From Arboricoccus pini (GTDB lineage: Bacteria > Pseudomonadota > Alphaproteobacteria > Geminicoccales > Geminicoccaceae): a stretch of DNA of 64,000 bases. Shown piece by piece: positions 1-64,000 of this stretch (its first letter is position 1; each line of letters starts with the position of its first letter). A model generated the notes under the pieces. The model searched no databases, was not told where the DNA came from, and was given only the letters and a program-made list of their open reading frames with translations. Both the position numbers and the translations under genes were made by a program. The DNA is taken from NCBI RefSeq assembly GCF_900187945.1, contig NZ_FYEH01000003.1, positions 248,001 to 312,000 of the forward strand, read 5' to 3'.

Positions 1-189
1 AAGCTTTGCGCCGGTACGGGCGATCTCCGCCCGGCTCTTCACTTTATGCGTGCCGGCGCGCCGCTTGGCCAACTGCCAGAGAACAACGCGCTGCAGGATG
101 TCCGCCCGGACCTCGACGCCGAAGACCGCATCGTTCAGTTCGACGGACCCTACTTCGCTGCCGGCTAGGTTCTTAATACTTGCCTGCAT
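1..189 (-). CDS. rplD: 50S ribosomal protein L4, N-terminal part (runs off window edge)
   Basis: The first 63 codons of L4 are visible, starting with ATG at 189 and still open at base 1. The translation begins [18 protein letters not shown] and contains [18 protein letters not shown], which matches the L4 N-terminal region with its conserved RxGTHxxKxR block. L4 is an assembly protein of the large subunit and in many bacteria also represses its own S10 operon. It follows rplC by 4 bases and so belongs to the S10 operon. The C-terminal two thirds lie outside the window. Confidence 0.95.
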
Positions 190-193
190 GGGA

Positions 194-913
194 TCAGACC
201 TCACCCTCATCGGCCACCACCGCCTCGGCCTCTTGGCCTGCCCGTAAGATCGCTGCCGGATAAGGGGCGCTTTTGGGGAGTGCCTTCTTCACGGCGTCGG
301 TCACGCGCAGGTAGGTGCCCTTGGCCCCGGGCACGGCGCCCTTGACCAGAATCACGCCACGCTGAGGATCAACGCCGAACACCTCCAGGTTCTGCACGGT
401 CGCCCGATGGGCGCCCATGTGGCCGGCCATCTTCTTGCCTTTGAAGACGCGACCCGGATCTTGGCGATTGCCGGTCGAACCATGGCTTCGATGCGAGATC
501 GACACACCATGGCTGGCGCGCAGGCCGCCAAAATTGTGGCGCTTCATGACGCCGGCAAAGCCTTTACCGATCGTGACACCAGCCACGTCGACATATTGAC
601 CAGCCACAAAATGACCTACGTGGATCTCGGCGCCTACCTCAAGGAGTGCATCGCCAGACACACGAAATTCCTGGACGTTCCGCTTGGGCTCGACCTTCGC
701 CTTAGCGAAGTGCCCGCGCTCACCCTGACTCACGTTCTTGGCCTTGGCGCGACCGACGCCAAGCTGGACGGCCTCATAGCCGTCATTCTCGACCGTCCGA
801 ACAGCAACGACCTGGCATTCCTCAACTTTCAGGACGGTAACCGGAATATGGCTTCCATCGTCACCGAACAGCCGCGTCATACCGACTTTTTGAGCGATCA
901 AACCTGTACGCAT
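194..913 (-). CDS. rplC: 50S ribosomal protein L3
   Basis: This 239-residue protein begins [16 protein letters not shown], the standard L3 start. It carries the L3 signature region around residues 120-165 ([13 protein letters not shown], then [21 protein letters not shown]). L3 binds 23S rRNA near the peptidyl transferase centre and is one of the first assembly proteins. The C-terminal tail after about residue 205 is an alanine-rich extension of the kind seen in alphaproteobacterial L3. It sits between rpsJ (10 bases upstream) and rplD and is cotranscribed with them. Confidence 0.97.
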
Positions 914-923
914 CGTTCCCGCC

Positions 924-1232
924 TCAGAGCTTGATCTCGACGTCGACGCCCGCTGCGAGGTCGAGCTTCATAAGCGCGTCGACCGTCTGCGGCGTCGGGT
1001 CGACGATGTCGAGCAGGCGCTTGTGAGTCCGAATCTCGAATTGCTCACGGCTTTTCTTGTCAACATGGGGCGACCGATTAACCGTGAACTTCTCGATCCG
1101 ATTAGGGAGCGGGATCGGGCCGCGCACCCGAGCTCCCGTGCGCTTCGCCGTACCCACGATCTCACGCACGGACTGGTCCAGCACACGATGATCGAACGCC
1201 TTGAGGCGAATGCGAATGTTTTGCGTATCCAT
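924..1232 (-). CDS. rpsJ: 30S ribosomal protein S10 / transcription antitermination factor NusE
   Basis: This 102-residue protein starts [19 protein letters not shown], a textbook S10 N-terminus. An in-frame ATG six codons upstream (1250) is rejected because the family starts at [11 protein letters not shown]. The protein contains the S10 signature [20 protein letters not shown] and the HKRLLDI block. S10 is part of the 30S head and, as NusE, pairs with NusB in antitermination complexes. It is the first gene of the S10 operon and is preceded by a folded 270-base leader after tuf. Confidence 0.97.
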
Positions 1233-1260
1233 GGTCGTTCGACCGCTCATCCCAATAGTT

Positions 1261-1347
1261 TACCGCCCCGACCGCTCGGGTCAGGGTGTGGCGAGGGTTT
1301 CGGGCTCGCCACCCATAACTTCGGGAGCGGGCCCGAAGGACCGCTCC
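1261..1347 (-). promoter_or_regulatory. Structured 5' leader of the S10 operon (two hairpins, one with a UUCG loop)
   Basis: Read on the minus strand, bases 1347-1324 form a 10-bp stem with one mismatch closed by a UUCG tetraloop (GGAGCGGTCC / GGCCCGCTCC). Bases 1314-1284 form a second hairpin, with TGGCGAG pairing CTCGCCA. A short GACC/GGTC stem follows, near 1281-1265. The whole block lies directly before the rpsJ start at 1232. S10 leaders in other bacteria serve L4 autoregulation, so a similar role here is an inference from position and folding only. Confidence 0.45.
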
Positions 1348-1377
1348 GCTGCTCATCATCTTGCGATGGGGAGGCGC

Positions 1378-1406
1378 CTTTTAGCCAAGCTGGGCAAAAA
1401 GGTAAA
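1378..1406 (-). promoter_or_regulatory. Possible sigma-70 promoter for the S10 operon
   Basis: On the minus strand there is TTTACC, a 17-base spacer, then TAAAAG. This is a fair but imperfect match to TTGACA-N17-TATAAT. It sits in the gap between tuf copy 1 and rpsJ, upstream of the folded leader. Transcription from the str operon could also read through, so this would be a supplementary promoter. Confidence 0.3.
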
Positions 1407-1460
1407 GCCCCTTTTCACAAGCCGCCCATCGCCGAGGCGATGGCTTCGCCAAAGAGCATG

Positions 1461-1491
1461 CAGTGCCGCAGGAAAAAAAACCGCGGCACTG
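1461..1491 (-). terminator. Inverted repeat just downstream of tuf copy 1, with a T8 run in the loop
   Basis: The 9-bp arms CAGTGCCGC and GCGGCACTG pair perfectly around a 13-base loop holding eight consecutive T residues on the transcribed (minus) strand. The hairpin begins 11 bases after the tuf stop codon. It is not a classic intrinsic terminator, because the U run lies inside the loop and not after the stem. It may act as a weak terminator, pause or processing site between tuf and rpsJ. Confidence 0.4.
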
Positions 1492-1496
1492 TCGAT

Positions 1497-2695
1497 CTAT
1501 CTCAAGCGATGACGGATGCGACGACGCCGGCACCGACGGTACGGCCACCCTCGCGGATGGCAAACCGCAGGCCCTGCTCCATCGCAATCGGTGCGATCAG
1601 TTCGACTTCCATCGTGATATTGTCCCCAGGCATCACCATCTCGGTGCCCTCGGGTAGCTTGATCGAGCCCGTCACGTCCGTCGTCCGGAAATAGAACTGC
1701 GGACGATAGTTCGAGAAGAACGGCGTGTGACGACCACCCTCTTCCTTGTTCAGGATATACGTCTCGGCCATGAACTTCGTGTGCGGCGTGATCGAGCCCG
1801 GCTTGCAGAGAACCTGACCGCGCTCAACGTCATCTCGCTTCGTGCCGCGCAGCAGGATGCCGACATTGTCGCCAGCCTCGCCACGGTCCAGAAGCTTGCG
1901 GAACATCTCCACACCCGTGCACGTCGTCTTCTGCGTCGCCCGGATACCGACGATCTCGACTTCGTCGCCCACCTTGATGATGCCACGCTCAACACGACCC
2001 GTCACAACCGTGCCACGGCCCGAGATCGAGAACACATCCTCAATCGGCATCAGGAACGGCTGGTCCACCGCCCGCTCCGGCTGCGGAATATACGTGTCCA
2101 CCGCCGTCATCAGCTCAAGGATGCGATCCTTGCCCACCGCGTCGTCCTTGCCCTCAAGCGCCGCCAGCGCCGAGCCCTTGATGATCGGGATGTCGTCCCC
2201 TGGAAACTCATACTTCGAGAGCAGCTCGCGAACCTCGAGCTCCACCAGCTCCAAAAGCTCCGGGTCGTCGACCATGTCGACCTTGTTCAAGAACACCACC
2301 AGCGCAGGAACACCAACCTGCCGAGCCAGCAAAATGTGCTCCCGCGTCTGCGGCATCGGACCGTCAGCCGCCGACACAACCAGGATCGCGCCATCCATCT
2401 GCGCTGCACCCGTGATCATGTTCTTCACGTAGTCCGCATGGCCTGGGCAGTCCACGTGCGCATAGTGACGATCCTGCGTCTCGTATTCCACATGCGCCGT
2501 GTTGATCGTAATGCCCCGGGCCTTCTCCTCAGGAGCCTTGTCAATCGAATCGTACGCCTGGAACGTCGCGCCGCCCGTCTCAGCCAGCACCTTCGTGATC
2601 GCCGCCGTCAACGTCGTCTTGCCATGGTCAACATGGCCAATCGTCCCAATATTCGCGTGCGGCTTCGTCCGCGAAAACTTCTCCTTCGACATCGA
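1497..2695 (-). repeat. 1,199-bp direct repeat (tuf copy 1), identical to 18394-19592
   Basis: Aligning the two tuf loci at a constant offset of 16,897 bases shows no difference that I could find. Identity starts 5 bases outside the stop codon and ends 3 bases beyond the start codon, after which the flanks diverge at once. Identity that stops sharply at the gene borders is the usual mark of gene conversion between tuf copies. Confidence 0.9.
1502..2692 (-). CDS. tuf: Elongation factor Tu, copy 1 (str operon)
   Basis: This 396-residue EF-Tu delivers aminoacyl-tRNA to the ribosome as a GTP complex. The G1 motif GHVDHGKTT is at residues 19-27, DCPGH near 81-85, and NKVD near 136-139. Domains 2 and 3 are complete, ending with [11 protein letters not shown]. 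The protein is identical to the second copy at 18399-19589, and the DNA also reads as identical. It is the last gene of the rpsL-rpsG-fusA-tuf operon, 77 bases after fusA. Confidence 0.98.
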
Positions 2696-2769
2696 TCTGT
2701 CTCTCCGTGTTCCGACGGCTTAGGGCGGCCTTGAAGGCAGTGCCGGATGTTGAACTAAATGACGCGAAA

Positions 2770-4860
2770 TTAGGCGTATTTTGCGCGGATCTCGTCGGCT
2801 ACCATCTGCGGCACCGGCTCGTAATGGTCGAATACCATCGTGAATTGCGCACGGCCTTGAGAGAGCGAACGCAACGTGTTGACGTAACCGAACATGTTGG
2901 CCAACGGCACCATAGCACTGACAACCTGCGCGTTACCGCGCGGCTCCATGCCGGTGATTTGGCCACGGCGGCTGTTCAGGTCACCGATGATGTCGCCCAT
3001 ATACTCATCAGGCGTCACCGCCTCGACCTTCATCATTGGCTCGAGGAGGATCGGACCAGATTTGGCAATCCCCTCCTTGAACGCAGCGCGGGCTGCGATT
3101 TCGAAGGCCAGCACCGAGCTGTCGACATCATGATAGGCGCCATCGGTGAGCGTCACCTTGACGTCGGTCAATGGAAAGCCCGCGATCGTGCCCGACTGCA
3201 TTGAGGAGGTCAGGCCCTTTTCGACTCCAGGGATGTATTCCTTGGGGACGTTGCCGCCAACGACCTTACTCTCGAATTTGAAGCCTTCGCCCTTCTCACT
3301 GGGTTCAAAGGTGAGCTTGACGCGGGCGAACTGGCCCGAGCCGCCTGTCTGCTTCTTGTGCGTGTAGTCCACGTCGGCCTTGCGCGTGATCGTCTCGCGA
3401 TAGGCAACCTGCGGCGCGCCCACATTAGCCTCGACCTTGAACTCCCGGCGCATGCGGTCGACCAGGATCTCAAGGTGGAGTTCACCCATTCCCTTGATGA
3501 CCGTCTGGCCGGATTCCTGGTCTGTGCTCACGCGGAACGAGGGGTCCTCCTGCGCCAGACGATTGAGCGCCAGGCCCATCTTTTCCTGGTCAGCCTTCGA
3601 TTTCGGCTCGACGGCCACCTCGATCACGGGATCAGGGAATTCCATCCGCTCGAGAATGATAGGCTTCGCTGGGTCGCAGAGCGTATCGCCGGTCGTGGAA
3701 TTTTTCAGACCTGCCAATGCGACGATGTCACCAGCATAGGCTTCCTTGATCTCCTGACGATCGTTGGCATGCATGAGCAAGATCCGGCCGACGCGCTCGC
3801 GCTGATCCTTTACCGAATTTAGCAGGAACGTGCCGCTCTCAACCTTGCCCGAATAGAGACGAACGAAAGTCAGCGAGCCAACGAATGGATCGCTCATAAT
3901 CTTGAACGCCAGGCCCGACATAGGCTCGCTATCGTCGGGATTGCGGATCAGGACCTCATCGGTGCCCGGCTTAACGCCCTCGGTCGGCGGCACGTCCAAT
4001 GGCGATGGAAGATAGTCGACCACAGCGTCCAACAGCGGCTGCACGCCCTTGTTCTTGAAGGCGGAACCGCAAAGAATCGGCACCAGCTTGCCGCTAATCG
4101 CGCCTTTGCGAATACAACGGATCAGCGTGGCCTCGTCGGGTTCATTGCCTCCGAGATAAGCGTCCAGCGCCTCGTCATCGAGTTCGACGGCCGCCTCGAT
4201 CAGCGCTGTACGCAGTTCGGCTGCTTTCTCAGCGAGATCGGCCGGAACAGGTTCATAGGAGAACTTGGCGCCCAATGTCTCCTCGTGCCAGACGATCGCC
4301 TGGTTACGAACCAAGTCGACGACGCCGCGAAAATCGGCTTCAAGCCCGATCGGGAAATTGACGATGACACCGGGCGCACCGAGGCGCTCGCGTATCATCG
4401 ACACACATCGATCAAAATTCGCGCCCGTGCGATCCATCTTGTTGGCAAAACAGATCCGCGGCACCTTGTACTTGTCGGCCTGGCGCCAGACGGTCTCGGA
4501 CTGCGGCTCAACACCAGCAACGCCGTCGAACACCGCGACGGCCCCGTCCAGGACCCGGAGCGAACGCTCGACCTCAATCGTGAAGTCGACGTGGCCCGGA
4601 GTGTCGATGATGTTGATGCGGCAGCGTTCGCCATCACGACCCGGCCAGAAGGTGGTCGTGGCCGCAGACGTGATCGTGATGCCCCGCTCCTGCTCCTGCT
4701 CCATCCAGTCCATCGTCGCAGTGCCTTCATGCACTTCGCCGATCTTGTAGGACTTGCCGGTGTAGTAGAGGACGCGCTCCGTCGTCGTCGTCTTGCCGGC
4801 ATCAATGTGGGCCATGATGCCGATGTTGCGGTAGCGCTCAATAGGAATTTCGCGGGGCAT
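2770..4860 (-). CDS. fusA: Elongation factor G
   Basis: This 696-residue translocase GTPase starts [33 protein letters not shown] (P-loop) lies near residues 17-29, DTPGHVDFT near 88, and [10 protein letters not shown] near 142. The C-terminal domains IV-V include the [15 protein letters not shown] region and the closing EIRAKYA. The length is typical of bacterial EF-G. The start ATG at 4860 follows an AGAGG Shine-Dalgarno. It is the third gene of the str operon, between rpsG and tuf. Confidence 0.98.
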
Positions 4861-4884
4861 GGAGAGCCTCTTAGAGTCCGCCGT

Positions 4885-5361
<477 letters not shown>

Positions 5362-5379
5362 CTAAACTCTCACCGCAGC

Positions 5380-5751
5380 CTATTTCGGCCGCTTCACGCC
5401 GTACTTCGAGCGGCTCTGCTTACGGCCCTGAACACCCTGCGTGTCGAGCGTGCCGCGGATCGTGTGGTAGCGAACGCCGGGAAGATCCTTCACGCGACCA
5501 CCTCGGATGAGCACGACCGAGTGCTCCTGCAGGTTATGGCCTTCGCCCGGAATATAGCTCGTGACCTCGAAGCCATTGGTCAGCCGGACACGTGCGACCT
5601 TACGCAGCGCCGAATTCGGCTTCTTCGGCGTGGTCGTGTAAACGCGAGTGCAGACTCCGCGCTTCTGCGGGCATGCCTCGAGGGCCGGGACCTTGTTACG
5701 GGCCCGCTTCGAGGTGCGCCCTTGCGTCACCAGCTGGTTGATCGTCGGCAT
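5380..5751 (-). CDS. rpsL: 30S ribosomal protein S12
   Basis: This 123-residue protein starts [12 protein letters not shown]. An upstream in-frame ATG at 5835 is rejected because no S12 has that extension. The streptomycin-contact lysines are wild type in [16 protein letters not shown] and [13 protein letters not shown], so a streptomycin-sensitive ribosome is expected. S12 sits at the decoding centre. It is the first gene of the str operon, and a well-formed promoter lies about 190 bases upstream. Confidence 0.97.
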
Positions 5752-5939
5752 CGTGCGGCTGTTCCCAGTTCCACAAGCAAAAAAATTGGCATCAAAACCG
5801 GCTAGAGACGAGGATATCGACCAGACGGCCGTCACTGGCCCTGGCTTATCCCGTTTCCAGCTAAATCATGCGCCGAAGGTTTACGGCCCTTTGACTGCCC
5901 CGTTCCAGGAACCGTCACGCCGCCATGAACGCGGCAGGT

Positions 5940-5968
5940 TCCCTAGGACAGCGGTACCTGTTTGTCAA
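5940..5968 (-). promoter_or_regulatory. Sigma-70 type promoter for the str operon (rpsL-rpsG-fusA-tuf)
   Basis: On the minus strand TTGACA (5968-5963) is followed by a 17-base spacer and TAGGGA (5945-5940). The -35 element is a perfect consensus and the spacing is optimal, while the -10 is weaker. It lies between the hairpin after rpoC and the rpsL start codon, leaving a leader of about 180 bases. Confidence 0.6.
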
Positions 5969-5997
5969 CAGAAGCCTGGCTCGCGCCCCTTCAACGA

Positions 5998-6034
5998 GAC
6001 GGCGATGCGCGTTCAGAAGACGCGCATCGCCGTC
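5998..6034 (-). terminator. Perfect 15-bp hairpin after rpoC
   Basis: The arms GACGGCGATGCGCGT and ACGCGCATCGCCGTC pair without a mismatch around a 7-base loop, starting 18 bases after the rpoC stop. No long T run follows, so it may be a Rho-assisted terminator or a 3' end stabilizer. It separates the rif operon from the str promoter. Confidence 0.6.
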
Positions 6035-6051
6035 AATCCGACGTTGGCTAG

Positions 6052-10233
<4,182 letters not shown>

Positions 10234-10275
10234 CAGAACCTTCTCAACTAAAGACCGTCACCGGGAAACTGAGGC

Positions 10276-10309
10276 GTGGGCGCCGGTCGCGGGAGACCGC
10301 CGCGCCCAC
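10276..10309 (-). other. rpoB-rpoC intercistronic hairpin
   Basis: GTGGGCGC (10276-10283) pairs with GCGCCCAC (10302-10309) in the gap between the rpoB stop and rpoC. It is not followed by a T run, so it is probably an mRNA structure and not a terminator. Confidence 0.4.
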
Positions 10310-10316
10310 AGGATAC

Positions 10317-14417
<4,101 letters not shown>

Positions 14418-14808
14418 CACTGGTCCTCGTCGTTGGTGGTTCACGTTCCGCGTCACGCCGGCTGCACGACGGATACGCTGGAAGCGATCCACGACTTCAA
14501 TGGTGACAAACGCCGGGCCTCGACGTTAGACGCGATACTGAGGCCCTTGGCGCAACAGCGCGATACCGCGCCGGGGCTCCACTGATCAGGCAGAGCCGCC
14601 TTTTCAAATGCCGTCCAACAAGGACGGTGCCAGGCCGTTGGAAGCTGCAGGCTTGCTTCCGACGCCCCGCTGCACAAACGGATTTGACCGCGTGATCGCG
14701 ACCACGCGGTCGTCCTACCTGATAGATAGGTAGAGACAGCTCCTTTCAACCCCCTCCTGCCCGGATAAGCCGAGCCGATTGGGGAGGGAGCCATCAGGCT
14801 CCGCGATC
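14418..14808 (-). other. 391-base rplL-rpoB intercistronic region with hairpins
   Basis: No gene is visible here. On the minus strand a GGAGCC/GGCTCC hairpin (14787-14802) begins 6 bases after the rplL stop. A 9-bp stem GACCGCGTG/CACGCGGTC lies at 14686-14711. In other bacteria this gap holds a partial terminator and an RNase III site that set the lower rpoBC level relative to L7/L12. The hairpins fit such a role, but this is inferred from position. Confidence 0.45.
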
Positions 14809-15192
14809 TTATTTAACCTCGACGGTCGCGCCAGCGGCTTCGAGCTGCGCCTTGATCTTGGCAGCGTCTTCCTTGTTGACCGCCTCTTTGACAGCCTTCG
14901 GCGCGGCTTCGACCAGGTCCTTGGCTTCCTTCAAGCCCAAACCGGTAATCGCCCGGACCTCCTTGATGACGTTAATCTTCTGAGCACCCGCGCTCGCCAG
15001 AATGACGTCAAACTCGGTCTGTTCTTCAGCCGGGGCAGCAGCGGCGCCACCAGCGGCACCACCAACGGCGGCCACCGCCACAGGCGCAGCAGCCGACACG
15101 CCCCACTTCTCCTCTAGAAGCTTCGAGAGCTCAGCCGCCTCGAGGACGGTCAGCTTCGAGAGGTCTTCGACCAATTGTTCGAGATTTGCCAT
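14809..15192 (-). CDS. rplL: 50S ribosomal protein L7/L12
   Basis: This 127-residue stalk protein begins [20 protein letters not shown]. An ATG six codons upstream is not used by the family. The N-terminal dimerization domain is followed by an alanine/glycine hinge (about residues 37-58). The conserved C-terminal domain contains [13 protein letters not shown]-like and [18 protein letters not shown]-like blocks, with minor substitutions. The stalk recruits translation GTPases. It follows rplJ by 76 bases. Confidence 0.97.
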
Positions 15193-15268
15193 CGCACCCA
15201 CACTCCACAAGAAACTTCTATGCCGCCATCAAGGCGGGAGTTAGCTAAACAAGGGCTGGCTTTCGGCC

Positions 15269-15784
15269 TCAGCCCTCACCTTTTTCGGCCTTGGCGGCCA
15301 GAACTCGTGCCACCTGACCAGCAGGAGCCTGAAGAACCCCGACCAGACGCGATGCCGGCGTCTGGAGCACGGCTATAATCTTGGCACGCAGCTCGTCGAG
15401 CGACGGCAACGAAGCAAGCGCCTGAACCGCCGACGCGTCGAGCACATTGGCGCCCAAACCGCCGCCAACGATCTTCAGCTTGTCGTTCTTCTTGGCATAG
15501 TCGACGACGGCCTTGGTCGCAGCGACGGGGTCACTGGAATAGGCAATCGCCGTTGGCCCGACAAAAAGATCGGCGATGCTCTCGAAGGGCGTGCCTTCCA
15601 GCGCTCGCTTGGTCAGCCTGTTCTTCGTTACCTTGAATGCCCCGCCGGCCTTACGGACATTGCCGCGCAGCTCGGTGATCTCAGGCACACTCAGGCCCTT
15701 GTAGTGCGCGACTACGACGACGCCCGCCGTACCGAACACGCTCTGCAAGTCGTCGATGAATTGAGCTTTTTCGGCTCTAAGCAC
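15269..15784 (-). CDS. rplJ: 50S ribosomal protein L10
   Basis: This 171-residue protein anchors the L7/L12 stalk on 23S rRNA. It has a GTG start at 15784, preceded by GGAG six bases upstream. The N-terminus (LRAEKAQFIDDL) matches the MDRAEKAEFV-type family start. The GLSVPEITELR and VTKNRLTKRAL blocks are present, followed by a C-terminal helix for L12 dimers. It is the first gene after the rplA-rplJ attenuator, so L10-L12 autoregulation is likely. Confidence 0.96.
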   Translation of the reverse strand: MLRAEKAQFIDDLQSVFGTAGVVVVAHYKGLSVPEITELRGNVRKAGGAFKVTKNRLTKRALEGTPFESIADLFVGPTAIAYSSDPVAATKAVVDYAKKNDKLKIVGGGLGANVLDASAVQALASLPSLDELRAKIIAVLQTPASRLVGVLQAPAGQVARVLAAKAEKGEG

Positions 15785-15887
15785 GATGGTCTCCGAAACC
15801 CTGGTCGGTCAGCCGCGGCTCTAAGGTTGCCAAGCGCCGCTGACTGGAGCGCCGACCCGCCATCGATATTCCAGATGCGCAGACACG

Positions 15888-15923
15888 AAAAAACCGCCTC
15901 ATGCCACTGGCAATTTGAGGCGG
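15888..15923 (-). terminator. Terminator-like attenuator in the rplJ leader
   Basis: On the minus strand CCGCCTCA and TGAGGCGG form a perfect 8-bp stem with an inner TGCC/GGCA extension, immediately followed by six T residues. This is a canonical intrinsic terminator. It lies about 150 bases after rplA and 104 bases before rplJ. It can therefore cap the rplKA unit or attenuate rplJL-rpoBC. Confidence 0.75.
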
Positions 15924-16072
15924 ACCCTGCATCGGAACTTGACGGTTCCAAAACGAGAGCTGGACCATAGCGATCCGTCTCCGTCATGCAAGGTCTAATT
16001 CGCGAAAAAAGGCATCCGGCTCTATTTTTCTCCCGCCGAGTTGGCTCAGTCGGGAGAAGTATCTCCTGCCGG

Positions 16073-16768
16073 TCAGGCCACCAGTGAAGCAATCTCGAGC
16101 TTCACGCCTGGGCCCATGGTCGAGCTCAGATGCGCGCGCTTGAGATATGTGCCCTTGGCGCCCGCAGGCTTTGCCCGGTTCACGGCATCAACGAAAGCTC
16201 TGACATTGGCGGCAAGCTCGGCCGGACCAAAGCTAGCCTTGCCGACACCAGCATGGACGATGCCCGCCTTCTCGACACGAAATTGGACCTGACCGCCCTT
16301 GGCCGCCTCGACGGCCTCCCTGACGTTCGGGGTCACAGTGCCGAGCTTGGGATTGGGCATCAAGCCACGCGGGCCCAACACCCTGCCGAGACGGCCCACC
16401 AGAGCCATCATGTCAGGCGTGGCGATGCAACGATCGAAGTCGATCGTCCCGCCCTGAATCGTCTCGGCGAGGTCCTCCGCGCCAACAATATCAGCGCCGG
16501 CTGCCTTCGCTTCCTCGGCTTTATCGCCACGAGCGAAGACAGCCACCTTAAGGGTCTTGCCGGTACCGTGTGGCAGATTAACGGTGCCACGCACCATCTG
16601 GTCTGCATGTCGCGGATCGACACCCAACGAGAGTGCCACTTCGATGGTCTCGTCGAACTTGGCCTTGGACGCACCTTTGATGGAGGCCACCGCCTCATCC
16701 AAGTCGTAGAACTTGTCCCGATCGATTGCCGAGAGAGCGGCCTTCAGCCTTTTGCCTTGCTTTGCCAT
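16073..16768 (-). CDS. rplA: 50S ribosomal protein L1
   Basis: This 231-residue protein starts [17 protein letters not shown] and contains the L1 signature near residues 115-140 ([20 protein letters not shown] followed by PKLGTVT). L1 forms the mobile stalk at the E site and in many bacteria represses the rplKA mRNA. The start lies 5 bases after the rplK stop, so translational coupling is likely. Confidence 0.97.
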
Positions 16769-16773
16769 CGTCC

Positions 16774-17205
16774 TCAGCCCACCACTTCCATGCCCATCGA
16801 CCGGGCGGAGCCGGCGATCATCTTGGCCGCCGCATCGACGTCGTTGGCATTGAGATCGGTCATCTTCGCCAGGGCGATCTCACGGATCTGCTCCATCGTG
16901 ACCTTGCCCACCATGGCGCCCTTGCCCGGCGTCTGGCTGCCACTCTTGAGATTGGCGGCCTTCTTCAGAAAATAAGTAACGGGCGGTGTCTTGGTGATGA
17001 AGGTGAAGGTCCGGTCCGCATAAGCGGTGATGATAACCGGAATCGGCATGCCGACCTCGAGACCCTGGGTCTGGGCGTTGAACGCCTTGCAGAACTCCAT
17101 GATGTTAAGGCCGCGCTGACCCAGCGCCGGACCGATCGGCGGGCTGGGATTGGCTTTACCTGCTGGGACCTGCAGCTTGATATAGCCGAGGACTTTCTTG
17201 GCCAT
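16774..17205 (-). CDS. rplK: 50S ribosomal protein L11
   Basis: This 143-residue protein begins [20 protein letters not shown], followed by [21 protein letters not shown], the L11 N-terminal proline-rich signature (thiostrepton-binding region). The C-terminal rRNA-binding domain ends with [21 protein letters not shown]11 works at the GTPase-associated centre. The leader upstream (17206-17325) contains small hairpins that could hold an L1 repressor site. Confidence 0.97.
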
Positions 17206-17264
17206 GGGCCACTCCTGATTCGCGGTGCATGCGCGCCTTCAGGCGCTCCCGCGTGGCTGATGAC

Positions 17265-17279
17265 GGATGACCGCCATCC
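17265..17279 (-). promoter_or_regulatory. Small hairpin in the rplK leader, candidate L1 autoregulation site
   Basis: GGATG and CATCC arms flank a 5-base loop on the minus strand, 60 bases before rplK. A GCGCC/GGCGC hairpin follows nearer the start. L1 represses rplKA by binding a leader hairpin in E. coli. The identity of this site as that target is only inferred from position. Confidence 0.25.
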
Positions 17280-17325
17280 ATTCTCACCGCCCGAGCCGTC
17301 ACTGACCAGGACGATAACGAAAAGG

Positions 17326-17856
17326 TTAAAGCTTCTCGACCTGCGAATATTCCAGATCGACCGGCGTCGCACGGCCGAAGATCGAGACCAGGACCTTGAG
17401 CCTGTTCTTCGTGTCGTCGACTTCCTCGACCGTACCGTTGAACGAGGCGAATGGGCCATCGGAGACCCGGACCTGCTCGCCGACCAAATAGGAAATCGAG
17501 GGTTTGGGATGCTCGACCCCTTCTTTAACCTGATTGATGATACGGTCGGCCTCAGCATCCGGAATGGGTGAAGGCTTGCCGCCCGGCCCCAGAAATCCAG
17601 TCACCTTGCCGGTATTGCGCACCAGCGACCAAGTCTCGTCGTTCAACTCCATCTTCACCAGTACATAGCCCGGGAAGAATTTCCGCTCCGCCGCAACCTT
17701 CTTGCCGCGACGGATCTCGGTCACTTCCTCGACCGGCACCATGATCTGCTCGAACTGATGAGCCAGGCCCTTCTGCTCAGCCTGCTCCTCAAGGCTCTCT
17801 TTGACCTTCTTCTCGAAGCCCGAATAGACGTGGATGATATACCAGCGCATCGCCAT
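17326..17856 (-). CDS. nusG: Transcription termination/antitermination protein NusG
   Basis: This 176-residue protein starts [20 protein letters not shown]. The first ATG (17856) is chosen because GGAG lies 9 bases upstream of it. The NGN domain (WYIIHVYSG to about residue 110, with [10 protein letters not shown]) is followed by a KOW domain with [19 protein letters not shown] near residues 125-145. NusG binds the polymerase clamp and couples it to Rho or S10. It sits between secE and rplK. Confidence 0.97.
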
Positions 17857-17871
17857 GAAACTTGGGCTCCG

Positions 17872-18069
17872 TCAGATGCCAACGCCAAGGACCGTGCGTA
17901 CGGCTATGGCGATGATCTCATCGACTGCAAAGAAAAACAGGCCTGCCACCGCTGACATGGCGATCACGCTGATGGTCGTGAACGTCAGTTCCTTGCGTGT
18001 CGGCCAAGTCACCCGGCCGAGTTCCTGGCGGACTTCACGAAAGAACTGCAGCGGTGACGTCTTGAACAT
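17872..18069 (-). CDS. secE: Preprotein translocase subunit SecE
   Basis: This 65-residue single-span SecE has the conserved amphipathic block EVRQELGRVTWPTRKEL at residues 11-27. One transmembrane helix follows at about residues 33-55. The short form is normal in alphaproteobacteria. It stabilizes SecY in the inner-membrane translocon. It is directly upstream of nusG (15 bases) and downstream of tRNA-Trp, as in many bacteria. Confidence 0.96.
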   Translation of the reverse strand: MFKTSPLQFFREVRQELGRVTWPTRKELTFTTISVIAMSAVAGLFFFAVDEIIAIAVRTVLGVGI

Positions 18070-18134
18070 AAATCCTGGCTACCAAAGAAAGAACAACGCC
18101 CTGCGATCAGGGACGGTCGGGACGGCGGCTGCGT

Positions 18135-18210
18135 TGGCAGGAGTGGAGGGGATCGAACCCCCAACCCCCGGTTTTGGAGACCGGTGCTCTACCAATTGAG
18201 CTACACTCCT
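18135..18210 (-). tRNA. tRNA-Trp (anticodon CCA)
   Basis: A 76-base cloverleaf is read on the minus strand. The acceptor AGGAGTG pairs with CACTCCT, the D arm is GTAGCTCAATTGGTAGAGC, the anticodon loop CTCCAAA carries CCA, and the T arm includes GGTTCGATCCC. Discriminator G and an encoded CCA end follow. It lies between tuf copy 2 and secE. Confidence 0.97.
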
Positions 18211-18331
18211 AGGACGCGATCATCGGATCGAGTCGAAGAAACGCAGTCGCGACAGGATTCGTCCGAACGATTACCCTTTCGGACGGGCGTTCTTAAGTCA
18301 CCACTTACCGATACGCAAGAACTGGAGACGC

Positions 18332-18357
18332 AAAAAGGAGCCGGCTCGGCTCCTTTT
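18332..18357 (-). terminator. Intrinsic terminator of tuf copy 2
   Basis: On the minus strand AGGAGCCG and CGGCTCCT form a perfect 8-bp stem with a 3-base loop, followed by five T residues in all. It lies about 45 bases after the tuf stop and before tRNA-Trp. Confidence 0.8.
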
Positions 18358-18393
18358 CGTGCCATCCGCTTCCGACAGACGCAGAAGCGGGCG

Positions 18394-19592
18394 CTATCTC
18401 AAGCGATGACGGATGCGACGACGCCGGCACCGACGGTACGGCCACCCTCGCGGATGGCAAACCGCAGGCCCTGCTCCATCGCAATCGGTGCGATCAGTTC
18501 GACTTCCATCGTGATATTGTCCCCAGGCATCACCATCTCGGTGCCCTCGGGTAGCTTGATCGAGCCCGTCACGTCCGTCGTCCGGAAATAGAACTGCGGA
18601 CGATAGTTCGAGAAGAACGGCGTGTGACGACCACCCTCTTCCTTGTTCAGGATATACGTCTCGGCCATGAACTTCGTGTGCGGCGTGATCGAGCCCGGCT
18701 TGCAGAGAACCTGACCGCGCTCAACGTCATCTCGCTTCGTGCCGCGCAGCAGGATGCCGACATTGTCGCCAGCCTCGCCACGGTCCAGAAGCTTGCGGAA
18801 CATCTCCACACCCGTGCACGTCGTCTTCTGCGTCGCCCGGATACCGACGATCTCGACTTCGTCGCCCACCTTGATGATGCCACGCTCAACACGACCCGTC
18901 ACAACCGTGCCACGGCCCGAGATCGAGAACACATCCTCAATCGGCATCAGGAACGGCTGGTCCACCGCCCGCTCCGGCTGCGGAATATACGTGTCCACCG
19001 CCGTCATCAGCTCAAGGATGCGATCCTTGCCCACCGCGTCGTCCTTGCCCTCAAGCGCCGCCAGCGCCGAGCCCTTGATGATCGGGATGTCGTCCCCTGG
19101 AAACTCATACTTCGAGAGCAGCTCGCGAACCTCGAGCTCCACCAGCTCCAAAAGCTCCGGGTCGTCGACCATGTCGACCTTGTTCAAGAACACCACCAGC
19201 GCAGGAACACCAACCTGCCGAGCCAGCAAAATGTGCTCCCGCGTCTGCGGCATCGGACCGTCAGCCGCCGACACAACCAGGATCGCGCCATCCATCTGCG
19301 CTGCACCCGTGATCATGTTCTTCACGTAGTCCGCATGGCCTGGGCAGTCCACGTGCGCATAGTGACGATCCTGCGTCTCGTATTCCACATGCGCCGTGTT
19401 GATCGTAATGCCCCGGGCCTTCTCCTCAGGAGCCTTGTCAATCGAATCGTACGCCTGGAACGTCGCGCCGCCCGTCTCAGCCAGCACCTTCGTGATCGCC
19501 GCCGTCAACGTCGTCTTGCCATGGTCAACATGGCCAATCGTCCCAATATTCGCGTGCGGCTTCGTCCGCGAAAACTTCTCCTTCGACATCGA
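18394..19592 (-). repeat. 1,199-bp direct repeat (tuf copy 2), identical to 1497-2695
   Basis: This is the second member of the identical tuf pair, at an offset of 16,897 bases. It is in the same orientation as copy 1. Homologous exchange between the copies could therefore duplicate or delete everything from rpsL to secE. Confidence 0.9.
18399..19589 (-). CDS. tuf: Elongation factor Tu, copy 2 (tRNA-tufB locus)
   Basis: This 396-residue EF-Tu is identical in sequence to the str-operon copy. It has the same [14 protein letters not shown] and NKVD motifs. It lies downstream of tRNA-Tyr and tRNA-Gly and upstream of tRNA-Trp and secE, matching the enterobacterial tufB position. It ends in its own intrinsic terminator and is probably cotranscribed with the two tRNAs upstream (67 bases from tRNA-Gly). 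Confidence 0.98.
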
Positions 19593-19656
19593 CTGACATA
19601 TCCTTACTGGCGCTCGAGGGCGATTGAGACGGTAAATTCAGACAGACCGCGTGGCC

Positions 19657-19730
19657 TGGAGCGGGTGAAGGGAATCGAACCCTCGTCATCAGCTTGGAAG
19701 GCTGTTGCTCTACCATTGAGCTACACCCGC
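19657..19730 (-). tRNA. tRNA-Gly (anticodon TCC)
   Basis: A 74-base cloverleaf on the minus strand has acceptor GCGGGTG pairing CACCCGC. The anticodon arm CAGCCTTCCAAGCTG is nearly identical to the glyT type. The T arm GGTTCGATTCC and terminal TCCA are encoded. It lies between tRNA-Tyr and tuf copy 2. Confidence 0.96.
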
Positions 19731-19768
19731 GACACCCGAAGCCTATCACCGCTGCCTGAAATCGAGAA

Positions 19769-19854
19769 TGGTGGAGGGGGTAGGATTCGAACCTACGTAG
19801 ACGTTCGCCGGCAGATTTACAGTCTGCTGCCTTTAACCACTCGGCCACCCCTCC
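19769..19854 (-). tRNA. tRNA-Tyr (anticodon GTA)
   Basis: This 86-base class II tRNA on the minus strand has acceptor GGAGGGG pairing CCCCTCC. The anticodon loop CTGTAAA carries GTA. A long variable arm follows, with T arm GGTTCGAATCC and terminal ACCA encoded. It is first in the tRNA-tuf cluster. Confidence 0.96.
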
Positions 19855-19997
19855 GCCGGCCCCGATGGGCTGCGAACCGGGCGCGAAGTATCGTCCTCCC
19901 TGGCCCTTGTCAACCTTTGCCGAGCCCGGCAAAGCGCTCGCGACTGGCTTTGATGCCGGTGCACCATCGATCCGCCCTTCCTTGCTGGAGAAAATGC

Positions 19998-20729
19998 ATG
20001 CCCGCCCACGATCGAATGAGGTTCTATGGGCTGCATGCCGTGCAGGCGGCGCTCTTGAACCCCGCCCGTCCTGTCTATCGGCTGATCGCCAGCCGCAACG
20101 CTCTGCAACGCTTGGGCGATGCCGCGGCGCGACGAGGCGTCGACATCGAGGAAGCATCGCCCCGGCAACTCGAACGACTTGTGGGTCAGGACTCGGTGCA
20201 TCAGGGCCTCGTCCTCGAGGTCGGGCCGCTGGCCCAGCGCGCGCTCACCGACGTCATCAGTGCCCAGCCAGCGCCAGCGGTTCTCTTGGCGTTGGATCAG
20301 GTGGAAGATCCACGCAATGTCGGTGCGATTCTCAGAAGTGCCACCGCGATGGGCGCTGATGCCGTCATTATTCCCGAGCGTGGCTCCGCGCTTCTCGGCC
20401 CTCTCTGCGCCAAAGCGGCAAGCGGCGGCCTCGACATCGTCCCGGTGGTCGGCGTGGCCAACCTCGCCCAGAGCCTGCTGACGCTGCGGGAGGAAGGCTT
20501 CTGGTCTTTGGGACTGGACGGCGCTGCGGATCTGGCGATCGAGGCCGCACCGCGCTATCCGCGCACGGTGCTTGTCGTTGGCTCCGAAGGGAGAGGCCTC
20601 CGACGCCTGACCGGCGAGCATTGCGATCTGATGGTGAAGCTCACGATCGATCCGCGCATGGAAAGCTTGAACGTCTCGGTAGCCGCCGGCATCGCTCTCT
20701 ATACGCTTCGCCACCCGGGGCGCTCTTGA
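19998..20729 (+). CDS. rlmB: 23S rRNA (guanosine-2'-O-)-methyltransferase RlmB / TrmH-family SpoU methylase
   Basis: This 243-residue protein has the N-terminal RlmB substrate-binding domain ([16 protein letters not shown]) and the SPOUT catalytic domain with its three motifs: [25 protein letters not shown], and [15 protein letters not shown]. RlmB methylates G2251 of 23S rRNA in E. coli. The ATG at 19998 is chosen because GGAG lies 7 bases before it; a later ATG (MRFYG) is possible. It is transcribed away from the tRNA-tuf cluster. Confidence 0.9.
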
Positions 20730-20764
20730 AGCTACCGCGTGCGCCCGGTAAAAGCACGCCTCGT

Positions 20765-20840
20765 GCCGGTGTAGCTCAGTTGGTAGAGCATCTGTTTTGT
20801 AAACAGGCGGTCGGGGGTTCGAGTCCCTCCGCCGGCACCA
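20765..20840 (+). tRNA. tRNA-Thr (anticodon TGT)
   Basis: A 76-base cloverleaf on the plus strand has acceptor GCCGGTG pairing CGCCGGC. The anticodon arm CTGTTTTGTAAACAG carries TGT. The T arm GGTTCGAGTCC is followed by encoded ACCA. It follows rlmB by 35 bases. Confidence 0.97.
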
Positions 20841-20892
20841 CAATAGGAACCCGGCAGCGCCGCTCCACTGGCCCGGAACGGGAGATCAGAGT

Positions 20893-21306
20893 CTAGAATC
20901 GGGTCTTCATCTCGATGCGAAATTCGTCGAGTCCGACATTGTCCATGAGATTCGTCACACGCGACGAATTGTACTCATAAGGTGACTTGAGCGCCCAATC
21001 AGGATCGTCCTTGCGGTCGGCTACCACGATCCGGGTAGAAAGGGCGCTCGGTGCGTCGGTCGACTGTTGATCCTCCCCCGATGCGACGTCAGTCGACGTT
21101 TCAGCATCGGGTACAGCATCCCTGTTGGCGGCTTCGGCTCCGAACAGACCCGGATCAGCCTGGAGATAGAGCCTGGACGGCTTGGGCGGCGGCCGAGACA
21201 GCGACCTGGGAGCTTCCGCCATCGCCGCGCCAGCGGAAAAAAATACTGCCAGCAAGGCCACCGGCAGCCACGTCCATCCGAGACGATCGAATTTGAGGTG
21301 TGTCAT
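20893..21306 (-). CDS. Exported protein of unknown function
   Basis: This 137-residue protein starts at MTHLKFDRLGWTWLPVALLA. A basic N-region, a hydrophobic core and an alanine-rich cleavage zone (AGAAMAEA) form a Sec signal peptide. The mature part is polar and low in complexity, with PPPKPSRLYLQADPGLF and an acidic stretch. It ends with DNVGLDEFRIEMKTRF, which looks like a beta strand ending in Phe, as in outer-membrane proteins. I do not recognise the family. An upstream GTG/ATG extension to 21429 is less likely because it would bury the signal peptide. Confidence 0.6.
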   Translation of the reverse strand: MTHLKFDRLGWTWLPVALLAVFFSAGAAMAEAPRSLSRPPPKPSRLYLQADPGLFGAEAANRDAVPDAETSTDVASGEDQQSTDAPSALSTRIVVADRKDDPDWALKSPYEYNSSRVTNLMDNVGLDEFRIEMKTRF

Positions 21307-21492
21307 CACCTGCCCCGATGATCGGGCCGCGCCCAATCCCGCCTTCGTCCTTCCAAGGCCGTCCCGATGCCGGCCGTCGCATATTATCTGGCTCTGTCCC
21401 ACATAGACGTCAACGCACGTTTTCCGCACGCATGCGCTTCCCGTCGCCGGCGTGGCATCGAGGATAACCGCGCCATACCATGCTGGCGTGCG

Positions 21493-22845
21493 TCAAGCGG
21501 CCACCGGCGCCCCGATGCCCTCTTGATCCAGCTGCGGCTCTGCGAGCCCAGCGTAGTTGGCATGAGCGTCGGCGATCACTTGCGGGAGCATCCTCAAAAT
21601 CTGGGCCCGCAAGGCAGGCAGTTCGTCGACGAAGCGCTGTATGGCCTGCGCGAATTCCAAAGTGGCCGCATGCGGGTCCAGCAGCAACCAGGAGGGCAAG
21701 TCGAAATGGCGGTATAGCCCTTCGAACTTGTCCTGGTAGATGAGCGCCATAACCGGCACGCCGCCGCCCAGGCAGCCGATGGTCAGATGCATCCGCCCGG
21801 CGACGACGCCATCGAGATGGTGGCCGAACGCCTTGATTGCCGGGGCCGAATGCACGCCCTGAACGGCATGAAATTCGGTATTGGGGTATTTCTGGCGCAA
21901 CACGTCGCCGACGGCGTTGAGAACGATACCGTCACCTTCGTTCTCTCGGAAGTCGTGAGGCAAGAGTATCCAGGTCACGGGTCGGGAGGCCGAGACCATC
22001 GCCATGGCCTCGGCCATCCGCTCCACGAAATCGGTGAGGTCGGTCGCAGGCCGACCTTTAAACAAAGTCGGATGCAGGTTGACGGCGACCACAGCTTGCC
22101 CCGCAGCCCGGCGTTCTTCGACGAAACGCACGTCATTGTCGTGTGCAGGGCTCGGCTCGGGCGGCATGAGAAATGCGGTGTCAGCAACGAGCGTCGGCTT
22201 GGCGCGAGTGAACGCCCTGAAACGCTCGAGAGAAATCGGGTCGCGGAGGTTTATCACGACATCATCATGGAGGTTGTCGAAGATCGGTTTCAAGGCCGGA
22301 CTTGGCGCATTGTTGAAGCTGAATCCCAGGACCGTCGAAGGGATGCCGCAACGCGCAGCCAGATCGGCGACGATGAGCATCTTGGCAGCTCCGCGGGCGC
22401 CATAATGCCCATCCAGGACGTCGGCGCCCAGGACCATAACAGCATCGGGCCGCTGCTGAGCCAGCATCTCCGTGATCGCGGGCACGAAGTCGGGGCGGCC
22501 CCATAGGCGCAATGGTACATAGCCGCGAGCCTCGGCGGCAAGCGACGCTTCCTCCGTTTGCGTCAGGACCGTGATAATAGCATCAGGCATGGCGGCCAGG
22601 ACCGTCTGTGCAAAGACAGCGATCATCGCCTCCTCGCCGCGCGAGCCTACCAGGGTTCGCGGATCAGCCGGTACAAGCAATACGCGGCGCGGCGGCCATT
22701 TCGTGGCGAACCGCCGAGCGGTGGATTTGGCCATTTCCCAGGCCGCGACGTGGCGATCGAAACTGCGCTGCTCGTCCCATCCACTCCAGCTGTCGAGCAT
22801 TGATCGCGGGGCAATGCGTCGTGCGAGCCGCTTCACCACAATCAT
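21493..22845 (-). CDS. Polysaccharide pyruvyl transferase family protein
   Basis: This 450-residue protein has the PS_pyruv_trans (WcaK/CsaB-like) fold pattern. A glycine-rich entry lies near residue 68 (TLVGSRGEEAMIAV), VMVLGADVLDGHYG lies in the middle, and the signature VVAGRMHLTIGCLGGGVPV lies near residues 345-365. Relatives transfer pyruvyl groups from PEP onto surface polysaccharides, but the acceptor here cannot be told. It stands alone beside a 510-base AT-rich gap, with no glycan cluster nearby. Confidence 0.8.
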   Translation of the reverse strand: MIVVKRLARRIAPRSMLDSWSGWDEQRSFDRHVAAWEMAKSTARRFATKWPPRRVLLVPADPRTLVGSRGEEAMIAVFAQTVLAAMPDAIITVLTQTEEASLAAEARGYVPLRLWGRPDFVPAITEMLAQQRPDAVMVLGADVLDGHYGARGAAKMLIVADLAARCGIPSTVLGFSFNNAPSPALKPIFDNLHDDVVINLRDPISLERFRAFTRAKPTLVADTAFLMPPEPSPAHDNDVRFVEERRAAGQAVVAVNLHPTLFKGRPATDLTDFVERMAEAMAMVSASRPVTWILLPHDFRENEGDGIVLNAVGDVLRQKYPNTEFHAVQGVHSAPAIKAFGHHLDGVVAGRMHLTIGCLGGGVPVMALIYQDKFEGLYRHFDLPSWLLLDPHAATLEFAQAIQRFVDELPALRAQILRMLPQVIADAHANYAGLAEPQLDQEGIGAPVAA

Positions 22846-23356
22846 GAGGCATCCATCCTAATAAAGGGTCTGCGACGTGCCGATCAGATCCCGTCATGAA
22901 CGGTCCGAGAGCGAAAATTTGCCTAAATATCCATATAAATGATTTGTAAAATTGAAACCATCATACGTCGTCCGTTGCAAGCCAGAATTTTCGCTGGGAG
23001 GGAAGTTCTACATAGTTGCCATCGCTTATTCCAAAGCAGGGTTAAAATATGGGAAGAAAGGAAGCTAGGCATCCTTACTCAGAAGCGCCCTCTAGTGCGG
23101 CCCCTTGAGCATTCCACATCATGACACTTAACGCGAAATTCTATTAATCGGTTATGAAATGAGAGAATTTATTACAGACGGTTTATGTTTCTATTCTGAA
23201 ATTTCTACCGACCGACAGGCGCTACACACTCGTCTCATAAAAAATGCTTGCGAAGATGACCGCTGAACGGACAATCGATCGCCATAACCGGGGCTGGCAA
23301 CGGCAGCGAAACTCAATTCAGAGACGGTCAAGGCATGAATTTGGGCGTGGCGTCGT
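22846..23356. other. 511-base AT-rich gene-free region
   Basis: No convincing ORF, tRNA or hairpin is seen here. The base composition is clearly more AT-rich than in the neighbouring genes, with runs such as AAATATCCATATAAATGATT near 22926 and ATTCTATTAATCGG near 23140. It must hold the promoter of the pyruvyl transferase gene and the 3' end signals of the DUF1345 gene. I could not fix a promoter with confidence. Confidence 0.5.
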
Positions 23357-24010
23357 TCAGTGCGCCTGACCCGCCACGACATTGATCGCCAATGCAATGA
23401 TCAATGTATTGTAAAAGAAAGCCACGACCGAATGTGCGAGAACCAGACGGCGCATCTTGCTGGTCGTCGTGTCGATATCGGCAACCTGGGCTGTCATGCC
23501 GATGACTAACGAGTGATAGAGAAAATCGGCGAAGTCGGGCTCCTTGGCGCCGGGAATATCGAGCCCGCCCGCGTCCTGCCAGATACCTGCCATATCCCGC
23601 CCGCCATTATAGAAGCGGTGAGCGTAATGCGACGTCATGATGATGTGAAACGTGAACCAGCCGAGAACGACACTGACGATAGCGAGCACGATGTTGAGTG
23701 CTGCCGGTTCGCCCCCACCATTCAGAATCAGAAAAATGGACGTGACGCTGGACGCGATGACGGCCAGGACGATCAGGAAAATAGCGGCAACGCCCTCGTC
23801 CTGCTGCTTGGCCACCTTGCGCATTGATGCTGGCGTCTTGTGCCCGACACTCACCGCAATGGAGGCCAGATAAAGGACAAAGAAAGCGTCCGATGCTAGC
23901 ACGATCCTAAACGGATGCGTCATCGGTGACGTCAATAGCCAGACGACGATGCCAAAGCCGAGAGCCGCGAAGATCCGCCAGTGGCTGCGGACGTGGATCT
24001 TGAGCATCAT
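23357..24010 (-). CDS. DUF1345 family inner-membrane protein
   Basis: This 217-residue protein has five hydrophobic helices, at about residues 11-28, 37-55, 73-96, 103-126 and 190-212. The sequence GWFTFHIIMTSHYAHRFY, followed by the FADFLYHSLVIGMTAQVADI region, is the DUF1345 (PF07077) hallmark. Some members resemble ion-channel pore domains, but no function is established to my knowledge. The ATG at 24010 is followed by a second Met, so the start may be one codon later. Confidence 0.85.
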   Translation of the reverse strand: MMLKIHVRSHWRIFAALGFGIVVWLLTSPMTHPFRIVLASDAFFVLYLASIAVSVGHKTPASMRKVAKQQDEGVAAIFLIVLAVIASSVTSIFLILNGGGEPAALNIVLAIVSVVLGWFTFHIIMTSHYAHRFYNGGRDMAGIWQDAGGLDIPGAKEPDFADFLYHSLVIGMTAQVADIDTTTSKMRRLVLAHSVVAFFYNTLIIALAINVVAGQAH

Positions 24011-24177
24011 CCTCGCGTTCCAGCTATCGTGATTGCCGCTCTCGCGCGATGACGGCGCGAACTGCCATCGGTCGACCTATAGCTACCTCATCTTGCAGGC
24101 CAGGAACACGATGAAGGCAGAACGTTCAACGACAGTCATGGTCGAGCGCTATATGGTCAGGCTGCGTGAACGGCCAG

Positions 24178-25080
24178 TTATCGCACCGCCATTGCGGCTT
24201 CCTCGAAAAGGATGGCGTGCCGAGCCGCCAGGCTCCGCATGTCGGTGGCGTAGCCTCCACCTAGCGTGCCTGCCAGCGGGATGCCCTGTCGCAGGCAGCT
24301 CTCGATGACAAAACGATCGCGACGACGCAGGCCCGCGTCGCTCAGCGCCAGGCGTCCCAGTCGATCCTCGACATGCGGATCGACACCCGCCACGTAGAAG
24401 GCAAGATCCGGGCGCAGCCGCGCCAGCAGCGCCGGCAGCACGGCCTCGAGCGTCGCCATATAGCAGTCGTCGTCTGCGCCCTTATCCAGGCTGACGTCGA
24501 GATCGCTCTGCTGCTTGTGGACCGGAAAATTCTGGCGGCAATGAATGGAGAATGTCCAGGCGCGGGGGTCGCTCGCCAGAATGGCTGCCGTGCCGTCACC
24601 CTGATGCACGTCGAGGTCGATCACGAGCACGCGGCGCACGCTACCTTCGTCCAAAAGCATCGTGGCGGCGACTGCCACGTCGTTGAAGACGCAATAGCCG
24701 CTACCGAAATCCCGGTAGGCATGATGACTGCCGCCTGCCGTATTGCAGGCAATCCGATGATCGAGAGCCAGACGTGCCGCCAGCAGCGTACCGGCCACAG
24801 CCGCCTGGCTGCGACGGGCGAGCATGGGCGAAAGAGGAAGGCCTAGAATTCGTTCCGCCTGCCTCGATAAGCGCTGCTCGAGGATGGCAGTGACATAGGC
24901 GGGATCATGAACCGTCTCGAGCCATGCCCGTGGCGCGGGTTCGGGCGTGAAAAGCGTTTCGCGCCTGGCCAGATTTAGCTCTTGCAACCGTTCGAAAAGG
25001 CGAACGAATTTGGGCATGGGAAAGCGGTGCCCGGCAGGCAGGGGGATCGAGTAGTCGGGATGGAAGACGATAGGGAGCAA
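24178..25080 (-). CDS. Histone deacetylase family protein (class IV-like amidohydrolase)
   Basis: This 300-residue protein starts LPIVFHPDYSIPLPAGHRFPM. The first codon is TTG at 25080, chosen because the N-terminal block matches the family. Zinc-site motifs are present: AGGSHHAYRDFGSGYCVFND (catalytic His pair), DLDVHQGDG (metal Asp/His), VAGVDPHVEDRLG (second Asp) and GTLGGGY. Bacterial members deacylate small molecules such as polyamines or act on proteins. The substrate is unknown here. It is followed by an ABC transporter permease gene upstream on the same strand (18 bases). Confidence 0.88.
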   Translation of the reverse strand: MLPIVFHPDYSIPLPAGHRFPMPKFVRLFERLQELNLARRETLFTPEPAPRAWLETVHDPAYVTAILEQRLSRQAERILGLPLSPMLARRSQAAVAGTLLAARLALDHRIACNTAGGSHHAYRDFGSGYCVFNDVAVAATMLLDEGSVRRVLVIDLDVHQGDGTAAILASDPRAWTFSIHCRQNFPVHKQQSDLDVSLDKGADDDCYMATLEAVLPALLARLRPDLAFYVAGVDPHVEDRLGRLALSDAGLRRRDRFVIESCLRQGIPLAGTLGGGYATDMRSLAARHAILFEEAAMAVR

Positions 25081-25098
25081 GGTTCGCCCGTCCCTTCA

Positions 25099-25983
25099 CT
25101 ACTCGCCTTTGCCGGTCGCAGCGACGAAACCTTTAGCGGGATTATAACCCCAAAGTGCCAAGCCGAGGAACAAGGCGGTCCAGCCAAGCGTGAGAAGGGT
25201 CGAGCTAGGATCCAGCTTGGCATAAAAAGCAAAACGGATGAGTTCGACAGCCGGTGTAAAGGGGTTGAAGGTGCAGACTTGAAAGAGAAGATAGCTGGCT
25301 TCACGCACGCGCCAGAGCGGGTAGAGAGCCGATGATGCGAAGAACATCGGAAAGATCACGAAATTCATGACGCCGGCAAAGTTCTCAAGTTGCTTGACCA
25401 TCGAGGAAAGAAAAAGGCCGAGCGAGCCCAGCATCAAGCCGGCGAGCACTAAAGCTGGAAAAATTGTGAAATAACCGAGTGCGGGCCCCTTGATGTCCCA
25501 GAACCAGGCGATGGCCAGGAAAACATAGACCTGGATGCAGGCGACAAGCGTAGTCGCCAGGAGCTTGGAGAGAAGAAGGAACCACCGCGGCAGAGGGCTG
25601 ACCAAAAGGACGCGCATCGAGCCCACTTCGCGGTCATAGACCATGGAGAGCGAGCCCTGCATGCCGGCGAAGAGGAGAATCATGCCGGCCAGGCCTGGGG
25701 CGATATACACCTCGTAGAGGACATAGGTGGCATAAGGTGGCTGGATCGAGACGCCGAGGACGGAGCGAAACCCGGCGGCGAAGATGAAGAGCCAAACCAG
25801 CGGGCGAACCAGAGCCGAGAAGAAACGGCCGCGCTGCAACAAAAAGCGGAGAGCTTCTCGAATAAGGATGCCCTTAAAGCAGATCAGCCAGGGATTTCCG
25901 CGCGCGACCGCGGGCGCCTCCGGCGCGCGAGCCTCCGTGTGCTTCGGCTGTCGCCCCGCCAAGCTGATCTCACCCACATCCAT
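25099..25983 (-). CDS. ABC-2 type permease, PQQ-alcohol-dehydrogenase-associated (PedC-like)
   Basis: This 294-residue protein has six hydrophobic spans and an ABC-2 fold. The stretch LIREALRFLLQRGRFFSALV followed by RPLVWLFIFAAGFRSVLGV resembles permeases encoded beside PQQ-dependent alcohol oxidation genes (PedC type). The middle motif YDREVGSMRVLLVSPLPRW is the ABC-2 cytoplasmic loop. It pairs with the ATPase gene 30 bases upstream. No PQQ dehydrogenase or pqq gene is in the window, so the transported substrate is unknown. Confidence 0.8.
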   Translation of the reverse strand: MDVGEISLAGRQPKHTEARAPEAPAVARGNPWLICFKGILIREALRFLLQRGRFFSALVRPLVWLFIFAAGFRSVLGVSIQPPYATYVLYEVYIAPGLAGMILLFAGMQGSLSMVYDREVGSMRVLLVSPLPRWFLLLSKLLATTLVACIQVYVFLAIAWFWDIKGPALGYFTIFPALVLAGLMLGSLGLFLSSMVKQLENFAGVMNFVIFPMFFASSALYPLWRVREASYLLFQVCTFNPFTPAVELIRFAFYAKLDPSSTLLTLGWTALFLGLALWGYNPAKGFVAATGKGE

Positions 25984-26013
25984 CTCCTCAAAAGCCGCCC
26001 TGCCGGATAGGTC

Positions 26014-26886
26014 TCAGACCTTCGCCCTAAGCAAGCTAGTCGGCTCGGATTTGCCCGTGAGCCGGCGATAGGCATCAGCGAGATCTGCAGCCCCGGCATT
26101 GGCCACGACTGTCTCGACATCGCCCTCCGCTTTGACATTACCACGATCGATCACGACGACCCGATCCATTGGCAGAATCTCGTCAATCAGATGGGTTGTC
26201 CATAGGACCGCCAGATTCTCCCGCGCACAAAGGTCATGCACATGGAGAACGATATCCCGCCGGCTGTCGATATCGAGCCCGACCGTGGGCTCGTCCAAAA
26301 TTAGAAGGACAGGATCGTGGACCAGGGCGCGTGCCAGCTCGACACGCCGCCTGAGGCCGCCTGAAAGCGAACGTACAGGGCTTCGCGATCGATCCGTCAC
26401 GTTCAGGCGGCTGAGCGCCCAACTGACACGCGCCCGCGCTGCCGCCGGACGCAACCCGTAGAGTCGGGCTGCATAGAACAGATTTTGCTCGACCGTGAGG
26501 TCCGGATCGACCGTCGGCCGCTGAAAGACGACCCCCATGGCAGCCAGTGCCGCACGAGGGTCTTTTGAAAGGTCCCGACCCGATACGAGAATTCGCCCGG
26601 ACCGTGCGGTAAACAAGCGGGTCACAAGCGACATGAGCGTCGTCTTGCCGGCTCCATTCGGCCCCAGAAGGGCGGTAAAGCGACCGGGCGGAACCGTGAA
26701 GCTCGCCCGATCAAGGGCCAGCCGCTCACGCGAGTAGGCGAAGCTCACATTCTCGATCGCCAGAACCGGGGCGCTTGATGAGGCCTTGCAGACACGCCGG
26801 TCCTCGAGGGCCGGCGCCGGTCCATCTGCCGACGTCAAGCCGGGCATGGCCGCCTCGCCTGAGTTCGCCGCATGGCGTCCTTCCAT
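26014..26886 (-). CDS. ABC transporter ATP-binding protein (PQQ/alcohol-associated type)
   Basis: This protein of up to 290 residues has Walker A GPNGAGKTTLMS near residue 95, the signature VRSLSGGLRRRVELARAL near 170, Walker B VLLILDEPTVGLD near 192, and the switch histidine in VLWTTHLIDE near 225. The opening FAYSRERLALDRASFTVPPG resembles the ATPases next to PedC-like permeases. The first 35 residues are poorly conserved, and the ATG at 26847 is an equal start candidate. It forms an exporter with the downstream permease. Confidence 0.85.
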   Translation of the reverse strand: MEGRHAANSGEAAMPGLTSADGPAPALEDRRVCKASSSAPVLAIENVSFAYSRERLALDRASFTVPPGRFTALLGPNGAGKTTLMSLVTRLFTARSGRILVSGRDLSKDPRAALAAMGVVFQRPTVDPDLTVEQNLFYAARLYGLRPAAARARVSWALSRLNVTDRSRSPVRSLSGGLRRRVELARALVHDPVLLILDEPTVGLDIDSRRDIVLHVHDLCARENLAVLWTTHLIDEILPMDRVVVIDRGNVKAEGDVETVVANAGAADLADAYRRLTGKSEPTSLLRAKV

Positions 26887-26961
26887 TATCCCGTCCTGAC
26901 CGACGTCGGTTGCCTGTTCCGCCCGCTCGTGGGGCTCACTCCTGCGATCTTGCTTCGCCTC

Positions 26962-27696
26962 TTAGGACCCCGCCGACGCCGCGACAAGCGCAGCGGCAGC
27001 TTCTTCATCGCCTTTGCCGGGGCGCCCCTCGGCGAGAAGAGCGCGGCGATAGTCACGCACCGCATCGGCCAGACGGCCCAGTCTGCTATCGTCCATGCCA
27101 AGGACGCGTAGATGGTCGACCGTTGAAAAAAGATAGTCTCGGCTGGACCCGATGTCGCCCTCGGCCAGTGCCAGGGTCTCGATTACCCGCGCCTCGTCGA
27201 TCTTGCCCGTGTAGCGCTCATGCGCCCGATTGATCGTAAAGGTTATGCCCCGAAACCGATTGACGCCATCGGAGAGGGCCACCCAGGTCGGACGATAGGC
27301 AGCCGTCACCATCTCGCGCCGCCAGACAATATCAAGCTCGACCTCGAGTTTCGCTGCCTCGATGCGAAAGGCGAGCCCACGGCAGGAACCGCCCTGCTCT
27401 AGACCAAGAACCAAGCCAGGCCGCTCCTGAGTGCCGCGCCCGCCGTGCGTCCAGAGGCAGAAGTTGCGATGCCAGCCGCGGACGCGGACGGGACGCCGTT
27501 CGGCGAATTCGATGCAGGGGTTCCAGATCAGCGATCCGTAGCCGAAGAGCCAGAGATCCCGACCGGGGTCGCAGTCCCTGAGCGTGGCCTCGATCGATCG
27601 CCGGCGCTCGGCGTCGCCCAGGGCGTTACCCTCCCCCGAGCGCGCCACCAGCGCCTCGATCCAGCCGTTCAGAATTTTCTCGCGCGTTAAGGACAT
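26962..27696 (-). CDS. chaC: Gamma-glutamylcyclotransferase (ChaC family)
   Basis: This 244-residue protein has the FGYGSLIWNPCIEFAERR substrate-loop motif at about residues 51-68 and RVRGWHRNFCLW next. The LGLEQGGSCRGLAFRI beta strand follows. ChaC enzymes cleave glutathione to 5-oxoproline and Cys-Gly. The C-terminal tail (KGDEEAAAALVAAS) is alanine-rich and probably disordered. It is transcribed separately from the ABC genes, since a 75-base gap intervenes. Confidence 0.85.
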   Translation of the reverse strand: MSLTREKILNGWIEALVARSGEGNALGDAERRRSIEATLRDCDPGRDLWLFGYGSLIWNPCIEFAERRPVRVRGWHRNFCLWTHGGRGTQERPGLVLGLEQGGSCRGLAFRIEAAKLEVELDIVWRREMVTAAYRPTWVALSDGVNRFRGITFTINRAHERYTGKIDEARVIETLALAEGDIGSSRDYLFSTVDHLRVLGMDDSRLGRLADAVRDYRRALLAEGRPGKGDEEAAAALVAASAGS

Positions 27697-27752
27697 GGGC
27701 AGCGATCAAGCACCATCGTTTGATTGATCCTAAGCCCAAAAACCGCCAGCCG

Positions 27753-28310
27753 TCAGGTTCCTTGTCGCGCTGCGGCAATAAAGAGGAAGCGCGCGGCACC
27801 GTAGCGTCTTTCGTCAAGCAGCGCCCATTCGGGCGACAATACCAGCGTTTCACGCGCGGCCAACTCGACGATCACCCTGGCGGAGGGCGCCAACCAGTCC
27901 GACCCGATCAGCCCGGTCAGCGCCCGGGCCGCTAGATCCGAATGGTAGGGAGGGTCCATGAAGACGATATCGAAGGGGTCGCCGCTGGCTCGCCCTAACC
28001 GCGTGGCATCGCGCCTCAGAAGATCGACGCTTGCAGCCCCGAGCACGCGAATGTTTGTCTGGATGACGTCGATCGCGGCGCGGTCCTGCTCCACGAGCGT
28101 TACGGCAGCAGCACCTCGCGACCAGGCCTCCAATCCGACAGCGCCTGTACCGGCGAAAAGATCGAGAAAGCGCGCGCCGTCAAGGGATGGCGTTCCATGA
28201 GCGAGAATGCCGAAGAGCGCCTCGCGCGCTCGATCGCTGGTTGGACGCACTAACGTATCGCGCGGTGCCTCCAATCGCCGTCCGCGTGCCGTGCCGGCAA
28301 TGATTCGCAT
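27753..28310 (-). CDS. rsmD: 16S rRNA (guanine966-N2)-methyltransferase RsmD
   Basis: This 185-residue protein starts MRIIAGTARGRRLEAP, the RsmD N-terminus. The SAM-binding motif DLFAGTGAVGLEAWSRGA lies near residues 47-64, and the catalytic DPPY is in IVFMDPPYHSD near 115. It acts on assembled 30S subunits. It follows the pseudouridine synthase gene by 6 bases, so both belong to one rRNA-modification operon. Confidence 0.93.
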   Translation of the reverse strand: MRIIAGTARGRRLEAPRDTLVRPTSDRAREALFGILAHGTPSLDGARFLDLFAGTGAVGLEAWSRGAAAVTLVEQDRAAIDVIQTNIRVLGAASVDLLRRDATRLGRASGDPFDIVFMDPPYHSDLAARALTGLIGSDWLAPSARVIVELAARETLVLSPEWALLDERRYGAARFLFIAAARQGT

Positions 28311-28316
28311 CCGCCT

Positions 28317-29132
28317 CTAGCCCTTTGCGCGACTGGCGGCACTCGTCCGCGCGCGATGCGGCGACTCGATGTTGAGCCCGAGTTGATCATTGAGCACCTT
28401 GCGCGGCACCTCCTCGATGCCACGCTTGGCTAGAGCCCCCAGCTGAAAGGGCCCATAGGCCAGACGAATGAGCCGATTGACCGAAAGACCCAGATAGTCG
28501 AGCACGCGGCGGATCTCGCGGTTCTTGCCTTCTCGCAACGACATCGTGATCCACGCATTATCACCTTGATAACGCTCGAGCCTGGCCTCGATGGGTCCAT
28601 ACGCCACGCCCTCGATTGCGATCCCCTTGGCAAGACGGCCCAGTGTCTGGTCGTCGGTCAGACCATAGGCCCGGACCTTGTAGCGCCTCACCCAGCCCGT
28701 GACCGGCAACTCAAGCCGCCGCTTCAGCTCGCCATCGTTGGTAAGGAGGAGCAGGCCCTCCGAGTTGAGGTCAAGCCGCCCGACCGGCATCAACCTCGGC
28801 AGACCCGGCGGCAAGGTGTCGTAAAGGGTTGGCCGCCCGATCTCGTCACGCGCTGTCGTCAGGACACCTCGCGGCTTGTGGTAGCGAAAGAGCCGAGGCG
28901 GCTCGGCTTCCGGAAGCAGCCTGCCGTCGACCATGATCAACTGGCCCGCCCGGACGTCGAGAGCCGGGCTATTAATCACGCGGTTATCGACCTTGACCCG
29001 GCCATCCTTGATCCATGCCTCGGCCTCGCGCCGCGAACAGAGCCCGGCCCGCGCGATGCGCTTGGCGATCCGCTCGCCCGATCCCTTGGATCCCTCCACC
29101 GAGGCCGGCTTGTGGTCACTGGCCGTTGCCAT
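28317..29132 (-). CDS. rRNA pseudouridine synthase, RsuA/RluB/RluE family
   Basis: The N-terminal S4 domain (RIAKRIARAGLCSRREAEAW) is followed by the synthase domain with PVGRLDLNSEGLLLLTNDG, in which the aspartate is catalytic. REGKNREIRRVLDYLGLSV and LIRLAYGPFQLG are also present. An RluB-like role (23S rRNA U2605) is likely but not certain. The ATG at 29132 is used here; a GTG at 29147 is also possible and would overlap the stop of the upstream gene by one base. It is cotranscribed with rsmD. Confidence 0.88.
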   Translation of the reverse strand: MATASDHKPASVEGSKGSGERIAKRIARAGLCSRREAEAWIKDGRVKVDNRVINSPALDVRAGQLIMVDGRLLPEAEPPRLFRYHKPRGVLTTARDEIGRPTLYDTLPPGLPRLMPVGRLDLNSEGLLLLTNDGELKRRLELPVTGWVRRYKVRAYGLTDDQTLGRLAKGIAIEGVAYGPIEARLERYQGDNAWITMSLREGKNREIRRVLDYLGLSVNRLIRLAYGPFQLGALAKRGIEEVPRKVLNDQLGLNIESPHRARTSAASRAKG

Positions 29133-29146
29133 ATCGCTGCCTGTCA

Positions 29147-29887
29147 CTACTGCTGGGGTCGAAGGGTGTTTCGACGTCCTTCGGACGCCGCCAACACGAA
29201 GGATCTAAGGATTGCTCGATCGCCGTAGCTGATATGGTATTCGGGGTGCCACTCGACGCCCAGGCAGAAGCTCTTGCCCGGATGCTCGATCGCCTCGACG
29301 ACACCATCTGGTGCCCGTGCGGTCACTTCCACCCCCGGGCCCACATGGGCCACGGCTTGATGGTGCGCGCTATTTACGGGCAATCGATCGGCGCCTGTGA
29401 TGCGGGCTAGAAGCGAATGTGGCTCGATCAGGACGTCATGGCCGGGCTCGGTGCGCGGATTGGGCTGTTCGTGCTGGATATCGCTCTGAACGGCGTCCGG
29501 CAGATGCTGGATCAACGTGCCGCCCAAGACGACGTTTAGGAGTTGCTGACCACCGCAGATCCCAAGGATCGGGAGGTCGCGAACCAGCGCACCCTCAATG
29601 ATTGCCCGCTCGAATCGGGTGCGTCGGGGTTTGAGAATAACGGTCTCGTGCTTCTCTCCTTCCCCATAGAGTGCGGGATCGACATCAAAGGCGCCGCCGG
29701 TGACGAACAAACCGTCAATGAGATCTAGGTATTCGGCGACGAGTTCGGGCTCGTGCGGCAGTGGGAGGGGCAAACCGCCCGCTTCACTGATCGAATCGCA
29801 GTAATTCTCGCGCAACGCGTACCAGGGCAGCTTCGAATAGCCACCCGGCAATTCGGCGTCGAGCGTGATCCCGATCCGTGGGCGCAT
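29147..29887 (-). CDS. Class I glutamine amidotransferase-like hydrolase (peptidase C26, PuuD-like)
   Basis: This 246-residue protein starts at MRPRIGITLDAELPGG. The upstream ATG at 29959 would overlap the lipoprotein gene and is rejected. The nucleophile cysteine is in GICGGQQLLNVVLGG, and the His and Glu of the triad are in GVEWHPEYH. HHQAVAHVGPG and the GGAFDVDPALYGE block are typical of gamma-glutamyl-GABA hydrolases. The substrate is unproven. It follows the small lipoprotein gene by 13 bases. Confidence 0.85.
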   Translation of the reverse strand: MRPRIGITLDAELPGGYSKLPWYALRENYCDSISEAGGLPLPLPHEPELVAEYLDLIDGLFVTGGAFDVDPALYGEGEKHETVILKPRRTRFERAIIEGALVRDLPILGICGGQQLLNVVLGGTLIQHLPDAVQSDIQHEQPNPRTEPGHDVLIEPHSLLARITGADRLPVNSAHHQAVAHVGPGVEVTARAPDGVVEAIEHPGKSFCLGVEWHPEYHISYGDRAILRSFVLAASEGRRNTLRPQQ

Positions 29888-29900
29888 GATTGTCGGAACC

Positions 29901-30257
29901 TCAGCCGTGCACGGCGACGCTGGCGCAATTGCCGTCGCCCGTCTCATAGACACGCTCATTCGGCGTCAGCACTACGTGAAACGGTTGGAGCGCCTCATCG
30001 GCGCCCTTCGTCTGGTAGTCGAGGCAGCGGCCAGGGGATTGTGTCGTTTCAGCCAGAGGCTGGCCGGCGGTCGATAGAACCTGTTCTCGTGTCGTGCCGA
30101 CCTTGATATCGGCCGCGGTCGCCGAGGTCAGCGGACCGGTGGGCGCGGTGGTGCAACCGGCAGAAACGGTAGACGTGGCCAAGCCCACGACGAAAAGGCG
30201 CACGAGTCGGGAGTTTTCCAAACGGGCTCCGATCTGTTCGATGCTCAATCGATGCAT
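29901..30257 (-). CDS. Small lipoprotein with BamE/SmpA-like domain
   Basis: This protein of about 118 residues starts MHRLSIEQIGARLENSRLVR. A hydrophobic segment ends in the lipobox VSAGC, followed by a domain with IKVGTTREQVLSTAGQPL. That stretch is the opening of the BamE/OmlA fold (xGxTxxxVxxxxGxP). It is probably an outer-membrane lipoprotein but too short to assign to the Bam complex. A longer start at 30287 would overlap the GST gene. Confidence 0.7.
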   Translation of the reverse strand: MHRLSIEQIGARLENSRLVRLFVVGLATSTVSAGCTTAPTGPLTSATAADIKVGTTREQVLSTAGQPLAETTQSPGRCLDYQTKGADEALQPFHVVLTPNERVYETGDGNCASVAVHG

Positions 30258-30264
30258 GGCCGGT

Positions 30265-31101
30265 TCAAGGGTCGCCGTAAAGACCACCTTCCATGGTCTC
30301 GCACCATTGAACGAGCTCGGGGAATTCCAGAGCAGCGCGCTTGAGACCTGTCTCGACCGGCACCTTCACGATATTAGCGAGAAATCCATAGGCCACGGCG
30401 TCGATGGTCGTCAGCTGTTCACCTAGAAAGAAGGTATGGGTGTTGAGCTGGGCCGCCACCGCTTCGAAATCGCGGCGCGCCATGTCGTAGACCTCGTCCG
30501 GCCGATGCCGGCTGATACCCTGGGCATAGAGTTGACGGCGTATGGCGTTGCGGATGAAGAGTTTGCCGAAGGGACGCAGTGCCGCTGGCAGGCTCGTGAA
30601 ATAGGCCGGCGCGGTGGCGCTCCAGCCTTCAGGATCAACCCAGCGACTATAGGCGATGATATAATAGAGATGATCCTCGAACAGCCGCTGGAACGCGCAA
30701 GCCGTCGCCAATGCGTGACGATCCAATCCCGCGTCGGGATCGATTCCGCGCGTGGCCTTTAGATGTTCGATGATAAGCGTCGAATCACCGATTTCCTGGC
30801 CGCCGTCGACGATGAAGGGCAGCTTGCCCTTGGGGGCCTTTTGCGTGTTGATCGATGCTCGGATCTCGAACGGCAGACCGGCCAACCGCAACCACGTCTC
30901 AAGCTTCAGACAAAAGGGGCTGGCGTTCATTCCCCAGATCTGGGGGAACTGGACCAGCCGCACCATCGAGGTGCGCAGTTCGGGCGCTTCTCCTTCCTCG
31001 GCCATTGTCATAGGCAATTCGTCGGGCGCGTCCCTCCGCACCGGCTGCTCCTCGCGAGGGGCCTCATGGGAAACTGAGGCGGTCTTCGTGCGCACTGGCA
31101 A
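30265..31101 (-). CDS. Glutathione S-transferase family protein, metaxin/FAXC-like
   Basis: This protein of up to 278 residues has a thioredoxin-like N-terminal domain starting VRLVQFPQIWGMNASPFCLK near residue 47, with SPFCLKLETWLRLAGLPFE. It also has the KGKLPFIVDGGQEIGDSTLI cis-Pro/Ser region. An alpha-helical C-domain follows, containing FFLGEQLTTIDAVAYGFL. This architecture matches the failed-axon-connections/metaxin class, not classic GSTs. The first 45 residues are low in complexity, so the start may be the Met near 30966. Confidence 0.8.
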   Translation of the reverse strand: MPVRTKTASVSHEAPREEQPVRRDAPDELPMTMAEEGEAPELRTSMVRLVQFPQIWGMNASPFCLKLETWLRLAGLPFEIRASINTQKAPKGKLPFIVDGGQEIGDSTLIIEHLKATRGIDPDAGLDRHALATACAFQRLFEDHLYYIIAYSRWVDPEGWSATAPAYFTSLPAALRPFGKLFIRNAIRRQLYAQGISRHRPDEVYDMARRDFEAVAAQLNTHTFFLGEQLTTIDAVAYGFLANIVKVPVETGLKRAALEFPELVQWCETMEGGLYGDP

Positions 31102-31355
31102 CAGGGCCCTTATACTTGATCTGTCGAAATCGAAAAATTCGTGATCATCGCCATGAGGTCCGTGGTGGCGCCTTTCTTCGCAAAGCGATTGGCCGGTCGA
31201 TCGTTTCGCGCCGATAGCTCAACCCGCTTCAAGTTGCTCCCGGCGGGCGCCACCAACCCTGACGGCCACGCTTAGAGGTCTTGCTATTCGATAATGCATC
31301 GGGACCGACTGTACCAGCGCAAGCAGCATTTTTGTCGAGGGGGCCGGAAAATCGT

Positions 31356-34016
31356 TCAGGATTCGTCGGTACGGCACTCTTCCAGTCGCACGAGCCGCGC
31401 GTCCAGGCCGACATAGTCGCGTGGCCGGCAGGTCAGGATGATGATCTGCTGCATGTGCGCCGCCTTCTGCAGCAGCGCCTTCATGATCTCGAAGCGCCCT
31501 TCGTCGGCATAAGCCAGCGCATCGTCGAGGATCAGACAAGGAGCTTCGCCATCCTGATCATGGAGGAGTTGCGCCAAGGCCAGGCGGACCAGAATGGCGA
31601 TCTGCTCCCGCGTGCCGACGCTGAGACTGGCAAAGTCCTCCTCTTCGCCCTCGCGACGTAGCGCCAGAGGTGCGAGCGTCTCCGGGTCGAGCACGATATC
31701 GGCGGCGGCAAAAAGGCGTGACAGATAAGGCTGGAGACGTCGCGTAACCGGCAGGACAAGCCTTTCCTCCACATTTCGCGCCGCTGTCTCCAGTTCGGCC
31801 GCCAATAACCGCCAAGCATGCGCCTCGCGGGTCATAGCCGCGGCCTGTGCCCGCGCCAGCTCAAGGCGCCCAGTGCGCTCGGCAAATGCCTCGCCCAGAG
31901 CGGCATCGCCCGCGCCACGAAGCTGGTAGGCGAGTTCGTCGACTCGACGGTCGAGACGTCGCTGCTCGGCTTCAAGGTCCTGGACGGCACGCCTGGCCAT
32001 CGCCGCCGCCTCTTCGGCGCCATCGGGATCGGCGGCCATGAGCCGACGCTCGGCAATCTCGAGATGCTGGGCAGCTTTGTTCATGTCGGCGCGCTGCTGG
32101 ACCAAGGCGGAGGCCAGCGCCTCGTCATCCAACACCGCAACCTCGGCCGCGAGCCTCGATTCGACAGCCAGACATTCATGGCGCGTGGCTTCGAGCCGGG
32201 CCTCCGCCTTGGCGGCCGCTATACGCCGCTCGCTCAACGCCGTCTCGACAGTCCGCAGGTGCGTGGCACTTGCTTCCACGGCTTGCCGGCAGAAATCGAT
32301 ATCGGGTAGATCGGACGCCTCGACCACCGACTGCATAGTCTGTGGCAATGCCGCAAGCTCGGCTTCGACCTCGTCGAGATGCGCCCGCGCCATCGCCTCC
32401 GTGGTAAAGCCGGTGGTGCTGAGACGAGCGGTCATGCCCTCATCCACGGCGGCCAATTCGCGCAAGGCACGTTCCCGCTCCGCGGCGACGCGCTCGGCGG
32501 CTGCCAGGTCCGCTACGTTGAGCTGGGACAGGGCAGATTCGAGCGCAAGGGCCGCATCCGCTGCCTGGCGGCGGCGCGTGGCCAAGGCTTCGCCACCCGG
32601 CATGATCGTAAGGCCGCCAAAGCCCTCGAGCTCAAGAAAGGTCTGCTCCGTAAGCCGCAAGGCCGCGTCTGGATCGACAGCCCGGCCGCCGATACGGATC
32701 GCCCCCTCCTTCTCAGGAGCAAAGCGGACCAGGGTCGCGGTCGCTTCAAGGGCCGCCATCGTCTGGCGCCGCAAGCCATCCGTTGCCCGCAGGTCCCCAA
32801 GCTTCTTGGCGTCGACAGTCATGGCCGCGAGATCCGCCACAAGCGCACGACGTCGCTTCGAGGCCTCGGCGAGTTCTTCCAGCACAGCCCGCAGCCGACC
32901 AGCCTCCGCCGCCAGCACCTGCCGGCGGTGGTTCCCCTCCTCCAGGCGTTGTCGCGTCTCGGCCGCATGCAGCAGTTGGCTCGCTTCGGCCGCCGCATGC
33001 TCTGCCGCGGCAACCTCGCGCTGGACACGACGGAGATCCTCCTGCATCGCGTCTTGCTCCGCCCGGGCGGTCTCGATCAGCAGCATTTGCCGGCCGATCT
33101 CAGCGCGCAGATGGTCGCGGTTTTTTGCTTGAGCCTCCGCCTGATGACAGGCTGCCGACGCCGCCTTGAAGGCATGCTCTGCCAGCTGACATTCCTGACG
33201 CGCGGTCCTGGACTGCGCCAACCTCAACTCGGCATGTTCGGCTTTGAGCCGCGCCTCGGGCAAAGGATCGCGCGCCATGAAACGCTGGCGCTCCGCCTGG
33301 CGGGCAAGAAGATCGGCGCGCAGCGCATCGAAGACCTTGAGTTTGTCCGCCAGGATCTTCACCTCCGAGTCGAGCGCGTCCACGAGGCCCAAGGCCTTGG
33401 CATAGTCACCGACTGGTTTGTCCTTGGCGCCGAAGAATTCCTGCCGTCGAGCCCGCGCTCGCTCCAGCACCTGTCGCCCGCGGGGGCCGATCGCGAGGCC
33501 GCCGACCTCGCCTTCGATGGCATGTTTGAACCTGTCCCGCGCCACGGCGAGCCGGGCACTGGTCGCCTCGGGATCGAAGCTTGTCGTCTGGTCGACCCAG
33601 AACACAGCCTGCAAGCCATGGTTCTCGTATTTGTTGCTCCGACGCGCCAGGCGCTCGAAACGAAGCAGGTCGCGCAGCTTTGCCTCGGCCGCCTCGCCTT
33701 CCAACCGGCCGCGCGGCGTCTCCAGGACGGTGCCCAACCGGCGAAAAACCTTGGTTAGACAGTAGGCGGCATTGTGCTGTTCGAAGGCGATCTCAAGGGT
33801 CGGCACGCCGTCGCGTCCGAGCGGATTGAAGCTCAGGCGGTCGCGGCCGGAAAGACCAGCGGGTTCAAAAAAGGCAGCCTTGATCGCCTCGAGGAGTGTG
33901 GATTTGCCTTCCTCGTTATCGCCAGCGATGATCGTCAGCCCGTCGCCGATACCATCGATCAGGATGGGATCAGCGAGCTTGCGAAAATGCCGGACAGCGA
34001 TCCGCCTGAGCTTCAA
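31356..34016 (-). CDS. AAA/SMC-type DNA repair ATPase (YhaN / SbcC-like)
   Basis: This 886-residue protein has Walker A in IIAGDNEEGKSTLLEAIKAA near residue 30, then a long coiled-coil (about 180-700) rich in Ala, Glu and Arg. The C-terminal signature SLSVGTREQIAILVRLAL and Walker B CLILDDALAYAD follow. Its partner is the nuclease gene immediately upstream. The start is taken as TTG 34016, whose TG overlaps the partner's TGA stop and which has AGGGGG five bases upstream. A longer ATG form (34043) would overlap by 31 bases. Together they are expected to process DNA ends. Confidence 0.85.
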   Translation of the reverse strand: MKLRRIAVRHFRKLADPILIDGIGDGLTIIAGDNEEGKSTLLEAIKAAFFEPAGLSGRDRLSFNPLGRDGVPTLEIAFEQHNAAYCLTKVFRRLGTVLETPRGRLEGEAAEAKLRDLLRFERLARRSNKYENHGLQAVFWVDQTTSFDPEATSARLAVARDRFKHAIEGEVGGLAIGPRGRQVLERARARRQEFFGAKDKPVGDYAKALGLVDALDSEVKILADKLKVFDALRADLLARQAERQRFMARDPLPEARLKAEHAELRLAQSRTARQECQLAEHAFKAASAACHQAEAQAKNRDHLRAEIGRQMLLIETARAEQDAMQEDLRRVQREVAAAEHAAAEASQLLHAAETRQRLEEGNHRRQVLAAEAGRLRAVLEELAEASKRRRALVADLAAMTVDAKKLGDLRATDGLRRQTMAALEATATLVRFAPEKEGAIRIGGRAVDPDAALRLTEQTFLELEGFGGLTIMPGGEALATRRRQAADAALALESALSQLNVADLAAAERVAAERERALRELAAVDEGMTARLSTTGFTTEAMARAHLDEVEAELAALPQTMQSVVEASDLPDIDFCRQAVEASATHLRTVETALSERRIAAAKAEARLEATRHECLAVESRLAAEVAVLDDEALASALVQQRADMNKAAQHLEIAERRLMAADPDGAEEAAAMARRAVQDLEAEQRRLDRRVDELAYQLRGAGDAALGEAFAERTGRLELARAQAAAMTREAHAWRLLAAELETAARNVEERLVLPVTRRLQPYLSRLFAAADIVLDPETLAPLALRREGEEEDFASLSVGTREQIAILVRLALAQLLHDQDGEAPCLILDDALAYADEGRFEIMKALLQKAAHMQQIIILTCRPRDYVGLDARLVRLEECRTDES

Positions 34017-35131
34017 GCTTCCCCCTTCGCCTGTTCTTGCCAAAGCAGACGCAGGGCCAAAGTTGCTGTGTCTCCCTGGGGCCCGGCGGCGAGATCGCGT
34101 AGTCGTGCCGCCGTCCGGCCGAGCAGAGAGCCCTCATCCAGCCGCGCGAGCTCGGACTCACTTGGTGCGAGCCTCGTGGCGTCATCCAGTTGCAGATGCC
34201 GAAGGCGGCCCTGCCAGCGATCCAGTGCCACGTCCAGCGCGGCCCGGCCATCGAGATCCACCGAGCCTTCGAGTCGCAGCCAAAGGAGCAGCGTTTCGAC
34301 GGGACCGAGATCACCGATTAGCGCGCCCAGAAGATCGTTGAACGCTGATGGCTCTGCGGCGGTAAGGTTCAGCGTGCGGCGGTACCAGCGATGCCTGCCC
34401 ACCGCTACCCGCTCGACGAGCGGCAGGGCACCCGGCCTCTCGATCTGGGTAAGCAGAACGTTGCCCGAGTCGTTGTCCTTGGGCCGGTCGGGTTCTGGTG
34501 TCCCCGCATAATGCGTACGCGCGTCGATGCTGCGGGTGCCATGCCAGTCACCAAGCGCCAGGTAGTCCAGGCGTGCGCGCTCGGCGCGGTCGGCGGCAAT
34601 CGGATTGGTCGCCTCGCCCTGATCGGGCAGGTACCCCTCGATCGAGCCATGAGCGAGGCCAAGGCGAAAAATACCCTCTGGCGTCGATGCCGAATCCATC
34701 CAGGCCGAGAGATCATCCAGCGTGTGGCGTGTCGTCAGGGGCGCTGGCAAGATCACTGCTTGCGTCCCTGGCAATGCCAGCGGCAAAGGCTCCATCGCCA
34801 CATGGAGGTTCGCCGGCGCGCCCAAGCGGGCGAGGCGATGCCAAACACTTTCCGGCAGGGCCGCGTCATGATTGCCCGGCAACATGACCCAAGGACCGCG
34901 ATAGCCCTCCAGCGCGTCCAGCAAGCGGTAGATGGTGCGCATCTCGACGAGATTGCTGTCGAAGACGTCTCCGGCCACAAGGACAGCGTCCACCTCGCGC
35001 GCCGTGGCCAGTGCGGCGATGCGGCGGACCACGGCAAAACGCTCGTCGCGGAGCACCGCGCCGGCATCGCCCGCAATATGGCTGAAGGGAGCGCCGATCT
35101 GCCAGTCGGCCGTATGAAGAAGCTTGAGCAC
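34013..35131 (-). CDS. Metallophosphoesterase, DNA repair exonuclease (YhaO / SbcD-like)
   Basis: This 372-residue protein has the phosphoesterase motifs HTADWQIG (residues 6-13), VLVAGDVFDSN near 50, MLPGNHDAA near 83, LAHGSIEGYL near 160 and LALGDWHG near 192. Two metal-site positions deviate: the first motif reads D-x-Q and not D-x-H, and the last reads GDWH and not GHxH. The GTG start at 35131 lacks a strong Shine-Dalgarno. It pairs with the overlapping ATPase gene. Confidence 0.85.
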   Translation of the reverse strand: MLKLLHTADWQIGAPFSHIAGDAGAVLRDERFAVVRRIAALATAREVDAVLVAGDVFDSNLVEMRTIYRLLDALEGYRGPWVMLPGNHDAALPESVWHRLARLGAPANLHVAMEPLPLALPGTQAVILPAPLTTRHTLDDLSAWMDSASTPEGIFRLGLAHGSIEGYLPDQGEATNPIAADRAERARLDYLALGDWHGTRSIDARTHYAGTPEPDRPKDNDSGNVLLTQIERPGALPLVERVAVGRHRWYRRTLNLTAAEPSAFNDLLGALIGDLGPVETLLLWLRLEGSVDLDGRAALDVALDRWQGRLRHLQLDDATRLAPSESELARLDEGSLLGRTAARLRDLAAGPQGDTATLALRLLWQEQAKGEA

Positions 35132-35140
35132 GATGAACGA

Positions 35141-35497
35141 TCAGTCGCGCGTCAGGCCGGCCTGTGCCATCCCGTCCAGATAGGCACGCCAGAGCGCTTG
35201 CTGGTCGCGGCCGAGCTTGTGGAGATAAGCCCAGGTATAAAGCCCTGTATCGTGGCCGTCATCGAAGACGATTCGGATCGCATAGTTACCGACAGGCTGG
35301 ATCTGGGCAATTCCGACCATCCGCTTGCCGGGCACCAGCCGCTTTTCGCCCGGACCATGCCCCTGAACCTCGGCTGAAGGGCTCTCTACGCGTAAAAGCT
35401 CGGCCGGCAGACTAAAACTCTCGCCATCATCGAAGACGATTTCGAGCGCTCGCTCGGCGCGGTGGACCTTGATATCGCGAGGCCAGGGGTCCGGCAT
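35141..35497 (-). CDS. DUF971 domain protein (gamma-butyrobetaine hydroxylase-like N-terminal domain)
   Basis: This 118-residue protein starts MPDPWPRDIKVHRAERAL. It shows FDDGESFSLPAELLRVESPS, then GIAQIQPVGNYAIRIVFDDG and DTGLYTWAYLHKLG. This is the compact zinc-free DUF971 fold, found alone in many proteobacteria near Fe-S and respiratory genes. Function is not established. It overlaps nothing and starts 1 base after the Trm112-like gene, so the two are translationally linked. Confidence 0.85.
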   Translation of the reverse strand: MPDPWPRDIKVHRAERALEIVFDDGESFSLPAELLRVESPSAEVQGHGPGEKRLVPGKRMVGIAQIQPVGNYAIRIVFDDGHDTGLYTWAYLHKLGRDQQALWRAYLDGMAQAGLTRD

Positions 35498-35498
35498 G

Positions 35499-35726
35499 TC
35501 AATCCACCCTGATAGAAGAGGGAATTCCCTCGCCCTCCTCAAGCGGCCTCGCTTCGTCGACGAGCATGATCGGAATGCCGTCGCGAATGGGATAGGCCAG
35601 CCCCGCCTGATCGCTCACCAATTCCTGGCGCAGGCGATCGTAGCGAAGCGGTCCCTTGGAAAGGGGGCAGACCAGAAGATCCAAAAGACGGGGATCGACC
35701 GCCGGGCCGCTCGGCTCCTCATTCAT
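35499..35726 (-). CDS. Trm112-like small zinc-ribbon protein (YcaR family)
   Basis: This 75-residue protein starts [20 protein letters not shown]. It has the Trm112/UPF0434 motif [20 protein letters not shown] and the closing [16 protein letters not shown]. The usual second Cys-x-x-Cys pair is not present, which is common in bacterial members. The start is chosen for the AAGGA-type site just upstream and the fit to family length; upstream ATGs at 35744 and 35756 are alternatives. Confidence 0.85.
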
Positions 35727-35811
35727 TCCTTGTCCTTCCCTCATCGCAACCGTCATTGGTTCGAAGCTCCGCTCGAGCCTCGTCAGTCGACGATGCCCTT
35801 CAATGGACCTG

Positions 35812-36483
35812 CTAGTGGCGTACGCCACTTTCGCTAATGGCCGCTGCCCTGACATCCATGTCCATGAGCGTAGTCAAAAGCTCGGCTTGGCCGGCAATGT
35901 CCTGTGTCTCCAACAGCGCCTGTTTCTCGCTCGGCCCAAACGGGCAGATCATGGCAAGCGAAATCACGAGAGGGATCATGGGCGCCTCCTCGATAGCCCG
36001 CCAGTCCGCCTCAATACCCTGGAGCTCAAAATATCGCGCCAGGACGTCGAGTAGTCGGACACGCAATGCCGCCGGAGGCTCTTCGGGCTCGCAATCCTGT
36101 CGCCAACGCTGAAATCCCGCCACGACCTGGCGATAGGGCGTGTCGACCTCGAGTTCCTCGACGACGTCGAAGCGCGATATGCCAGAGAGCGTGATCAGGA
36201 TTCGACCATCATCGGCTTCGGAAAAATTGGTGATCCGACCAACGCAACCGACGCCATAAAGAGGCGATGCCTGCCCGCTGGGACCGGCGCCAGCATGCGT
36301 CTCGCCGACTTCCCTGCTCTGGATCATGCCGATGATGCGGTCCGTCCGCATCGCATCGCGCACCATCGCAAGATAACGCGGCTCGAAGATGTTGAGCGGT
36401 AGATTGCCGCCCGGCAGAAGGAGCGCGCCATTCAGCGGAAAAACCGGAAAGCGCTGAGGAAGACTCTCGCCGACGAGGCTCAT
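35812..36483 (-). CDS. LON peptidase substrate-binding domain protein
   Basis: This 223-residue protein starts [43 protein letters not shown] is split over the first 45 residues, and [20 protein letters not shown] and [18 protein letters not shown] follow. It is the isolated N-terminal domain of Lon with no ATPase or protease part. Proteins of this type are widespread in alphaproteobacteria and of uncertain function. It is preceded by the thioredoxin gene, whose stop lies 17 bases upstream. Confidence 0.85.
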
Positions 36484-36499
36484 GCGCTCCCCTGCCCGC

Positions 36500-37417
36500 T
36501 CAGGCAAACAGGACGGCAGAGAGCATGCGCCGACCCTTGAGGGTCATTGGATGCTTGGGCCCGAGAGCATCGAAGAACTGCACCATCTGCTTGCGCGCCC
36601 GGTCGTCCTCGAAACTCCGATCACGCTTCACGACCGTGCAGATCTCTTTCATCGCCTGTTCGATCTGACCGCCGAGAAAGAGAAGGGTGGCTTTTTGGCA
36701 GCGCGCATCATGATCATCCGGGTCGGCCGCAAGACGGCGTTCGAGCTCGGCGGGATCGGCCAAGTCACCCGATTCCGCGGCCAGCTGAAGCGCGGCCTTG
36801 GCACCGATGACGTCGGCATGATTCTGGGCGGACTCCGGCACGCCATCGAGGATCTCGCGCGCTGCGTCTACATGACCGCCCGCAAGATAGGCGCGAGCCA
36901 AGCCACCCAGCGCGGCACCGTTCTCAGGCTCATCTTCGAGAAGCGCACCGTATATGGCGGTCGCCGTTTCCAGGTCGCCCTCGGCGGCGGCTGCCGCTGC
37001 GGCCTCCAGGCCGCCGACGCCGGCAGCTTCGTCTGGCGCGCCACCGATCAGCTTGTCGATCAGCGCCTTGATCTGGCTCTCGGGCTGCGCGCCGGCAAAG
37101 CCCGTCACCGGCTGGCCGCCGACAAAGGCATAGACGGTCGGCACGGACTGGATGCGCAATTGCTGCGCAATTTCAGGCTCTTCGTCGATATTGACCTTAC
37201 AGAGCCTTACCTTGCCCTTCGCCTGATTTACGAGCTTCTCGAGGATCGGCTGAAGCTGCTTGCAGGGGCCGCACCAGGGCGCCCAAAAATCAACCAGCAC
37301 CGGAACCTTCATCGACGTCTCGATGACGTCCTTCGTAAAAGTCTCGAGCCGCGTGTCGGCGATGTAGGACGAGCCCTCAACCTTTGCCGTCGCGGCTCCG
37401 CCGCCGATCAACTGCAT
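36500..37417 (-). CDS. Thioredoxin-TPR co-chaperone (CnoX/YbbN family)
   Basis: This 305-residue protein has a thioredoxin domain with LVDFWAPWCGPCKQLQP (Cys49 and Cys52) and cis-Pro in IQSVPTVYAF. An alanine-rich linker and a TPR-like C-domain (about residues 135-305) with GDLETATAIYGALLEDEPEN follow. CnoX holds chlorine-oxidized proteins for refolding by GroEL and DnaK. The intact CxxC suggests redox activity, unlike E. coli CnoX. The start is ATG 37417; the longer frame to 37507 is not supported. Confidence 0.88.
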   Translation of the reverse strand: MQLIGGGAATAKVEGSSYIADTRLETFTKDVIETSMKVPVLVDFWAPWCGPCKQLQPILEKLVNQAKGKVRLCKVNIDEEPEIAQQLRIQSVPTVYAFVGGQPVTGFAGAQPESQIKALIDKLIGGAPDEAAGVGGLEAAAAAAAEGDLETATAIYGALLEDEPENGAALGGLARAYLAGGHVDAAREILDGVPESAQNHADVIGAKAALQLAAESGDLADPAELERRLAADPDDHDARCQKATLLFLGGQIEQAMKEICTVVKRDRSFEDDRARKQMVQFFDALGPKHPMTLKGRRMLSAVLFA

Positions 37418-37607
37418 GCCTCTTTGCCTTCGCCTGTGCTCGCGGCGGGCCGGCCATGCCGATGCTCCGCCTGCTGGAATATTCCGCTGCCCGACGACTA
37501 TGCCCAAGTCGCCACGGCGGCTTTAAGATGGCGGCGGAAACAGATCGTTACAAGGGTCCGGGCCTCGGTGGGCCGGGCGTCGCGGGCCAGCTGGCAGGGA
37601 GGCTCAG

Positions 37608-38411
37608 ATGAAGATCGAACGGCTCTTAATCACCGGCGCCGGGGGTGCTCTAGGCTCGACGTTACGGGCGCACCTCAAGGGTCGCTACCCGCATCTCCGA
37701 CTTTCCGACCGGGTCGATCTCGGCCCGCCCGAGCCGGGGCTGGAACTCTGTCCCGCCGAACTCGCCGATGCTGCCGCGGTCGACAAGCTGCTCGAGGGCG
37801 TCGATGTCTGCGTCCATCTGGGCGGCCAGCCGGTAGAGGCACCCTGGGAGGTCATCCTCAACTCAAACATCGTCGGCACCATCAATCTATGGGAGGCCGC
37901 GCGCAAGGCAGGCACCAAGCGCATCCTTTTTGCCAGTTCGAACCACGCGATCGGCTTTTATCGTCGCAGCCGCCAGATCGACGACGAGGCGCCCCCGCGC
38001 CCCGATAGCCGCTATGGATTGTCCAAGGCGTGGGGTGAGGACATTGCCCGCTACTATCAGCTCAAGCATGGCATCAGCGCGCTATGTATAAGGATTGGCA
38101 CTTGCCGTCCGGACGTACCGGATGCCAGGGCCCTGTCCACCTGGCAAAGCCCGGCTGATTTCTGCCGGCTGATCGATGCCGGACTTGAGGCGGATTATGA
38201 TTACGAGATCGTCTATGGCGTTTCCGCCAACCAGCGGAGTTGGTGGGACAACAGCACTGCCGAGCGCCTGGGCTACCGTCCTCAGGATGACGCTGAACGC
38301 TTTGCCGATGAGGTCGAGTCCATCCGCAGCGACGATGCCGTAACGGAAACCTTCCAAGGCGGCGCTTTCTGCCGACCGGACTTCTCGAACGACCCGGACC
38401 GGATCCCTTGA
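37608..38411 (+). CDS. udh: NAD-dependent uronate dehydrogenase (SDR/epimerase family)
   Basis: This 267-residue protein has the N-terminal Rossmann motif ITGAGGALGSTLRAHLKG and the active-site Tyr/Lys in YGLSKAWGED. FASSNHAIGFYRRSRQIDD is typical of Udh, and CIRIGTCRPDVPDARALSTW follows. Udh oxidizes galacturonate or glucuronate to the aldarate lactone. Strong ribosome site AGGGAGG lies 7 bases before the ATG. No other uronate genes are adjacent, so substrate assignment rests on similarity alone. Confidence 0.8.
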   Translation: MKIERLLITGAGGALGSTLRAHLKGRYPHLRLSDRVDLGPPEPGLELCPAELADAAAVDKLLEGVDVCVHLGGQPVEAPWEVILNSNIVGTINLWEAARKAGTKRILFASSNHAIGFYRRSRQIDDEAPPRPDSRYGLSKAWGEDIARYYQLKHGISALCIRIGTCRPDVPDARALSTWQSPADFCRLIDAGLEADYDYEIVYGVSANQRSWWDNSTAERLGYRPQDDAERFADEVESIRSDDAVTETFQGGAFCRPDFSNDPDRIP

Positions 38412-38594
38412 GGGCTGGGCGGTGCATGCCATTCAGCCCCGCGCGCTCGTTCGTCCCGCCGTTGCCTGATCGCCCCGGATGCTGAATCCGCGGGTCCAGG
38501 CGCGGGAGATCGAAGGCGGAGACGATCGACGCCCCGGCTCGCCGCGCGTGAGCACCATTGCATGCGGGGATAGCAGCAGCTAGCAACCGTTCGC

Positions 38595-39311
38595 ATGGTG
38601 CAGCGCTCTTCCTCTCGTGCCCTTCCGCCCGGCCGACGATCGAGGACGACCGGATGGCTGAAGCGCATCCTTCTCGTCCTCTTGTTCTGCCCGCTGGTGC
38701 TGATCGCCATTGGCCGTTTCATGCCGATCTTCATCACGCCCCTTATGGTCATCCGACTGGCCGAAGGCTACGGCCTTCGCCACGACTGGGTCGGCCAGGG
38801 AGAGATCGCACCCGAGTTGGCCGAGGCTGTCATCGCCTCGGAAGACAATCTGTTCTGTCGGCATTTCGGCTTCGATACCGCGGCGACGCGTGCTCAGATA
38901 AGCGCTTGGCTCGATGGTGAACGCCCTCGCGGGGCCAGTACGATCACCATGCAGACCGCCAAGAATCTTTTCTTGTGGCCTGGCCGCGATCCGGTCCGCA
39001 AGCTCCTGGAAGCATGGCTGACACCGCAGATCGAGCTTCTCTGGAGCAAAAAGCGAATCCTCGAGGTATATCTCAACAGCGTCGAATTCGGCCCCGGGAT
39101 CTATGGTGTGCAGGCTGCCGCGCGTGCCTTCTTCGCCAAGGACGCGGCCCATCTCACGCGCGGGGAGGCCAGCAGGCTAGCCGCGGTGTTGCCGGCGCCG
39201 CTCGAATGGTCGGCTGCCCGGCCAAACGGCTATGTTCGCCAGCGCGCCGCCCGCATTCGGGATCGAATGACGCAGCTTGGTGGCTATCTCGACTGCGTCT
39301 GGCGGAACTGA
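38595..39311 (+). CDS. mtgA: Monofunctional biosynthetic peptidoglycan transglycosylase
   Basis: This 238-residue protein has a basic N-terminus and a membrane anchor at about residues 23-45. The glycosyltransferase family 51 motifs are present: AVIASEDNLFCRHFGFD (catalytic Glu), RGASTITMQTAKNLFLWPGR, and KRILEVYLNSVEFGPGIYG. It polymerizes lipid II without a transpeptidase domain. The start at 38595 is the first ATG in frame; an alternative start before the anchor is possible. No operon partner is visible. Confidence 0.92.
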   Translation: MVQRSSSRALPPGRRSRTTGWLKRILLVLLFCPLVLIAIGRFMPIFITPLMVIRLAEGYGLRHDWVGQGEIAPELAEAVIASEDNLFCRHFGFDTAATRAQISAWLDGERPRGASTITMQTAKNLFLWPGRDPVRKLLEAWLTPQIELLWSKKRILEVYLNSVEFGPGIYGVQAAARAFFAKDAAHLTRGEASRLAAVLPAPLEWSAARPNGYVRQRAARIRDRMTQLGGYLDCVWRN

Positions 39312-39579
39312 CGCCCGCGCCGGGCGCGCACGTTTCTGCGCCGCGCGCCACGCCTCCATCCATCCTCACGCCCAACGCCGCTAGCGGCCCTGTGGAGGTT
39401 GGCGCAGTCCGTATGAATACTAATCTTTGTCGGATACCTTCGTGGCGGCCGCCGTTTAAGCGAACGTGTGGGCCTGGGTAGTCTCATCTCCGCAAACCGG
39501 GTTATAGAGCCGCCTTCCTTCGTCGCCCCGTAGCTGGCACGCGCGGGATGACTTTCTCGAGCTCGCGAGCAGCCAATTC

Positions 39580-41292
39580 ATGGGTGGTGTCTTCAAGATC
39601 TTCCTGCGCACGGGCGGCCGTCATCGCTGGATCGTACTCCTAAGTGTCATTCTGGCGACCATGGCCGAGGGCGTTGGCGTTGCCAGCCTCCTGCCGGTTC
39701 TAGCCGTGGCGGTCGACAAAGACGGTGCTATCGCCGGCAAATACAGCCAGACGATGCGCTCGATCCTCGAGACCCTGCACGTCCCGCTCGAGATCGGACC
39801 ACTTCTTGTCATCCTGGTCGCAGCAATCGTCATCAAGGCGGCCCTGACGCTGGTTGCTTATCGCAACATCAATTCGGCCGTCGCCGATGTCGCGGCCGAC
39901 ATTCGCCGCCGCCTCGTCAGCAGCGTCTTGTCGGTCCGCTGGATCTATTTCGCCCGCCAGCCGGTCGGACGCCTCGCCAACGCGATCAGCCTCGACGCTT
40001 CCCGGGCGGCGCAGTCCTTCCAATTGGCGGCAAGCGCCATCGCCACGCTGTTCCAGGCTATCGTTTATGTCATTGTTGCTATCGTCGTGTCCTGGAAGAT
40101 GGCGGCGGTCGGCCTGACGCTTGGCCTGGTCGTGGCGGCAATCTTGAATCCGTTCATGCGGATGACGAAGCAATGGAGCCGCCGCCAGCGCAAGCGAACG
40201 GAGGAGCTCGTCATGCTGACGACCGATGCATTCGCGAGCATCAAGCCGCTCAAGGCAATGGCTCGTCAGCATCATTTCGAGCGATTCTTTGAGGAGCGCA
40301 TTCAAAAACTTCGCCGCGCCTTGCGCAGCGAGGCCATGAGCAAGAACCGCATGCGCACCATGCGCGAGCCCATCATCATCTCGATGCTGGCGATCGGCTT
40401 TTATTTCGCGTTTGTCGTCATGCGCGTGGGCGTGGCCGAGCTCGTCGTCATGGGCATCTTGATCCGCCGCATGATCTCGACCATCGGCGACGTACAGGAG
40501 CAGATGCAGGCTTCGCTCAGCTTCGAGACGTCCTATTGGGCAATCGACAAGCTCATCCGCGAGGCAGACGCGTTGCGCGAGCCGGTCTGGACCGGCAGCC
40601 AGCCCACTCTCGAGAAGGGAATTGCCCTGGATCGCGTCTCATTTGGCTACGACGACCGCTTGGTCCTCGATACGTTCTCTATGTGCGCGCCGGCCGGCAA
40701 GCTGACGGTGCTGAGCGGCGCCTCGGGCGCCGGCAAAACGACGATCACCGACCTGATGCTGGGTTTGCTCGAGCCCCGGAGCGGCAAGGTCCTTCTGGAC
40801 GGCAAGCCCCTTGATACGCTCGATCTGGCCTCCTGGCGACGCATGATCGGCTATGTGCCGCAGGAATTGGCCCTGTTTCATGACACCGTGTTGGCCAATA
40901 TCACGCTTGGCGATCCGGAGATGGACGAGAGCGCGGTGATCGACGCACTGAAACTCGCTGGCGCCTGGACCTTCGTCGAGCAATTGCCAGAGGGCTTGCA
41001 CACCAATGTGGGCGAGCGCGGTTCGCGCCTCTCAGGCGGCCAGCGCCAGCGGCTCGCTCTGGCCCGGGCTCTGGTCCTCAACCCCAGGCTCCTGATCCTA
41101 GACGAAGTCTCGAGTGCTCTCGATCCGGCCACCGAGGCGGAAATTTGTGCCAATGTTCGGGGCTTGACCGGTGAGCGAACCATCATCGCCATCACCCATC
41201 GGCCGATCTGGCTGGAGATGGCCGATCGCGTCTATATGATCGGCCAACCGGAAACGGTAGCCGGACCTCAACGGGCCGAAGCCGCGATCTGA
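39580..41292 (+). CDS. ABC exporter, fused membrane and ATPase domains
   Basis: This 570-residue half-transporter has six hydrophobic spans in the first 300 residues, then Walker A SGASGAGKTTITDLML, signature RLSGGQRQRLALARAL, Walker B LLILDEVSSALD and the switch His in IAITHRPIW. It resembles MsbA/lipid or toxin exporters, but the substrate is not evident. Its last 25 bases overlap the 3' end of the convergent pqiC gene. Confidence 0.9.
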   Translation: MGGVFKIFLRTGGRHRWIVLLSVILATMAEGVGVASLLPVLAVAVDKDGAIAGKYSQTMRSILETLHVPLEIGPLLVILVAAIVIKAALTLVAYRNINSAVADVAADIRRRLVSSVLSVRWIYFARQPVGRLANAISLDASRAAQSFQLAASAIATLFQAIVYVIVAIVVSWKMAAVGLTLGLVVAAILNPFMRMTKQWSRRQRKRTEELVMLTTDAFASIKPLKAMARQHHFERFFEERIQKLRRALRSEAMSKNRMRTMREPIIISMLAIGFYFAFVVMRVGVAELVVMGILIRRMISTIGDVQEQMQASLSFETSYWAIDKLIREADALREPVWTGSQPTLEKGIALDRVSFGYDDRLVLDTFSMCAPAGKLTVLSGASGAGKTTITDLMLGLLEPRSGKVLLDGKPLDTLDLASWRRMIGYVPQELALFHDTVLANITLGDPEMDESAVIDALKLAGAWTFVEQLPEGLHTNVGERGSRLSGGQRQRLALARALVLNPRLLILDEVSSALDPATEAEICANVRGLTGERTIIAITHRPIWLEMADRVYMIGQPETVAGPQRAEAAI

Positions 41293-41864
41293 GCGGCCAG
41301 CGTTGCCAGTGCCTCGCTCATGGCCGTGGCCATAGCTCCCTTTTGCGACGTATCGCCGAGCGGGCCCGTCGATATGGCCTGCTTGATAAGGAATGGTGAG
41401 CCCGAGGTCGGGCGCTCCGACGCATCGACGAGTTGCCAGCGACCGGCAAGCGTTACGACGTTGCCCGCATCCGCCTCAAAACGATCGACCTCGACGGTCA
41501 GACGCCGCAACGGCTCCGGCTGCAGGTCGGTCGGCAAGACGACAACGCTTGCCGTGTGCAATGCTCCCCTGAGATCGGCTGCCAAGGTTCGCGTGGCCAG
41601 TGCGTCAAGCGTCTCGCCCCAGCGATCGAGATCGTTTACCTCGAGTCGGTTATCCGATCCTCGTGTCACGATCTCCGCACGGTCGAGGTAATCGGGCATG
41701 TCGATGGGTCGCACGCCGATGCTGCTTATCCCCGCTGCCGGCAGGCCGCCAGCGGGCGGTTTCGCTTCAAGAAGGTAATAGTGAATGGGCACGGAGCTGG
41801 CACACGCGGCCAGCGTGGAGAGCAGCGCCAGGGCCGGGACCAGAGCCTGCAAATGTCGTGTCAT
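41268..41864 (-). CDS. pqiC: Membrane integrity lipoprotein PqiC (ABC-type transport auxiliary)
   Basis: This 198-residue protein starts MTRHLQALVPALALLSTLAA with lipobox LAAC at about residues 18-21. The DUF330/PqiC fold shows HYYLLEAKPPAG, SIGVRPIDMPDYLDRAEIVT and LTVEVDRFEAD. It is an outer-membrane partner of the PqiB tube. Its ATG overlaps the pqiB stop (ATGA), giving translational coupling. The 3' end overlaps the convergent ABC exporter by 25 bases. Confidence 0.9.
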   Translation of the reverse strand: MTRHLQALVPALALLSTLAACASSVPIHYYLLEAKPPAGGLPAAGISSIGVRPIDMPDYLDRAEIVTRGSDNRLEVNDLDRWGETLDALATRTLAADLRGALHTASVVVLPTDLQPEPLRRLTVEVDRFEADAGNVVTLAGRWQLVDASERPTSGSPFLIKQAISTGPLGDTSQKGAMATAMSEALATLAAQIAASAR

Positions 41865-43618
41865 CTTGTTCCTTGCCGCCCCTGAATGAGGGCTTCCGGA
41901 TTGCGGTCTAGATAGTCGACGAAATTGCGCACCGCGCGCGCCGTCTGGGAGAGTTGGTCCAGCGTATCGGTTAGCTGATACTGCAGGCGCGAATCCGGTC
42001 CCAATGTCGAACTCGCTTTGCCAAGCGTGCTCGATGCCGAATTGGCTGCCTGTTGCAACGTCGCCAACAGTTTCGGCATTTCCGATCCCAGAGTGTTCGA
42101 GAGAGCCTGCAAGTTGGTAAGTGAGCCCTGCAAGGCCGTCAGCGAGTGCGCTACCTGCGGCCCGTTGGTAATCTTGTTGACCCCGTCGATCGTCTGGCGG
42201 GTTGATTGCAAAGTAGCTTGCAATTCCTGGCCTATCTGAGCCAGCGGAAGTTTCGAGATCTGGCTCAAGACGCCGCTGATGCTGCCGGTCAATTGATCCA
42301 GTTGCGATGGAACAGCCGGGATGACCGGGATGTCGTCGTGCATCTCGACCTTGGCACTGGGCTCAGAGGGAAAGAAATCCAGGCTGATGGCAAGTTCCCC
42401 GGTCAACAGGTTCGCGGTCTGCAACTGGGCGCGCAAGCCTTGCTCGACCAGCCGCTGCATCGCGGAGAACGGCGAGAGGCCGTCATGCGGCTGATCTCCC
42501 TCGATGACGAGGCGGTTGGGCTCGATTTCGATCATGACCGGGATCGCGGCCTTCATGGTCTTGGGATTCCATGTCAACCTGACGTCCACCACCTGGCCCA
42601 CTCGGATACCCCGGAAGTCGACCGACGAGCCGCGCTGCAATCCCTTAACGGAGCTGTTGAAATAGACGAGGTAGCGTACGCGCTCACCGCCATCATCCTC
42701 TTGAACGGCATTCTCGCTTGAATACAGCCGAAATTCCGTGCCCCCTTTGGCCTCGGCCTCATTATTGGCGTCCTGCGGCGAATCGAAAGCGATGCCGCCC
42801 ACGATCATCGCCTGCAAGGGAGGCACCTCGAACGAAAGGCCGCTACCCCCCGTCGAAAGCCTGAGGCCACCCACATTCCAGAAATGACTTCCCGACCGCA
42901 CGAGCTGGTCATAGGGCGCATTGACGAAGACCTGGGTGACGACATCGCGCGATTTGGGATCAAGCTCGGAGTTGGCGACCTGCCCGACGGCCACACCTTT
43001 GAAGTAGACCGGTGCGCCTCGAGCCACCGAGCCTTGGTCGGCCGATCGCAGCCTGAAAGCCTTACCAGGCACGTCCGAGCGAATTGCTGGCGGCTCCTCC
43101 AAACCGACGAAGTCGAGCTTGCGGGCTCCACCTCCCGGCGTATCGACTTCGATGTAGGAGCCGGAGACGAGCGTGCCCAAACCCGTAACGCCGGATGCGG
43201 TGATCTGCGGTCGCACAACCCAGAACTGCGCGCGGTCAGTCAAGAACGGCGCCGCGTTGCGCGCCATGCGGGCACTCAGGATGATGTGGCTGAGATCGTC
43301 GCTGAGATCGGTGCTCTCGACCGTGCCGACATCGATGTCCTTGAAGCGAATCTTGGTCTTGCCGGCCTCGACCCCCTGGGCGGACTGAAACTCGATGCGG
43401 ATGAGCTGACCCTGATTGGCATAGGTCGTCCAGGCGATCCAACCCGCGGCGATGGCGGCTACGATCGGCACGATCCAGACGGGCGAGATGCTCCGGCGCG
43501 GTCGGAGGCCGATAGGCTTGGCCACGCCCTTGAAGGGATCGTCGCGACGATTGCGGCGATGTGCCCGGCGATCGGCCGGGCCCTGCGGCTCAGATCCGCC
43601 CGTCGATGTGTCGCTCAA
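41861..43618 (-). CDS. pqiB: Intermembrane transport protein PqiB (MCE domains)
   Basis: This 585-residue protein has one inner-membrane helix (ISPVWIVPIVAAIAAGWIAW near residues 43-62). Three MlaD/MCE domains follow, with IRFKDIDVGTV, VYFKGVAVGQVANSELD and VDFRGIRVGQVVDVRL as repeat starts. A long alpha-helical tail completes the needle-like tube that spans the periplasm. TTG 43618 is the start, with AAGGAG six bases upstream. It is coupled to pqiC, and overlaps the pqiA 3' end by 29 bases. Confidence 0.92.
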   Translation of the reverse strand: MSDTSTGGSEPQGPADRRAHRRNRRDDPFKGVAKPIGLRPRRSISPVWIVPIVAAIAAGWIAWTTYANQGQLIRIEFQSAQGVEAGKTKIRFKDIDVGTVESTDLSDDLSHIILSARMARNAAPFLTDRAQFWVVRPQITASGVTGLGTLVSGSYIEVDTPGGGARKLDFVGLEEPPAIRSDVPGKAFRLRSADQGSVARGAPVYFKGVAVGQVANSELDPKSRDVVTQVFVNAPYDQLVRSGSHFWNVGGLRLSTGGSGLSFEVPPLQAMIVGGIAFDSPQDANNEAEAKGGTEFRLYSSENAVQEDDGGERVRYLVYFNSSVKGLQRGSSVDFRGIRVGQVVDVRLTWNPKTMKAAIPVMIEIEPNRLVIEGDQPHDGLSPFSAMQRLVEQGLRAQLQTANLLTGELAISLDFFPSEPSAKVEMHDDIPVIPAVPSQLDQLTGSISGVLSQISKLPLAQIGQELQATLQSTRQTIDGVNKITNGPQVAHSLTALQGSLTNLQALSNTLGSEMPKLLATLQQAANSASSTLGKASSTLGPDSRLQYQLTDTLDQLSQTARAVRNFVDYLDRNPEALIQGRQGTR

Positions 43619-44972
43619 GCCTGTCTCCTTGGAGATCCCAGATAAGCCGTGGGTCGAAGCTCTCCGCGGCCAGCATCGTCAAGAGCACGACGGCGGCAAA
43701 AGAGAGCGCTCCCATCCCTGGCACGACGGTCGCAATAGCTCCTAGGCTGACCAGCGAGACCAAGATCGAGATCATGAAGATGTCGACCATCGACCACCGG
43801 CCGACTCCGCGGATAAAAAAGAAAATCATGGTCCGCTGTCGCCGGCCGCGCCGGACGCCCAATTGAACGCTCAGGAGCAGCCACACCATGCCCACAAGCT
43901 TGAGAATCGGAACGACAATGCTGGCCGTGAATACCAAAAGAGCAATGGGCACCTGTCCTGCTGCAAATAGCTCCTTAACGCCGCTCATGATCGTGTTGGG
44001 CGCGCCACTGCCGAAATAGACGACAGTCATGACCGGCAAAAGGTTCGCCGGGATATAGAGCACGCCCGCCGCCGCGACGAGCGCCCAGGTGCGCGCGATC
44101 GAGTCAGGCTTGCGTCTGTGCAACGGCGAGCCGCAACGCGAGCAGGTCGGATGCAAGGCCGCCTCGGCCAGCACGTCGATCTGACCGCATTCGGTGCAAC
44201 TGATCAGCGCGGCTGGCAGTGGTCGGGTCACATCAACGCGCGCCTGACGTCCAAGCCGCTCCCAAAGGGCCCGTTCCTCGAGAATGGAATCGGCCGTTGT
44301 CGCCAAGAGCATGGCGGCCAAAAAGGCGTAGACAGCCTCATGCAGCTCGACTGCGGCGATATCACTGAGTTTAACATAGGCCACCAGGACGCCGAGCAGG
44401 AAAATCTCGAGCATGCACCATGGGCGCAGGAACTGGGAGAACCGCATGGCGGAGGCGGCAAAAGGGGGGCGATGCGCCGACATCATGGGGAGGAGGAGCC
44501 AAAACATCGTTACCATGCGCATGGCCGGGAAAAGCGAAACGACGATGAACACCACGAGGCCCAAAGGCCAGTAGCCGTCGCGAACGAGCATCAGGGGGCC
44601 GCTCAGGAACGTCGACGTCTGGGCTCGCCCTTCGATCGAGAACGTGAGGAACGGCATCAGATGGGCGAGCGCGAAGAACAGCATGGCGCCGATATTGAGC
44701 GCCAGCACGCCTTGGAGGTTGCCGCGTTGATCGTGAAACAGTTTGACGCCGCAACGTCGGCAGACCGCCACCGAGCCCGGCGGAATGCCTCGCGTCCGGT
44801 ACACGCTACCGCATCCGGGACATGCCACGATGGTCCCTCGGATCCGCATCGTCACAGTCGCGGGCGGCCGTTCCGAGACCACAGGCGGCTCGGCCATCAG
44901 TGGACGTGGCGGTTGAGCATGACGATGGTCGCGCCACGAAGTCGCGGCAAAGTTCTTCTCCCGATTGAGCAT
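43590..44972 (-). CDS. pqiA: Integral membrane protein PqiA (two-domain, zinc-ribbon)
   Basis: This protein of up to 460 residues contains two tandem PqiA domains. Each has a Cys4 zinc ribbon (C51, C54, C71, C74; then SCTECGQ and CSRCG near residues 255-282), and each ribbon is followed by four hydrophobic helices. PqiA is the inner-membrane component of the Pqi lipid-transport system. The first 40 residues are an atypical, basic and proline-rich extension, so the ATG at 44897 or 44849 may be the true start. Confidence 0.9.
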   Translation of the reverse strand: MLNREKNFAATSWRDHRHAQPPRPLMAEPPVVSERPPATVTMRIRGTIVACPGCGSVYRTRGIPPGSVAVCRRCGVKLFHDQRGNLQGVLALNIGAMLFFALAHLMPFLTFSIEGRAQTSTFLSGPLMLVRDGYWPLGLVVFIVVSLFPAMRMVTMFWLLLPMMSAHRPPFAASAMRFSQFLRPWCMLEIFLLGVLVAYVKLSDIAAVELHEAVYAFLAAMLLATTADSILEERALWERLGRQARVDVTRPLPAALISCTECGQIDVLAEAALHPTCSRCGSPLHRRKPDSIARTWALVAAAGVLYIPANLLPVMTVVYFGSGAPNTIMSGVKELFAAGQVPIALLVFTASIVVPILKLVGMVWLLLSVQLGVRRGRRQRTMIFFFIRGVGRWSMVDIFMISILVSLVSLGAIATVVPGMGALSFAAVVLLTMLAAESFDPRLIWDLQGDRLERHIDGRI

Positions 44973-45028
44973 GGTCGACGCGACCTTGATATCGACTTTA
45001 TGCCCACGAAGCCAATCGCCGATTGGCC

Positions 45029-45730
45029 TCAGGGAGCAGCGTCGATGACGGGTGCAAGACAGCGTTCCATGGCCAGCCGTGCCAGAGAGGCCTGACCGAC
45101 AAGGATGGCCTCGGCCACTGCCCGCAGCGCATAGAGTCGCTCCTCGTCAGCGCTCGCGTTCGGAGCCTCGTCGAATCGAGCAAACTGGATCGCGGTCAGC
45201 GCGGTTGGCGCCAGCGCCGCGAGAAAGCGATTGCCGGACGCCGCGAGGATATGGGTTAAAATAGCAATCTCGGTCTTTTCGCTGTTGCCCTCCGATTCGG
45301 ACGAAGGAGCACACTCCTCTTCGAGGGCACCGCGAAGCGCGCTGGCGATGGCGTCATCCAACCGCGCTGCGGCCAATTCGGCGGCTGCGGGCAAGACGAT
45401 CCGGTGCAGTTCCCGCAGATCGGCCAGGGCGGTGGCATCGACCGGAGCGGCCCGCATCCAGGCTTGTATATCCGGATCAAAATAATTCCAGTGTTGGCGA
45501 TCACGAACCCGTGTGCCACGCTTTGGGCGGCTATCGATCAGGCCCTTTGATACCAGCATCTTGAGCGCTTCGCGCACCGCACTGCGACCGACGCCGTGCG
45601 TCACTGCGATATCCGCCTCCCGCGGCAACATCCGGTCGGCGTCATGGCTCCCACTCACGATGGCCTGGCCCAGAATGTTGGCAACGCGAACGAAGAACAT
45701 GCTTCGGCCGCGGCGATGGCTTTCGCTCAT
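45029..45730 (-). CDS. GntR family transcriptional regulator with FCD-like ligand domain
   Basis: This 233-residue protein has a winged-helix domain: LPREADIAVTHGVGRSAVRE is followed by ALKMLVSKGLIDSRPKRGTR. The all-helical C-domain has LADLRELHRIVLPAAAELAA and ASGNRFLAAL. The usual FCD metal-binding His positions appear replaced: the His before ASGN is shifted by two residues, and the HRAI-type and final His motifs are absent. ATG 45730 has GGAAG upstream; a GTG at 45745 is the alternative. It is divergent from the M23 peptidase gene. Target genes are unknown. Confidence 0.8.
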   Translation of the reverse strand: MSESHRRGRSMFFVRVANILGQAIVSGSHDADRMLPREADIAVTHGVGRSAVREALKMLVSKGLIDSRPKRGTRVRDRQHWNYFDPDIQAWMRAAPVDATALADLRELHRIVLPAAAELAAARLDDAIASALRGALEEECAPSSESEGNSEKTEIAILTHILAASGNRFLAALAPTALTAIQFARFDEAPNASADEERLYALRAVAEAILVGQASLARLAMERCLAPVIDAAP

Positions 45731-45942
45731 TTCGTCTTCCAGCACTCGAGCGCGCCATCCCGTGCCAGCTAGGCATGTTCGGTCCGCTCACCTGTCTTCA
45801 GGGGAGCGGGGTTTAGCAACCAGCCTTCGAGGGCCGTATAAGCTACGACATAGTCCTGTCGGACTTTTGCAATCGCTGGGCGAAGGCGGAATAAAATCAT
45901 GACGAGCCCTTCTCACACAAGCGCTTTAGGGCTGGGGGCCAG

Positions 45943-46938
45943 ATGAGTTGGGCATTGGCGCGAGTGGGCTTGGTGGCATCGATCCTTCTTCTGGCCACAT
46001 CATTGGCGGCCGGGAGCTTCGAGTTGGGCCTGCCGATTGCTTGCAAGCCTGGGCTGGACTGCTGGGTCATTCGCTACGCCGACCATGCACCCGACGACGG
46101 CTTTGCCGATTATGCTTGCGGCCGTCTCGGCTCGAATGGCCATGACGGCACGGATTTCGGCCTGCGCGATGCACGCGCCATGCTCGAGGGCGTGGCCGTG
46201 CAGGCCGTGGCGGCCGGTGTGGTGAAAGCGGTGCGCGATGGCATGCCCGATCAGCCGGCGGACGGGAATCTTGCCTTCGATTTCAAAGACCGGAATTGCG
46301 GCAATGGGGTTCTGATCAGCCATGCTGATGGCTGGCAGACACAATATTGTCACCTTCATCCGGGCAGCCTTGCCGTTAGCCCGGGCGAGAATGTTTTGGC
46401 TGGCCAGCGCCTGGGCCTCGTTGGGATGAGCGGCGAGGCCAATTTTCCACATGTCCACCTCTCACTCCGCCACGATGGCCAGTCGATTGATCCCTTCAAC
46501 GACACGCCTATGAACGCCGCCTGCGGCACCGAGGGCCACCCACTCTGGCAACCGTCCCTACGATCGCAGCTGGCCTATGTGGGCGTCCCCATCGTCAGCG
46601 TGGGCCTTGCCGATCATGTACCGGCGCATGGTGAGATCGTCGCGGGCGATGCAATGAATGAAAGCCTTGCCCCGGATCGGCCGCTGGTCGCTTATCTGCT
46701 GGCTTACGGCTTGGCGACCGGCGATCGCATCGCCCTTGAGATCGCCGGCCCGGACGGCGGCAAGGTCGCCACTCTCGACTTTCAAGTTGATGACGATTCG
46801 CCGCGCTTGAGCCGTTCCGGTGGCAGGAAGGCGCCCACCCAGGGATGGCCCCCGGGACTCTATCATGTCAGGGCGACCGTGAGCCGGGGACAGACCACTT
46901 GGTCGCTCGATGGCAGCCGCTCCCTGAACGAGCGTTGA
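45943..46938 (+). CDS. Exported M23-family (LytM) metallopeptidase
   Basis: This 331-residue protein has a signal peptide (about residues 1-23). The zinc motifs are H67-x3-D71 (HDGTDF), CHLHPG with H137/H139, and FPHVHLSLRH with H170/H172. M23 enzymes cut peptidoglycan peptides. Four cysteines lie in the first 60 residues of the mature part, suggesting disulfides. The C-terminal 130 residues look like a beta-sandwich and are not recognised. Downstream genes follow on the same strand. Confidence 0.87.
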   Translation: MSWALARVGLVASILLLATSLAAGSFELGLPIACKPGLDCWVIRYADHAPDDGFADYACGRLGSNGHDGTDFGLRDARAMLEGVAVQAVAAGVVKAVRDGMPDQPADGNLAFDFKDRNCGNGVLISHADGWQTQYCHLHPGSLAVSPGENVLAGQRLGLVGMSGEANFPHVHLSLRHDGQSIDPFNDTPMNAACGTEGHPLWQPSLRSQLAYVGVPIVSVGLADHVPAHGEIVAGDAMNESLAPDRPLVAYLLAYGLATGDRIALEIAGPDGGKVATLDFQVDDDSPRLSRSGGRKAPTQGWPPGLYHVRATVSRGQTTWSLDGSRSLNER

Positions 46939-47023
46939 AGCTGAAGCTTGCGAAAAGCGCTTGGCCTCGGGGCAGGATCTGGCAATCTTCCAATTGGGCC
47001 ATCTCGTCTGGAAGGATTGCTGG

Positions 47024-47812
47024 ATGCGTCTGTCGATCGCCTGCCTAGCCCCTCTATTCCTGGCCTGCCCGGCGCATGCGGAAGAAGCCGTCGACCTCGA
47101 GCTCGTCCTGGCTGTCGACATTTCCGGAAGCGTCGACGACGAGGAATCGAAACAGCAGCGGGACGGCTACGTGGCGGCGCTGAGCGATCCCTCTGTCATC
47201 GAGGCGATTGCTTCCAATGAGCTCGGCCGCATCGCCGTCACTTATGTGGAATGGTCCGGTCCGGATCAACAGGAGCAGGTCCTGGGTTGGACGATCCTGG
47301 ATGGCGCTGAGGCGGCGCAGGGGCTTGCGAGCCGGTTGGCGGCGCTCCCACGCGCGCGCGGGATGTGGACGTCGATCGGCGTCGCGGTGGATTTCTGCCG
47401 CCTGCTTTTCGACGGCAATGGCCTGAGCGCGCCGCGGCATGTCATCGACATCTCAGGTGACGGATCAAACAATCGCGGGCCAAGCGCGGAATCGGCACGT
47501 GATCGCGCGATAGCGGCGGGAATCGTCATCAACGGCGTGCCCATCATGAACGATCGGCCGCAGCCTTGGGCCATGCCCACGCCGAACGAGATGCGGCTCG
47601 ATCGCTATTATACGGAGAACGTTATCGGTGGTCCCGGCGCCTTCATCGTGCCGGCAGAGACGTTTCAGGACTTCCGCACAGCTATTTTGGCAAAGCTGGT
47701 TCGGGAGATCTCGCGCGAGGATCGGCCGGCATCCCCCCCTGGTCGTGCGGTCGGCCAAGGCTTGCCAGTCATTGCCCCCGCTCCTAACGTCCGCTCACTG
47801 GCCAGCCGCTAG
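47024..47812 (+). CDS. Exported DUF1194 protein (von Willebrand A-like)
   Basis: This 262-residue protein starts MRLSIACLAPLFLACPAHAE, a Sec signal. The MIDAS-like DISGSVDDEE is followed by DGYVAALSDPSVIEAI. VIDISGDGSNNRGP and the closing AILAKLVREI are family features. The DUF1194 group is common in alphaproteobacteria, with unknown roles. The ATG at 47024 is chosen because it gives a clean signal peptide; the longer frame from 46961 does not. It is 33 bases before the aldolase gene. Confidence 0.85.
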   Translation: MRLSIACLAPLFLACPAHAEEAVDLELVLAVDISGSVDDEESKQQRDGYVAALSDPSVIEAIASNELGRIAVTYVEWSGPDQQEQVLGWTILDGAEAAQGLASRLAALPRARGMWTSIGVAVDFCRLLFDGNGLSAPRHVIDISGDGSNNRGPSAESARDRAIAAGIVINGVPIMNDRPQPWAMPTPNEMRLDRYYTENVIGGPGAFIVPAETFQDFRTAILAKLVREISREDRPASPPGRAVGQGLPVIAPAPNVRSLASR

Positions 47813-47844
47813 AACAAGGCCGGAGATGGTGATGGAAGGCTATC

Positions 47845-48627
47845 ATGCGTGAGAATCTGTTGCTTAAGGCCTGGCGCGAAGGGCGCGGGACGATCAACGG
47901 ATGGTGCGCCATCCCCTCTTCATTCGCAGCCGAGATCATGGCCCATGCGGGCTTTGATAGCGTGACGATCGATCTGCAGCACGGGGTGGTCGACTACCAG
48001 GCCGCCGTCGGCATGCTGCAGGCGATTTCCACGACCGCAACCGTCCCGCTGGTGCGCGTGCCCTGGCTGGAGCCCGGCCCCATCATGAAAGCGCTGGACG
48101 CCGGCGCTTATGGCATCATCTGCCCGATGGTGAATACTGCCGAGGAAGCCGCGAGGCTGGTCAGCTATGCAAAATACGTCCCGGTAGGCCAGCGCAGCTT
48201 TGGGCCCGTCCGGTCCTCGCTCTACGCCGGCGACGACTGGACGAACGCCAACGACACCACCTTGGCACTTGCCATGATCGAGACCGCAGAGGCGCTGGAG
48301 AATGTCGAGGCGATTGCCGCCACGCCCGGACTTGACGGGATCTATATCGGCCCCTCGGACCTCGCGATCTCCCTGCGCGAAGTGCCTCACATGAGCCCGA
48401 CCAATCCTCGTGTGGTCGCCGCGATCGACAGGATCCTCGCGGCTGCCAAGAAAGCCGGCATCTGGGCCTGCGTGCATTGCGGCTCGAGCGATTTCGCCCG
48501 AGCTCAGCTCGACAAGGGCTTCAACCTTGCGACCATTCTCTCCGATGCCAGCTTCATCGCCAGCGAGGCGGCTCGCGTGATAGCCGAGGTCGGGCTCGAC
48601 CGTCCCAAAGCCAAAGTCGGCTACTGA
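47845..48627 (+). CDS. HpcH/HpaI family aldolase (2-keto-3-deoxy-sugar-acid type)
   Basis: This 260-residue class II aldolase has DLQHGVVDYQAAVGMLQAI, PLVRVPWLEPGPIMKALDAG (Arg and carbonyl binding), MIETAEALENVEAI (metal Glu) and YIGPSDLAISLREVP (metal Asp). Relatives cleave 2-keto-3-deoxy-glucarate, 4-hydroxy-2-oxo-heptanedioate and similar acids, so the substrate is open. GGAAGG lies five bases before the ATG. Confidence 0.88.
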   Translation: MRENLLLKAWREGRGTINGWCAIPSSFAAEIMAHAGFDSVTIDLQHGVVDYQAAVGMLQAISTTATVPLVRVPWLEPGPIMKALDAGAYGIICPMVNTAEEAARLVSYAKYVPVGQRSFGPVRSSLYAGDDWTNANDTTLALAMIETAEALENVEAIAATPGLDGIYIGPSDLAISLREVPHMSPTNPRVVAAIDRILAAAKKAGIWACVHCGSSDFARAQLDKGFNLATILSDASFIASEAARVIAEVGLDRPKAKVGY

Positions 48628-49623
48628 AAAGCTCCCAGGCCGGGACCTTATACTTCTCGCAGCGGAGCAGCCGGCCGCCAAGTCGTCGCGGTGCGCTCAC
48701 GAAGACCCGCTTGATCAGGGTCCGCCCCGGCGCGCAGCGTCCGCGATGCGGAACCAAGGGTTGCTGAACGAGCTCGGGCGGTCGTCGTCTCCCGCGCCGG
48801 CGCCGCCTGATCGGGATTGCGAATAACGACTCTCTCGGGCGGGCAAATAACGGTCGCGCGGGCGGCATCCAGCTTTTTCATCTCGATCAGACGCATTCGC
48901 AATTCGACCGAGTGACATCAGGATCAATCGTCTAAAACTCAAATAGCCTTTTGCGATCGATGTTCCTGATCTCGTTGCGTTCGCCGACATCGACTTGGTG
49001 TGACGACCGCGCGGCTGACGCGGCGGGAGCGGCCCACCTTACAGCTCAGCCACGGCGCGCTAAATGCCTTTGCCGCGGTAGTGGCCCTGAAATCGGGCGA
49101 AGCCGCGAGTCGGACGCATCATCGACGATGTTACCCACGTCTTAATGTTGGTCGGGGATAACAGATTCGTGAGTGATGCTGGTATCAGGGCGAGTGCTTG
49201 GCCCCCTCACCCGACGGACGGCGTGCGGCTGCCGACACTGGAAGCCGCAGAGGCCGTGACCTCCGGGACTTTCGAGATTGTCGACATATCCCACAGCAAC
49301 GAAGACGTGACTTCCACGTGCTGGAGTTTTTGAGCAATCCGGCAAGCGCGCCCGCGACCGGTTAGCGTTTGACCGAGCCTGCCTAAGTCCACCGATGAAG
49401 TGCGGTCGCACTCGCCTCTACGCCGACGGCGCCAGGCCCTGATCTCCGCCCACGCGAAGTCGGACTGCCGCCGGGCATCGAGAGGACAAGTTCTGCATTC
49501 AGGATGTTGAGCATCCCCCAGACCGACCGGGTTGACGGACTGGGCGCTGGACAAGCCATGCTCGAGTAGCCGTGCTGGGCCTCAGCACGATATGTGGTTC
49601 ATGGGGCGCGTCGGGCAGTGGAT
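48628..49623. other. 996-base gene-poor region
   Basis: Only short, unrecognised ORFs exist on either strand (longest 115 codons), none with both a ribosome site and family resemblance. No transposase, tRNA or strong inverted repeat is seen. It may be a decayed or laterally inserted spacer. Confidence 0.45.
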
Positions 49624-50046
49624 TTAGGATAGAGCCGGGTCGAAAGTGAAGGTCATCGTCTTCCAGAGATCATATAGGTCACGCGGCAGGGCGAATCGGC
49701 AGGTTTTGAGGGAAGCCAGCGCATTATCGACAAGTTGTTGCGCTGGAGCGCCGCCGCGGCGGGCATCGACGTCGAGAAGCATCGAGGAGCGAACCAGACC
49801 GCCCTCATCCAGGACGGCGATGACCCGGAAAGGATCGACCTTGCCGCTATCGGCCGGGAAGCGATATTTACGCCAGCATTGATCCGCTTGGCTGCGGGCG
49901 GCTTCCGCCAAGGCCGGCAGACGGCCATGATCCTGGGTTTCGGCAAAGGCCGGCAACGAGGACATGAAAAGCAGGGCCACCGCCAACCAGATCTGCCGCC
50001 AATTAGTGGGCTGGCCCAGACTGAGGTGAGAATCATCGCCGTCCAC
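49624..50046 (-). CDS. Exported protein resembling the C-terminal domain of TolA
   Basis: This 140-residue protein has a GTG start at 50046, preceded by AAGGAGA. A hydrophobic signal or anchor lies at residues 17-35 (IWLAVALLFMSSLPAFAE). The rest resembles the TolA/TonB-type domain: CWRKYRFPADSG, FRVIAVLDEGGLVRSSMLLD, and the closing LPRDLYDLWKTMTFTFDPAL, which is close to the TolA LPAEKYDTW-type ending. It lacks the long TolA helix. It is not next to tol genes. Confidence 0.65.
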   Translation of the reverse strand: MDGDDSHLSLGQPTNWRQIWLAVALLFMSSLPAFAETQDHGRLPALAEAARSQADQCWRKYRFPADSGKVDPFRVIAVLDEGGLVRSSMLLDVDARRGGAPAQQLVDNALASLKTCRFALPRDLYDLWKTMTFTFDPALS

Positions 50047-51410
50047 GTGCCTCTCCTTAATAGCGACGTCCGATATAATATTGGCGTCCGATCACATCGC
50101 GACGGGGAGGATCCAAGGCGGCAATAGGCGACGCCGATCAATCGGCGCCGCCTTAATCCAAGGGATTGCTCGGTCGCCTTTATACACCGCGACCTGGATC
50201 GATCATCGCAGACTGATCTTAAGGCTCAGTTATCGTCTGCACCGCCCACGGACCATCGCTCACAGGCGAAACGGCCGTGCACGGCGAGGAAACTCGCCGG
50301 ACGTCATACCGCAGTGCGATCGCACCGAATAAACAAGGCAGCTCGTTCCGCATCAGCGGTGGATATCGGGCACGGCATTTCCGCCATATTTGGGACGAAC
50401 TCGGCAGTGGGAAGGTGGCGCCGTCAGCATTCGAACTCGCAACGAATACCGCGAGCCGGCGTGCTTTAGGGAAGCTATCGTCCTGGGACACCGACCGGAA
50501 GGCGAAGTAGCCTCTAGCGCTGCCTTCGATCCACCGGGTCCCGCGAAGCGAAGGACGACGATGCAATGTCCTCGATCTCGCCGCCTGTGCGGCCCGTCGA
50601 TCAATGCCGAAGCAAGGGCGATGATGGCGCCGAATCGACGCGGCGACACGGCCATGCCCAGATCACCGCCGCTAGTGCGCGCTTTATTTCTAGGCGCTAG
50701 AGGCATCTGAAGAGCTTTGATGGGCGTCGCTAACTCAAAGATTGCTTCCCGGCCCAAGTCATCGACCTCGGCTATTATAAACCTGGCAACACTCGTCTGG
50801 CGTTCACGCGGATTTGACGTCGTGATCGACCTGAGAGCCGAATAATCGGCCAGCGCGACGCAACGTGGCGACAGCTCGCGAGTTGAGAGGCCACGCGCAT
50901 GCTCATTCAAGCTTTCGCAAGACCAACCAGACATCCAAGGTCGAGGAAATAAGAGAGATGATCAGTTTATCTCTTCGACAAGCTGACCAGCCGACTGGGC
51001 ATTCTACACGTAAAGACATCGCATGATATCGATTTTGTGTATGGGCCAGACGAACGTCACACTCGAAGACTGGGACAGCTTCTCGATGAATGTCCAGGTC
51101 AGGATGAGTGGTCTTTTCAGCGATAGCGTGGACCCTGACAGGAGATGCGGACGAACATGGTTCTCCCAAAGCGGCCACGTCGTCTGGGTCCCTGCGATGA
51201 TCGCGACCGCGACGCGCGCCAGGAACCCCTTCGCATCGCCTCCTCCTCGTCGGCTTAGACGGCCGGGTGTGGGCCACATCTCGCGCAGTTACAGTCAGGA
51301 CTTCCTGAACGATCGAATGCCGACTTTAACTACGATTGGGAATGCCGATTAATTTCACCATTATTTCGCATAAGACGCGATCATCTTTTAAACTCAGGGA
51401 ATGAATAACT
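50047..51410. other. 1.36-kb region without a convincing gene
   Basis: The only longish ORF (193 codons on the minus strand, 50353-50934) has no recognisable domain or ribosome site. Bases 50115-50154 form a nested hairpin, with AAGGCGGC pairing GCCGCCTT and an inner GCCGA/TCGGC stem. The last 100 bases become AT-rich and probably carry the promoter for the small peptide and the genes that follow. Confidence 0.45.
50115..50154. other. Nested hairpin upstream of the TolA-like gene
   Basis: The outer 8-bp arms AAGGCGGC and GCCGCCTT pair perfectly, and an inner GCCGA/TCGGC stem lies within them. It sits 69 bases before the GTG start on the minus strand. No T run follows, so a leader or processing role is possible. 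Confidence 0.35.
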
Positions 51411-51485
51411 ATGCCAGCGATAATATTATGGCTGATCGGCATACCAATACCGATTATCATATTATTAGTTTTATTCTTTCACTAG
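51411..51485 (+). CDS. 24-residue hydrophobic peptide
   Basis: This tiny ORF starts MPAIILWLIGIP and ends LVLFFH, so nearly the whole chain is one membrane span with a Trp and two Pro. AGGGA lies 10 bases before the ATG. Similar single-span micro-proteins of the WLxGIPxxIIxLL type are common in alphaproteobacteria, to my knowledge without an assigned role. It is 41 bases before a larger membrane-protein gene, so it may share a transcript with it. Confidence 0.55.
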   Translation: MPAIILWLIGIPIPIIILLVLFFH

Positions 51486-51526
51486 TTTAGTATAATAGAA
51501 AAATATGCGATGAGGTAGAAACTGCG

Positions 51527-52414
51527 ATGAATTCCATCGGGCATGCGGCGGCTCTCGAGGCCGACGAAAGCACAGCCTCCGCGATTTCGTGGGCAGCCGT
51601 CCTAGGAGGTGCCTTTGCATCGGCATCGTTGGCCATGATCCTTCTTGCCGGGGGCGCTGGCCTGGGTCTGTTGTCGGTATCGCCTTGGTCCGGCACCGGC
51701 ATCGCCGCCTCCACGTTCGGGATCGGCGCGATAATCTGGCTCATTGTCGTCCAGGTGGCGTCTTCGGGCTTCGGTGGCTATCTGGCAGGACGGCTGCGAA
51801 CCCGATGGAGCGGCCTCCATGGCGGTGAAGTCTATTTCCGCGACACCGCACACGGCTTTTTATCCTGGGCGGTCGGTGCGGTGATCAGCGCGGCCATCCT
51901 TACCTCGACGATATCGAGCCTTGTAGGTGGCGTCGCGCAAACGGGCGCAAGCGCTGTCACCGGCATCGGTAGCGCCGCGGTCCAGGCCGGCGGCCAGGCT
52001 GCCCAGGGCGTGTCCGGGAGCACGCCGATATCCTATTATGTGGACACCATGTTCCGCGCCGACCACGCCACGAACACGGCCGATAGCGGGCAGGCGCGTG
52101 CCGAGATCGGGCAGATCGTTACCACTAGTTTGATGAATGGTCAGATGAGCCCTGACGATCGCACCTATGTGGCTCGGATAATCGCGGCGCAGACCGGACT
52201 TAGTCAAGCAGACGCTGAACAACGTGTCGACCAAGTCGTCGGCCAGGCAAAGGCGGCGGCCGACAAGGTCGCGGAGAGCACCCGGGCTGCTGCGGACAAA
52301 GCGCGTGTCACGGCGGCCGCCATATCCGTTTGGACCTTCATCTCGATGTTGATCGGCGCGTTTAGCGCCAGCCTTTGCGCGACCTTCGGGGGCCGAGCCC
52401 GCGACCTCGTATAA
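51527..52414 (+). CDS. Multi-span membrane protein of unknown function (often annotated PhnA-like)
   Basis: This 295-residue protein has hydrophobic helices at about residues 22-48, 58-82, 108-132 and 263-287. A long Ala/Ser/Gln-rich loop (about 140-260) may reach the periplasm. Residues 228-260 ([20 protein letters not shown]) form a helical, apolipoprotein-like segment. Similar proteins are seen in soil alphaproteobacteria, often near stress genes. I know of no established function. It lies 67 bases before the catalase gene. Confidence 0.7.
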
Positions 52415-52481
52415 CCCGGCTTTCCTACCTGGATGCCGTTCGAAAAGCACCGATTGCGAGCTTGGCTCGCGAGAACTGGAT

Positions 52482-54596
52482 ATGCCAATGACTAAAAAAT
52501 TCGAATCTGTTCAGGTGGATGACCTGGCTTTGAACACCGGCCAGGGTGGAGAAGTCCATCAGATAGCTGGCGGCGATGTCGAGACGCTGACGACGCAAGG
52601 TGGAACGCCGGTCAGCGACGACCAGAACTCGCTCAAGGCTGGCTCACGCGGTCCCACCCTTCTGGAGGACCAGCATTTTCGCGAGAAAATCTTCCACTTC
52701 GACCATGAGCGCATTCCAGAGCGGGTGGTGCACGCGCGTGGCTTTGGCGCCCACGGCTTTTTTGAAACCTATGAGTCGCTAGCCGATATCACGGCGGCCG
52801 ATATCTTCCAGCGGGCCGGCGAGAAGACGGAGATGTTCGTTCGTTTCTCGACCGTGGCCGGCAATAAAGGCTCGCCCGATCTCGCCCGGGATGTGAGGGG
52901 CTTTGCCTGCCGCTTTTATACGAAAGAGGGCAACTGGGATCTTGTCGGCAATAATATCCCGGTCTTCTTCATCCAGGATGCGATCAAGTTTCCAGATCTC
53001 ATTCATGCCGCCAAGGCCGCACCCGACCGCGACTTCCCGCAGGCGCAGACCGCCCACGACAATTTCTGGGACTTCATCTCTCTCTCGCCCGAATCCATGC
53101 ACATGGCACTTTGGATCATGTCCGATCGGACGATCCCGCGCTCGTTGCGCTTCATGGAGGGATTTGGCGTTCACACCTTCAGGCTGGTCAACGCTGCCGG
53201 CAAGTCGACCTTCGTCAAGTTCCACTGGAAGCCGGCTTTGGGCCTTCAGTCGGTGGTCTGGAACGAGGCCCTCAAGCTCAATGGCGCGGACCCGGATTTC
53301 CATCGCCGTGATCTCTGGGACGCCATCCAGATGGGCGATTTTCCCGAGTGGGAGCTCGGCATGCAACTCTTCGACGACGCGTTCGCGGAGCGGTTCGATT
53401 TCGATATCCTGGATGCTACCAAATTCATCCCGGAAGAGGAAGTGCCGATCCGGATCGTCGGCAAGATGACGCTCGATCGCTGCGTCGACAATTTCTTCTT
53501 GGAAACCGAGCAGGTTGCCTTTCAGACTGGCAACATCGTGCCAGGCATTGATTTTTCCAATGATCCCTTGCTGCAGGGGCGAAATTTTTCTTATCTGGAT
53601 ACGCAATTAAAGCGCCTGGGCAGCCCGAACTTCACCCACATCCCGGTGAACGCACCGCGTTGCCCTGTGCGGCATTTTCAGCAAGACGGCCATATGGCGA
53701 TGCAGAGCCGCAAGGGGCGCGCCAATTACGAGCCGAATTCCTGGGGCGCCGACATTGGCGGCCCGCGCGAGTCGCCCGAGCGGGGCTTTCGCAGCTTTCC
53801 TGCCGAGGAGAGCGGTGGAAAAGCGCGGGTCCGCTCGGAGACCTTCGCCGACCATTACAGCCAGGCCCGGCAGTTCTATCTGTCGCAGACGGAGGTCGAA
53901 CAAAACCACATCGCCAAGGCATTTATCTTCGAGCTCTCGAAGGTGGAGACCTTGGCCATCCGCTCACGGATGGTGGCGCATCTACTCAATGTCGACGAAG
54001 GACTGGCCAAGAAGGTCGCAACGGAACTGCGGCTCAAGGACATGCCCAAGCCCGCATCCGCCAAGCGGCCGACGAAGATGGATCTGAAGGCATCACCGAA
54101 GCTCTCGATCCTGCTGAACGGCCCCAAGAGCTTCAAGGGCCGCAAGCTCGGCATCCTCGTGACCGACGGCGTGGACGCCGGCCTGCTGACGGGCCTCAAG
54201 AAGGCGATCGAGTCCGAAGGCGCATTGATCGAGATCGTGGCCCCCAATATTGGCGGTGTGAAGGCCAGCGATGGCAGCTGGATCGAGGCCAAGCAAAAGA
54301 TCGATGGCGGCCCGTCGGTGCTTTATGACGCCGTCGCGGTGCTGACGTCGAAGGAGGGAGCGGCGCTGCTGGCCAAACTCCCGCCAGCCAAGGATTTCGT
54401 CACGGATGCCTTTGCCCACTGCAAGTTCATCGCCTATTCGGCCCAGGCCTTGGCGTTATTCGAGAAAGCAGGCCTCGCCGCCGACCTCGATCAAGGCTGC
54501 GTGAAGCTCGATGCCGCCAAAGAGGCCAAGAGCTTCGTCGAGCTTTGCCGCGAGCTGCGCTTCTGGCCTCGCGAGAAGACCCTCGAACCAGCTTAA
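52482..54596 (+). CDS. katE: Large-subunit catalase (clade 2, KatE/HPII type)
   Basis: This 704-residue catalase has the active His84 in [14 protein letters not shown] and Asn158 in [13 protein letters not shown]. The heme-ligand Tyr371 is in [14 protein letters not shown]. The extra C-terminal flavodoxin/DJ-1-like domain (about residues 550-704, [16 protein letters not shown]) is the mark of large catalases. It degrades hydrogen peroxide in the cytoplasm. It is downstream of the small peptide and membrane-protein genes, which suggests a stress-related group. Confidence 0.96.
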
Positions 54597-55038
54597 ATAC
54601 TGACCGGGAAGATGCCTGGTGGCGTTGCGCCGCATCGCCACCAAGGCAGCCACGATCAACAGGACAGGCCGGGCGCACCAGCCGGTAAGGAAGACGGCCC
54701 TGGCCTCTCCCGATTTGCCGCTCAGCCTCATCCCCGAGTCCCTGTGCCGGACGTTTTGAGAGCACCACCGCCATCGCCGATATTGCCGATGACGCGACCT
54801 CTATCGCCAATTGTGGGTGACAAGAGAGCCTGGGGAGCATCGCCCCTCCCGGCGCCGACATGTCGGACGGCAAGGGATGAACCCTGACGTTCACGCCAGG
54901 CTGGAGGCATGCCGCCAGCTTTGACAAGGCTCGGGCTGGCTGACACTTCCCCCACGCGCGGACAAGGCAGCGCGCCCATCTTGCAGGCGGGCCGGGCGCT
55001 CTGCTGCCGTCGCGTACGAATATCGTGCGCCCCCCTGT
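54597..55038. other. Gene-free segment between katE and the msrB promoter
   Basis: No gene with a family resemblance is seen. Overlapping ORFs on the minus strand (up to 208 codons) lack a ribosome site and have no recognisable domain. A possible ECF promoter closes this stretch on the msrB side. Confidence 0.45.
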
Positions 55039-55064
55039 GTAACCTCCGATCAACGCTCAGCGTA
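55039..55064 (+). promoter_or_regulatory. Putative ECF sigma promoter upstream of msrB-dipZ (GTAACC-N16-CGTA)
   Basis: GTAACC (55039-55044), 16 bases, then CGTA (55061-55064). To my knowledge Caulobacter SigF (ECF) promoters follow GTAACC-N16-CGAA. The -35 and the spacing match exactly, and the -10 differs at one base. It lies about 57 bases before the msrB start and fits a redox or chlorine-stress controlled operon. No anti-sigma or ECF gene is in the window. Confidence 0.5.
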
Positions 55065-55120
55065 TAGTCGTCAGGCCATGGCTGGCTGAATGGCCGATGA
55101 ACGGCCGGTCGGAGACGAAC

Positions 55121-55612
55121 ATGATGATGACCAGACGCGTGGCGCTGGGCGCTGTTGCAGCCGCCGCAATCGCGGCCGAGGCGCGAAAGACGATGCGGCC
55201 AGCAAAGGCCGGTGAAACCTTCCCGGTTACGCATGACGACGCGGAATGGCACCGCTTGCTGACCCCTGAACAATATGCGGTGCTACGTCAGAGCGCGACC
55301 GAACGGCCCTTCACCAGTTCGCTGCTCCACGAAAGAAGGGTTGGCGTCTTCACCTGCGCTGGCTGCGCACGCGACCTCTTCGCCTCGGCTACCAAATTCG
55401 ATAGCGGGACTGGCTGGCCTAGCTTTTGGGCTCCGCTCGAGCAGGCTGTGGAAACAAAATCCGACGACTCCTTCGGCATGAACCGCACCGCCGTTCGCTG
55501 TCACGGCTGCGGCGGACATCTAGGCCACGTATTCGATGACGGCCCCAAACCCACCGGCCTGCGCTATTGCATGAACGGTGTAGCCATGAACTTCAAAGCC
55601 GAAATCGCCTGA
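55121..55612 (+). CDS. msrB: Exported peptide-methionine (R)-S-oxide reductase
   Basis: This 163-residue MsrB has zinc Cys79/Cys82 (FTCAGC) and Cys127/Cys130 (RCHGCGGHLGHVFDDG). The catalytic Cys150 is in GLRYCMNGVAM. The N-terminus MMMTRRVALGAVAAAAIAAE is a twin-arginine-like export signal, so repair takes place in the periplasm. ATG 55121 is chosen because GGAG lies 6 bases upstream; the ORF starts earlier at 55097. It is cotranscribed with dipZ (20 bases). Confidence 0.92.
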   Translation: MMMTRRVALGAVAAAAIAAEARKTMRPAKAGETFPVTHDDAEWHRLLTPEQYAVLRQSATERPFTSSLLHERRVGVFTCAGCARDLFASATKFDSGTGWPSFWAPLEQAVETKSDDSFGMNRTAVRCHGCGGHLGHVFDDGPKPTGLRYCMNGVAMNFKAEIA

Positions 55613-55632
55613 TTTTTTGAGGAATTCCTCTC

Positions 55633-57426
55633 ATGCTGTTCTTCGTGCTGGCCTATTTCGGCGGCGTCTTGACCATCCTTAGCCCCTGCATCCTACCCGT
55701 TCTGCCCTTCGTCTTCGCGCGATCGGATCGGCCGTTCGTCAGCAGCGGTCTGCCGATGCTGATCGGGATGGCATTGACCTTCGCCGCGGTGGCCACGCTG
55801 GCTGCGGTAGGAGGCGGCTGGGTGATACAGGCGAATGCGTATGGTCGTACACTCGCCCTAATCTTGTTGACGCTCTTTGGTGTCACTTTGATCTTCCCCG
55901 CTTTGTCAGAGTGGCTGACACGGCCTCTTGTCGATTGGGGCTCGCGCCTGTCCCAATCGGGGGACAGGCATCGTGGCGCCTCGCCGCTATTGCCTTCGCT
56001 GGGACTTGGCCTTGCCACGGGCTTGCTCTGGGCCCCCTGTGCCGGGCCGATCCTGGGGCTGATCCTAACGGGCGCAGCCCTCCACGGTGCCAGCGTCGAG
56101 ACCTCGCTCCTGCTGGCGACCTATGCCGCTGGTGCAGCGACCTCGCTGGCCCTGGCCCTTGTCATCGGCGGCCGTGTCTTCAAGGCGATGAAACGAATGC
56201 TCGGCGCCGGCGAGTGGATAAGGCGGGGACTGGGTGCTGCCGTCATAGCCGCCGTGGTCGTCGTCGCCTTAGGCCTCGATACAAGCTTCCTCACTCAGGT
56301 CTCGCTGGCGAACACGACGTCGGTCGAACAGATGTTGCTCGACAGGATCCGCCCCCCTCTCCCGGCGCAGGCCTCGGCCCCAACGGTCGGCGACGGCAAT
56401 ACCGCCCGCACGAGCGACACCGCGATGACGCAAGGTGCGTCGACAAAGCAACTCGACGACTTGCCGGTCATCGGCACTTCGCCAGCTCTGTCCGGTGCGG
56501 TCCAATGGTTGAACTCACCGCCCCTGACGACAGACGAACTAAAGGGCAAGGTTGTCCTGGTGGATTTCTGGACCTACTCGTGCATCAATTGCTTGAGGGA
56601 GCTGCCTTATGTCCGGGCTTGGGCCCAAAAGTATAAGAGCCAGGGCCTCGTCGTAATAGGCGTCCACGCGCCCGAGTTTGCCTTTGAACGAGACATCAAC
56701 AATGTGAAGAAGGCAATTGACGACCTCAAGATCAACTTTCCTGTAGCCGTCGACAACGATTATGCGATTTGGCGCGCCTTCGCCAACGAATATTGGCCAG
56801 CAGAGTATTTCATCGACGCTCAAGGCCGCATTCGACATCAGCAATTCGGTGAGGGTGACTATGATCGTTCCGAGCGAGTCATCCAGCAACTCATTGCCGA
56901 GACCGGCAAGGGCGATGTGCCGGCGGGAATTGTCCAGGTCAACGCTTCGGGCGCCGAAGCGGCCGCAGACATGGACGACGTCAAGTCGCCGGAAACTTAT
57001 GTGGGCTACCGGCGCGCGGAAAATTTCGCCTCAGAGAACGATATGATCGCTGACGCGCCGCACGTCTATAAAACGGCCGATCTCCAGCTCAACGAGTGGG
57101 GCCTCGCCGGTAACTGGACCATCAACGGCGAGTATGCTGCCCTCAATCAGGCGGGCGGTGATATCGTCTACAAATTCCATGCGCGCGACTTGCATCTAGT
57201 CCTTGGTCCGGCACCTGAAGGACGGCCTATCAGGTTTCAAATCACGATCGATGGGCAAAAGCCTGGCGCCGCCCACGGCGCCGATGTTGATGCCCAGGGT
57301 GAAGGCGTGGTGACCGACCAGCGGCTCTATCAACTGGTCCGTCAGAGCGGTCCCGTCAGGGATCACACATTTGAAATTCACTTCCTCGATGCCGGCGTGC
57401 AGGCCTATGCCTTCACGTTCGGCTGA
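55633..57426 (+). CDS. dipZ: DipZ-like electron-transfer protein (CcdA/DsbD + redoxin + C-terminal sugar-binding-like domain)
   Basis: This 597-residue protein has a six-helix CcdA-type domain with redox Cys19 (LSPC) and Cys136 (WAPC). A thioredoxin-like domain (about 280-430) with WTYSCINC (C317/C320) follows, then a C-terminal beta domain (about 450-597). The order resembles mycobacterial DipZ. It probably passes electrons from cytoplasmic thioredoxin across the inner membrane to the neighbouring exported MsrB. GAGG lies 10 bases before the ATG. Confidence 0.85.
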   Translation: MLFFVLAYFGGVLTILSPCILPVLPFVFARSDRPFVSSGLPMLIGMALTFAAVATLAAVGGGWVIQANAYGRTLALILLTLFGVTLIFPALSEWLTRPLVDWGSRLSQSGDRHRGASPLLPSLGLGLATGLLWAPCAGPILGLILTGAALHGASVETSLLLATYAAGAATSLALALVIGGRVFKAMKRMLGAGEWIRRGLGAAVIAAVVVVALGLDTSFLTQVSLANTTSVEQMLLDRIRPPLPAQASAPTVGDGNTARTSDTAMTQGASTKQLDDLPVIGTSPALSGAVQWLNSPPLTTDELKGKVVLVDFWTYSCINCLRELPYVRAWAQKYKSQGLVVIGVHAPEFAFERDINNVKKAIDDLKINFPVAVDNDYAIWRAFANEYWPAEYFIDAQGRIRHQQFGEGDYDRSERVIQQLIAETGKGDVPAGIVQVNASGAEAAADMDDVKSPETYVGYRRAENFASENDMIADAPHVYKTADLQLNEWGLAGNWTINGEYAALNQAGGDIVYKFHARDLHLVLGPAPEGRPIRFQITIDGQKPGAAHGADVDAQGEGVVTDQRLYQLVRQSGPVRDHTFEIHFLDAGVQAYAFTFG

Positions 57427-57469
57427 TGAGCTTCAGCTTGCGGATCCCGTCGGCCAAATCGCGATCCGC

Positions 57470-58174
57470 TCAGCCGATCGTCAAAAGCTCTTCATAAAAC
57501 CCGCCGATCGACCGGGTTCGGTCGACAAGATGGATCTCGAGGATCCAATGGCGGGTCTGCCCTTGAGCATCGACACTGACGATGGGCTGGTCATTGCCGG
57601 GTGCGATAAAGAATGTGATGCGGTCATTGGGAATGTATTCGTGGGGGAATTCTCCCACCAGATGCCCGGCAATGCTGCCGCCGAACTCCCAGCCAGCCTT
57701 CGCGGCAAAGGCGCAGGCTGTTTGATACAGTCCTTCGCCGGTGATGTCTTGGTTGGCCAGGAAATGCTCTTTCACGGCCCGAAAGACGGGCTCCAGATTG
57801 TCGCGGAGGCGAAGCTTGATCGGGTCGTCGCCCAGGACGTAGGTGCGCCCGAAATCCGCCTCCCATTCTTCGAACACCGGTCCCAGATCGACAAACAGGA
57901 TATCATCGGCGGCAATGAGCAAGTCGGCCGGGTCGTCTTTGTAAGGTCGGAGCGTGTTTTCGCCGGCCCGAACGATGCGCTTGTGCCAGTGGGTGACGAC
58001 GCCGAACTGTTTGTGCGCCAGCTTGTGGATCTCCTCACTGAGTTGGCTCTCGGTGACACCCGGGCGGATCAACGTCCGCTCGATTTCCTCGAAGAGACGG
58101 GCAGCCTTGGCCTGTGCGTCCAGCAGCGCGGCGACGCGATGGTCTTCTACCCTGGTACCGCTAATCGACGTCAT
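57470..58174 (-). CDS. M24 family metallopeptidase (Xaa-Pro aminopeptidase-like)
   Basis: This 234-residue pita-bread fold protein has metal-ligand blocks FVDLGPVFEEWEADFGRTYV (two Asp), HLVGEFPHEY (His), and the Glu in HWILEIHLVDR. Compared with methionine aminopeptidase it has no extension and an unusual Glu-rich loop after the first Asp. Relatives are Xaa-Pro peptidases or degenerate family members, so activity is unproven. ATG 58174 fits the family length. The gene is convergent with dipZ. Confidence 0.8.
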   Translation of the reverse strand: MTSISGTRVEDHRVAALLDAQAKAARLFEEIERTLIRPGVTESQLSEEIHKLAHKQFGVVTHWHKRIVRAGENTLRPYKDDPADLLIAADDILFVDLGPVFEEWEADFGRTYVLGDDPIKLRLRDNLEPVFRAVKEHFLANQDITGEGLYQTACAFAAKAGWEFGGSIAGHLVGEFPHEYIPNDRITFFIAPGNDQPIVSVDAQGQTRHWILEIHLVDRTRSIGGFYEELLTIG

Positions 58175-58486
58175 GGATTGTCCTTGAAAAGCACCTGCCG
58201 CTAGCCGGCACGGGATACTATACCGGCCAAGCATACCCACAAAGCTCGTCTGAACACCCAGCCGCAGATCAGTCGAGCACTGCACCAAGCGCTCGACTTC
58301 GGGCGCAAGTCGGATCAGTCCGCGCAGGTCGAAATGGGATTCACTGATCCCAGCGGCCCTGGCGAAAGGCCGATATTCGAGAGAACCGCGAGAGGGAAGC
58401 GCACCGCGCTGGATAAGACGCCGGCAATCGTCGTTCTTGCCCGGTGCCGGTCCGAGGCAACGAACGTCGGACTGTCCACTGTAGAG
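58175..58486. other. 312-base gene-free segment between the M24 gene and tRNA-Glu
   Basis: No convincing ORF, RNA gene or terminator is visible. It must carry the promoter for the M24 gene on the minus strand, but no strong -35/-10 pair could be picked. Confidence 0.35.
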
Positions 58487-58562
58487 TGGTACCCCTAACG
58501 GGAATCGAACCCGTGTTTCGGCCTTGAGAGGGCCGCGTCCTAGACCGCTAGACGATAGGGGC
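58487..58562 (-). tRNA. tRNA-Glu (anticodon CTC)
   Basis: A 76-base cloverleaf on the minus strand has acceptor GCCCCTA pairing TAGGGGT (first pair G-U). D arm CGTCTAGCGGTCTAGGAC, anticodon loop CTCTCAA carrying CTC, T arm GGTTCGATTCC and encoded ACCA complete it. It stands alone just downstream of the RNA methyltransferase gene. Confidence 0.95.
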
Positions 58563-58604
58563 GCCGACGGTGCGCGGCTCTGATAGCCGCATCGGTGGCG
58601 GAGA

Positions 58605-59924
58605 TCAAGCGTTCAACTTGGCCTTTGCCTGGCCGCGCAGGAAGAGCGCGGCCAGTTCGACCTCGGGAGCAAAAAGGAACTGGTCCACCGGTCGCAAGGC
58701 CACGAGTTCGAATCCCGCGGCCTGCAAGTGCTGCGCGTCGCGCGCGAAACTCCCAGGGTGGCAGGAGACATAGACGATCCGATCCAGCGAGGCTTTTGCT
58801 AGGCGCTCGACCTGCCTTGCCGCGCCTGACCGGGGTGGATCGAGGACGGCCGCGTCGAAGGGGGCCAACTCGGCTGCCTCGAGAGGGTCCGCCTCGAGAT
58901 CGCGACAGCGGGCCTGCAGGCGGGGATAGGCGGCAATCGCCCTGGCACAGGCAGCGCTGGCGTCGGCATCGCCCTCGACCAGATCCAGCCGCTCGCAGCG
59001 CGTCGCGATCGGCAGGGTCAACGTGCCCAGTCCGGCATAGAGGTCGACGACCCGCGTTCGATCGGGTAGCCAGTCGGCGACGGCGGCTTGCAGCGCTGCC
59101 TCGCCAGCTTCGGTTGCCTGGAGGAAGCTCGCGAGCGGCAGTGTCACCAAAGTCGTCCCGAAGCGCAGGACGGGTGGCCGCCGGGTGACGATCGCTTCCG
59201 CAGCACCTCGTTCGGAGGCCACTGTCAGGCGGGCGAGATCCCAGGTATCGGCAAATGCCGCCAACCGCTCGCGCTGCTCAAGACTTCGAGCCTCGACGCC
59301 GCCCAATCGCACATCAAGGCCGGTGTGAGTCGCAGTTACGACAACCTCACCCTCCCGGATCTCGCCGCCGAGCGAGGTCAGCAGGCCGGTTAGCGGCGGC
59401 AACAGATCCTGGATGACTGGAAGGGAGATCGGGCAGGTCGCGATCGGGACAATATCGTGCGAGCGTAGGGCCCTGTAGCCGAGGAGGAGCCTGCCGCCGC
59501 GCCGCGCATAGGCAAGGCGAACGCGCCGGCGACTGGCTTGTGGCGAGCGGGCCAGAAGGGCTGGCACGGAATGATCGATGCGCGCCTGACGAAGGGGCTC
59601 GATCACGCGCTGGCGCTTGAATTCGTCGTAGAGCGGATCTGGGAGATGCTGGAGGAGACAACCGCCGCAGCGCGTGAAATGCGGACAGGATGGTTCAGCG
59701 CGAGCGACTGGCTCGCCCAGTCGCTCCAGTGGCCGCCCGCGCCACGCGCCGCCTTCCTGCAGGACGACGCGCCAGGTCTCGCCCGGCAGGGTGAAGGGCA
59801 CAAAAACCGGCCGGCCTTCCAGATGCGCGATGCCGTCGCCACCTGTGCCCAGGCGCTCGATCGTGAGCGTTGCCTCCCGCGTCGCCGCGGCGGCCCGGCC
59901 GCGCTTGCCGCGGCCGCCCTTCAA
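58605..59924 (-). CDS. rlmD: Class I SAM-dependent 23S rRNA (uracil-C5)-methyltransferase (RlmD/RumA family)
   Basis: This 439-residue protein has a TRAM-like start (EATLTIERLGTGGDGIAHLE), Cys residues of a 4Fe-4S site (CPHFTRCGGC), and the SAM site VVDLYAGLGTLTLPIA. The catalytic Cys is in IVYVSCHPGSFARD, where the usual Asn after Cys is a His. The start is TTG 59924, whose TGA overlaps the stop of the upstream gene. Substrate specificity (U1939 or another) is not determined. Confidence 0.87.
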   Translation of the reverse strand: MKGGRGKRGRAAAATREATLTIERLGTGGDGIAHLEGRPVFVPFTLPGETWRVVLQEGGAWRGRPLERLGEPVARAEPSCPHFTRCGGCLLQHLPDPLYDEFKRQRVIEPLRQARIDHSVPALLARSPQASRRRVRLAYARRGGRLLLGYRALRSHDIVPIATCPISLPVIQDLLPPLTGLLTSLGGEIREGEVVVTATHTGLDVRLGGVEARSLEQRERLAAFADTWDLARLTVASERGAAEAIVTRRPPVLRFGTTLVTLPLASFLQATEAGEAALQAAVADWLPDRTRVVDLYAGLGTLTLPIATRCERLDLVEGDADASAACARAIAAYPRLQARCRDLEADPLEAAELAPFDAAVLDPPRSGAARQVERLAKASLDRIVYVSCHPGSFARDAQHLQAAGFELVALRPVDQFLFAPEVELAALFLRGQAKAKLNA

Positions 59925-60334
59925 GGCGATTGGCGGAGCGGCGTGGCGAGTTGTCCCATCGAGCCGTCCTCTTGCTGCATACGGATCAGGCTGTAACGAC
60001 GCCCGGTTGCAGGGTCGATCAGCGAGAGATAATCATCGCCGTCCGGCGTCCGCAGAAGGAGCAGGGCGCGATTGCCCTGCATGCGCATGTCGATCACGAC
60101 GGCACCTTTCGGCACCGGCATCGCAGCGTGGACCTCGGTGTCGGATGACCCTGCTGGCGCCGGTTCCGAGGCACCCGCCACGGGTTGCGTGGTCTCGACG
60201 GCGGCCGTCGTGGTGGTGACCGAAGGGTCACCGCCGCGATTGAACAGCTTCCAGACCAACGCGCCCGTCCCCAGCACCAGGCAAAGGCCGGCTACGACGA
60301 TGAAAACCTTAATGAGACCCAAAAAACGGTCCAA
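59921..60334 (-). CDS. Small membrane-anchored protein of unknown function
   Basis: This protein of about 137 residues starts TTG-Asp-Arg-Phe, with AAGGA 8 bases upstream. One transmembrane helix (LGLIKVFIVVAGLCLVLGTG) is followed by a Thr/Pro/Ala-rich stretch and a domain with VVIDMRMQGNRALLLLRTPD and SLIDPATGRRYSLIRMQQ. It looks like a periplasmic-facing regulator, family unknown. It ends overlapping the next gene (TTGA). It is divergent from rluD, with only 15 bases between the start codons. Confidence 0.6.
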   Translation of the reverse strand: MDRFLGLIKVFIVVAGLCLVLGTGALVWKLFNRGGDPSVTTTTAAVETTQPVAGASEPAPAGSSDTEVHAAMPVPKGAVVIDMRMQGNRALLLLRTPDGDDYLSLIDPATGRRYSLIRMQQEDGSMGQLATPLRQSP

Positions 60335-60349
60335 GGAGTGGATCCTTTG

Positions 60350-61318
60350 ATGTTGCCGAACGCCGCCTTTGACGGCGACGAGAGCTTTGTCGTAGCAGCC
60401 GATGATGCGGACACACGCCTGGACGTCTGCCTTGCCCGTCGCGTGGCTGGCCATTCCCGGTCCCGCCTGCAGGCTCTGGTTCGCGAAGGCCACGTGCGCG
60501 TCTCGGGCCGCGTGATAACCGAGCCGTCCCACAGGGTCAAACAGGACGACACGATCGAGGTCAGCATGCCGCCGCCGGTCGACGCGACCCCGCTACCGGA
60601 GGCAATCCCGCTCGACATCCTCTTCGAGGACGAGCACCTGATCGTCCTGGTCAAGCCCGCCGGCATCGTCATGCACCCGGCCCCCGGACATGCGAGCGGC
60701 ACGATGGTGAATGCGCTCCTGGCCCATTGCGGCGCCAGCCTGTCGGGCATCGGCGGCGTTAAGCGGCCGGGCATCGTCCATCGCCTCGACCGGGACGTGA
60801 GCGGGGTCATCGTTGTCGCCAAGCATGACCGGGCCCATGTCGCCCTGTCCGCCCAATTCACCGTCCATTCGATCGATCGCTATTACGAGGCCATCATCTG
60901 GGGCGTCCCGGCGCTAGCCGCCGATCGCATTGACCGGCCGATCGGTCGTGATCCACGGGACAGGCTGAAGATGACCATCACGGGCAATGGCAAGCGGGCG
61001 GTGACCGATTACCGCCTGATAGAGGCAGCCGGCGTCGCAGCCAGCCGCGTGGAGCTCAAGCTCATGACCGGCCGCACACACCAGATCCGCGTCCATCTGA
61101 CCAGCCTTGGCCATCCGATTCTGGGTGATCGCGTCTATACCGGTCGCCATCGGCCGCTTCCGCCCGGCCCGGCGCGAGAAAAGATCGCCTCGCTGGACCG
61201 GCTGGCACTTCATGCCCGCGATCTCGGCTTCGTGCATCCAGTAAGCGGCCAGTACCTGCATTTCCGCCGCGACCCGCCGCCGCTCTTCGCAGAAATGATG
61301 ACAGCGCTGCGCACCTAG
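60350..61318 (+). CDS. rluD: Ribosomal large-subunit pseudouridine synthase D
   Basis: This 322-residue protein has an S4 domain (ARRVAGHSRSRLQALVREGH) and the synthase core HRLDRDVSGVIVVAKHDRAH with its catalytic Asp. The LMTGRTHQIRVHLTSLGHPI block follows. RluD forms the three pseudouridines of helix 69. ATG 60350 follows AAGGAG by 11 bases. It precedes rpoH by 131 bases. Confidence 0.93.
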   Translation: MLPNAAFDGDESFVVAADDADTRLDVCLARRVAGHSRSRLQALVREGHVRVSGRVITEPSHRVKQDDTIEVSMPPPVDATPLPEAIPLDILFEDEHLIVLVKPAGIVMHPAPGHASGTMVNALLAHCGASLSGIGGVKRPGIVHRLDRDVSGVIVVAKHDRAHVALSAQFTVHSIDRYYEAIIWGVPALAADRIDRPIGRDPRDRLKMTITGNGKRAVTDYRLIEAAGVAASRVELKLMTGRTHQIRVHLTSLGHPILGDRVYTGRHRPLPPGPAREKIASLDRLALHARDLGFVHPVSGQYLHFRRDPPPLFAEMMTALRT

Positions 61319-61449
61319 GCGAACGCCGGGTTTTCGCGTAAGTATCTCTCTGGAGCTTGCTGTATCGACCCGGGGTTGCTTTCAGGGTCGACCAAATATC
61401 CAAAACGTCCCTGGTTCAACCATACTGGCAGAAGTCCAAAAAGGGGGAC

Positions 61450-62352
61450 ATGGCTGGTCTTCCAATCATACCGGCTGAGGGCAGCGGGCTTTCCCGCTAT
61501 CTCGACGAGATTCGCCGCTTTCCCATGCTGGAGGCGGAACAGGAATACATGCTTGCCAAAAGTTGGCGTGAGCATGCGGACGTCGATGCCGCCCATCAGC
61601 TCGTAACCTCGCATCTGCGGCTCGTAGCCAAGATCGCCATGGGCTATCGTGGCTATGGACTTCCCATGAACGAGATCATCTCGGAAGGGAATGTTGGCCT
61701 GATGCAGGCGGTCAAGCGTTTCGATCCCGAGCGCGGCTTCCGACTCGCGACCTATGCCATGTGGTGGATCCGCGCCGCCATTCAGGAATATATACTGCAT
61801 TCCTGGTCGCTCGTGAAAATGGGCACGACGGCCGCGCAGAAGAAATTGTTCTTCAATCTGCGCCGGCTCAAAAGCCAGATGCAGCAGATCGAGGAGGGCG
61901 ATCTTTCGCCCGACGTCGTTCGCGAGATCGCCACGACGCTCGAAGTAACCGAGCAGGACGTCATCGACATGAACCGGCGCCTTGAGGGGCCGGATCACTC
62001 CTTGAATGCCATGCTGCGGTCGGATAGCGAGACCGAATGGCAGGACTGGCTGGTTGACGACAGTTCCAGCCAGGAACAGGTGCTGGCCGAGGAAGACGAG
62101 CTCTCGCATCGGCGCGGCATGCTGGACGAGGCGATGAAAGCGCTGAACGAGCGCGAACGCCATATTTTGACGGAACGGCGGCTGAAGGACGAGCCCACCA
62201 CGCTCGAGGACCTGTCCTCGCAATATGGCATCAGCCGTGAACGCGTTCGGCAGATCGAGGTCCGCGCCTTCGAGAAACTGCAGAAATCCATGGCCAGCAT
62301 GGAGGCGCGCGGACGGGCCGAGGCGGAGGCGCGCGCCCTCCCCTCTTCGTGA
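61450..62352 (+). CDS. rpoH: RNA polymerase heat-shock sigma factor
   Basis: This 300-residue sigma-32 starts MAGLPIIPAEGSGLSRYLDE, with AGGGGG two bases upstream. Region 2 contains the AQQELVTSHLRLVAKIA-like block and ATYAMWWIRAAIQEYIL. The RpoH box corresponds to NLRRLKSQ. Region 4 is YGISRERVRQIEVRAFEKL. It directs chaperone and protease genes. Longer in-frame starts from 61357 are rejected on family length. Confidence 0.95.
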   Translation: MAGLPIIPAEGSGLSRYLDEIRRFPMLEAEQEYMLAKSWREHADVDAAHQLVTSHLRLVAKIAMGYRGYGLPMNEIISEGNVGLMQAVKRFDPERGFRLATYAMWWIRAAIQEYILHSWSLVKMGTTAAQKKLFFNLRRLKSQMQQIEEGDLSPDVVREIATTLEVTEQDVIDMNRRLEGPDHSLNAMLRSDSETEWQDWLVDDSSSQEQVLAEEDELSHRRGMLDEAMKALNERERHILTERRLKDEPTTLEDLSSQYGISRERVRQIEVRAFEKLQKSMASMEARGRAEAEARALPSS

Positions 62353-62470
62353 CAAGGATGGTCATCCGAGGCATCTTCGAACGGTTGGAATCGCATGTTG
62401 CGGCACAGTGTATCGGCTGACAGTCACGCCCCGACAGGACACATTTGCGACAGGCGATCCAATTTTTTAC

Positions 62471-62482
62471 GTACCATGGTAC
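62471..62482. other. 12-bp perfect palindrome after rpoH
   Basis: GTACCATGGTAC lies just after a T6 run and 119 bases beyond the rpoH stop. It could be a protein-binding site or chance; nothing around it decides. Confidence 0.25.
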
Positions 62483-62592
62483 CAAATAGCCAAACCGAGC
62501 TGGAATACAGGGCTCGGAGCATAATAAATACTAGGCGACCACGGCGCTCGTTCGGGCGATATCGACCATAATGACATAGGGATGGCAGCACG

Positions 62593-62910
62593 ATGCAGGC
62601 GCGCCGCAACCTCATCACCATCGTGCGTTCGCCATCGAGGGGCCTCGCCCGGCAGCAGTCGGCCGAAGCGGTGACGCTCGTTGAGCCCCAGGACGTGCTG
62701 AAGCCACGACCTGACCGAAGCGCTGCGGAGCGCGTGAGCGGCCTGGTCGGCTCCGCTGACACGGCAGTCCGCTCCTGGCTCTCCGATCCGCGTCGCTATG
62801 CTCCTGAGCGGTCGGTTCACCCGGTCTTGCGCCGCCTGGCCATAGCTCTCGCCGGCGTCCTGGCGGCGATTGGCAGTGTCCTGACGCTGATTGCCGTCGG
62901 CACCAACTAG
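62593..62910 (+). CDS. Small protein with C-terminal transmembrane helix, unknown
   Basis: This 105-residue ORF has a polar first 75 residues with many Arg and a clear hydrophobic end (IALAGVLAAIGSVLTLIAVG) that would anchor it in the membrane as a tail-anchored protein. GGATGGCAGCACG before the ATG is a weak ribosome site. A longer ORF lies on the opposite strand. No family is recognised; it may be a real small gene. Confidence 0.45.
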   Translation: MQARRNLITIVRSPSRGLARQQSAEAVTLVEPQDVLKPRPDRSAAERVSGLVGSADTAVRSWLSDPRRYAPERSVHPVLRRLAIALAGVLAAIGSVLTLIAVGTN

Positions 62911-63583
62911 AACGATGCCGCCAACCGGCACCCTTGCCCTCCCGGCATCTTGACGGGCACGCCTTCGGGGCAGCCGGTGGCCGGCGTCAACGCTCGGACC
63001 GATCCACCATGCTGAGTAGCGAGGCTAGCTCGGCAAAAGAGGAAGGTATGCCGGGCGAAGTCCTCAGCCGGGCTCGCCGATCGCCAGGTGGAGCTCCAGG
63101 ATCGGCGTCCCTCTCGCCCCCCCGAGAAGACCGCATTGCGGCGACCGCATGCGCTCGGTTTCGGCGGGCCGGAATTCCAATGGCCAGAACGCCGCGCAAC
63201 GCATTGGTTCTGCATCAAGGCATTCCCCCTCATGGGCTTGCCCGGGAAGGGCCGGCGAAAATCCGGCCGGCGACCGACGCAATCGTGGTCTAGAGTTTCG
63301 CGGGCTGCTCGACCCTGCGGGTTTTGCCCTTCGATCGGCTTTGCGCAACCTTTTTTGCCGGGCGGGAAAATACGAACAAGCAAAGCAGATTGGACCTCGG
63401 GCGAGCGCTGACGTCGACGACCTGATCATCGGCGCAGTCTGGGCCGCTAGCCGCCCCCGCCTCTCTCCGCCCTTCTGATCAAGGCTTCCTCGCGCGTCAT
63501 CGAAACGCCGCTCACGCGCCAAGAGGCGGAAAACTCCGCAATGCTGGACACGTGGCTAGAGATGATGAAGAGCTGCCCTCGGA
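62911..63583. other. 673-base region without a supported gene
   Basis: Overlapping ORFs on both strands (119 to 158 codons) lack domain resemblance and clear ribosome sites. I see no RNA gene or insertion sequence. The right part must hold the 3' signals of the class II aldolase gene on the minus strand. Confidence 0.4.
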
Positions 63584-64000
63584 TCAGCTTGGGAAGGCGG
63601 CGTCGATCTCTGCGATGGCGGCCGCATTCAAGGGCCGGGTCTTGCGCTCGCCCAGGATGAAGAAGAGCTTGGCAGTCTCCTCCAGTTCCTCATAGGCAAA
63701 GACCGCCTGGTCGAGCGATTCGGCGGACACGATGGGGCCGTGATTGGCAAGGAGCATCGAGCGATGATCCTGCGCGCGAAGGCCCACCGCCGCTGCCAAC
63801 GCCTTGTCGCCCGGCCGGTAATAGTCCACGAGCGGCAGCTTGCCGACGCGCATCACGTGATAGGCGGTAAGCGGCGGAAGGACATTTTCAGGACTGGCGT
63901 GACAAAGACAGGAGACGGCCACCGCATAGGTCGAGTGAAGGTGGACGATCGCCCCGGCCTTCGGCCGTTTCTCGTACATGGCCAGATGAAAGAAGGATTC
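63584..64000 (-). CDS. Class II aldolase/adducin family protein, OtnC-like (5' end outside window)
   Basis: The last 138 codons are visible and the frame is still open at base 64000. IVHLHSTYAVAVSCL holds metal-site His residues, PLTAYHVMRVGKLPLVDYYR and the MLLANHGPIVSAESL (third His) follow, and the tail EELEETAKLFFILGER is typical. OtnC decarboxylates 3-oxo-tetronate 4-phosphate. Partners such as OtnK and OtnI would lie outside the window, so the assignment is by similarity alone. Confidence 0.8.
   Translation of the reverse strand, partial: ESFFHLAMYEKRPKAGAIVHLHSTYAVAVSCLCHASPENVLPPLTAYHVMRVGKLPLVDYYRPGDKALAAAVGLRAQDHRSMLLANHGPIVSAESLDQAVFAYEELEETAKLFFILGERKTRPLNAAAIAEIDAAFPS

Follow-up and report, generated by a model that had tools for sequence, protein, structure and literature searches.

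The question raised by this locus is whether a very short reading frame in front of a membrane protein gene and a catalase gene is itself a gene and, if so, what its product might do. The window analyzed here is the whole 64,000-nucleotide stretch of the Arboricoccus pini genome. An initial annotation proposed that positions 51411-51485 encode a single-span peptide of the WLxGIP type that standard annotation would miss, and that the peptide, an uncharacterised membrane protein and a large KatE-like catalase belong to a stress module.

The ORF lies at 51411..51485 on the + strand, runs from ATG to TAG and encodes 24 amino acids, MPAIILWLIGIPIPIIILLVLFFH. A Shine-Dalgarno-like AGGGAA was read in the sequence at 51396..51401 (+). 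This ribosome site is modest, stands about 10 nt from the ATG and is weaker than the sites of relatives. Hydrophobicity predicts one span, with the core ILWLIGIPIP and an aliphatic residue, V20, 13 positions after the core Trp (W+13). The window copy has the features by which family members were recognized, namely a short ORF, a W-x-x-G-x-P core and hydrophobic character almost to the end. The basic residue near the N terminus of many members is missing. The ORF sits in an AT-rich dip, with 29% GC at 51400-51499 compared with 57-69% in the 100-nt segments of 51500-52399.

The search of named genomes generated at least 593 pattern matches, of which 154 were confirmed. The best 80 loci by similarity to the window peptide were kept (L021-L100) and, together with the window itself, make up the 81 loci discussed below. 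The named loci are mainly alphaproteobacterial, with others from Achromobacter, Pigmentiphaga, Bordetella, Aquabacterium and Pseudomonas, and they hold 83 peptide copies of 21-28 aa. The family can be described as WLxGIP peptides of about 21-28 residues with one predicted span and the core LLWLLGVPIP; MGRGILLWLLGVPIPIIILLALFFR and MRSILLWLLGVPIPIIILLALFWH are typical sequences from named loci. All 83 copies have an ATG and a Shine-Dalgarno site. An AGGA/GGAG/GAGG-type site precedes 83/83 peptide copies compared with 1502/13097 when every ATG in these loci is counted. Some copies outside the named loci start with GTG. All 37 members chosen for alignment keep W, G and P in the core, whereas Leu replaces the core Trp in rare copies outside these 37.

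The pN/pS ratio, which is biased low because loci were picked by peptide similarity, was 0.003 in Achromobacter (seven distinct DNA versions of one identical peptide), 0.037 in a Bradyrhizobium group (nine versions), 0.10 in a Sphingobium group (eight versions) and 0.16 in a Rhizobium group that includes Shinella, Mesorhizobium and Aminobacter (fourteen versions). Even with ratios that lean low, it is plain from these alignments that synonymous change lies far above amino-acid change. Comparative evidence of this kind establishes both the family and its coding nature, and on this evidence the ORF of 24 codons is a genuine gene, far beyond chance. The ORF with its ribosome site proposed in the initial annotation is exact at 51411-51485, and the family to which it was assigned was recovered widely.

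Conservation in relatives had been suggested as the check on this gene, and the peptide was found in genome samples as well as in the named loci. Peptide matches were obtained in 33/240 genomes sampled from the same class (alignment A4, E <= 0.01) and in 44/299 genomes sampled from the phylum (E <= 0.001), of which 30 share its class and 14 belong to other classes. A tblastn search of plasmids with the 24-mer gave no match with the low-complexity filter on, which may mask so hydrophobic a query. Peptide copies were found in plasmids when the DNA was read directly. The prediction that standard annotation would miss the peptide was borne out in six plasmid gene tables, themselves incomplete, that lack it while the DNA holds it. 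The peptide is also encoded on a contig labelled Candidatus Marinimicrobia (a MAG; L085), where an EcfG-type promoter, described below, starts 59 nt upstream. Given this promoter, the contig may be alphaproteobacterial and misbinned.

None of the 37 members matched Pfam at E <= 0.1, and NCBIfam gave weak matches only, for 5 members to an archaeal sorting signal and for 1 member to CydX. Small size appears to be the reason why such libraries lack the family. No description of it was found in the literature covered, namely the main text of open-access articles and few subscription papers. In the open-access text covered, the core strings WLLGVP, WLLGIP, WLIGVP and WLIGIP matched only in a signal-peptide context. 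The peptide is a new family among small single-span membrane proteins, a kind already known.

The gene that follows the peptide, at 51527..52414 (+), encodes a 295-aa membrane protein with four long predicted helices, and a Shine-Dalgarno-like GAGGT was read at 51512..51516 (+). Searches with 29 members of this partner against Pfam and NCBIfam gave no convincing family (best E 0.006). An AlphaFold model (mean pLDDT 78, pTM 0.58) has four long helices, and the model had no match in the PDB at E <= 0.001. The ORF cluster of the partner reaches 39/81 loci, and in 38 of them it lies within ~200 nt of the peptide on the same strand, following it in 32 loci and preceding it in 6. The uncharacterised membrane protein had been placed correctly beside the peptide, and their association reaches well past the window. 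The window's own genome has one more homologue of the membrane protein, a distant one (L144, contig C21, 4242-5057), where the scan found no adjacent peptide.

Linkage was also examined from the side of the partner. The 240 genomes gave 31 partner matches, from which 30 loci with 28 distinct genes were taken. The peptide adjoins 13/28 distinct partner genes and 10/14 of the closest partner homologues, the window included in both counts. One of the 13 partner-adjacent peptides is on the opposite strand, three have a divergent WLLGAP core and one has Leu for Trp. Micro-proteins with this divergent core were spotted by position directly downstream of the membrane protein at L129, L130 and L131. 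On plasmids, the peptide is present at 6/8 partner loci read, out of 73 records. Across the 240 genomes the peptide occurs in 18/24 genomes with a partner compared with 15/216 others (both 18, peptide only 15, partner only 6, neither 201), in tests that take no account of genome size or kinship. By these comparisons the linkage of peptide and partner is conserved, and the partner is a conserved neighbour.

The spacing of the two genes bears on one alternative, in which the ORF acts chiefly as a leader or coupling element controlling translation of the downstream membrane gene, with the peptide itself of little weight. The gap is 8-11 nt in 17/32 downstream cases, and the partner Shine-Dalgarno site overlaps the peptide stop codon in 12/32, as such an ORF might have it. 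In the window the two genes are 41 nt apart, and the distance is 42-84 nt in the ten linked loci from Achromobacter, Pigmentiphaga and Bordetella. We consider a leader very improbable, given that amino acids are conserved amid many synonymous changes, that solitary peptide copies exist and that the partner precedes the peptide in 6 loci.

A single residue separates many of the linked copies from the solitary ones. At W+13, the 38 linked copies of the named loci have A (30), V (6) or M (2), whereas the 45 unlinked copies have W (24), Y (4), A (13) or one each of F, L, M and V. Counted as distinct peptides, W or Y occurs in 0/23 linked and 16/33 unlinked sequences. A second sample was drawn from class and phylum loci that partly overlap the named loci (L149 coincides with L039), and a partner was counted only if found by tblastn at E <= 1e-6, within 450 nt and on the same strand. 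There, W+13 is aliphatic in 18/18 linked copies and W or Y in 30/35 unlinked copies; among distinct peptides it is aromatic in 0/14 linked compared with 28/33 unlinked. Pooled, the residue is aliphatic in 56/56 counted linked copies and W or Y in 58/80 others. The window copy, with Val at W+13, is linked. At L139, outside the counted sets, a linked copy carries Tyr at this position. At L135, a Trp-type copy has a distant partner homologue next to it on the opposite strand. The association between residue and linkage is established by comparison. Common ancestry could explain the pattern, so W+13 hints at a docking surface without proving one.

Evidence for a stress function comes from promoters. 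EcfG-type promoters are reported as GGAAC-N16-CGTT for Rhizobium etli (PMC3892343) and as GGAAC-N17-20-GTT for Sphingomonas melonis (PMC6599016). The pattern GGAAC-N16..18-NGTT, which represents this published motif, was sought within 350 nt upstream of 87 peptide copies (83 named, 3 from plasmids and 1 from the window). It was present in 46/87 copies compared with 133/5082 background windows. Within 100 nt it precedes 40/83 named copies, at -51 to -93, and in the genome samples, whose loci partly overlap the named loci, 24/51 same-class copies compared with 40/3334 windows. The pattern on the opposite strand was also above background (13/87 and 6/51 copies). By motif, about half of the copies from alphaproteobacteria have an EcfG-type promoter in front of them, and its enrichment in relatives is established to that extent. 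It was found in 0/13 beta- and gammaproteobacterial named copies. In the other-class group of the genome samples scanned for the promoter, which comprises five loci, the motif scan found the peptide in two and the promoter in neither.

No EcfG-type promoter was found upstream of the window copy, where the best site (7/9) was equalled or exceeded by 932/2000 random 200-mers of the window. The genome of the window has PhyR, an HWE/HisKA_2 kinase and an EcfG-like sigma factor, along with a NepR-like match just below the cut-off (25.1 of 25.7 bits). NepR was matched in 21/33 peptide genomes compared with 16/207 others. In genome G144, a GTG-start peptide copy is flanked by an EcfG-type promoter and a gene for Fe/Mn superoxide dismutase. 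A further short ORF separates the promoter from the peptide. The distance from this copy is 2.2 kb to a nepR match and 1.4 kb to an EcfG-like ORF. At L180 (genome G117), a weak NepR match and two EcfG-like sigma ORFs occur ~4 kb from the peptide.

A short hydrophobic stress peptide need not have a protein target, and two further readings start from this point. The peptide might be a free-standing, bilayer-active molecule that changes membrane packing under stress, with the four-helix protein merely co-regulated. There is no adjacent partner in 43/81 loci, and many solitary copies retain both the core and an EcfG-type promoter, as a free-standing peptide might. We regard this as rather unlikely, since invariance of W, G and P in the 37 aligned members, the partner-linked residue at W+13, which points to a specific contact, and strong co-occurrence of peptide and partner in genomes all speak against it. 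Alternatively, the peptide might depolarize the membrane in the manner of a type I toxin and slow growth under stress. Short length, strong hydrophobicity and the stress promoters upstream in relatives would suit a toxin. Conservation across classes with a recurrent partner would not, nor does the region offer an antitoxin RNA by Rfam, the one route by which it was sought, which gave no family at gathering score in 50800-52600. A toxin is in our opinion improbable.

The large catalase is where it had been placed, at 52482..54596 (+), and is of the KatE/HPII type (NCBIfam HPII 909 bits, short of the model cut-off of 1102; Pfam Catalase 591 bits). Its inclusion in the module did not survive comparison. 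The BLAST cluster of the window KatE, counted as a cluster, reaches only 5/81 loci, up to 6 kb away, and KatE was ruled out as part of the conserved unit. The nearest case in the cluster is the window itself, with KatE one gene from the peptide. The stress module as a whole is retained in part, with EcfG-type promoters in relatives, though not at the window copy, and the conserved link to the membrane protein in its favor, and with KatE dropped.

Further conserved neighbours were sought in 37 linked named loci among 142 ORFs, taken as up to two on each side of the peptide by an in-house ORF ranking that may admit some spurious ORFs. None of the first 25 of 122 Pfam families occurred in more than 6 members. 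Recurring neighbours were a low-affinity iron permease and a pyridoxamine-oxidase-like protein (4 each), and DUF892 and hemerythrin (2 each). In loci of the Bradyrhizobium group (L036, L040, L044, L062, L071, L094, L097, L099), a solitary peptide lies between ORFs that by eye are glyoxalase-like and glutathione-transferase-like. Just downstream of KatE in the window, 55097-57426 holds MsrB (TIGR00357, 166 bits) followed by a 597-aa protein with a membrane part and a thioredoxin-like part by eye. With its place next to KatE, this stretch is a possible oxidative-repair cluster. Elsewhere in the window, two EF-Tu ORFs of equal length, the same in sequence by eye (1502-2692 and 18399-19589), stand on either side of a block containing ribosomal protein genes together with fusA, rpoB/rpoC and nusG. 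Duplicated tuf is common in proteobacteria.

An antioxidant module of peptide, KatE and MsrB specific to the window locus was weighed against these neighbours. KatE and MsrB do lie just downstream of the peptide locus, annotated catalases are near in two plasmid relatives, the first of them without the peptide, and one peptide copy precedes a superoxide dismutase. With the KatE cluster confined to 5/81 loci and the neighbours beyond the partner diverse, we find such a module hardly credible.

The reading we prefer, to which we give about an even chance, is that the peptide is a stress-induced one-helix subunit or regulator that docks on larger inner-membrane proteins. A widespread family, linkage to a partner and a stress promoter in relatives suggest that it is probably a minor component of a stress device in the membrane. 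The PhyR-NepR-EcfG pathway of the general stress response would probably activate the unit in many alphaproteobacteria. The peptide and, where adjacent, the partner of ~300 aa and four helices would probably share a transcript. The peptide would insert in the inner membrane as one helix, which, bent at the invariant Gly-x-Pro, could pack against a larger membrane protein and alter its assembly or activity under stress, presumably to the benefit of the cell. Copies with an aliphatic W+13, such as the window copy with V20, would dock on the four-helix partner. The 43/81 loci that lack it beside the peptide mean that this partner cannot be the only target, and the Trp/Tyr-type copies, which are mostly solitary, would serve other membrane targets. 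A broader and more doubtful proposal is that these peptides form a hidden class of effectors of ~24-28 residues in the general stress response of alphaproteobacteria, in which a bent W-x-x-G-x-P helix docks on membrane proteins of the stress response and W+13, a position inside the membrane, picks the four-helix partner or others.

Many effectors of the general stress response are uncharacterised. The peptide family, which is common in alphaproteobacteria, repeatedly linked to one partner and preceded in relatives by a promoter of the stress regulon, offers a small, directly testable candidate effector of this response. The peptide-partner unit is found across several classes and also on plasmids, as expected of a portable stress device. 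The two W+13 subtypes offer a natural system for studying how a single-helix protein selects its membrane partner.

Known small membrane proteins provide precedents for this scheme. CydX, the small subunit of cytochrome bd-I, is a short single-span peptide encoded beside a large membrane partner. The peptide has a similar gene pattern, beside a larger membrane protein in 38/81 loci, and one of the 37 members gives a weak NCBIfam match to CydX (E 0.053). Apart from that match, the 37 members had no homology to known small-subunit families in Pfam at E <= 0.1. Prli42 has a membrane role. It is described as a Listeria miniprotein tied to the general stress response. Prli42 differs from the peptide in phylum and in stress pathway, and the two were compared by description only. 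In Sinorhizobium meliloti, SEP6 is reported to be a protein of under 30 aa with a predicted transmembrane helix, conserved in Hyphomicrobiales and found in a pellet fraction with membranes and ribosomes (PMC10117765). By description, SEP6 may be a family member already shown to be translated.

The closest functional parallel is AcrZ, which in E. coli is bound to AcrB and resembles the WLxGIP peptide in being a small single-span protein with a proline in the helix. AcrZ is longer than the peptide. The peptide's partner belongs to no named family, and the likeness is drawn from descriptions of AcrZ. The N terminus of AcrZ is reported to be in the periplasm, its helix is bent at the proline, and P16A abolishes AcrB binding (PMC7267776). 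By this analogy, AcrZ is the working model that we favor for how the peptide may act.
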